Assembly (NCBI GenBank): GCA_012960415.1
Contig: DUBH01000037.1
Coordinates: 51,005-85,286 of the forward strand
DNA from: Henriciella sp.
Lineage (GTDB): Bacteria > Pseudomonadota > Alphaproteobacteria > Caulobacterales > Hyphomonadaceae
Length of the DNA: 34,282 bases
Direction of reading: 5' to 3'
Part shown: positions 1 through 34,282 of the stretch, piece by piece
Layout: each line of letters opens with the position of its first letter
Position numbering within the stretch: position 1 is the first letter of the stretch
The notes under the pieces: generated by a model
What the model saw: the letters and a program-made list of their open reading frames with translations, nothing else
What the model was told of the DNA's origin: nothing
The model's database searches: none
Position numbers and translations under genes: made by a program

Positions 1-2531
1 CGCTGGCGGCGGTGGTGCTGACCGGGCTGGTCGACGCTGCCAGCGAACAGGTCGCCTCCATTGCGCTTCTCATCTTTTTCGCCGGGCTGTTGCCGCTCGT
101 CTGGTTTGGCGCGGCCCGATACCGCGCGCCGGAGCGAATCGAGGCAATCCGCCTGCTCGATCAACAATCAGAGCTGCGTCCGCTTTCTGCACTTCAAGAT
201 CGCCCTGCCCGCCCGGATGCGAGCGGTGTGACCCTGTGGCGTGCCCATGAAACCGATCTTACCGATGCTGCGCGCCGTCTGAACGTCCCGGACTTTGGTG
301 CGGAATGGCGCGCCTCCGATCCGCTCTATCTTCGTTTCATCCTGCCAGCGCTTCTGGCTCTCGCCGCTTTCCTGTCACTCTCCGTGGCCGGGGAGCGCCT
401 CTCACGCGCCTTCAGCCCCGACATTGGCAGCCTGTTCGGTGCCGAGAATATCCGCATCGAAGCCTGGATTACGCCGCCGGAGCATACCGGCAAGCCGCCC
501 GTCTTCCTCGCGTCTGATGCTGCCCCTGTCCGCGTCCCTGCCGGGTCTGAGCTGACGGTGCGGGCGCAGGCCCCTTCAGCGCCTAATCTCATCATCGAAG
601 GTGAAGAGAGCCGAGAGCGGGTCCGTTTCACCAGAACCCCGGAAGGCGCTTATGAGGCGCGCGCGATCATCACGGCCGATAGCGAGCTTCGTGTCAGCTG
701 GTGGGGCGAGCGGGCGAGCTGGCGCGTAGAGGCCTCACCGGACGAGCCGCCCGCGATTGAATGGGTCTCCGCGCCAGAGGTCACGCCAACCGACAAGACC
801 GAATTCTCATGGAAGGCGAGTGACGATTACGGCATTGAGCGCCTCGAACTTGTCCTCTACCGCGTCGATGAAGGCGGCGATGCGGTAGAAGACGCCATCA
901 TCGTCCAGCTTCCTGGCCTGTCGCCAAAGGAAGCTGAAGAGACGACCTCGATCGATCTGACGCGTCACCGCTGGGCCGGCCTCGAACTGCGCGGCTTCCT
1001 GCGCGCGACCGACGGGGCAGGTCAGTCCACGATGAGCGAGGCAGAAGTCTTCATCCTGCCAGAAAAGCTGCTCCTCCAGCCGCTGGCACGGGCCATACAG
1101 GACATCCGCGTCACCATCCTGCGCGAGGATGGCGAATATGAAGTGGCTGAGGCAGCAAATCGCGAGAGCCTGGTTCAGGACGAAGTGTTCACCGAAGCGA
1201 CGCAGCGCATCGCTCGCGCACCTGCCGGCATCCAGCGCGCCTCCCTGATGATCGACGCCGTGACCTACAAGCCAGAGCGCTATTTCGAGGATGTCAGCGT
1301 CTATTTCGGCCTGAGCCATGCCGGGTCCATCCTGCGAGCGGCAAGCTCCACGGATGAAGCCGACGAGACAGAGCCGCTCCTCTGGTCTCTGGCGCTTCGG
1401 GCAGAGTATGGCAGCGCCGCCGATGCCCTGCGGGCCTTGCAGGCCGCTCGTCAGGCACTTGAAGAGGCACTGCGGGACGGTGCATCCGAGGCCGAAATCC
1501 AGCGCCGCATGGAAGCCTTCAAGCAAGCGGCGCAGAATTATCTCGCAGCCCGCATGGCCGAAGCGCTGGCGAACGGTCTCGATAGCCCACCGAGCGATAC
1601 TGACAGCGCGCAAGGCGGCGGGTCCGGCATGGGCGGCAGCGATTTCGCCGACATGCTCGATGCGCTGTCTGACCTTACCGAAACCGGCGCGACCGATCAG
1701 GCGCGCCAGCTCCTCGCCGACATCACGAACATGCTCGAGAATCTCCAGTTCCAGCAGGGCAATGGCAGCGGCGAAGGCTTCCCCGGCATGCCGGGCGAGC
1801 AGGGTGAAAATGACGAAGACATGCCTGACGAAGAGCGTGAGCTTTCCGAGACTTTGCAGGAGCTGTCCGAACTGCTGCGTGAACAGCGCGACCTCAATGA
1901 CGACACGCTGGCCGAACAGCGCGGTGAGCGGCGCAACCAGCCCGGCCAACAGCCAGGAAACCAGCAGCAGGGCGAGCAGGGTGAATCCAGCGCGCAGCCC
2001 GGCGAGGAAGAGGGCGAGGATGGCAGCTCAAGCCGTGGCGGTACGCTGACCGAACGCCAGGCCCATCTCGGTGACCTTGTCGAAGAGCTTGCCCGTCGGC
2101 GTGGCCGCGAAGGTGGCAGTAGCGAGGATGGCACCGGCGCTGGCGGGACGGTTGACCAAGAAACTCTCGAAGCCATTGAGCGCGCCCAGCGCCGCGCCGC
2201 TGAAGCGCTCGAGGATGGCAATAATTTCCGCGCCATCCGCAATCAGGACGACGCCACCGACCAGATTCGCGATCTTGCAGAGACGCTCGCTCGCGAGCTT
2301 GATGACCTGAAACGTGACCGCCTCGGTGAGGAATATGGAAATGGCGGCGATCAGGTTGATCCTTTCGGCCGTCCAATGGGCGGCACGTCCGACAGCCGCG
2401 ACGTGAACATTCCTGATGAGGCTGAACGCCAGCGGGCCAAGGATATTCTCGAAGAGCTCCGCCGGCGCTATGGCGACCCGGCGGACGAAGAAGAGCGCAA
2501 CTACCTCGAGCGCCTGCTCGACCGCTTCTGA
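1..2531 (+). CDS. TIGR02302/DUF4175 family membrane protein, 5'-truncated
   Basis: The reading frame is open to the left edge of the window, so the true start lies upstream. The GTG at position 12 is only the first in-frame start codon inside the window. The 839 visible residues show two hydrophobic segments (about 14-36 and 105-129), then a globular periplasmic-looking region, then a low-complexity C-terminal third rich in Gly, Gln and Glu (about residue 530 onward) that ends in charged helices. This order matches the alphaproteobacterial TIGR02302 (DUF4175) family, whose members are about 850 residues long, so only a short N-terminal piece is missing. The biochemical role of the family is unknown to me. 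The stop codon TGA directly abuts the stop of the convergent cyclo-ligase gene, forming TGATCA, so any terminator must lie inside coding sequence. Confidence 0.8.
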   Translation, partial: LAAVVLTGLVDAASEQVASIALLIFFAGLLPLVWFGAARYRAPERIEAIRLLDQQSELRPLSALQDRPARPDASGVTLWRAHETDLTDAARRLNVPDFGAEWRASDPLYLRFILPALLALAAFLSLSVAGERLSRAFSPDIGSLFGAENIRIEAWITPPEHTGKPPVFLASDAAPVRVPAGSELTVRAQAPSAPNLIIEGEESRERVRFTRTPEGAYEARAIITADSELRVSWWGERASWRVEASPDEPPAIEWVSAPEVTPTDKTEFSWKASDDYGIERLELVLYRVDEGGDAVEDAIIVQLPGLSPKEAEETTSIDLTRHRWAGLELRGFLRATDGAGQSTMSEAEVFILPEKLLLQPLARAIQDIRVTILREDGEYEVAEAANRESLVQDEVFTEATQRIARAPAGIQRASLMIDAVTYKPERYFEDVSVYFGLSHAGSILRAASSTDEADETEPLLWSLALRAEYGSAADALRALQAARQALEEALRDGASEAEIQRRMEAFKQAAQNYLAARMAEALANGLDSPPSDTDSAQGGGSGMGGSDFADMLDALSDLTETGATDQARQLLADITNMLENLQFQQGNGSGEGFPGMPGEQGENDEDMPDEERELSETLQELSELLREQRDLNDDTLAEQRGERRNQPGQQPGNQQQGEQGESSAQPGEEEGEDGSSSRGGTLTERQAHLGDLVEELARRRGREGGSSEDGTGAGGTVDQETLEAIERAQRRAAEALEDGNNFRAIRNQDDATDQIRDLAETLARELDDLKRDRLGEEYGNGGDQVDPFGRPMGGTSDSRDVNIPDEAERQRAKDILEELRRRYGDPADEEERNYLERLLDRF

Positions 2532-3158
2532 TCAGGCAGCGCTAGGCCCGTTTTCATTAGGGCCGCCATCACCCTTGAAGGTCCGCATCATGAAGATGGG
2601 TACAGAGCCGCGCTCAGTCACGGCCCAGTCCAGCGGCTGGTCGTGGGGTTCGGCGGGCAGCTCGTCCAGCATTTGCGCATGAAAGCCAAGCCCGCAGGCA
2701 AAGACGCGGCCGTTCTCGCGTAGTCCGGAAAGCGTGCGGTCATAATGACCTTTGCCATAGCCGAGGCGCACCCCCATGCCGTCAAAAGCCAGTAGCGGCA
2801 TCAGGACGAGCGTTGGATAGACCGTATCCGCGCTCTCCAGAGGCTGGCGCAGACCCATGGGGCCGTCTTCAAGGTCAGCTTCTTGTGACCAGGCGCGAAA
2901 GGTCATCGAGCCGTCTGCCTCAAGACGCGGCAAGGCGAGCTTCGCGCCTTCACCCTCAAGCCGTTCCATGAGGGGCAGCGGATCAATCTCGCTCTCGATC
3001 GGCAGGTAACCCGCAACCACCGGGCCGTAGCGCTCAAGCAGCTTGAGCGGAAACTTGGACGCGAGTGTTTCGCCGGCATCAGGGTCACGCGCATGGGCTT
3101 CTTCGCGCAGGGTCTTCAGCTCACGCCGGAGGGCAGCTTTCTCGTCCCCGGTGCTCAA
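2532..3158 (-). CDS. 5-formyltetrahydrofolate cyclo-ligase
   Basis: This 208-residue protein converts 5-formyltetrahydrofolate to 5,10-methenyltetrahydrofolate using ATP, which returns formyl-folate to the one-carbon pool in the cytoplasm. The family signature GYGKGHYDRTL is present at residues 133-143. The N-terminal KAALRRELKTLR helix and the YLPIESEID stretch are also typical. The length is normal for the family. The start is a TTG whose bases overlap the ftsY stop codon (TTGA overlap at 3155-3158), which points to translational coupling. The gene is the last of a minus-strand run with ftsY and mtaB. In E. coli the homologue is ygfA/fau, but naming varies, so no symbol is given. Confidence 0.9.
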   Translation of the reverse strand: MSTGDEKAALRRELKTLREEAHARDPDAGETLASKFPLKLLERYGPVVAGYLPIESEIDPLPLMERLEGEGAKLALPRLEADGSMTFRAWSQEADLEDGPMGLRQPLESADTVYPTLVLMPLLAFDGMGVRLGYGKGHYDRTLSGLRENGRVFACGLGFHAQMLDELPAEPHDQPLDWAVTERGSVPIFMMRTFKGDGGPNENGPSAA

Positions 3159-4456
3159 ACCGTTTCTTCCTGACCAAGCCCAACGAGGGCCTTCGCATAC
3201 GCTGAAGCGCTGAAGGGCTGCAGGTCTTCGGCCTTTTCGCCAACACCGACAAAGTGGATGGGCAGGGCATGCGCCTCGGCAACGGCAACAAGAACGCCGC
3301 CCTTTGCCGTGCCATCTAGCTTCGTCATCACAATGCCTGATACTTCGGCCGTATGGCGGAAGGCTTCGACCTGGCTCAGCGCGTTCTGGCCGACCGTCGC
3401 ATCAAGCACCAGGATGACATCATGCGGCGCATCAGGGTCGAGTTTGCGGGTCACCCGGACGATCTTGGCGAGCTCTGACATGAGCTCGGCCTTGTTCTGC
3501 AGTCGGCCTGCCGTATCGACGAGCACAAGGTCGAGATCCTCGCGCTGCGCCTTTTCAATGGCCTCATAGACGAGACCGGCGGCATCAGCGCCCGTGGGCT
3601 TGGAGAGAACCGGAATACCCGCCCGCTCCCCCCAGACGGTCAGTTGCTCGATGGCGGCTGCGCGGAATGTATCGCCTGCGACCAGAAGCGCCTTGGCGCC
3701 TTGTTCTTTCAGTTTGGATGCGATCTTCCCGATCGTCGTTGTCTTGCCAGACCCGTTGACGCCGACGAACAGGACGACGCGCGGGCGTGGCCCATCCGCG
3801 AAGTCAACAACCTGTTCGCGCGGCTTCATGATCGCTTCGATCTCAGAGGCCAGTGCAATGCGGATTTCCTCGTCACTGATATCCTTGTCAAACCGCGTCT
3901 TTGCGAGGTTCGATGTGATCTTCGCAGACACTTTCGCGCCCATATCCGACATGATCAGCAGGTCTTCGAGGTCTTCCAGCGCATCATCATCGAGCTTGCG
4001 CCCACCGAACATGCCAGTGAGGCTGGTACCGAGCTTTGAGGATGACTTGGACAGGCCACCCGACAGCTTGTCGAAGAAGCCGGGATCGCGGATCTCGGCA
4101 TAAGGGTCAGGTTCGCCGCGTGCGATGGCGGCCTGACGCTCTTCTTCCTTGCGGCGCGCTTCCTCGCGGGCGGCCTCGGCGCGGCGGCGCTCTTCAAGGA
4201 TCTTGAGCTCGTTTTGCGCTTTTTGACGGGCCGCTTCGTCTTCGGCCTCGGCTGCTTCGCGCTTTTGACGCTCTTCCCAGGCCTTGTTGGCTTCGGCAAT
4301 TGCGGCGTCGATCTTGGCCTGTTCAGCGGCTTTGCGTTCTGCCTCGGCGGCCTCCTTGGCGGCCAGCTCTTCAGCCGACAGCTCCGGCTCGCGCATCTGC
4401 GCGCCGGCGTCTTCCAGCTCGTCTTTCTTCTTTTTCTTTCCGAACCAGAGGATCAT
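3155..4456 (-). CDS. ftsY: Signal recognition particle receptor FtsY
   Basis: FtsY is the SRP receptor GTPase that delivers ribosomes translating membrane proteins to the Sec translocon. Residues 1-11 are a short hydrophobic/basic tip (MILWFGKKKKK) that could touch the membrane. Residues about 12-115 form a highly charged Glu/Ala/Arg/Lys coiled-coil-like A domain. The N domain follows at about 125-215, then the G domain with GVNGSGKT at 232-239, DTAGR at 314-318 and TKLD at 378-381. The length of 433 residues is in the usual range. The start codon overlaps the mtaB stop as ATGA (4453-4456), and the stop overlaps the cyclo-ligase start. The three genes are probably one coupled translational unit. 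Confidence 0.97.
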   Translation of the reverse strand: MILWFGKKKKKDELEDAGAQMREPELSAEELAAKEAAEAERKAAEQAKIDAAIAEANKAWEERQKREAAEAEDEAARQKAQNELKILEERRRAEAAREEARRKEEERQAAIARGEPDPYAEIRDPGFFDKLSGGLSKSSSKLGTSLTGMFGGRKLDDDALEDLEDLLIMSDMGAKVSAKITSNLAKTRFDKDISDEEIRIALASEIEAIMKPREQVVDFADGPRPRVVLFVGVNGSGKTTTIGKIASKLKEQGAKALLVAGDTFRAAAIEQLTVWGERAGIPVLSKPTGADAAGLVYEAIEKAQREDLDLVLVDTAGRLQNKAELMSELAKIVRVTRKLDPDAPHDVILVLDATVGQNALSQVEAFRHTAEVSGIVMTKLDGTAKGGVLVAVAEAHALPIHFVGVGEKAEDLQPFSASAYAKALVGLGQEETV

Positions 4457-5748
4457 ACAGGCTCCGCGATCAGTTTTTGTCCATCCTGAGCGACTATCCG
4501 CGCGGGAACGGGGCGTCCAGCCTCAAGCGTGGCAAAACCCGTCAGCGCAACGCGCGAGAAATCGGAAAGTCGCCCATCATTTTCCTGCTCGACGAGAACA
4601 TCCCGCACGGCGCCAACATGCGTGTCGAGGTGGCGGGAGAGGGCGCGCTCACCGACGTCGCGCAGGCGTGCGGCGCGTTCCTTGATGAGGGCCTTCTCCA
4701 GCTGCGGCATGCGCGCGGCAGGCGTGCCGGGCCGCGGGCTGTAGGGAAAGACGTGCAGGAAGGCGAGGTTGCAGTCCTCAACGAGGCGCACTGAATTCTC
4801 GAACGCGCTTTCTGTCTCCGTTGGGAAGCCTGCGATGATATCGGCGCCAAGTGCGATGTCGGGGCGGATGGCGCGCAGCTTGTCGGCAAGCTCGATCGCG
4901 TCCTCGCGCGAATGACGGCGCTTCATCCGCTTCAGCATGAGATTGTCACCATGCTGCAGCGAGAGATGCATGAAGGGCGCAAGGCGCGGCTCGCCAATGG
5001 CGTCGAACAGCGCGTCATCCATTTCGATGGCATCGATGGAAGAAATACGCAGCTGCTGCAGCTCTGGCACCAGTTTCAGGATGCGCTGGACGAGGTTGCC
5101 AAGCTGCGGCTGACCGGGAAGGTCCGCGCCCCAGCTGGTCAGGTCCACGCCGGTCAAGACGACTTCATAATGGCCGGTCTCAACAAGACGCCGCACCATC
5201 TGGACGACATCGCCGGCGGGCACAGACCGGGAATTCCCCCGGCCATAGGGAATGATGCAGAAGGTGCAGCGATGGTCGCAGCCATTCTGGACCTGAACAT
5301 AGGCGCGGGCCCGGCCCTCCATCCCGTCGATGAGGTGCGCAGCGGTTTCCTTCACAGACATAATGTCGTTGACGAGGATCTTCTCGCGGCCCTCATTCAG
5401 GGCCGGTGAGACCCAGGTTTCGGCCTGCATCTTCTCATGATTGCCGATCACCCGGTCGACTTCCGGCATGGCGGCAAACTCGTCCGGATTGATCTGCGCA
5501 GCGCAGCCCGTCACCAGGATGCGGGAATCGGGATTATCTTTCTTGGCGCGGCGGATCGTCTGGCGGGCGCTCCGTACGGCTTCGGACGTCACCGCGCACG
5601 TATTGACGATGATGGCGTCTTCCAGGCCTGCAGCGTCGGCATGCCCGCGCATCACCTCACTCTCATAGGAGTTGAGGCGGCAGCCGAGCGTAATCACGCG
5701 GGCGCGCGAGGCCGAAGCCGTCGGTTTGGGATCTTTCGTTGCCGTCAT
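4453..5748 (-). CDS. mtaB: tRNA t6A37 methylthiotransferase MtaB
   Basis: This radical-SAM enzyme adds a methylthio group to t6A at position 37 of tRNAs reading ANN codons. The N-terminal UPF0004 domain has cluster cysteines at C23, C51 and C82. The radical-SAM motif CDHRCTFC carries C157, C161 and C164 (CX3CX2C). The C-terminal region from about 370 fits a TRAM RNA-binding domain. TLGCRLNSYES near the start is typical of MtaB, whereas MiaB and RimO have different text there. Length is 431 residues. The gene lies 93 bp after dapF and overlaps ftsY by 4 bp; an mtaB-ftsY pairing next to dapF is, as far as I recall, common in alphaproteobacteria. Confidence 0.93.
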   Translation of the reverse strand: MTATKDPKPTASASRARVITLGCRLNSYESEVMRGHADAAGLEDAIIVNTCAVTSEAVRSARQTIRRAKKDNPDSRILVTGCAAQINPDEFAAMPEVDRVIGNHEKMQAETWVSPALNEGREKILVNDIMSVKETAAHLIDGMEGRARAYVQVQNGCDHRCTFCIIPYGRGNSRSVPAGDVVQMVRRLVETGHYEVVLTGVDLTSWGADLPGQPQLGNLVQRILKLVPELQQLRISSIDAIEMDDALFDAIGEPRLAPFMHLSLQHGDNLMLKRMKRRHSREDAIELADKLRAIRPDIALGADIIAGFPTETESAFENSVRLVEDCNLAFLHVFPYSPRPGTPAARMPQLEKALIKERAARLRDVGERALSRHLDTHVGAVRDVLVEQENDGRLSDFSRVALTGFATLEAGRPVPARIVAQDGQKLIAEPV

Positions 5749-5841
5749 TGCCAGAATGCCTGTCCAGACCCCGCCACATCGCGCCGAATGCCCAGTAAAT
5801 CAAGGTTTCGCGGGCAGGCACGGGCCTTTGGCGGCGCCGCG

Positions 5842-6651
5842 CTACAGGTCGAAACTCATCTCGACTTCCACAGGCCCCGTCATCATGACGCGATTGTCGC
5901 TTGCGCGCCATTCAATGATGAGGTCGCCGCCATCAAGGATAAGGCGCGCCTTGCGTTCTGTCTTCCCGGCCCGCGCGGCGCAGACCAGGGCGGCACAGGC
6001 ACCGGTACCGCACGCCTTGGTCAGACCAGCGCCCCGCTCCCAGACGCGAAGACGTATCGTCTCGCGGTCAATGATCTGCGCAAAGCCGACATTGGTGCCC
6101 TCAGGAAATAGAGGATGCCATTCAACCAGCGGCCCGATCTGCGGAATATTGTAGGCGTCCACATCCTCAACGAAGAAGACCGCATGCGGATTGCCCATCG
6201 ACACGACGGCGGGCTTTGACAGGTAGGGGTTGTCCATCGGCCCGATACGCACATCGACGCCGCGCACATCCATCTTTTCGGCAAGCGGAATCTCTTCCCA
6301 GCCCATGCGTGGCTGGCCCATGTCTACGGTGACGAGGCCATTCTCCGCGCGCATGCCTTTTAGCAGGTCTGCGGCCGTGCGGATCGAGACGGTATTAGCG
6401 CCCGCCTCCTCCAGCAGGAGATGCGCGACAGCGCGTGTGCCGTTTCCGCAAGCGCCGACCTCCTCGCCGGAAGAATTCCAGATGCGCAGGAAGGCGTCCG
6501 ATGAGGGGTCCTTCTCGATCGCCATGACCTGATCGGCTTTCATCTCTGCGGCGATGCTGCGGATCTTGTCTGTATCGGGCGCAAAGGCTTGCTGGCGCGC
6601 GTCAAAGACCGCGAACGCGTTGCCTGCCCCATTCATCTTCCAGACTTTCAT
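5842..6651 (-). CDS. dapF: Diaminopimelate epimerase
   Basis: DapF interconverts LL- and meso-diaminopimelate, supplying lysine and the peptidoglycan cross-link residue. The two catalytic cysteines are visible: C68 in GACGNGTRA and C214 in KACGTGACAA. The N-terminus MKVWKMNGAGNAF is the standard family start. I chose the ATG at 6651, giving 269 residues, because a GGAG ribosome-binding site sits about 6 bases upstream. A longer frame to 6756 adds 35 residues without family character and would overlap the upstream gene. The gene works in the same pathway as asd (17083-18102), although the two are not in one operon here. Confidence 0.95.
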   Translation of the reverse strand: MKVWKMNGAGNAFAVFDARQQAFAPDTDKIRSIAAEMKADQVMAIEKDPSSDAFLRIWNSSGEEVGACGNGTRAVAHLLLEEAGANTVSIRTAADLLKGMRAENGLVTVDMGQPRMGWEEIPLAEKMDVRGVDVRIGPMDNPYLSKPAVVSMGNPHAVFFVEDVDAYNIPQIGPLVEWHPLFPEGTNVGFAQIIDRETIRLRVWERGAGLTKACGTGACAALVCAARAGKTERKARLILDGGDLIIEWRASDNRVMMTGPVEVEMSFDL

Positions 6652-6703
6652 GGCCCGCTCCAGCGCTTTGAGAAGCCGCGAAGCGAAAGCGCCTGATTTC
6701 CGC

Positions 6704-7126
6704 CTAGACCTGCCGTGGCAGCTGGTAGGCGAGCACCCAACCGGAAATCTGGACAAGTGCGGCCGTGATCACGAGCCCGTCCATGAGCGCGTGCTGCCAG
6801 AAAAAGGACAGGAAGACGACGCCCATACAGGCCCAGTCCACCCGGTCATCACTGATGAGATAGCCAGGAAAGCGTCGCTCGCGAGCGATCTGTTTCAGCG
6901 TGATCCCCTGCCACATGCGGTTCATGGTGGGCGGGCCGAACACATCCTGAAGGACGCGCGGGTCCTGAATACCGGTCAGTTCACAAAGGATGGCTGCATC
7001 CACGACGCCGCCCTCGACCTGCTGCTTGCGTGTCATCGTGCTCAGCAGGCTCGCGAGCGCAGACAGCAGGATCGCAATGGCGGTGGCAACATAGGCGACG
7101 CCATCAAAGCCGGGGACGCCGCCCAT
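6704..7126 (-). CDS. Hypothetical membrane protein, 140 aa
   Basis: I do not recognise this protein. It has a hydrophobic segment near the N-terminus (about residues 9-29), a polar middle of about 65 residues containing a conserved-looking CELTGIQDP stretch, and one or two hydrophobic segments near the C-terminus (about 98-135). It is probably an inner-membrane protein with a cytoplasmic loop. It lies 58 bp downstream of the hydratase gene and 52 bp upstream of dapF on the same strand, so it may be co-transcribed with either. The ribosome-binding site before the ATG at 7126 is weak. Coding status rests on the membrane pattern and the gene-sized gap it fills. Confidence 0.65.
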   Translation of the reverse strand: MGGVPGFDGVAYVATAIAILLSALASLLSTMTRKQQVEGGVVDAAILCELTGIQDPRVLQDVFGPPTMNRMWQGITLKQIARERRFPGYLISDDRVDWACMGVVFLSFFWQHALMDGLVITAALVQISGWVLAYQLPRQV

Positions 7127-7184
7127 ATCAGGCCACTAGCTCAATATTTTGTTGTGTGCGGAGGGGTGATCCGGTCATGGCTGA

Positions 7185-8219
7185 TTATCTGGGGATCGCG
7201 GCCCAGTAATCAAAGTCCAGAAGGACATCGGCGTGATACTTGCCGTCCTCGCCCTTGAGCGGGAAATCGCTGCATGGATGGTTCTTGGTCGCGACGAGGC
7301 GCAGGCGAAGCGCTCCAGTGCTGTCAGAGAGCTCGGCCTTTTCCAAGACTTCCGACCAGGCATAAACCGTGTCGCCGGCAAATAGCGGACCTGCATGTGT
7401 GCCAGCATTGATGGCCAGCATCTGGGCGGCGCTTTCGAGGCCATTGAAGGACAGCGCGCGCGCAATCGAGATCACGACACCGCCATAGATGAGACGTTTT
7501 CCAAAGCGGCTGCCGGCCTGCGCATGCGCGTCGAAATGGACCTTGGCGGTGTTCTGGTAGAGGCGGGTGGCAGTCTGGTGCTCGGCTTCTTCAACGGTCA
7601 TGCCGTCGACATGGTCAATCTTCTCGCCGACCTGATAGTCGTCATAGCGCCAGCTGGATCCGGCAAGCGCACTGCTCCAGTCCTTATAGTCTGGGGCCAC
7701 AAGGTCAGAGACAGCCACAGCGTCCGGAAGGTCTGGTGCTGTAACATCTGGTGCAGCATTGGATGGGTCTTTTTTGTGGACCATGACCCAGCGCACATAT
7801 GAAAGAACCGTTTCGCCGCGCTGATTCTCACCACGCGTGCGTACCCAGACGACACCCGTCTTGCCGTTGGAGTTTTCCTTGACGCCGATGACTTCGGAGA
7901 TCGCCGTCAGCGTATCGCCCGGATAGACCGTTTTCAGGAACTTGCCGTCGGCATAACCAAGATTGGCTACGGCATTGAGAGAGATGTCCGGCACTGTCTT
8001 GCCGAAGACGACGTGGAAGGCGAGCAGCGGATCAATCGGCAGGGCGTCAAAGCCGTTGGCCGTGGCGAATGTCTCAGCTGAATAGAGCGCATGGCGGCTG
8101 CCAGTCAGTGCGCGATAGAGCGATATGTCGCCGGCAGAGACGGTCAGCGGGGTCGCGTGGACAAGCTCCATGCCCGGCTTGAAGTCTTCGAAATAGTGGC
8201 CCGGATTCGATTTGGTCAT
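7185..8219 (-). CDS. MaoC-family dehydratase, probable mesaconyl-CoA hydratase
   Basis: The 344-residue protein looks like two fused MaoC/hot-dog domains (roughly 1-160 and 190-344). Its overall length and its N-terminal GHYFEDFKPGMELVHATPLTV match mesaconyl-CoA hydratase (Mch) of the ethylmalonyl-CoA pathway, which hydrates mesaconyl-CoA to beta-methylmalyl-CoA. The upstream CoA-ester lyase-like gene on the same strand (8983-9867) would act on the product or on malyl-CoA. That supports the assignment, although other MaoC dehydratases cannot be excluded by eye. The ATG at 8219 follows a GAGGGC ribosome-binding site that is buried in a perfect 7-bp inverted repeat (see the separate entry). Confidence 0.8.
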   Translation of the reverse strand: MTKSNPGHYFEDFKPGMELVHATPLTVSAGDISLYRALTGSRHALYSAETFATANGFDALPIDPLLAFHVVFGKTVPDISLNAVANLGYADGKFLKTVYPGDTLTAISEVIGVKENSNGKTGVVWVRTRGENQRGETVLSYVRWVMVHKKDPSNAAPDVTAPDLPDAVAVSDLVAPDYKDWSSALAGSSWRYDDYQVGEKIDHVDGMTVEEAEHQTATRLYQNTAKVHFDAHAQAGSRFGKRLIYGGVVISIARALSFNGLESAAQMLAINAGTHAGPLFAGDTVYAWSEVLEKAELSDSTGALRLRLVATKNHPCSDFPLKGEDGKYHADVLLDFDYWAAIPR

Positions 8220-8246
8220 GTCGCCCTCTAAGCTTTGCTGAGGGCG
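8217..8246 (-). promoter_or_regulatory. Hairpin covering the ribosome-binding site of the hydratase gene
   Basis: On the minus strand CGCCCTC (8246-8240) and GAGGGCG (8228-8222) form a perfect 7-bp GC-rich stem with an 11-base loop. The 3' arm is the only Shine-Dalgarno-like sequence for the gene, and the ATG starts 3 bases after GAGGGC. If the stem forms, it hides the ribosome-binding site. Whether this has a regulatory role is inference. Confidence 0.45.
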
Positions 8247-8309
8247 CAGCGGCGCGCAGTGCGCGCCTGTTCTGGCCCCGTCAATTCATGCGGGGACCAG
8301 TTGCACCGG

Positions 8310-8519
8310 CTAGACCCTTGAGATCAAGGCCGGATCTTGTCCCGGAAGAAGGATGGCGAGGATAATCGCGCCAACCAGGAAAAGGCAGATCATCCGCGCA
8401 TCGCCGTGGCGGACCAGGTCGCGAAAGCCATCAGGGCCATAGGTGATGAAATGAGGCCCGAAGAACAGGGCAACAGCGAGGGCGAGTAACGCGAAAGCGA
8501 TCAGAATGAGGAAGCTCAT
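8310..8519 (-). CDS. Small hypothetical membrane protein, 69 aa
   Basis: I do not recognise this protein. It has two hydrophobic segments (about residues 2-22 and 43-60) separated by a short charged loop, which suggests a two-pass inner-membrane protein. It sits between the ArsC-like gene and the hydratase gene on the same strand. The start ATG at 8519 has only a weak upstream purine stretch. It may be a real small gene, because the slot is otherwise empty and the hydrophobic pattern is clean. Confidence 0.55.
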   Translation of the reverse strand: MSFLILIAFALLALAVALFFGPHFITYGPDGFRDLVRHGDARMICLFLVGAIILAILLPGQDPALISRV

Positions 8520-8558
8520 AGCCGTGGTTCATACCGCAGCTGTCTGAACATCCGGCTC

Positions 8559-8588
8559 CCTGATTAGATCAAATTTTATCTAATCAGG
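8559..8588. repeat. AT-rich perfect inverted repeat at the 3' end of the arsC-like gene
   Basis: CCTGATTAGAT (8559-8569) and its exact reverse complement (8578-8588) are separated by an 8-base loop. The stem is 11 bp without mismatch and unusually AT-rich for this genome. It overlaps the last two codons of the ArsC-like gene. No T-run follows on either strand, so it is not a standard intrinsic terminator. It could be a protein-binding palindrome or a mRNA 3'-end stabiliser. Confidence 0.6.
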
Positions 8589-8931
8589 TAATCTCGACGA
8601 GCTTTTCATTCGGACGGCCGAGTACGGCCTTGTCGCCATTAATGCCGATTGGACGCTGAATAAGCTTCGGATTCTCGGCCATTGCCGCGAACAGCTCTTC
8701 GTCACCCATCGTCGTCGGGATATCGAATTTCTGGGCGTCCTTGTCGCGCAGGAATTCGCGAGGTGACACGCCGCCCATCTTCTTCGCGATGGCTTTCAGC
8801 TCATCAGCGCTGAGGCGCTCGCCCGCATTCATGTATTTGCGAACCTCCGGCTCGATGCCGTTTTCCTGCAGCAGGGCGAGGCCCTTCTTGGAGGAGCCGC
8901 AGCCTGGATTGTGGATCAGGATGTAGGTCAT
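8584..8931 (-). CDS. ArsC-family glutaredoxin-dependent reductase-like protein
   Basis: The 115-residue protein belongs to the ArsC/Spx thioredoxin-fold family. HNPGCGSSKK near the N-terminus carries the nucleophilic cysteine C11 of the ArsC motif. Arginines in LRDKD, QRPI and GRPNE correspond to the three oxyanion-binding arginines of glutaredoxin-coupled arsenate reductases. The protein could therefore reduce arsenate to arsenite with glutathione and glutaredoxin. There are no ars operon partners nearby (no ArsR, ArsB or Acr3), so a general redox role is equally possible. It starts 51 bp after the CoA-ester lyase-like gene, on the same strand. Confidence 0.82.
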   Translation of the reverse strand: MTYILIHNPGCGSSKKGLALLQENGIEPEVRKYMNAGERLSADELKAIAKKMGGVSPREFLRDKDAQKFDIPTTMGDEELFAAMAENPKLIQRPIGINGDKAVLGRPNEKLVEIT

Positions 8932-8982
8932 TACCTTGCCCTTTGTCTGGTCAGCGCTGATCTGGGACGCCCGGCGTCGACG

Positions 8983-9867
8983 TCAAGCGCGTGCCATCGC
9001 CTTGATAGCCTCATTAACTGCGACGATACGCTTCGCCTCTTCGAGATGCAGAAGCTCCGTCATCTTGCCATTAACCTTGAGGACGCCCTTGCCCTTATTC
9101 GCTGGGTCGGCAAAGGCGTCGATCACGTCTTTCGCCTGCGCGACATCGGCTTCGGCGGGCGCGAAGATCTCATTCGTGATCTCGATCTGGCTTGGGTGGA
9201 TCAGCGTCTTGCCGTCAAACCCCAGAAGGCGGCCCTGGCGGACTTCGGCCTCGAGGCCCGCGGCGTTCGAAATGTCATTATAGACGCCATCGATAGCGAT
9301 GATGTCATAGGCGCGGGCCGCGGCCAGCGTCAGGCCGAAGAAAGTCTGGAAAGCCGTGCGAGCCGGGTCGTTCACAGCGCGCAGCTCCTTGGCGATGTCA
9401 TTGGTGCCCATGACAAAGGCGGAAAGGCGCGTGCGGCCGGCCGCTTCGGCGATATCCTTAATGTTTAAGATGGCCTTCGGCATCTCGATCATGACCCAGA
9501 GGCCAAGATCCTTTGGGGCGCCGGCGCGAGAAAGTGCGTCATCCAGCCGGTCGATATCGCCGCCATCGATGACTTTCGGCGCCAGAATGGCGTCAGGGCC
9601 AGCCTCGACCGCCGCTTTCAGATCATCAAGGCCCCATTCGGTGTCGAGACCATTGATACGGATCACAACCTCGCGCGGGCCATAACCGCCAGCTTTCACC
9701 GCGTCACAGACGGTCTTGCGCGCTTCAAGCTTCGCCTCCGGGGCGACGGCGTCCTCAAGGTCGAGGATGACGGCGTCTGCGGCGAGCGACTTTGCCTTTT
9801 CGAGCGCGCGGGCATTGGCGCCCGGCATATAGAGACAGGAGCGGCGGGGACGATTGGCGCTGGACAT
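8983..9867 (-). CDS. HpcH/HpaI-family CoA-ester lyase (malyl-CoA thioesterase or lyase type)
   Basis: The 294-residue protein is a citrate-lyase-beta-like TIM barrel. RRSCLYMPGANARALEKA starts the barrel, LDLEDAVAP carries the conserved acidic metal-site region, VIRINGLDT carries the conserved arginine, and MIEMPKAILN carries a second acidic ligand. The text resembles (3S)-malyl-CoA thioesterase (Mcl2) and CitE-like proteins more than the Mcl1 malyl-CoA/beta-methylmalyl-CoA lyase. Proximity to the mesaconyl-CoA hydratase supports a role in the ethylmalonyl-CoA pathway. I chose the ATG at 9867 because GGAG lies 7 bases upstream and family members begin here. A longer frame to 10068 would run into the divergent gene at 9986. 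Confidence 0.82.
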   Translation of the reverse strand: MSSANRPRRSCLYMPGANARALEKAKSLAADAVILDLEDAVAPEAKLEARKTVCDAVKAGGYGPREVVIRINGLDTEWGLDDLKAAVEAGPDAILAPKVIDGGDIDRLDDALSRAGAPKDLGLWVMIEMPKAILNIKDIAEAAGRTRLSAFVMGTNDIAKELRAVNDPARTAFQTFFGLTLAAARAYDIIAIDGVYNDISNAAGLEAEVRQGRLLGFDGKTLIHPSQIEITNEIFAPAEADVAQAKDVIDAFADPANKGKGVLKVNGKMTELLHLEEAKRIVAVNEAIKAMARA

Positions 9868-9985
9868 GGAAAGGCTCCGGATAGGTTTCACTGGAGGCGC
9901 TTGTACAGGCTGCAACATCGACATGACAACCAGTTGCGGGCCTGTCACGTAGAAGCAGGACGACAGGCTTTCCCAGAGGTATCTC

Positions 9986-10495
9986 ATGCGAACAATTGCT
10001 GCCCTATTCATTGCAGGTCTTGCGGGGCTTACCGCCACCGCCGAACCGGTCACCATGCGCAAGGCCATGCAGGAGTTTCGTGATCGCGGCGCCGGGCAGA
10101 TCGAAGGCGTGCTTCTTCACGGCGTGCCAGTCATCAAGGGCACGATCGAGGAGCAGGCGTTCACAGCCTCCATGTTTCAGTGCGATGTACCTGACTATGC
10201 CTGCCGGGTGGTGATCGCGCGCAGCTGCATCGACATGATGTCGACCGATACCGGAGAAGCTCTGGAGCTTGCCAATACCTACAATATGCAGCGTGAACCG
10301 CGCGGCTATGCGCTCGTCAGCGGGGCAACTGCCGGTAGCGCCTCGCTCTGCGTCCAGTCACGCTATGACCTTGGCGGCGAGAACGTCTTCAATATGAGCG
10401 AGACGTTCGAGTGGCGCCAGACCGTGACCGAGTTTTCCGAATTTATCGAGAAAGCAAGGCGCTCTGGCGCTGCGCGCAGCCTGCTGTCGAACTAG
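9986..10495 (+). CDS. Secreted YbjN-domain-like protein
   Basis: The protein has 169 residues. It starts with a signal peptide (about residues 1-19, MRTIAALFIAGLAGLTATA) preceded by a good AGAGG ribosome-binding site. The mature part contains four cysteines, in FQCDV, YACRV, RSCID and SLCVQ. Its later text, LANTYNMQREPRGYAL followed by YDLGG and a FEWRQTVTEFSEFI helix, resembles YbjN-type sensory-regulator-like domains (PF10722). It probably acts in the periplasm; its function is unknown. It is transcribed divergently from the CoA-ester lyase gene, and its stop codon overlaps the stop of the convergent DUF302 gene. Confidence 0.7.
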   Translation: MRTIAALFIAGLAGLTATAEPVTMRKAMQEFRDRGAGQIEGVLLHGVPVIKGTIEEQAFTASMFQCDVPDYACRVVIARSCIDMMSTDTGEALELANTYNMQREPRGYALVSGATAGSASLCVQSRYDLGGENVFNMSETFEWRQTVTEFSEFIEKARRSGAARSLLSN

Positions 10496-10992
10496 CCGAT
10501 TGCCTCAGCGACTATGCCGGCCAGTGTCTCTTCGATCCTGGCGGCATTCACGCTGTCCGGATTTAGCCCATATTGGCTCACGAGCGCGCTGATGTCCTGA
10601 CGCAAGACATGGACGCCGCTGCCGGCCTCGATGACCAGAATCTTCATTGGCAATTCGATCCCGAGCGCAGGATTGGCCTGCATCAGTGGTGTCCCGGCTT
10701 GCGGATTGCCAAAAATGAAAAGCGTCGATGGCGAGAGCTCCAGGCCGGCGCCGCCCGCGCCTTCTGCATGATCGACCATGGCGAAGATGGTGAGGGGCCG
10801 CTTCTCAAGAGCCGCGCGGAGCTTTGAAACTGTGGTGACGAAATCGTTTGCGCTTTCTGCGGCGATGAGGGCCTGCGCCGCCGGCTGTTCGGCAAGCTCG
10901 GGATCAATCACCGGGCCTTGCGTTACGCTCGTCTGGCAAGCGCTGAGTGAGACTGCGGCAATGGCGGCGGCGGCTAGAAGCGATTGTTTCAT
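10492..10992 (-). CDS. DUF302 domain lipoprotein
   Basis: The 166-residue protein begins MKQSLLAAAAIAAVSLSACQ, a lipoprotein signal peptide with lipobox LSAC, so Cys19 is the predicted lipidated residue. The mature part contains a DUF302-like domain: VSKLRAALEKRPLTIFAMVDH at the start, LFIFGNPQAGTPLMQANP in the middle, and LPMKILVIE after it. DUF302 proteins are small alpha/beta domains of unclear function. The ATG at 10992 was chosen over a longer frame (to 11100) because the lipoprotein signal starts there and GGGGA lies just upstream. The stop overlaps the stop of the YbjN-like gene in the tetranucleotide CTAG. Confidence 0.85.
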   Translation of the reverse strand: MKQSLLAAAAIAAVSLSACQTSVTQGPVIDPELAEQPAAQALIAAESANDFVTTVSKLRAALEKRPLTIFAMVDHAEGAGGAGLELSPSTLFIFGNPQAGTPLMQANPALGIELPMKILVIEAGSGVHVLRQDISALVSQYGLNPDSVNAARIEETLAGIVAEAIG

Positions 10993-11079
10993 TTGAAGTC
11001 CCCGTTTTCCATCTTGAAACCTCGCAACGCGCGGCGGAGTGCTTACGTTCAGCGCTAATTGGTCGAAGAGGAGCAGGCG

Positions 11080-12198
11080 ATGAGCGATATCCGGGGCCAT
11101 GTGGCGAGCGGGTTTGAGCCTGTCCGTGAGGTTTTCACAGAGACATTCGAGGCCGGCGAGGAGCTTGGCGCTGGCTTCTGCGCCATTCTGGACGGCGAGG
11201 TGATCGTCGACATTCAGGGCGGGAAGACCTCCCGCGCGGGCGACAAGGACTGGGACGAGACGACAATTGTTCCTGTCTATTCAACGACCAAGGGCGTTTC
11301 GGCGCTCGTCATCGCTTCGATTATCGGCGAGCTGAATGAGGGCTATGAAACCCCTGTCGCTGAAGTCTGGCCTGAGTTCGCTGCCGCTGGGAAGGGTGAT
11401 GTCACGATCGGTCAGCTGCTGTCTCACCAGGCCGGTCTTGTCGGTTTCGCGGGACCGATAGACCCGGACCTCTGGCTCGATCCAGATGGGCTGGCCGCGG
11501 CGCTGGCAGAGCTCGAACCGCTCTGGGAACCGGGGACGGCGCATGGCTATCATCCGTCGACATGGGGCTATCTCGCGGGAGAAATCGTCAAGCGGATCAC
11601 CGGGCGAACGCTTGGGACCATATTGAAAGAGGATTTCTGCGGGCCAGCGGGGGTCGATTTCCAGATCGGCCTGCCGAGCGAGGATGATGACCGCGTCGCG
11701 GAGATCCAGCGTCCACGCGAGATGCCAAAACTCGGGGAAATCAATGAGTTCAGGAAGGTCGCCTTCCTCACCAAATGGTCGTCGCCCAGCCGGACAGGTG
11801 GTGAATGGAGGCGCATGGAGCAGCCAGCCGCCAACGGGCATGGCGCGGCCAAGGCGGTTGCGCAGCTCTACGGCATCTACGCAAATGGCGGGAAGCTTGG
11901 TGACAAGCAATTGATTCCAGAAGACTCTTTTCAGGAGCTGACACGCCGCCGGGTGATCGGCGATGATCTGGTGCTGCCCTTCGTGACGGAGTTCGCGGCC
12001 GGGGTGATGCGCAACAATCTCGGCATCTATGGGCCGAACCCCGAGACCCTTGCCCATTCAGGCTGGGGCGGGTCGCTCGCGCTTGGTGATCCTGACCGAC
12101 ACCTGTCGGCAGCCTATGTCATGAACAGGCAATCGAGCCATTTGCAGGGTGACCCGCGGGCGCGGCGCTTGGTGGATGCACTATACGGCTGTCTGTAG
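11080..12198 (+). CDS. Beta-lactamase-family serine hydrolase (EstB-like)
   Basis: The 372-residue protein belongs to the class C beta-lactamase/EstB-like esterase group. The catalytic S-x-x-K motif is STTK at residues 68-71. A Tyr-containing second motif lies in GYHPSTWGYLAGE (Y157 or Y164), and HSGWGG near the C-terminus corresponds to the KTG-type third motif. No signal peptide is visible, so it is likely a cytoplasmic esterase or peptidase rather than a resistance enzyme. I chose the ATG at 11080 because GAGGAG lies 6 bases upstream; the frame can be extended by only 7 residues. The gene is divergent from the DUF302 lipoprotein gene, 87 bp away. Confidence 0.88.
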   Translation: MSDIRGHVASGFEPVREVFTETFEAGEELGAGFCAILDGEVIVDIQGGKTSRAGDKDWDETTIVPVYSTTKGVSALVIASIIGELNEGYETPVAEVWPEFAAAGKGDVTIGQLLSHQAGLVGFAGPIDPDLWLDPDGLAAALAELEPLWEPGTAHGYHPSTWGYLAGEIVKRITGRTLGTILKEDFCGPAGVDFQIGLPSEDDDRVAEIQRPREMPKLGEINEFRKVAFLTKWSSPSRTGGEWRRMEQPAANGHGAAKAVAQLYGIYANGGKLGDKQLIPEDSFQELTRRRVIGDDLVLPFVTEFAAGVMRNNLGIYGPNPETLAHSGWGGSLALGDPDRHLSAAYVMNRQSSHLQGDPRARRLVDALYGCL

Positions 12199-12302
12199 GA
12201 AACTTCCGGGGTTTCCCTCATAGTTCACGGTGCAGCCATGGTGCAGTGGCGGTGTTCCTGTGGTGTTTTTGAAAACGCTGCAAAAAAAGCCGGGGACAGC
12301 AC

Positions 12303-12920
12303 ATGTTGAGCGAGATGAACTGGCTCGCCTTTCTGGGCGCAATGGCTCTGGTTGAGCTGACGCCCGGCCCGAATATGGGCTGGCTGACCGCGCTCGCCGC
12401 GCAGCAGGGTCGCCGGGTCGGCTTCATGGCAGTTGTCGGCATCACGCTTGGCCTAGCCGTCCAGCTGGTTCTGGCGGCGACGGGCTTTTCTGCCTTCATC
12501 GCGGGCAATCCGCTCGTCTACGAAGTGCTGCGCTGGGCGGGTATCGCCTTCATGCTCTACCTTGCGCTTGAGGCGTGGCGCGAGACGGGAGAAGCCTCGC
12601 CCGGCCAGGCGAAGGCGCTGGAAGGCTTTCGGCGCGGCTTCATCGCCAACCTGCTGAACCCCAAAGCGCTGGTTTTCTATATCGCGGTCGTCACGCAATT
12701 TGCGGGCAGGGGCGGTGAGGTGCCATCAGCTGGCGCAATCCTGATATTGGGCAGTTTGCACATACTCGTCGCCATTCTGGTACATGTCTGTCTCGTTCTG
12801 GCAGGGTCCCGGCTTGGCGAACAGATCGAGCATTATCGCCAGTCGCCATGGGTCCGGGCGGGGTTTGCTCTTGCCCTTATTGGGATCGCAGCGTGGATGG
12901 CGGTTTCTACGCAGCGGTGA
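12303..12920 (+). CDS. LysE/RhtB-family amino-acid exporter
   Basis: The 205-residue protein has about six hydrophobic segments. Near its N-terminus is the family motif ELTPGPNM, and an NLLNPKALVFY stretch follows in the middle. Both are characteristic of LysE/RhtB exporters, which move amino acids or homoserine-lactone-like compounds out of the cell. The substrate cannot be read from the sequence. The start ATG follows a GGGGA ribosome-binding site. A strong intrinsic terminator lies about 90 bp downstream (13006-13042). Confidence 0.92.
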   Translation: MLSEMNWLAFLGAMALVELTPGPNMGWLTALAAQQGRRVGFMAVVGITLGLAVQLVLAATGFSAFIAGNPLVYEVLRWAGIAFMLYLALEAWRETGEASPGQAKALEGFRRGFIANLLNPKALVFYIAVVTQFAGRGGEVPSAGAILILGSLHILVAILVHVCLVLAGSRLGEQIEHYRQSPWVRAGFALALIGIAAWMAVSTQR

Positions 12921-13005
12921 GCTCGCCTGAGACACGAATTGGCATAAGAATTGCTAGCGTCACGCGCGAACCGGACCTCCATCCTGATTCACATGCATCA
13001 CTCAT

Positions 13006-13042
13006 GACCGGCGGCTCATTCTGGGCCAGCCGGTCTTTTTTT
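13006..13042 (+). terminator. Intrinsic terminator after the LysE-family gene
   Basis: GACCGGC (13006-13012) pairs with GCCGGTC (13029-13035), extended by GGC/GCC across a one-base bulge, and seven T residues follow. The T-run lies on the plus strand, so it terminates the exporter transcript. It stops one base before the rarD stop codon on the other strand. Confidence 0.88.
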
Positions 13043-13043
13043 G

Positions 13044-13955
13044 CTACTCAGCGAGGCGGGCTGCGCGGGCGAGGCGGCGGGCCTTGCGCTCACCGAGGAC
13101 ACTATCGACTGTAAACACAGCCAGCGCCGTCCAGATGAGGCCGAAAGCGACCGCGTCGACTGGGCCAAATGGCTCGCGAAAAATCAGGACAGCGATCAGG
13201 AATTGCAGCGTTGGCGTCAGATACTGCATCATGCCGATCGTGGCGAGCTTGAGCCTTTTAGCGGCAAGCGCGAAAAGGATCAGCGGCACAGCCGTGATGG
13301 GTCCAGCAAGTGGAATGAGCCAATCAAGCGAAATGCCATCGCCGATCCAGCCGCCATCCGGCGTCTGTTGAAACCAGCTGAGCCAGATAAAAGCGACGGG
13401 GAAAAGAAGCGCAGTTTCAATTGCGAACCCAATTCGGCTATCGATGCTGACGGTCTTTCGCACGGCGCCATAGGCGGCAAAGCTGAAACAGAGAACGAGC
13501 GAGACCCAGGGCAGGCGTCCAAGCTCCCAAGTCAGCACCGCCACTCCGCAGGCCGCGATGGCGATTGCAATCCACTGGGCGCGCCGCAGCGTCTCTGAAA
13601 AGAAGATCATGCCCAGAAGCACGCTCACCAGCGGATTGATGAAATAGCCAAGGCTCGCCTCTGTGACGCGCTCAGCGGACACGGCCCAGATATAGAGAAG
13701 CCAGTTGGTCGCGATCAGCCCGGCAGATATGGATAGGTAGCCGAGACGGCGCGGGGTGAGGGCGCCGCGAAGGTCCCGCCACCGCCGGGCAAGGGCGATG
13801 AAGATCAGCGCTGTCGGCAGGCCCCAGAGAATACGATGGGCCAGCATCTCAATCGGGCCGACATGATCGAGCAAGCGGAAATAGAGCGGCAACCCACCCC
13901 AGATAAGGTAGGCGCCGAATCCGCAAGTCAGGCCAAGGCGCAGTTCGCTCGTCAT
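13044..13955 (-). CDS. rarD: EamA-family transporter RarD
   Basis: RarD proteins are ten-helix drug/metabolite-superfamily transporters. The N-terminal LTCGFGAYLIWGGLPLYF, the HRILWGLP stretch and the NWLLYIWAV stretch are RarD hallmarks. About ten hydrophobic helices span the protein, ending in a basic tail. The substrate is unproven; E. coli RarD was named for a chloramphenicol-sensitivity phenotype. I prefer the ATG at 13955 (303 residues) because AGGTG lies 6 bases upstream. A GTG at 13964 would add three residues without a clear ribosome-binding site. Confidence 0.9.
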   Translation of the reverse strand: MTSELRLGLTCGFGAYLIWGGLPLYFRLLDHVGPIEMLAHRILWGLPTALIFIALARRWRDLRGALTPRRLGYLSISAGLIATNWLLYIWAVSAERVTEASLGYFINPLVSVLLGMIFFSETLRRAQWIAIAIAACGVAVLTWELGRLPWVSLVLCFSFAAYGAVRKTVSIDSRIGFAIETALLFPVAFIWLSWFQQTPDGGWIGDGISLDWLIPLAGPITAVPLILFALAAKRLKLATIGMMQYLTPTLQFLIAVLIFREPFGPVDAVAFGLIWTALAVFTVDSVLGERKARRLARAARLAE

Positions 13956-14013
13956 GCGCGGCACCTAATGCGGCCGGGAGGCAATAGCCAACAAATTCCG
14001 AAGCGCGCCTGAC

Positions 14014-15321
14014 ATGGAACAGTTCAGGCCCCTTGGACGTCTTGGCGAGGTGACTGAAACAAACGCCGAAAATCAGGCAGAGCAGAGTTTCCGCACATCT
14101 GAGGAAGCCCGGCATGAGAATGCGAATGTCGGGAGCTATCACCGTGTGTGGAAGAGCGACACGGCCTTCATTGTCTCGACAGCGGCAGCCGCGATCGGTC
14201 TTGGCAATCTCTGGCGCTTTCCCTACCTGCTCGGCGAGCAGGGCGGCGGCGCCTTCCTGATTGCGTATCTTGTCTGCCTGCTGGTCGTTGCGCTGCCCAT
14301 TGCCGTGATAGAGCTGGCTGCCGGGCGCCGTACGAGAAGCGGTGTGCTGGGGGCCTTTCGTGTCGCGGGGCCCCGCAGCCGCTATTTCGGTTATGTTGTC
14401 CTGTTTCTGATCTTCCTCATCACAAGCTATTACCTGGTGCTGACCGGGTGGACATTCAGCTATGCCCTGGATGCCTTCGATGGTGATTTTCAGCCATTCG
14501 ACACCTATCAGCAGGGATGGGGCTCGCTGGTCGCGTTTCTGCTTGTGCTGGTCTTCGCCTGCATCCCCTTGTTTCTGGGCGTTGGCGCGATTGAAAAAGT
14601 TGCGTTCGTGACCGCCCCGACGCTGCTGGTCGTGCTCGCTGGTATCGGGGTCTATGCCTATCTGGAAAGTGACGGCTGGGGCCAGTCCGTTGAATTCCTG
14701 ACCGGTTTCGAGGGCGCAGATCTCATGGACGCGTCCGTCTGGTACAAGGCGCTGGGGCAGTCGTTCTACAGCCTTATGATCGGGCAGGGCTATCTGCTTA
14801 CCTATGGCCGCCACGTGGCCGCGGGTACGAACCTGCCGCGTGCTGCAGGGGTGATCGCCTTTGTAAATGCGGGCGCGGGTATCTCAGCCGGTTTCGTTCT
14901 TTTCCCTTTCGTGTTCGCGTCCGGTGCCGATCCGGCGCAGGGGCCTGAACTTATTTTCGCCGTGCTGCCAAATGCCATCAGCGAAATTCCGTTCGGCTAT
15001 GTGGTGGGCGTCTCTCTTTTCATCGCGTTCTTCCTGGCCGCGTTCACGTCTTGCGTGGCGTCACTGAAGACGATCGTGGATGGCATTTTCGGCATGCGCA
15101 TCTGCTCTTACCGCCGTGCGATGCTTATCGCAGTCGGGGCGCTCCTCATTGCCGGCCTGCCATCAGCGCTCAGCTATACCGGCTTGGAGTTGTCCATTGG
15201 CAGCGAGGCTGTGCTTGACCAGGTCGATAATCTGACGGGGTCAGCGCTGGTCATCTTCGCCGGCACTATCGGGGCGGGCCTGCTTATAAAAGCCGGACGG
15301 CACCGCAGACCGCCCAGCTGA
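14014..15321 (+). CDS. Sodium-dependent neurotransmitter-symporter-family transporter
   Basis: The 435-residue protein is an SNF/NSS-family symporter that couples sodium to uptake of amino acids or related solutes. The TM1 signature AIGLGNLWRFPYLLGEQGGG appears at about residues 60-80 after a hydrophilic N-terminal tail. About eleven hydrophobic helices follow, including a TM6-like stretch with LGQSFYSLMIGQG. The length fits bacterial members with 11 helices. The N-terminal 45 residues are polar and Glu-rich, so the exact start is less certain; ATG at 14014 has only a weak ribosome-binding site. The gene is divergent from rarD (58 bp apart) and convergent with the M28 peptidase. Confidence 0.92.
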   Translation: MEQFRPLGRLGEVTETNAENQAEQSFRTSEEARHENANVGSYHRVWKSDTAFIVSTAAAAIGLGNLWRFPYLLGEQGGGAFLIAYLVCLLVVALPIAVIELAAGRRTRSGVLGAFRVAGPRSRYFGYVVLFLIFLITSYYLVLTGWTFSYALDAFDGDFQPFDTYQQGWGSLVAFLLVLVFACIPLFLGVGAIEKVAFVTAPTLLVVLAGIGVYAYLESDGWGQSVEFLTGFEGADLMDASVWYKALGQSFYSLMIGQGYLLTYGRHVAAGTNLPRAAGVIAFVNAGAGISAGFVLFPFVFASGADPAQGPELIFAVLPNAISEIPFGYVVGVSLFIAFFLAAFTSCVASLKTIVDGIFGMRICSYRRAMLIAVGALLIAGLPSALSYTGLELSIGSEAVLDQVDNLTGSALVIFAGTIGAGLLIKAGRHRRPPS

Positions 15322-15354
15322 GACATCCCAGCCGGGCGGGTATCGGTTTAGCCC

Positions 15355-16989
15355 CTACTCGCCTTCACCTGCGAACATGTCGCCGAAGAAGTCGCCTTCA
15401 TTCCAGCTTGGACGCTCTTCCATGTTGGCCACGCTGCGGGCGATGTCGGCTTTGACAGCAGCAAAGCGGGCCAATGCGTTGAAGTTCAGCTGGTCGGCCT
15501 CATCAGACGGGCGGTGATAGTCTTCGGGGAGAAATTTCGCCTGCGCTTCAGCGCCGCCATTGGCGTGACCGGGCACCAGATACGTCGCCGGGACGCCCTG
15601 TTTCACCCAGCTATAGTGGTCTGAGCGCGTGAAGAGGCCGAGATCCGGGTTCGGGTCCGGGCTGAGCGTCAGGCCGGCACCTTCGACGGCGGCCTTCACT
15701 GGCTCATAAAGGCTGGAGCGTTCGGTGCCGAAGGCGACAACGTCTTCAAACTCATAGGTCATGATTGGCATGTCGAGATTGACGTTGGCGACTACGCCTT
15801 CGGCCGGGACGGTCGGGAAGCGGGCATAATAGTCAGAGCCGACGAGGCCTTTTTCTTCTGCCGTCACAGCAACGAAGACGACGCTGCGTTTTGGCGGGTC
15901 GAGCGAGAGGAGGCGGGCGACTTCCAGAAGGGCCGAGGTACCAGAGGCATTGTCCATGGCGCCGTTGAAGAGCGTGTCCTCATTCGGATTGAAGCTTGGC
16001 TTCACGCCTTCATGGTCGAGGTGGGCGGAGAGGACGACATATTCGCCTGCGAGCGTTTCGTCCGTGCCCGGCAGGATGGCGGCGACGTTCGGGCTGGTGA
16101 TCTCTTCATGCGTGCTGTTGGCTTCGATGCGCAGGGTGAGGCCAAGTTCGAACGGCTCTGTGCCGGTGACGGTCTCTTTGACAAGCGTGTCATAGTCCCG
16201 GCCAGCGGCCTCGATCAGTTTCTTTGCCCCTTCGATGCTCATCGTGGCGCCGGCCCGCAGGTTCGAGGCGCTTGAATGGGCATTGCCGTCAGCATCGACC
16301 CAGGTCATCGAGGCGCGGCCCATACGGTCCATAGCCGCGCGGCGTTCGAAGGAATACCGTTCCTGCGCGACAGGGTGGTAGAGGGTCACCACACCGACTG
16401 CGCCAGCTTCAGACAGGCGCTGATAGCTGGTTGAGGAATAATGGGCGCGCTCTTCAGTATTGAGGTCGCTTGGTGCGTCACGGAAGATGACGGCGATCTT
16501 GCCGTTCAGGTCGACGCCTTCGAAGTCATTCCGGCTGCCATCAGGAGCGATAAAGCCATAGCCAACAAAGACGCCGGGCGCTTCGATGACGCCCTGTTCG
16601 ACCTGCGACGAGGCGGAGATGAGGTAATCGCTGCCAAGCTCCAGCGGCAGGTTTGCGCCCTCCGTTACGGTCAGGCTTTGCGGCGCGGACTGGTCAAGCT
16701 GATAGCGAAAGAGCGGGACCTCTTGCATGAAGCTGTCGTCATCGCCGCCCGGCTGAAGCCCATAGGCGCGGAACTGTTCGGCCACATAGAGTGCAGCGAT
16801 GTCATAGCCGCGGGTGCCGGCTTCGCGGCCTTCCAGAAGGTCATCGGCGAGGAAGCGGACATGGGCCTCCACCTTTTCAGCGGACGCCGTTTCCGGCGCG
16901 GTGGCGGCATGCGCCTCTTCGGGAATGCTTGGATTGCAGGCGGTAAGCGCGAGCGCGGCCAGAAGGCCAGTAGCGGCGACGATTCTCAT
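15355..16989 (-). CDS. M28-family zinc aminopeptidase, lipoprotein
   Basis: The 544-residue protein starts with a lipoprotein signal peptide (lipobox LTAC, Cys18). A PA-like domain occupies about residues 130-260, inserted in the peptidase fold. The zinc-site residues of M28 peptidases are visible: H323 in SAHLDHEG, D346 in GAMDNASG, the E378-E379 pair in TAEEKGL, D406 in NLDM and H492 in YHRPSDE. It probably removes N-terminal amino acids from peptides at the cell envelope. The start codon lies one base after the T-run of an intrinsic terminator (16991-17042), so no independent ribosome-binding region exists outside that hairpin. Its upstream neighbour on the same strand is asd. Confidence 0.93.
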   Translation of the reverse strand: MRIVAATGLLAALALTACNPSIPEEAHAATAPETASAEKVEAHVRFLADDLLEGREAGTRGYDIAALYVAEQFRAYGLQPGGDDDSFMQEVPLFRYQLDQSAPQSLTVTEGANLPLELGSDYLISASSQVEQGVIEAPGVFVGYGFIAPDGSRNDFEGVDLNGKIAVIFRDAPSDLNTEERAHYSSTSYQRLSEAGAVGVVTLYHPVAQERYSFERRAAMDRMGRASMTWVDADGNAHSSASNLRAGATMSIEGAKKLIEAAGRDYDTLVKETVTGTEPFELGLTLRIEANSTHEEITSPNVAAILPGTDETLAGEYVVLSAHLDHEGVKPSFNPNEDTLFNGAMDNASGTSALLEVARLLSLDPPKRSVVFVAVTAEEKGLVGSDYYARFPTVPAEGVVANVNLDMPIMTYEFEDVVAFGTERSSLYEPVKAAVEGAGLTLSPDPNPDLGLFTRSDHYSWVKQGVPATYLVPGHANGGAEAQAKFLPEDYHRPSDEADQLNFNALARFAAVKADIARSVANMEERPSWNEGDFFGDMFAGEGE

Positions 16990-16990
16990 G

Positions 16991-17042
16991 AAAAAACCCC
17001 AGCTTTGTCAGATCGCTGAAAGATCGGACAAAGCCGGGGTTT
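16991..17042 (-). terminator. Intrinsic terminator between asd and the M28 peptidase gene
   Basis: On the minus strand AAACCCC/GGGGTTT, GACAAAGC-type 8-bp arms and GATC/GATC form a 19-bp stem with two single mismatches and a 7-base loop. Six T residues follow at 16996-16991. It is placed to end the asd transcript 41 bp after its stop codon. The M28 ATG begins one base beyond the T-run, so the 3' arm and T-run also form the ribosome-binding region of that gene. Confidence 0.85.
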
Positions 17043-17082
17043 AGGCAAGCTGTGTGCGGCAATCGCCGCAGCTTGTCGGCAG

Positions 17083-18102
17083 CTAGGCTTTCAGAACGCC
17101 GCGCTTGATCAGCTCTTCGGCGATCTGGACGGTGTTGAGGGCTGCGCCCTTGCGAAGATTGTCAGCAACCACCCAAAGAGACAGGCCGTGTTCGACCGTG
17201 TTGTCGACGCGGATGCGCGAGACGAAAGTGTCCCATTCGCCCTTGCACTCAACCGGCGTGATATACTGGTCTTCTTCAGGGTTATCGATGACCTGTACGC
17301 CGTCGAAATTGCGAAGCGCCTCGCGCGCCTGTTCTGGCGTGATCGGGTTTTCGAATTCAATGTTAACGCTTTCGGAGTGACCGACAAAAACCGGCACGCG
17401 CACACAGGTGACCGTGAGCTTGATATTCGGGTCGATCATCTTGTGGGTCTCGTTCCACATCTTGGCTTCTTCGTCGGTGAAGCCGTCTTCGCGGAAGGAG
17501 CCGATCATCGGGATCGCATTGAAGGCGATCTGGCGCGGATACTCTTCAGGCTCTGGCGCGTCGTTCACGAAGATGCCCTTGGTCTGGTTCCAGAGTTCAT
17601 CAATGCCCGCCTTGCCCGAGCCGGAAACCGACTGATAGGTCGAGACGACAACGCGCTTGATCTTTGCCGCATCGTGCAGCGGTTTCAGCGCCATGACGAG
17701 CTGCGCCGTGGAGCAGTTCGGGTTGGCGATGATGTTCTTCTTGTCATAGCCGAGCACGTCTTCGCCGTTCACTTCCGGCACGACGAGCGGGACGTCCGGG
17801 TCCATGCGCCAGGCAGAGGAATTGTCGATGACGATCGCGCCCTTCTTGCCGATCTTCTCAGCCCATTCTTTCGACAGCGTGCCGCCAGCCGACATCAGGA
17901 CCACATCGACCTTGGAGAAGTCGAAATCGTCGAGCACGTCGCATTTCAGTGTCTTGTCGCCATAGCTTACTTCGCGGCCCTTGGAGCGGCGCGAGGCGAG
18001 GGCATAGACTTCAGCAGCGGGGAAATCGCGCTCGTCCATGATGGTGAGAAGTTCGCGGCCCACATTTCCGGTGGCGCCGACAATTGCGACTTTGATAGCC
18101 AT
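17083..18102 (-). CDS. asd: Aspartate-semialdehyde dehydrogenase
   Basis: Asd reduces aspartyl phosphate to aspartate semialdehyde with NADPH, the branch point to lysine/diaminopimelate, threonine and methionine. The N-terminal Rossmann motif GATGNVG is at residues 9-15. The catalytic cysteine is C130 in NPNCSTAQLV, and SVSGSGKAGIDEL follows as expected. The protein has 339 residues, the usual length. I chose the ATG at 18102, which has an AAAGGA ribosome-binding site; the longer frame to 18231 adds 43 unrelated residues. The gene is followed by a strong terminator and is divergent from the SnoaL-like gene. Confidence 0.96.
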   Translation of the reverse strand: MAIKVAIVGATGNVGRELLTIMDERDFPAAEVYALASRRSKGREVSYGDKTLKCDVLDDFDFSKVDVVLMSAGGTLSKEWAEKIGKKGAIVIDNSSAWRMDPDVPLVVPEVNGEDVLGYDKKNIIANPNCSTAQLVMALKPLHDAAKIKRVVVSTYQSVSGSGKAGIDELWNQTKGIFVNDAPEPEEYPRQIAFNAIPMIGSFREDGFTDEEAKMWNETHKMIDPNIKLTVTCVRVPVFVGHSESVNIEFENPITPEQAREALRNFDGVQVIDNPEEDQYITPVECKGEWDTFVSRIRVDNTVEHGLSLWVVADNLRKGAALNTVQIAEELIKRGVLKA

Positions 18103-18298
18103 AGTTTTTCCTTTCGCGATGCCCGCTCTTGTAACGCCAAGCGAGCGTTCGTCCAATCTGATGGTTGACCGTTGGACGGTTCGCCGCAATTCCAGGAAAG
18201 AGCGCCCCGCCAGCCTTGATCTGAAGGGCATGTAATGCAGGACTGGGGCGGAATCAGGGTGGTAGCTGCAATCACTCTGTCATGAGAGGTGAAACGCC

Positions 18299-18670
18299 GT
18301 GATCGAAGACCTGATCGGCCAGTATATCAAAAGCTATAATGCCCGCGATATCGAAGGCATGCTCGACTGTGTGAGCGAGGATGTTGTGTTCGAGAACATC
18401 TCCAATCACGGCCAGACCATGAAATTCGAGGGACGCGACAAGATGCGGGATGTGGCCGAACTATCGGGCCGCGCCTTTTCCTATCGCCGTCAGAAGCTCG
18501 TCAGCCTGGTTGTGGGTGAGGGGCGCGCGGCCGCCGAGATCGAGTTTGAAGGCAAGGCGGCGGTGGATCTGCCAAATGGATCCAAGGCGGGCGAGACGAT
18601 CAAGATTCGCGGCGCGAGCTTCTTTGAATTTCGCGGACAGCTGCTGTGCCGGATTGCGGACTATAGTTGA
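18299..18670 (+). CDS. SnoaL-like/NTF2-fold protein
   Basis: The 123-residue protein has the pattern of a cone-shaped NTF2-like domain: an N-terminal helix (LIGQYIKSYNARDIEGML), then CVSEDVVFEN and a run of alternating strands ending in ADYS. Such proteins can be enzymes or binding domains, and the specific function cannot be inferred. It starts with GTG preceded by GAGAGGTGA at good spacing. It is divergent from asd, with about 196 bp between the starts, and convergent with leuB (48 bp gap). Confidence 0.8.
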   Translation: MIEDLIGQYIKSYNARDIEGMLDCVSEDVVFENISNHGQTMKFEGRDKMRDVAELSGRAFSYRRQKLVSLVVGEGRAAAEIEFEGKAAVDLPNGSKAGETIKIRGASFFEFRGQLLCRIADYS

Positions 18671-18718
18671 GATGTTGGCTTGTGCCGGCCGAAGGACGAG
18701 CCGGGATGCTTCCCCAAC

Positions 18719-19774
18719 TTAAAGACAATCGATGATCGCGTCCGTCATGGCGGTGGTGGAGAGATCGCCGCCGAGGTCGCGGGTGCGCGAACCTGCCTCG
18801 AGAGCGCGGCCGACGGCCGTCATGATCCGGTCGGCGGCATCGGGGCGGGCGAGCGACCAGCGCATTGCCATCTCCAGCGACAGGATGGCGGCGCATGGAT
18901 TGGCGATGCCTTGGCCTGCGATATCCGGCGCCGACCCGTGGACAGGCTCAAACAGGCCGGGCGTGCCTTCCGTCCCGAGGCTTGCCGATGGCAGCATGCC
19001 AATAGAGCCAGTCAGCATAGCGGCGGCGTCAGACAGAAGGTCACCGAAAAGGTTGTCGGCCAGGATGACGTCGAACTGTTTCGGCGCGCGCACCAGCTCC
19101 ATGGCGCAGGCATCGGCCAGCATATGAGACAGCTCGACACCATCACCATACGTATTGTGGACTGTGGTGACTTCCTCGCGCCAGAACTGGCCGCTCTCCA
19201 TGACATTGGCCTTGTCGACCGAACAGACACGGCCAGCGCGGCCGCGGGCGATCTCCAGTGCGACGCGGGTAACGCGTTCAACTTCAGGCGCCGTGTAAAC
19301 GGACATGTCGAAGCCGCGGCGCACACCGTTCGCGTCGGTTTCGGTGCCGCGCGGTTCCCCGAAATAGACGCCCGAGGTCAGCTCGCGCACGATCATGATG
19401 TCGAGGCCCTCGACCCGGTCGCGTTTCAGGCTGGAGGCATCAACGAGGGCGCCGAAACAATAGGCAGGACGCAGGTTGGCAAAGACGTCGAGCCCCTTTC
19501 GCAGGCCCAGCAGCCCAGCCTCCGGGCGCTTGTTACGGGCAACATCGGCCCATTTGGGTCCACCAACTGCACCGAGAAGGATGGCGTCGACGGATTTGGC
19601 GCGCTCAAGTGCGGCCTCTGTCAGCGGCACGCCATGCTTGTCGATCGAGGCGCCGCCAACAAGGTCCTCTTCGATTGCGACGTCCGGCGCGACGAGCTCG
19701 CAGATACGCTGGGCTGCTGCCGTCACTTCGGGGCCAATGCCATCACCGGGCAGAAGAAGCAGGGTCTGTTTCAT
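18719..19774 (-). CDS. leuB: 3-isopropylmalate dehydrogenase
   Basis: LeuB oxidises and decarboxylates 3-isopropylmalate to 2-ketoisocaproate, the third step of leucine synthesis. The N-terminal [12 protein letters not shown], the GAVGGPKW stretch and [16 protein letters not shown] are family hallmarks. The later [15 protein letters not shown] carries the NAD-binding region. The length, 351 residues, is typical. A GTGGAG ribosome-binding site precedes the ATG. It follows leuD by 53 bp and is the last gene of the group that includes the small secreted protein, the glyoxalase-like protein and leuD. Confidence 0.96.
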
Positions 19775-19827
19775 GGATTGTCTCCACAGGCCGTAGAGGC
19801 GGCCAGATTACATAATTGCGGAAAGTC

Positions 19828-20460
19828 TCAGGCGCGCGAGCGAGGCAGCCAGGGGGTCTCGTGATTGCGGCGTGCCTCAAACGCGTCGATGGATGACGCG
19901 GCCTGAAGCGTCTGGCCGATGTCATCAAGTCCTTCGAGAAGACTCTGCTTCCGGCCCGGCTCAATATTAAAGTAAATCTCAGCGCCATCCGGAGTCGTGA
20001 TGACCTGCTGCGCGAGATCGACTGTGAAGCGGTGATTGGCGCCGCCCGTCTGGGCTGCCAAGGCCTCACAGACCTCAATCGGCAGCGCGATGGGCAGGAT
20101 GCCGTTCTTGAAGCAGTTATTGTGAAAGATGTCGGCAAAGGAGGGAGCAATGACGCAGGTGATGCCCTGGTCGAGCAGAGCCCATGGCGCGTGCTCGCGC
20201 GATGACCCGCAGCCGAAATTGTCGCCCGCGATCAGGATTCCTGCATCCTGGTGTACAGGCTGGTTAAGGACGAAGTCCGGGTCAGGGCTGCCATCGGCCT
20301 TGGTCTTGAGTTCGTAGAACAGACCCGTCGACAGGCCCTCACGTTCCGTCGTCTTCAGGAACTGCTTTGGGATAATCATGTCGGTGTCGACATTCGCCAT
20401 GAGGCGCCCCTTGTCAGAGAGGGCCGCGGCGGTCGAGGTCAGCGTCGTGAAAGCTTTCAT
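19828..20460 (-). CDS. leuD: 3-isopropylmalate dehydratase small subunit
   Basis: LeuD forms the small subunit of isopropylmalate isomerase and works with LeuC (21756-23153). The protein has 210 residues. Near the N-terminus is [15 protein letters not shown], then the [17 protein letters not shown] swivelling-domain signature, then [18 protein letters not shown]-like text; all are typical of the subunit. It begins 9 bp after the glyoxalase-like gene. Its partner leuC lies upstream behind a terminator and two unrelated genes, an uncommon arrangement. Confidence 0.96.
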
Positions 20461-20469
20461 GCGCCTGTT

Positions 20470-21324
20470 CTAATCGCTGGAGTGGGCAATGAACAAGGTC
20501 GGGACGCCCCGAGTCTTGGCCTTTACCGTGAAGACATGGGTTCCGGGCTTGCGGCCTTTGCGCACGTCAGAGGTTTCAATGCCCGCTTTGGCAAGACGCG
20601 CATGCGCGGCTTCGATGTCGCGGACTGTCCAAGTGAGGCCCCAGATGTGGTCAGCGGCGGCGGCGTCTGCTGTCTCGTCCAGCCGGTTGATGATTTCGAG
20701 GGTCAGGCCGCCGGTGCGGAAGAAGAGAAAGCGCGTCTTCCATTGCTCTGCCGTGCGGTCGAGACGAAGGTCGAGGTCAAGTCGCGCGCCATAGTTGGCG
20801 GCGGCGCGGTCAGGATTGGGTGTGTTTATTACCAGATGATCCAGAGAGTGGACGCAAGCCTGATCGACGTCTGTGGCGTGACTTTCGGATTCGGGCTGGA
20901 TGATAAAGGTCTTGATGCCGGCCATGGCATCATCGCTGCAGCGAAACCGCTGCCACTGGCGGCGCGCACCAGTGTCCAGATGCGTGCTTTCCCCGGGCTG
21001 GATGGCGTCAGGCTGCAGGCCGCGCCGGGTGAACAGCCTGTGCGCCTCGCCGATGTCATGTGTACGAAAGGCTAGACTGGTGAGGGTGGCCCCGTTGGAG
21101 ATTAGGTCTCGCAGGCGCGGCGCTGCGCCTGCGTCGCCATCGGGTGCCATGAGCTCGATTGCGGTATTGTCGACGCGGAAAAGTGAGGTTGCTGCGCCGC
21201 CTGATGCTGCGCGCCAATCCGGCTCGCGGCCGAGCAGGGCCGAGTAGGCTTTGGTGCCGGCCTCGATATCACCGCAAAGAAGGACCAGGTGGTCGATAGC
21301 GGTCAGCAGGCCAGCACCAGACAC
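20470..21324 (-). CDS. VOC/glyoxalase-like protein with two modules
   Basis: The 284-residue protein has two vicinal-oxygen-chelate modules. The first begins with AIDHLVLLCGDIEAGTKAY (about 9-130), the second with HSLDHLVINTPNPDRAAANY (about 159-280). Such proteins are metal-dependent lyases, dioxygenases or isomerases, and the substrate here cannot be told from the sequence. The start is GTG at 21324, eight bases after the stop of the small secreted protein gene. leuD follows after nine bases, so this gene is probably in the leuDB transcript. That position suggests co-expression but does not prove a role in leucine synthesis. Confidence 0.75.
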   Translation of the reverse strand: MSGAGLLTAIDHLVLLCGDIEAGTKAYSALLGREPDWRAASGGAATSLFRVDNTAIELMAPDGDAGAAPRLRDLISNGATLTSLAFRTHDIGEAHRLFTRRGLQPDAIQPGESTHLDTGARRQWQRFRCSDDAMAGIKTFIIQPESESHATDVDQACVHSLDHLVINTPNPDRAAANYGARLDLDLRLDRTAEQWKTRFLFFRTGGLTLEIINRLDETADAAAADHIWGLTWTVRDIEAAHARLAKAGIETSDVRKGRKPGTHVFTVKAKTRGVPTLFIAHSSD

Positions 21325-21332
21325 GGGTTTGC

Positions 21333-21653
21333 CTATTCCTCAACCGCAATGACAGTTGCGGTGCCGCTTGCGCCATTGTCGCCGGTATAGGCAGACGCGT
21401 GACCGACCTCGTTCTTGGGGTCGTCGAAAATGAGGCATCCGTTATAGGCGTCGCTCTCGATGCACATTTTCGATGTCGCTTCGTCGTAGGTGTAGGTGCC
21501 GTTGCCTGCGGCAGACGTCATCGTCCCGTCGTCGTGAAACACGGCCTGTTGATCGTTTCCATTGTCGCTGTCGAATTTGAGTGTGATGGATGCGGCTAAG
21601 GCCGGGGCTGCGCAGATCGACATGGCAGCGAGAGCAAGTGCAGTGCGTTTCAT
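21333..21653 (-). CDS. Small secreted protein, 106 aa, unknown function
   Basis: I do not recognise the family. The N-terminus MKRTALALAAMSICAAPALA is a clear signal peptide with an Ala-x-Ala cleavage site. The mature part of about 85 residues is rich in Asp, Gly, Ser and Thr and has two cysteines (in KMCIES and YNGCLIF) that could form a disulfide. The pattern TLKFDSDNG, VFHDDGTMTS, GTYTYDE suggests a small beta-sheet domain. The ATG at 21653 has a near-perfect GGAGG ribosome-binding site. It is the first gene of the group running into leuD and leuB. Confidence 0.75.
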   Translation of the reverse strand: MKRTALALAAMSICAAPALAASITLKFDSDNGNDQQAVFHDDGTMTSAAGNGTYTYDEATSKMCIESDAYNGCLIFDDPKNEVGHASAYTGDNGASGTATVIAVEE

Positions 21654-21729
21654 GGTATCCTCCAAGTTTTGAGTTTCTTTGTACTCTATTAACCAAGAGG
21701 CGTAGGCTCACGCAGCGGTAAGCGCAAGA

Positions 21730-21755
21730 AAAAGCGCGCGATGCCGGGCGCTTTT
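21730..21755 (-). terminator. Intrinsic terminator after leuC
   Basis: On the minus strand AAAAGCGC (21755-21748) pairs with GCGCTTTT (21737-21730) across a 10-base loop, and the T-rich run TTTTTCTT continues below. It begins one base after the leuC stop codon. It separates the leuC transcript from the downstream secreted protein-leuD-leuB group. Confidence 0.75.
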
Positions 21756-23153
21756 CTAACCAATAACGCCGGTAATCGCGGCGCGGGCGGCGAGGGTCGG
21801 GCTCATCAGATGGGTGCGTCCGCCCCGGCCCTGGCGGCCTTCAAAGTTGCGGTTCGAGGTCGAAGCGCAACGTTCGCCCGGCGCGAGGATGTCCGGATTC
21901 ATGCCGAGGCACATGGAGCAGCCCGGTTCGCGCCATTCAAAGCCAGCCTCTATGAAGATGTGGTCCAGGCCTTCCGCTTCGGCCTGTGCGCGCACAAGTC
22001 CGGATCCCGGAACGACCATGGCGCGGACGCCGTCGGCGACCTTCGACCCGGACGCGACGCGTGCGGCTTCCCGCAAATCTTCAATGCGCGAATTGGTGCA
22101 TGAGCCGATAAAGACGCGCTGTACCGGAGTCCCTGCAATCGGCGCGCCCGGAGCAAGGTCCATATAATGGAGTGCACGCTCAATAGCAGCTTTTCTCACC
22201 GGATCTGTAATAATGGCGGGGTCTGGCGTGTGGCCTGAGAGCGGAATCGCCTGCTCCGGGCTCGTGCCCCAGGTGACGGTTGGTTCGACATCTTCGCCGC
22301 GAATTTCGACAATGCGGTCCCACTGGGCGTCGTCATCGGAATACAGGGTTTCCCAATAGGACTTAGCGACATCCCACGCCCCTGCCTTCGGCGCGGCGGG
22401 CCTGCCCTTCATATAGGCGAATGTCGTGTCATCCGGCGCAATCAAACCGGCACGCGCGCCGCCCTCGATCGAGAGGTTGCAGAGCGTCATCCGCCCTTCC
22501 ATGGAAAGCGCGCGAACCGCTTCGCCGCGATACTCCATGACGTGGCCCGTGCCGCCAGCCGTGCCTATAATCGAAATGAGGTGAAGGGCGAGATCCTTGG
22601 CGGTGACGCCTTCTCTCAGCTGGCCGCTAACTTCAATGGCCATATTGCGCGACTTCTGTGTGCGGAGCGTTTGCGTCGCCAGGACGTGCTCGACCTCGGA
22701 TGTCCCGATGCCGTGGGCAAGCGCGCCGAAGGCGCCATGCGTCGAGGTGTGGCTGTCCCCGCAGACAATCGTCATGCCGGGCTGGGTACGTCCCTGCTCA
22801 GGACCGACCACGTGAACGATGCCGTTCCGGACATCGCCCATCGGGAAAAATTCGATGCCGTATTCGGCGACATTGCGCGACAGGGCAGACAACTGGTTGC
22901 GCGCGGCTTCATCGCGCACGCCTTCAAGACCTGCGGCCTGGTTTTCTGTCGGTGTGTTGTGATCTGCGACAGCGAGGGTGAGTTCGGGCCGGCGCACCTT
23001 GCGGCCGTTTGCTTTCAGGCCAGAGAAGGCCTGCGGCGTCGTCACCTCATGGATGAGGTGGAGGTCGATATAAATGAGCGCGTCGCCACTCGCGGCGTCG
23101 GTGTCCACGAGGTGGGCGTCCCAGATCTTGTCGTAAAGTGTCTTGCCCGGCAT
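21756..23153 (-). CDS. leuC: 3-isopropylmalate dehydratase large subunit
   Basis: LeuC is the catalytic [4Fe-4S] subunit of isopropylmalate isomerase, which converts 2- to 3-isopropylmalate together with LeuD. Three cluster cysteines are visible: C352 in GSCTNSR, and C412 and C415 in [27 protein letters not shown] near residue 131 is another family signature. The protein has 465 residues, normal for bacterial LeuC. I chose the ATG at 23153, with AGGAGG ten bases upstream; the longer frame to 23246 adds 31 unrelated residues. A leucine-containing short ORF and a 9-bp hairpin lie directly upstream, and a terminator directly downstream. Confidence 0.96.
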
Positions 23154-23154
23154 G

Positions 23155-23214
23155 TCAGAACGGCCTCCTGCTGCGCTGCAAAAGACCATGCAGCGCAGGC
23201 CCTGACAAGACCAT
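23155..23214 (-). CDS. Candidate leader peptide upstream of leuC, 19 aa
   Basis: An ATG at 23214 opens a 19-codon frame, [19 protein letters not shown], that ends in TGA one base before the leuC ATG. Four of 19 residues are leucine, including an adjacent pair at positions 11-12. The frame contains a perfect 9-bp inverted repeat (23171-23179 with 23190-23198), and its end covers the leuC AGGAGG. This layout could allow leucine-sensitive control or translational coupling. The ribosome-binding site of the leader is only an AAGGGG about 12 bases upstream, so translation is uncertain. Confidence 0.35.
23171..23198 (-). promoter_or_regulatory. Perfect hairpin immediately before the leuC ribosome-binding site
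   Basis: CTGCGCTGC and GCAGCGCAG form a 9-bp perfect stem with a 10-base loop. On the minus strand the 3' arm ends one base before AGGAGG (23169-23164), the leuC Shine-Dalgarno sequence. A slipped pairing of the upstream CCTGC with GCAGG would include the first bases of that site. Any regulatory role is inferred. Confidence 0.5.
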
Positions 23215-23244
23215 CCGCGGCGTCCACCCCTTGAAACAACAGGC

Positions 23245-23279
23245 AAAAGAAAAGGGCCAGCTCATCGAGCTGGCCCTTT
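23245..23279 (-). terminator. Intrinsic terminator after the repeat-protein gene
   Basis: AAAGGGCCAGCTC and GAGCTGGCCCTTT form a perfect 13-bp stem with a 3-base loop at 23251-23279. On the minus strand the T-rich run TTTTCTTTT follows. It lies 27 bp after the stop codon of the repeat-protein gene and upstream of leuC. Confidence 0.88.
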
Positions 23280-23305
23280 CCGGGTGTTTCTGGTTCAGGC
23301 TTGAC

Positions 23306-24706
23306 CTAGCAAGGGCAACCTGGGCCGACGTTCAGGACCACCAGAGAAGCGCGCTGCGTCTCATAACGGGTCGGTGCGACGACGGTCTCAACCTGACCGC
23401 GGACGCGGCGGTACTCGATTGGCTGGACGATACGACGCTCGACCGGCTGGATCACGTTACGCTGGGTCACCGCTTCGAAGTAGGATTCGGTGTACTCTTC
23501 GCGATATTCCTCGGTGACCTGCGGGATGTAGTTCACCTGGGTCTGAGGGATCGGCTCAGCTTCGACGCGGCCTGGAAGGTACTCTTCCTGATAGATCGTG
23601 TCGCGAACGATGGTTTCGGTCTGCGGACGAAGCACGCGGCGCTCGATTGGCTGGATCGTCGTCACGACAACCGGCTGGACCACATTGCGGGTCACCTGAT
23701 CGACATAGACGTCTTCAACTTCGAGGACGGTACGCTCAGTCACCTGCGGAATGATCTGCTCGGTGATCTGTGGTGCCTGCTCGGTTTCAACACGTACCGG
23801 AAGACGCTCTTCCTCGTAGCGGGTCGCAGCGGTGACGGTTTCGGTCGTACCGCGAAGGATACGGCGCTCAACCGGCTGGATCATCGTGCGGACGACTGGC
23901 TGGTAAACGTCGCGGCGGGTGACAGCATCGACATAGGTGTCGGTGTACTCATCGCGGGTGACTTCCGTCACGTCCTGAACAACGTTCTCGATGACCTGCG
24001 GGACTTCGTCCTGCTCGACACGAACCGGTGCGCGGACCGTTTCATAACGGGTGTCAGCGGTAACCGTTTCAGTGCGAGGACGCGTGATGCGGCGCTGGAC
24101 CGGGACGATCGTGGTGCGTTCGATCGGCTGGGTGATCTCACGGCGGGTCACGACGTCGTAATAGGTCTCGGTTGCTTCCTCGACATATTCTTCGGTCACG
24201 TCCGTGGTGATGTTCTCCTGGACAGCAGGAACTTCATCCTGCTCGACGCGGACTGGAAGGTATTCTTCTTCGTAGACTGTGTCTTCGGTAACTTCTTCAA
24301 CGCGTGGGCGAACAATGCGGCGCTCGATCGGCTGGATGAGCGTGCGCTCAACCGGCTGGACGATCTCGCGGCGGGTCACGGCGTCGAAATAGGTCGTGGT
24401 TTCCTCGAACTCGGTGTTCTCGGTCACGCGCTCTTCGACGTTCTCACAGCAGAGAACGCTGTCGATCGCCTGCTGCTCACCACCGAGGTAGCGAACATCA
24501 GCGCCGCCGGACGTGCCGCTTTGCTGGATGATCTCACGAACCTGAGCATCTGTGAGGACGCGTTCGTCGGTTGCGGAACCAGCTGAAGAGTAACGCTCTC
24601 CAACCGCTTCATTATCCCATGTGCCCGCTTCGCCATCGGCGTGGGCAGCGAGGGGGAGTGCAGCCAATGCAACGACACCCACCATCAGTTTCTTGCTAAG
24701 TTTCAT
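23306..24706 (-). CDS. Secreted tandem-repeat protein with 4.75 repeats of 76 residues
   Basis: I do not recognise a named family. The 466-residue protein starts with a signal peptide (about 1-23, cleavage near AHA). A linker of about 80 residues contains C86-C87. Five repeats follow: residues 106-181, 182-257, 258-333, 334-408 and a partial one at 409-466. Each begins like YxDxVTRR, then has QP, QP and RP/RG spaced eight residues apart (for example IVQPVERTLIQPIERRIVRP), then a PVRVEQDEVP-like stretch and an acidic end. The chain ends in GPGCPC. The mature part has no lysine and no histidine. The short Pro/Glu/Arg periodicity is reminiscent of eukaryotic alveolin repeats, a resemblance by eye only. 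A structural role in the periplasm or envelope is inferred. AAGGTGGA precedes the ATG at 24706. Confidence 0.85.
   Translation of the reverse strand: MKLSKKLMVGVVALAALPLAAHADGEAGTWDNEAVGERYSSAGSATDERVLTDAQVREIIQQSGTSGGADVRYLGGEQQAIDSVLCCENVEERVTENTEFEETTTYFDAVTRREIVQPVERTLIQPIERRIVRPRVEEVTEDTVYEEEYLPVRVEQDEVPAVQENITTDVTEEYVEEATETYYDVVTRREITQPIERTTIVPVQRRITRPRTETVTADTRYETVRAPVRVEQDEVPQVIENVVQDVTEVTRDEYTDTYVDAVTRRDVYQPVVRTMIQPVERRILRGTTETVTAATRYEEERLPVRVETEQAPQITEQIIPQVTERTVLEVEDVYVDQVTRNVVQPVVVTTIQPIERRVLRPQTETIVRDTIYQEEYLPGRVEAEPIPQTQVNYIPQVTEEYREEYTESYFEAVTQRNVIQPVERRIVQPIEYRRVRGQVETVVAPTRYETQRASLVVLNVGPGCPC
23309..24391 (-). repeat. Coding tandem repeats, 228-bp unit
   Basis: The units run on the minus strand as 24391-24164, 24163-23936, 23935-23708, 23707-23483 (one codon shorter) and a partial unit 23482-23309. 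They are in frame and clearly diverged at the protein level, so this is an old expansion rather than a fresh duplication. Confidence 0.85.
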
Positions 24707-24993
24707 TCCACCTTCCCCATTTCTGACCCCACCGGCCAACTAAAGGATATTCAAGTTGCCCGAATGCCCTCGGGACCGTTGTTGATACGCCACAAATTAT
24801 GGCGTCGCTCATTTCGTATACGAAACGGTAATCTTGAAACCAACTAGATTCCCTTCGCACGCGAGCAAGTCCTTGAAAAACACTGTCCCAGAAGGGGAAA
24901 TCGTGGCTTTCGCGGCCTGCTTGTCCACAGCTTTGCAAGCCATATGCCGTAGTGAAATGGGGGTATACGCGAAAAGTGTTGCAGCCAGAACAC
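24707..24993. promoter_or_regulatory. Long intergenic region with two adjacent palindromes
   Basis: About 340 bp separate the repeat-protein start from the rplS stop, the longest gene-free stretch in the window. It holds ACGCCA-N7-TGGCGT at 24787-24805 and the perfect 14-bp palindrome TTTCGTATACGAAA at 24812-24825, about 80-120 bp before the repeat gene. A CATAAT on the minus strand (24801-24796) could be a -10 element, with a poor -35 (TTCGTA) 17 bases upstream inside the second palindrome. The rest (24826-24993) shows no convincing ORF or RNA gene to me. Confidence 0.4.
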
Positions 24994-25021
24994 AAAAACC
25001 CCGCAACTTTCGTTGCGGGGT
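24994..25021 (-). terminator. Intrinsic terminator after rplS
   Basis: On the minus strand ACCCCGCAAC and GTTGCGGGGT form a 10-bp stem closed by a GAAA tetraloop, followed by five T residues. It lies 27 bp after the rplS stop codon and would end the trmD-rplS transcript. Confidence 0.88.
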
Positions 25022-25048
25022 CAAAAAATTACCAAATTTTAGGAAATT

Positions 25049-25627
25049 CTACTGCTCGGAGGTGCTTTCGCCCTCTGACGCATCGTTTTCTGCGGCTGCA
25101 GCTTCTGCCTCTGCGGCCGCTGCTTCAGCTTCTGCGGCCTTGCGCTTGGCTTCTTCCGCCTCGACGCGGTCCTTGGCGGCCTGCTCACGGCGAGCAGCTT
25201 TCTGCTCAACGCGTTGACGCTTACGCTCGGTCTTGGACACGGTGACCTCAGCGGTCTCCACGCCGTGGCCGGTGGTGCGCTCTGCGATACGGGCCGACTT
25301 ACCGCGCAGGTTGCGCAGGTAGTAGAGCTTCGCACGGCGCACGCGGCCCTTGCGCTTCACTTCAATGCTTTCGATCATCGGTGAGACGACCGGGAAAACG
25401 CGCTCGACACCTTCACCGAAGGAGATCTTGCGGACCGTGAAGTTCTCGTTCACGCCTTTGCCGGCGCGTGCGATGCAGACGCCTTCGAAACGCTGGACGC
25501 GTTCACGGTCGCCTTCGCGAATGCGCACATTCACGGAAAGGGTATCGCCAGGAGAGAAATCCGGGATTTCCTTGCCTGAAGTGACGCGTGCCACTTCTTC
25601 AGCTTCGAGCTGTTCAATCATGTTCAT
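25049..25627 (-). CDS. rplS: Ribosomal protein L19 with a long acidic/alanine tail
   Basis: L19 sits at the 30S-50S interface. The core (about residues 1-120) is typical: [40 protein letters not shown] and the basic [22 protein letters not shown]. Standard L19 is about 115-130 residues; here the chain continues to 192, first with a basic helix rich in Arg and Lys and then with a low-complexity Ala/Glu run ending in an acidic tail. The start overlaps the end of trmD by 14 bp, and GGAG lies 8 bases before the ATG. A strong terminator follows. The function of the tail is unknown. Confidence 0.96.
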
Positions 25628-26342
25628 CGTCCGTCTCCGACGCTCGTATTCTATGCCCGTTGAGGTAAGCGGCCCATAAATCGGGACGGCGCCCTTCTGT
25701 CAACAGTTTACTGCGGTTGAGCCGCCATTGGTCGACCTTGCTGTGATCGCCCGACAAAAGCACGTCCGGCGTCGGCTGATCTTCCCATGTCCGCGGCAGT
25801 GTATATTGCGGATATTCAAGCAGTCCGGCCGAGAAACTCTCATCCTCGATCGAGGTTTCATTCCCGGCCACACCCGGCAACAGCCGGAGCGTTGCTTCTA
25901 TGATGGCCTGCGCTGCGACTTCGCCGCCCGCGAGGACGAAATCGCCGAGGGAGACTTCCCTCATGCCGCGCTGGGTAATGACGCGCTCGTCCAGTCCTTC
26001 GAACCGTCCGCAGAAGCAGATGAGACCGGGCCCGGCCGCAAATTCATGGGCGAGCTTCTGTGAGAAAGGCTCTCCGCGCGGGCTGAGATAGATGAGCTCG
26101 CGGTCTTTGCGCTCGATGCTGTCAATTGCCGCAGCGGCCACGTCTGGCCGGATCACGAGGCCGGCGCCGCCGCCAGCGGGCTTGTCGTCGACCTGCCGGT
26201 GTTTGCCTAGGCCGAAGCTGCGAAGGTCCGTCGTCTCCAGCGACCAGAGGCCCTGCTCACGCGCGCGCCCGAGTATAGAGACATCGAGCATGCCCGGAAA
26301 CGCGTCCGGAAAAAGGGTGATGATAGAGACGTCGAAGGCCAT
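25614..26342 (-). CDS. trmD: tRNA (guanine-N1)-methyltransferase
   Basis: TrmD methylates G37 of tRNAs for Pro, Leu and Arg to prevent frameshifting, using S-adenosylmethionine bound in a trefoil knot. Family landmarks are the [17 protein letters not shown] start, [20 protein letters not shown]-like text and the knot region [11 protein letters not shown]. The ATG at 26342 gives 242 residues; a frame six residues longer has no support. trmD overlaps rplS by 14 bp as in many bacteria. The usual upstream partners rimM and rpsP are not in front of it; a J-domain gene lies 140 bp upstream instead. Confidence 0.96.
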
Positions 26343-26482
26343 GACGGGGTTCTGGCGCAAAAGGCGCGCTCGGGAAAGGTATCCGCTCAGCGCGGGGGGC
26401 CTGCCCGAAATTAAGTGAGAGCTGGGCGTCCAGCCGCCATGCGCCCCGACTTGCGTTGGGGAGACGGCCGGTTGGACTTCCC

Positions 26483-27103
26483 TTAAGCCTTCATCATGCC
26501 GGCCGCCTTCAGCGTCTTGCCGGCGCGAAGGACCCGGGCAAGCATGTGCTCCGTCGAGCGGTCGCCGCCATTGGAGTCCGGGTGGAACTTGCGGATGTAT
26601 TCGCTGTAGCGCACGCGGATCTCGGTGGCGCTTGCGCCAGCCTCAAGATCAAGCTCGGCGAGGGCCTGCGCGGTGACGCCGGCCGACTGCTGCTCCTTGC
26701 GGCGAGCCTGACGGGCCCCGGCATTCTCTTCGAAGAATTCCTTGCCCCGCCAGCGGCGCGGATCGTGCGCGGCAGCGGCCTTGCCCTTTGCCATTGGTCC
26801 GGTGCCAAACTTCCAGGTCTTCTGGAAGCCGTGCCGGGCCATCTCGTTGAAGGCTTCGAGCTCCGCATCGGACATGCCGGCAAAGAAGTCATAGTTGCGG
26901 TTATATTCGCCCGCATGCTTCTGGCAGAACCAGTAGACGCCCTCGAGGCCTCTCGGCTTCGGCGCGGGGTGATCACCTGCCAGGTCACAGTCGTCGCGAT
27001 GACACTCTCGTGTCTCGACGGCTTTCTGGCGCTCTTGTTCCTCCTTCGGAGGCTTCACCCTTATGTCGGTGAACTTGACGCGGTATGAAAATGCATCTGC
27101 CAT
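26483..27103 (-). CDS. J-domain protein with a C-terminal J domain
   Basis: The 206-residue protein has a C-terminal J-domain-like segment (about 148-206) with the HPD motif at residues 174-176 in KFHPDSNGG. That motif is needed to stimulate DnaK ATPase. The N-terminal half contains C34, C39, C60 and H63, which could bind zinc. The family of about 200 residues is, as I recall, widespread in alphaproteobacteria and differs from DnaJ itself in lacking the Gly/Phe region and CXXCXGXG repeats. It probably acts as a specialised DnaK co-chaperone; its client is unknown. The gene is divergent from bolA. Confidence 0.85.
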   Translation of the reverse strand: MADAFSYRVKFTDIRVKPPKEEQERQKAVETRECHRDDCDLAGDHPAPKPRGLEGVYWFCQKHAGEYNRNYDFFAGMSDAELEAFNEMARHGFQKTWKFGTGPMAKGKAAAAHDPRRWRGKEFFEENAGARQARRKEQQSAGVTAQALAELDLEAGASATEIRVRYSEYIRKFHPDSNGGDRSTEHMLARVLRAGKTLKAAGMMKA

Positions 27104-27144
27104 GGGTCAGGCAACATAGGTCGAACGAGTTAACGAGGCCAGAA

Positions 27145-27408
27145 TTGACAAACAGATCAGAGCGGATTCGCGCGCGATTGACGCAGCTTTTTGCACCTAG
27201 CGAGCTGCATGTCCGCGATGACAGTGCAAAACATGCAGGCCATGCGGGTGCAAGTCCGGAAGGGGAGACCCATTATCAGGTCGAGATTGTTTCCCCCGCC
27301 TTCGAGGGAAAGAGCCGGGTGGAGATGCAGCGGGCAGTGAATTCTGCGCTGAAAGAGGAGTTCGACAGCGGCCTGCATGCCCTGTCGATCAAGGCGCGGG
27401 CCGGCTGA
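27145..27408 (+). CDS. BolA-family protein
   Basis: The BolA-like core is clear: ERIRARLTQLFAPSELHVRD, then SAKHAGHAGA, then GETHYQVEIVSPAFEGKSRV. The conserved histidine in HAGH is the iron-sulfur-related ligand used with monothiol glutaredoxins. I place the start at the TTG at 27145 (87 residues), with GAGG 8 bases upstream, because the only upstream ATG (27085) would lie inside the divergent J-domain gene. BolA proteins act in iron-sulfur trafficking and stress or envelope regulation. Confidence 0.85.
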   Translation: MTNRSERIRARLTQLFAPSELHVRDDSAKHAGHAGASPEGETHYQVEIVSPAFEGKSRVEMQRAVNSALKEEFDSGLHALSIKARAG

Positions 27409-27492
27409 AGCGGACGGGGCGCGGGGCCGCCCCACATCCGGTATCGAAATTGCAAATCGTCTTGGACCGGCACAGAAAGTGGTCTGAAGACG

Positions 27493-27876
27493 ATGTTTCT
27501 CGCAATCGCGCCAAATCCTCACAAGAACGGAGCGCCGACGCGCATCGCCAAGCTTGCCAAGCGCGGCGGCCCGGTCTGGGCCATCGACGCAGAGGCGCTG
27601 CACCGCAATCCAGAGCTGCTCGCGCCATTTGGGCGGAATGCGCCAATCTGGATCAAGCTCGCCGATGCCCTGTCAGTCGTGTTCGTAATGCTGGCTGTTA
27701 TGGGAAGCTTTCTCATTGGCTGGTGGATGTTCCTGCCGGGCATGGCGCTCAGCCTCGCGCTTGGCGCTGTCGCCCGTTGGCTGGCGGCCCATGTGGCGCG
27801 CACGGCGGCGAAGAAGTCTTATGAGGCGCTTTTGCGTCTGCATTCGATGCAGCTGATGTGGCTGATCTCTAACTAA
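27493..27876 (+). CDS. Hypothetical membrane protein, 127 aa
   Basis: I do not recognise this protein. Residues 1-50 are polar and basic; two hydrophobic segments follow at about 57-76 and 80-100, then an amphipathic tail ending LHSMQLMWLISN. It is probably a two-pass inner-membrane protein. It sits 84 bp after bolA on the same strand. Its TAA stop overlaps the stop of the convergent membrane-protein gene in CTAA. Confidence 0.65.
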   Translation: MFLAIAPNPHKNGAPTRIAKLAKRGGPVWAIDAEALHRNPELLAPFGRNAPIWIKLADALSVVFVMLAVMGSFLIGWWMFLPGMALSLALGAVARWLAAHVARTAAKKSYEALLRLHSMQLMWLISN

Positions 27877-28298
27877 AGCCGCTGCACAGCAAAGATCATC
27901 GCGATGAGAATTGCCAACATGAAGACAAGTGTCAGGCCGACGGCGATGACGCGGCGGGCCTGTCTGCGGTCTCTGACGCGACCTTCAGTCGACCGTCTCG
28001 ACAGGACGAGGCGGTTGGAGACGAAACCAATCGCCGCAATGACCGCGAACAGGGCTGACATGTAATAGGCAATGAGCACTGTGAGACCTGCGGCAAGCAG
28101 GAGAACCACGGCGATCTGGGCCGATGCCGTGCGGAGCAGCGCCCGGATATGTGTATCGGCGCGGGCCGGGTCGAGCTTGTCATAGGAGGTGTTTGGAGAC
28201 GCAATCGCCGCGATCCACGCGCCGCCCGCGCCGAGGCCATACATATAGATGACAATCACCCGTACGCGCTCATGATATTCAAATGGCAGGAGCGGCAT
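27873..28298 (-). CDS. Hypothetical membrane protein downstream of ruvB, 141 aa
   Basis: I do not recognise this protein. From the ATG at 28298 it has 141 residues with about four hydrophobic segments (roughly 12-30, 60-80, 82-100 and 118-138) and an Arg-rich loop before the last one. It begins 7 bp after the ruvB stop, so it is probably the last gene of the ruvCAB transcript. In many alphaproteobacteria ybgC and the tol-pal genes follow ruvB; here they do not. A longer frame to 28412 would lie inside ruvB and is not supported. Confidence 0.65.
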   Translation of the reverse strand: MPLLPFEYHERVRVIVIYMYGLGAGGAWIAAIASPNTSYDKLDPARADTHIRALLRTASAQIAVVLLLAAGLTVLIAYYMSALFAVIAAIGFVSNRLVLSRRSTEGRVRDRRQARRVIAVGLTLVFMLAILIAMIFAVQRL

Positions 28299-28305
28299 GT
28301 TCCGA

Positions 28306-29337
28306 TCAGTCCCCGTTGAACAGACCGTTCTGCTGACCGCTGTCCGGAGGCGACAGGCCGAGGCGCTCATAGGCGAGCGGGGCGGCGATGCGTCCGCGCG
28401 GCGTGCGGGCAATATAGCCTTTTTGCATCAGGAACGGTTCGATCATGTCCTCAACGGCGTCGCGGGCCTCTGACAGGGCTGCTGCCAGCGTATCTGCGCC
28501 GACCGGCCCACCCGCATAGGTGCGCACCAGCGCTTCCAGGTATCGCCTGTCCAGCGCGTCCAGCCCGTCCTGGTCGATTTCGAGACGCGAAAGTGCGCGC
28601 GACGCGGCCGCCTTGTCGATGGACGCGCCTTCTGCTTCGGCAAAATCGCGGACGCGGCGAAGGAGCCGGATTGCAATACGCGGCGTGCCCCGGGCGCGCG
28701 TTGCGATTTCCAGCGCGCCGTCTTCTGAAATGTTCGCCGACAGTTTGCGGGCCGCCGCCATGATGATGCGGGAGAGATGCTCCGGGCTATAGAAGTCGAG
28801 GCGCATCGGAATGCCGAACCGGTCCCGAAGCGGATTGGCGAGAAGGCCGGCCCGCGTGGTCGCGCCAACAAGCGTGAACGGCGCAAGATCAAGCCTGACA
28901 GACCGCGCTGATGGGCCTTCGCCGATCACGATGTCGAGGGCGTAATCCTCCATGGCCGGATAGAGGATCTCTTCCACGGCGGGCGGCAGGCGGTGGATCT
29001 CGTCGATGAAAAGAACATCATTGGCTTCGAGATTGGTCAGGATGGCGGCGAGATCACCGGCTTTGGCGATGACCGGGCCTGACGTGGATCTGAAACCCAC
29101 ACCCAGCTCTTTCGAGACGATCTGGGCGAGCGTTGTCTTGCCGAGCCCGGGCGGGCCGAAGAGCAAAACATGGTCGAGCGCTTCGCCGCGCGCCTTGGCG
29201 GCGTCGACATAGACTTTCAGGTTCGATTTGATCGCGTCCTGGCCGACATAGTCTTCGAAAGACTGCGGGCGTAGGGCCCGGTCCAGCGCCTCGTCAGACT
29301 GGCGCTCAGGATCGGTGAGGCTTCCATCCCGGCTCAT
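28306..29337 (-). CDS. ruvB: Holliday junction branch-migration ATPase RuvB
   Basis: RuvB is the AAA+ motor that drives Holliday-junction branch migration with RuvA. Walker A is [12 protein letters not shown] (about residues 61-72) and Walker B is LFIDEIHRL. The N-terminal [18 protein letters not shown] and the C-terminal winged-helix text [12 protein letters not shown] and RTPRGRIA are typical. The protein has 343 residues. The start overlaps the ruvA stop as ATGA. Confidence 0.97.
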
Positions 29338-29960
29338 GAGGGCGCAAGCTCTTTCAGGCCGGCGCGGATGAGAGCGGATGTATCTGCCTCAGGATTATTT
29401 CTGGATGCAGCCAGCACGGCCTTCGACGCATCTGACTGAGCGTAGCCGAGATTGACGAGCGCGGAGACGGCTTCGCTGCGGCTGCCTGCAGCGGCGGGCG
29501 CTGCCGCCTCAGTTTCTTTTGTGGATGTATGTGGGGCGAATGCGCCGAACCGGCCCATAGGCGGAGGCTTGCCAGACAGCTCCCCAATGATGCGTTCAGC
29601 CAGTTTCTTGCCAACGCCCTTGGCGCGCGAGATGGTCGCGGCATCGCCCATAGCAAGCGCATCCATCAGTTCTGCTGGCGCAACCGCGTCCATGATGGCC
29701 ATGGCGGACTTGCCAGCGACGCCCGGCACATCCTGTAAGCGCACGAACCAGGCGCGGGCTTCATCGCTTTCGAAGGCAAACAGCGTGATCGAACTTTCTG
29801 TCACACGGGTCTCAATATGCAACTCAGCCTTGTCGCCTGGTGAGAGGCGAGAGAGCAGCCGCGCCCCCGCCAGCGCGACATAGCCGACGCCGCCAATATC
29901 AATCATAACGCTGTCGGTCCCGACCGTCGCGATCTCACCCCTGAGCCGTCCGATAATCAT
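29334..29960 (-). CDS. ruvA: Holliday junction DNA-binding protein RuvA
   Basis: RuvA tetramers bind four-way junctions and load RuvB. The N-terminal [16 protein letters not shown]-fold start is characteristic, and the helix-hairpin-helix stretches appear at [16 protein letters not shown] and [17 protein letters not shown] linker rich in Ala and Thr separates the C-terminal RuvB-binding domain ([16 protein letters not shown]). The protein has 208 residues. The start overlaps the ruvC stop and the stop overlaps the ruvB start, both by ATGA. Confidence 0.97.
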
Positions 29961-30469
29961 GCAGCCCCCCTTGCGCGCAGCTGGGCGGGCATCCGGGCAT
30001 GGTGCGCGGTGCAGATGGCGCAGGCGAGCGCGTCGGCTGCATCTGATGGCAGCTTGCCAGCCTTTGGAAGCAGCCGCGCGACCATGAAGCCGACCTGCGT
30101 CTTGTCTGCGGCGCCGGTGCCGACCACCGCAAGCTTTATCGTGCGCGGAGAGAATTCGAAGACTTCAAGGCCCGCGCCGTGCAGCGCCGCCATGGCCACG
30201 CCGCGCGCCTGACCAAGCTTCAGGGCAGAGCGCGGGTTCGCATTGACCAGCGTTTCTTCAACGCCGCCAATCTGCGGGCGATACTCAGCGGCAAGCAGGT
30301 TGATGGACTCGAAGATGCCGCCAAGCCGGGCGGCGAGGCTCAACGCCGGATCGATGCGTATGACGCCGTGGGCGATATGGCTGAGCCGGGAGCCTGTCTG
30401 TTCGATCACGCCCCAGCCAGTATGGCGAAGGCCGGGATCGATACCGAGGATGCGAAGGGTTTCGGACAT
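29957..30469 (-). CDS. ruvC: Crossover junction endodeoxyribonuclease RuvC
   Basis: RuvC resolves Holliday junctions by symmetric nicking. Acidic residues of the RNase-H-like fold are visible: D10 in LGIDPGLRHTG, Glu in GGVEETLVN, and Asp in PSDAADALA. I choose the ATG at 30469 (170 residues) because the family starts just before ILGIDPG. The sequence before this ATG is pyrimidine-rich (GCCTCCT) with no Shine-Dalgarno match, so initiation may be weak. A TTG at 30538 would extend the frame by 23 residues without family similarity. Confidence 0.94.
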   Translation of the reverse strand: MSETLRILGIDPGLRHTGWGVIEQTGSRLSHIAHGVIRIDPALSLAARLGGIFESINLLAAEYRPQIGGVEETLVNANPRSALKLGQARGVAMAALHGAGLEVFEFSPRTIKLAVVGTGAADKTQVGFMVARLLPKAGKLPSDAADALACAICTAHHARMPAQLRARGAA

Positions 30470-30562
30470 AGGAGGCGAAAAACCACCATTCGGGTTAACA
30501 GGCTCTTCCTGTTTTCCTGATTTGTTCCGCCCCGGCAAGGGAGAGTTTGCGTTCGCCTGTGA

Positions 30563-31315
30563 TCAGGCGAAGATAAATTCGGGTGTTGTTGCGCCGGGCG
30601 CGAACACGCCTGCGGTCAGTCGTCCGCCATAGACCGCGCCCGTATCGAGGTTGAAACGGCAAGGCGGATCGCCCGCGAGTTCGGGAGAGGCATCGTCTGT
30701 CGGTGTGTGGCCGTGGATAACCGTCCAGCCTTCGAGCGGGCTTTCTGACCATTCTTCAGGATCAAAAAAGCGCCTTGAGCGCGTCCACATATGGGTCTGT
30801 GCCCCGCAATGCGGGAAAGTGGACGGGTCCACGCCGCCATGCACAAAGACGAGATGTCGATCTTCTTCCAGGTGAAGGGTCGGCAGGTTGCGGATCCATT
30901 CGATGTGGTCTTCGGGCGGGTTGTTCGTGCCGCGATTGATGTAGCTGTGCAGGGTGGCATCGCCGCCATTGCTGAGCCAGTGCAGGCGCGAGTCGCCATA
31001 TCTTTCATCGGCGGCATCCAGCATCATCTGCTCATGATTACCGCGCAGGTTCACGACGATGATGTTCGTGCGCTCTTCCAATTCTCGAAGCAGATCGATC
31101 ACGCCTGCGCTATCGGGGCCGCGATCGACATAATCGCCGAGGTGGACAAGCTTCAGCCACTTGTCCGCATAATGTTTCAGGTGATGGTCGACGATCTTCT
31201 GGTGCAGGGCTTCCAGCCGCGCCAGCTCGCCATGGACGTCGCCAATTGCGTAGATGACAGACTGATCAGCCAATGGATACCTCGCCGGTTCCAGTTGTTG
31301 CGCTACTGTTTTCAA
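30563..31315 (-). CDS. PPP-family metallophosphoesterase
   Basis: The 250-residue protein carries the full set of PPP-type metal-binding motifs: GDVHG (about residue 25), GDYVDRG (about 60), RGNHE (about 92) and HGH near the C-terminus, together with an additional FVHGG motif. It could be a serine/threonine-type protein phosphatase or a diadenosine-tetraphosphatase-like enzyme; sequence alone does not decide. The start is a TTG at 31315, supported by a GGAGG 7 bases upstream; no ATG precedes GDVHG. It lies 30 bp after the pabC-like gene on the same strand. Confidence 0.88.
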   Translation of the reverse strand: MKTVAQQLEPARYPLADQSVIYAIGDVHGELARLEALHQKIVDHHLKHYADKWLKLVHLGDYVDRGPDSAGVIDLLRELEERTNIIVVNLRGNHEQMMLDAADERYGDSRLHWLSNGGDATLHSYINRGTNNPPEDHIEWIRNLPTLHLEEDRHLVFVHGGVDPSTFPHCGAQTHMWTRSRRFFDPEEWSESPLEGWTVIHGHTPTDDASPELAGDPPCRFNLDTGAVYGGRLTAGVFAPGATTPEFIFA

Positions 31316-31345
31316 CGTCCCGCCTCCGGATAAGTTGAGGACATT

Positions 31346-32116
31346 CTACAGGCGGGGGGAATCCAGACTTGCGACAAGTCTGAGCCCCCACAGACTGTTC
31401 GTTGCAAAAATCCGGCCATTCGGAACGGTTAGTTCTTCAGCTTCTATCGGGCGCTCGACGCAGGGCGTATCGCGCTCGGCAAGCTTCGCCATGACCCGCC
31501 CGCGCATATAGCCGGAGCGCGCGCCTTCAGATGGCGGCGGCGTCACCCACGTCCCGTCTGGTTGGACCAGGAAGAGATTGGCCATCGCGAAACAGGCAGG
31601 CCGACCCTGCGAATTGAGAAGCAGCGCTTCGTCCGCGCCAGCCGCCTCAGCTTCGCGCCGCGCGGCGAGATTGTCGGCATAATTGGTCGATTTGATCTGG
31701 CTGACCGGAGAGGTCTCGTTGCGCCGGATCGACGAGGTGATGGCTGACAGCGGCGGATAGGGCCGCGACTGCGTCATGGGAAACAGGCTGATCACGGTGA
31801 GCGGCTCGGCGTCTGCCGCATCGGCGCCCCGGCCGCCTGCCCCTCGGCTGAGTGTAATACGAAGGGAAGCATCTCCGTTCGTTGCGCCAGCGGCTTCATT
31901 CAGCGCATCGAGAAGTGCTTCATCACCAGGGAAACCTGAAATCGACAGCGTCTCAGCGGACCGGTGAAGCAGAGCGATATGTTCGCGGGCACCTTCGATC
32001 TCTCCCTTCGTGACGCAAAGTGTCTCAAAACAACCGTCGCCCAGCAGGAAGCCGCGGTCGCGGACCGATACGACAGGCTTTGCCTGACGTTCTGTTCCCA
32101 GAAAGGCGATATCCAT
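31346..32116 (-). CDS. Class IV aminotransferase, PabC-like (aminodeoxychorismate lyase candidate)
   Basis: The 256-residue protein has the fold-type IV PLP pattern: SVRDRGFLLGDGCFETL near the start and IKSTNYADNLAARREA with the candidate catalytic lysine. It starts 3 bp after pabB, so aminodeoxychorismate lyase (release of p-aminobenzoate and pyruvate) is the likely role. The segment that normally carries the PLP-nitrogen-binding Glu (E. coli PabC: VTECCAANLF) reads PACFAMANLF here, with Cys at the Glu position. This may be a lineage variant or may mean altered chemistry. Confidence 0.82.
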   Translation of the reverse strand: MDIAFLGTERQAKPVVSVRDRGFLLGDGCFETLCVTKGEIEGAREHIALLHRSAETLSISGFPGDEALLDALNEAAGATNGDASLRITLSRGAGGRGADAADAEPLTVISLFPMTQSRPYPPLSAITSSIRRNETSPVSQIKSTNYADNLAARREAEAAGADEALLLNSQGRPACFAMANLFLVQPDGTWVTPPPSEGARSGYMRGRVMAKLAERDTPCVERPIEAEELTVPNGRIFATNSLWGLRLVASLDSPRL

Positions 32117-32119
32117 ACG

Positions 32120-33487
32120 CTACTCCTGCTCGAGGGCAGCCCTGATGGCGCGGGCCTTGTCGAGCGTCTCAATATACTCTTCTGCGGGGACTGAGTCCGC
32201 AACGATTCCGCCGCCTGATCGAAAATGCCCCCGCCAGCCGCCGTCTTCCACTTCCTCGAAGGCGACCGTCCGTATCAGGATAGAGGAATCCATAGCGCCG
32301 TCCGGGCTGATCCATGCGAGCGACCCGCAATAGGGGCCGCGCGCCTCATCTTCGAGCTCTTCGATAATCTGCATTGCCCGGATTTTGGGCGCACCGGTGA
32401 CCGACCCACCCGGGAATGCGGCCTTTATGACGTCGAAAGCATCGCGCCCTGGCGCCAGCGTGGCTTCGATCGTGGAGACGAGGTGGTGGACATTGGCATA
32501 GGTCTCGAGGGCCTGGAGCTTCGGGACGCGGACGCTGCCGGGCGTCGATATGCGCGAAAGATCGTTCCGCATCAGATCCACGATCATCAGGTTCTCGGCG
32601 AGGTCTTTCTCTGAGGAGAGAAGTTCGTCGGCGAGGGCGCGGTCCTCCGCCTCGGTTTGGCCTCGCGGGCGCGTGCCCTTGATGGGCTGTGTGATGGCTT
32701 TGAGGGCGCCGTCTGGCTGGACGGTGATCTGCAGGAAGCGTTCAGGGGAGTTGGAGGCGAGCGCTAGGCCGGGCAGTCGGAAATAGGCCGAGAACGGCGC
32801 GCGGCTGGATGTGGCAAGACGGTGCGTGAGGTCGAATGGGCGGGCGCTAGTGTTGAGTTCAAAATCGAAACGCTGGGATATGTTGGACTGGAAGCAGTCA
32901 CCGGCATGGACATAGTCTACCGTGCGGGAGAGGCGGGTCTCATAGTCCGCGCGGGGTAGGCGCGCTGTGACTGCTGATGCCAAAGGGTGTTGGGGAGCGG
33001 TGTCGGGTTTTAGTTCGTCAAGTAGACCTAGAAGTCTTGGCTCGGCATCATCGTCCCAGTTCCAGAAAAAGTGCTCTGCTCGCTGCGTGTCGTGATCAAA
33101 AGCAATGAGTTCATTGTAAAGACCGAGGGCAATGTCAGGCCAAGCGCCGCGCTCCGCCCCAGCGCCAAGTTTTGGCAGCAATGCGCGACCATATTCATAG
33201 GAAAAGAGACCGGCCCAGCCACCGCAGAAGGGCGGCGATTCGTCCGGGCGCGCAAATACCAGCCCGGCCATGGCGGCCCTCGCCACATCAAGATCGCCGG
33301 GTCCGTCAGCGGCCTTTACATGCAGCGTGCGCATCGGATGCGCGCAGATATAGCTCCACCGGCCACTGCCGCCATTCAGCAGGAGCGCGAAGGGTGTGTC
33401 TTTCAGGGGCGCGAACGCCTCGACAGGGTCGCGCCAGCCAAGCTGCGTCCGGGTAAGGAGGCGTTCAGGCTGGCTGGAATTAGTCAT
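32120..33487 (-). CDS. pabB: Aminodeoxychorismate synthase component I
   Basis: PabB aminates chorismate to 4-amino-4-deoxychorismate for folate synthesis. The diagnostic motif is ITQPIKGTRPRG, with Lys at about residue 270; anthranilate synthases have PIAGT there. The later chorismate-binding text FPGGSVTGAPKIRAM and the C-terminal SGGGIVADSVPAEEY are also present. The protein has 455 residues, a normal length for an unfused PabB. The lyase-like gene follows after 3 bp, whereas in several bacteria the two are fused. A glutamine amidotransferase (PabA) is not in the window. Confidence 0.94.
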   Translation of the reverse strand: MTNSSQPERLLTRTQLGWRDPVEAFAPLKDTPFALLLNGGSGRWSYICAHPMRTLHVKAADGPGDLDVARAAMAGLVFARPDESPPFCGGWAGLFSYEYGRALLPKLGAGAERGAWPDIALGLYNELIAFDHDTQRAEHFFWNWDDDAEPRLLGLLDELKPDTAPQHPLASAVTARLPRADYETRLSRTVDYVHAGDCFQSNISQRFDFELNTSARPFDLTHRLATSSRAPFSAYFRLPGLALASNSPERFLQITVQPDGALKAITQPIKGTRPRGQTEAEDRALADELLSSEKDLAENLMIVDLMRNDLSRISTPGSVRVPKLQALETYANVHHLVSTIEATLAPGRDAFDVIKAAFPGGSVTGAPKIRAMQIIEELEDEARGPYCGSLAWISPDGAMDSSILIRTVAFEEVEDGGWRGHFRSGGGIVADSVPAEEYIETLDKARAIRAALEQE

Positions 33488-33557
33488 TTTCTAGCAAATT
33501 CGCCCTAGCGGTGAGGTGCTGGGGCGTGAGACCGCCCCTTCTTCGAGGGGACCATAT

Positions 33558-33971
33558 ATGAAGAGAGCACTCGTTTGCATCGCTTTTGCTGCCGCAGGTG
33601 CGCCAGCTTTCGCACAAGGTATGACCGGCGTCTGGGATACGGGCACAAACGGCGCCGAAGTCGAGATCGCGCCCTGCGGCGCGGCCATGTGCGGCACGCT
33701 GCTGACCTCGAATGCCATCAAGGCGTCGGCAGATGCGAAAGACGTCGAGAACAATGACCGCGCCCTTCGGAACCGCCCGCTGAAAGGCGTGACCATGCTC
33801 ACTGGATTTTCTGGCGGGCCGGAGCGCTGGAGCGGCGGCAAGCTCTACAATCCTGCAGACGGCAAGACCTATTCGGGCACAATAACGCTGACATCCGCCA
33901 ATGAGCTGGAGCTTCAGGGCTGCGTCGTGCGCCCGCTCTGCCGGACGACGGTGTGGACGCGCATCCGCTAG
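33558..33971 (+). CDS. Secreted DUF2147-like protein
   Basis: The 137-residue protein starts with a signal peptide (MKRALVCIAFAAAGAPAFA). The mature part has the DUF2147 pattern: GVWDTGTNGAEVEIAPCG near the start, a MCGTLLT stretch, then LYNPADGKTYSGTITL and a C-terminal LQGCVV/PLCRTTVWTRI. Four cysteines are visible and could form two disulfides. The function is unknown. GAGGGG lies 7 bases before the ATG at 33558. It is divergent from pabB. Confidence 0.85.
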   Translation: MKRALVCIAFAAAGAPAFAQGMTGVWDTGTNGAEVEIAPCGAAMCGTLLTSNAIKASADAKDVENNDRALRNRPLKGVTMLTGFSGGPERWSGGKLYNPADGKTYSGTITLTSANELELQGCVVRPLCRTTVWTRIR

Positions 33972-34013
33972 CGTTTAAGCCGGCCGCGTGGTTCGACTTC
34001 GCTCACCATGCGG

Positions 34014-34282
34014 CTATTGCGGTTTGGGCAGGTAGCCCGCCTCCTGAAACCAGGCGAACCATTTCGCGAACATGGCTTCGGTGTCGATCACCTCGGTAAA
34101 GCCTGACTGGCGGAGTTTTATGGTCGAGACGATGGCGGGCGGAAGCTGGCCTTCGAGGCCGGATGCCATGGTGAAGTCGATATAGTGATGGGACTCGCCG
34201 AGGAGGGCTTTCAGGCCCGGTTCCGTGAGATCGTGTTTCTCGGCGAGCGCAGCCCACTCGGCAGACTGGCTCTCGAGCCAGG
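34014..34282 (-). CDS. C-terminal part of an SDR/PRISE-like oxidoreductase, truncated by the window
   Basis: The frame is open to the right edge and ends at TAG (34014-34016); 88 residues are visible. They read WAALAEKHDLTEPGLKALL, then SHHYIDFTM, then STIKLRQSGFTEVIDTEAMF and a final KWFAWFQEAGYLP. This pattern is like the C-terminal end of SDR-type PRISE reductases as I remember them. The nucleotide-binding domain lies outside the window, so the assignment is tentative. Confidence 0.5.
   Translation of the reverse strand, partial: WLESQSAEWAALAEKHDLTEPGLKALLGESHHYIDFTMASGLEGQLPPAIVSTIKLRQSGFTEVIDTEAMFAKWFAWFQEAGYLPKPQ

Follow-up and report, generated by a model that had tools for sequence, protein, structure and literature searches.

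What does the gene between rplS and leuC on this contig encode, and is its product related to the alveolins, the cortical proteins of eukaryotes? The window analysed was a stretch of 34,282 nucleotides from Henriciella sp.; Henriciella is a genus within the Hyphomonadaceae (NCBI). A preliminary description of the window had placed here an independently controlled gene for a secreted protein, built of tandem repeats and recalling alveolins in its proline spacing. The gene is the following:

23306..24706, minus strand: coding sequence of the repeat protein (ATG at 24706, stop codon at 23308-23306 included, 466 aa)

The reading frame given in that description (24706..23309, minus strand, 466 aa) was recovered exactly. 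When the gene was compared with nine homologues, dN/dS ranged from 0.03 to 0.24, and the changes were concentrated at the third positions of the minus-strand frame. The gene is coding on the minus strand, and purifying selection acts on it. It is present as a single copy in its own 3.5 Mb genome and is 99–100% identical to a gene on an H. algicola contig; H. marina carries the gene as well. A plus-strand open reading frame at 23138-24586 (482 aa) was rejected as a gene, as the substitutions fit minus-strand codons, whose third positions are its first positions. Across the gene, this antisense frame contained 0 to 5 stops, and it was free of stops in 5 of 23 sequences, our own included, so that it often remains open. 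Since changes at minus-strand third positions fall on antisense first positions, the antisense frame was judged to be a by-product of the codon use of the repeat gene.

Homologues were found across the Hyphomonadaceae, in 28 of 105 genomes and 4 of 10 genera: Henriciella (g1; 19 of 29 genomes), g3 (seven), g5 (one) and g8 (one). The order search (299 genomes) yielded 19 matches including our own, all within the Hyphomonadaceae. In the class, only our own genome was matched with the whole-protein profile (385 genomes), and our own genome plus two weak matches with the repeat profile (289 genomes). The phylum search (299 genomes) again gave our own genome and two weak matches. No convincing relative was found outside the Hyphomonadaceae in the sampled genomes of order, class and phylum. 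Possible distant relatives in G267, G425, G368 and G778 (E 0.004–0.03) were rejected; the frames in the latter three (L075, L085 and L084) were low-complexity, ProA-like and HemX-like, respectively, as named by eye. A mobile or phage origin was also rejected: of 17 pattern matches on viral contigs, none was a relative, and no relative was found on plasmids. The protein appears to belong to no known family. No literature on the family was recognised among the matches listed for Caulobacter articulins, Hyphomonadaceae or Henriciella proteins and epiplastins, which is weak evidence of absence.

rplS and leuC flank the gene in the window as well as in the two Henriciella loci that were mapped in full (L071 and L072). 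The rplS–leuC interval was short and empty in four genomes lacking the gene (G007, G010, G013 and G027; 214–429 bases between the matched parts). It was longer in four others lacking the gene, with other genes in G024, G028 and G032 and a length of about 1.1 kb in G008. Across related genomes (intervals L060–L067), it was thus either short and empty or occupied by other genes or by the repeat gene. In the three loci read from g3, g5 and g8, the gene lay elsewhere and had no neighbour in common. Ten of the 29 Henriciella genomes do not carry the gene, and the repeat protein is thus accessory and not part of a core envelope.

The protein alignment comprised 26 of the 28 family genes. L020 (rearranged) and L035 (which holds N) were excluded, and their cysteines were counted apart. 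Some aligned rows stop at the match border and miss the final residues, and the start of L032 is missing at a contig edge. Two features were located at the N-terminus:

24638..24706, minus strand: signal peptide (residues 1-23, MKLSKKLMVGVVALAALPLAAHA followed by DG; cleavage between AHA and DG, by eye)
24518..24550, minus strand: short helix in the N-terminal head (residues 53-63; AlphaFold2, pLDDT about 65)

By eye, all rows with an intact N-terminus (25 of 26) showed a basic residue close to the start and an uncharged stretch of 15–20 residues, which agrees with the earlier reading of the protein as secreted. A lipobox was not found, as there is no cysteine upstream of residue 86. Inspection of the neighbouring genes by eye revealed no anchor or secretion partner, and none was common across genera.

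The repeat domain was divided as follows:

24164..24391, minus strand: repeat unit 1 (residues 106-181, 76 residues)
23936..24163, minus strand: repeat unit 2 (residues 182-257, 76 residues)
23708..23935, minus strand: repeat unit 3 (residues 258-333, 76 residues)
23483..23707, minus strand: repeat unit 4 (residues 334-408, 75 residues; gap-free in 26 of 26 rows)
23309..23482, minus strand: partial unit 5 and C-terminal cap (residues 409-466, 58 residues)

The layout of four full 76-residue repeats and a partial fifth was confirmed, with unit 4 having 75 residues. Self-identity at an offset of 76 was 44% (residues 98–466; shuffle maximum 24% at any offset of 1–249, 1000 shuffles), and a proline–proline spacing of 8 occurred ten times (mean 1.9 and maximum 9 in 2000 random placements); the shuffles break up the repeats, and the ten proline pairs are not independent, because the units are copies of each other. 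The first and second prolines, eight residues apart, were invariant in all five units of the 26 homologues. At the third position, Pro was found in 9, 26, 7, 11 and 13 of 26 rows (units 1 to 5), that is, in every row for unit 2 only, while the other units mostly had Pro or Gly. Of the units of this protein, only the first and the fourth show the exact series QP-QP-RP that had been read in each repeat; the second reads QP-VP-RP, and RG replaces RP in the third and fifth. Prolines 12 residues apart did not occur in the repeat protein.

The strongest period of hydrophobic residues was 4.2 in 26 of 26 rows. As the 76-residue repeat limits the spectrum to fractions of 76, it should be noted that 4.2 is near 76/18. 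In the Henriciella protein, this period was reached by none of 500 shuffles, a figure that overstates the significance because shuffling also destroys the repeats. The direct evidence for the spacing is that hydrophobic residues were depleted at distance 2 (0.41) and in excess at distances 4 and 8 (1.23 and 1.38). A period of 4.2 matches neither a plain strand (2.0) nor a helix (3.6). It would fit a strand whose inward face alternates between hydrophobic and charged residues.

Comparing six distant rows of the 26 without gaps, the unit with the same index was the best match in 136 of 150 comparisons, including the matches of unit 4, which come easily because this unit is one residue shorter and therefore out of register. 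As units match by index across genera, the five-unit plan probably predates the divergence of these genera.

The repeats are enclosed by two cysteine motifs:

24446..24451, minus strand: invariant CC (residues 86-87; 26 of 26 rows, also L020 and L035)
23309..23317, minus strand: invariant CxC (residues 464-466; 26 of 26 rows, also L020 and L035)

CC before and CxC after the repeats were found in 28 of 28 homologues; in the 26 aligned rows, the stretch that they enclose is free of further cysteines. The distance from CC to CxC was 377 residues in 26 of 28 homologues, 378 in L034 and 301 in L020. From C86 to G461 (376 columns), there was not a single gap in 26 of 26 rows, at identities to the Henriciella protein of 53–100%. 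L020 (from genome G019) is a natural variant of 391 aa with four units, ordered 1-4-2-5 by best match. Its domain is shorter by exactly 76 residues, and both end units are kept. The loss and reordering of units in L020 mean that middle units can go or move, whereas the register and the end units remain. Extensions after the CxC varied by genus in L028–L034 (e.g. GY, APGY and STGY), and L031 had a longer extension with a fifth cysteine.

AlphaFold2 was run on the 26-row alignment and gave a mean pLDDT of 74, with 344 of 466 residues at 70–90. The model contained strands of 61, 54, 53 and 47 residues in units 1, 2, 4 and 5, and a strand split into 30 and 22 residues in unit 3. The pTM of the whole protein was 0.31, so that strand pairing over the whole chain is not trusted. 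A two-unit fragment (63 rows, i.e. 21 of the 26 homologues in three registers each) reached a pLDDT of 55 and a pTM of 0.27, with 68 of 164 residues below 50 and only two strands of 22 residues. Given the low pTM and the poor fold of the fragment, the long strands could be artefactual, or partners could be required for them to form. The repeat domain is predicted to be extended and beta-rich. A fully disordered chain, which the preliminary description had named as an outcome that would speak against it, was not predicted for the whole protein, although the two-unit fragment folds poorly.

Database searches yielded little. Foldseek found no match at E 0.001 in the PDB or among viral models (best 50 of 91 viral rows), which says little because the query model had a pTM of only 0.31. 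The top two PDB rows were the beta-solenoids CsgA and FapC (E 0.095 and 0.25, probability ≤0.02, TM 0.03) and were rejected; several PDB rows are proteins that we take to be beta-helical or solenoid. Curli CsgA and FapC are exported beta-rich repeat proteins. The repeat protein has export signal, predicted beta-richness and repetition in common with them, but no fold match. Among PDB sequences, nothing was found at E 10 with the single sequence or at E 1 with the profile. The Pfam domain WH_DRP was listed in 9 of 26 homologues, and only L034 passed (27.5 bits, cut-off 27, a stretch of 27 residues). This is the sole Pfam match over the cut-off in the family. WH_DRP is a helical plant domain, and the match was tentatively taken as spurious. 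DUF4537 (15.5 bits, cut-off 27), AceK_regulatory (14 of 26 homologues, best E 0.0058, 16.3 bits, cut-off 25) and the other Pfam matches below the cut-off were taken as chance or composition, and two PHROG rows (E 0.26 and 0.9) were rejected. A peptidoglycan-binding domain was absent from the Pfam matches. Apart from the marginal match of L034, there was thus no clear match to a characterised domain family, the other outcome that had been named as contrary to the first reading.

The likeness to alveolins holds as one of style, not of kinship. The alveolin profile IMCp (PF12314) had no match in our own genome even at E 10, and at E 1 it was absent from all 27 family members scanned (P0001, 25 rows and L020). 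As a control, it matched Caulobacter vibrioides and five of five Caulobacter-type articulins (two over the cut-off), a set from one genus of the same order (L039 and L080–L083). Acid-base dyads were not enriched in the Henriciella repeat protein (15 vs 17.8 in shuffles). Three homologues had 15 vs 15.3, 17 vs 13.3 (156 of 1000 shuffles had as many) and 22 vs 20.5, so that 4 of 26 rows were covered; the positive control L039 had 24 vs 11.9. When the whole family was compared with the five-row articulin profile in hhalign, only the signal peptide was aligned (probability 22.7), and the repeat alignment gave a probability of 0.1. The hydrophobic period was 2.0 in five of five Caulobacter-type articulins. 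A 12-residue repeat period was not found in the repeat protein, whose periods are 76 (chain), 8 (Pro) and 4.2 (hydrophobic). Kinship with the alveolins, as the first reading might suggest, was not supported.

The composition leads to a mixed result. Compared with the epiplastin criteria of Goodenough 2018 (V ~25%, I 9%, charged 35%), the repeat domain contained 17.3% V, 6.5% I and 32% charged residues. Of the residues that are low in epiplastins, G (0.8%), A (3.5%) and S (0.5%) were low, but T reached 14.0%. Lys was absent from the repeat domain, whereas passages of PMC6212826 put it at about 9% in epiplastins as a class. His was absent and Met made up 0.3% of residues 98–466.

Several traits are shared with alveolins and articulins, namely tandem V/P/charged, beta-forming repeats between cysteine caps; a subset of alveolins likewise carries cysteine motifs close to the ends. 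In the repeat family as in the alveolins, structure predictions depend on context. The similarity in design is clear. In the parts of the reports available, the alveolin repeat is given as 12 residues (PMC4303705) and as EKIVEVP (PMC12465100). Plasmodium IMC1a is reported there to have cysteine motifs at both ends (Al-Khattaf 2017, PMC5223771). The repeat family has this trait as well (CC and CxC in 28 of 28), but the IMC1a motifs hold three cysteines each (PMC5223771, in part). Sections of PMC12465100 (2025) describe AlphaFold models of alveolins as disordered on their own and as forming a twisted beta ribbon once a partner, be it another chain or another region, is present. According to the same sections, alveolins sit on the cytoplasmic face of a membrane, whereas the repeat family has an export signal. 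The plateins of Euplotes are likened here by description: excerpts of PMC4303705 give them articulin-like V/P repeats and signal peptides and place them inside alveoli. They differ in being eukaryotic and in having 12-residue repeats.

The preliminary description knew of no characterised bacterial protein with this layout. This needs to be qualified, as articulin-like Caulobacter proteins have been in print since 2014 and 2018 (PMC4303705 and PMC6212826); it stands insofar as the available parts of these reports neither localise nor characterise them. Al-Khattaf 2014 mentions such proteins (PMC4303705), and Goodenough 2018 counts 28 Caulobacter proteins annotated as articulins and gives acid-base dyads as a hallmark (PMC6212826), as far as these sources were available. 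The portion of PMC4448529 at hand does not treat bacterial articulins. In the five Caulobacter-type proteins (L039:991-2088, minus strand, and L080–L083), a signal peptide was seen by eye, and CC, CxC or CxxC follows the V/P domain. They share with the repeat family the signal peptide (five of five), a V/P/charged repeat domain and a CC, CxC or CxxC motif near an end. They differ in their Gly-rich tail and variable length, and all cysteines of their mature chain lie after the V/P domain. With signal peptides in five of five, these articulin-like proteins are probably exported, contrary to the submembranous place that had been raised as one possibility in 2018 (PMC6212826, in part).

We tentatively favour the reading that the gene encodes a Sec-exported, cysteine-capped, beta-rich rod or ribbon of fixed length, serving the envelope or surface as a disulphide-linked scaffold or spacer; we regard this as plausible, short of probable. 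The gene would give rise to a structural protein exported by Sec. After removal of the signal peptide, it would start with a head (about 60 residues, a single short helix) and continue with the five-unit domain. This domain, predicted to be rich in beta strand, would be closed by cysteines at both ends (CC and CxC). Given the exact unit register, its behaviour would be that of a rod or a twisted ribbon with a defined length, and the protein looks like a stiff building element or a measuring rod. The periplasm is an oxidising place, so that the end cysteines would most likely be disulphide-bonded there, or else outside the cell. We infer that these bonds would assemble either the two ends of one chain or several chains end to end, and that the protein would be located in the envelope or at the surface and act as its scaffold or spacer. 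A more far-reaching version is rather unlikely in our estimate, namely an envelope ruler in which the cysteine caps tie exported ribbons of set length to one another at their ends, giving a covalent fibre or mesh; its plan would be that of the protist alveolins and articulins but would have evolved independently of them.

Other readings account for part of these data. One of them does without a polymer: a monomeric spacer or tether in the periplasm would set the gap between two envelope layers by its fixed length and use CC and CxC for attachment or closure. The strictly kept CC–CxC distance (377 residues in 26 of 28) and the single-copy gene are in line with it, but the domain of one genome is shorter by a whole unit, presence is patchy, and neither a lipobox nor, among the Pfam matches, a peptidoglycan-binding domain was found; we consider it unlikely. 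It is unlikely, too, that the protein is a mostly unfolded, charged, Pro-rich bristle at the surface or in the periplasm, with AlphaFold2 strands arising only from the richness in V, I and T. The low pTM of both models, the residues of the fragment below a pLDDT of 50 (68 of 164) and the strong charge and proline content point in this direction. However, a disordered chain would not usually be expected to lack indels over 376 columns in 26 rows or to keep such strict hydrophobic spacing.

CC and CxC are plausible thiolate ligand pairs, and their invariance is what speaks for metal handling, with copper or zinc bound at the ends and the repeats as a spacer. We judge this improbable, as His is absent and Met is at 0.3% in residues 98–466, inspection of the neighbours by eye revealed no metal gene, and conservation spans the whole repeat register and not just the ends. 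Most improbable is true membership in the alveolin/articulin (epiplastin) class. The richness in V, I, E, R and P, the low content of G, A and S, the cysteine motifs at the termini, a feature also of Plasmodium IMC1a (PMC5223771, in part), and the AlphaFold ribbon reported for alveolins (PMC12465100, in part) would suit it. Against it stand the missing IMCp match, the dyad count (15 vs 17.8), T at 14% and K at 0%, the hydrophobic period of 4.2 instead of the 2.0 of bacterial articulins, and the lack of a profile match.

If the disulphide-linked scaffold is real, bacteria of this group make an exported scaffold that resembles the membrane-skeleton proteins of protists and is of separate origin. 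In 26 of 28 homologues, spread over four genera, its length is conserved down to the last residue. The folding and assembly of alveolins are called poorly understood in part of PMC12465100; the repeat family would then offer a single-gene system in marine bacteria, with named isolated strains, for studying how V/P/charged repeats fold and assemble.

The independent control proposed for the gene was also supported, by the presence of a terminator and by an upstream element that occurs once in the genome. The flanking elements are as follows:

23249..23281, minus strand: intrinsic terminator (15-pair stem and T run, 25 bases 3' of the stop codon)
24997..25022, minus strand: terminator-like stem 3' of rplS, separating rplS from the repeat gene
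24812..24825, no strand assigned: perfect palindrome TTTCGTATACGAAA of 14 bases, holding the -10-like TATACG (24820-24815, minus strand)
24838..24851, minus strand: conserved GAAT(C) and, 17 bases upstream of TATACG, the -35-like TTGGTT
24759..24774, minus strand: inverted repeat CCCGA...TCGGG in the leader, one copy in the window

The terminator scan found two such sites in 2 kb vs 1.8 in shuffles, and the stem of this terminator is long. The palindrome lies 106–119 bases upstream of the start codon and is present once in the 3.5 Mb genome, even when one mismatch is allowed. Upstream regions of 17 of the 19 Henriciella genes were aligned (the near-duplicates L002 and L005 were left out). TTTCGTATACGAAA was exact in nine of the 17 regions, and its core CGTATACG was found in 11, with variants in the other six. 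The exact core was absent from the five upstream rows of other genera in which it was sought. In 16 of 17 regions, the spacing between GAAT and TATACG (one region has TACACG instead) was constant; in the last, GAAT was one base nearer. By eye, TATACG and TTGGTT read like a -10/-35 pair of a presumed promoter, and the palindrome, in part or whole, may be an operator. The consensus promoter scan called no promoter upstream of the repeat gene. The folding of the whole 5' leader was no better than that of shuffles (z -1.24), and the two Rfam matches, far below the gathering score, covered the two terminators. CCCGA-N6-TCGGG was found in 10 of 17 Henriciella leaders (nine by pattern and L009 by alignment), with loops that differed.
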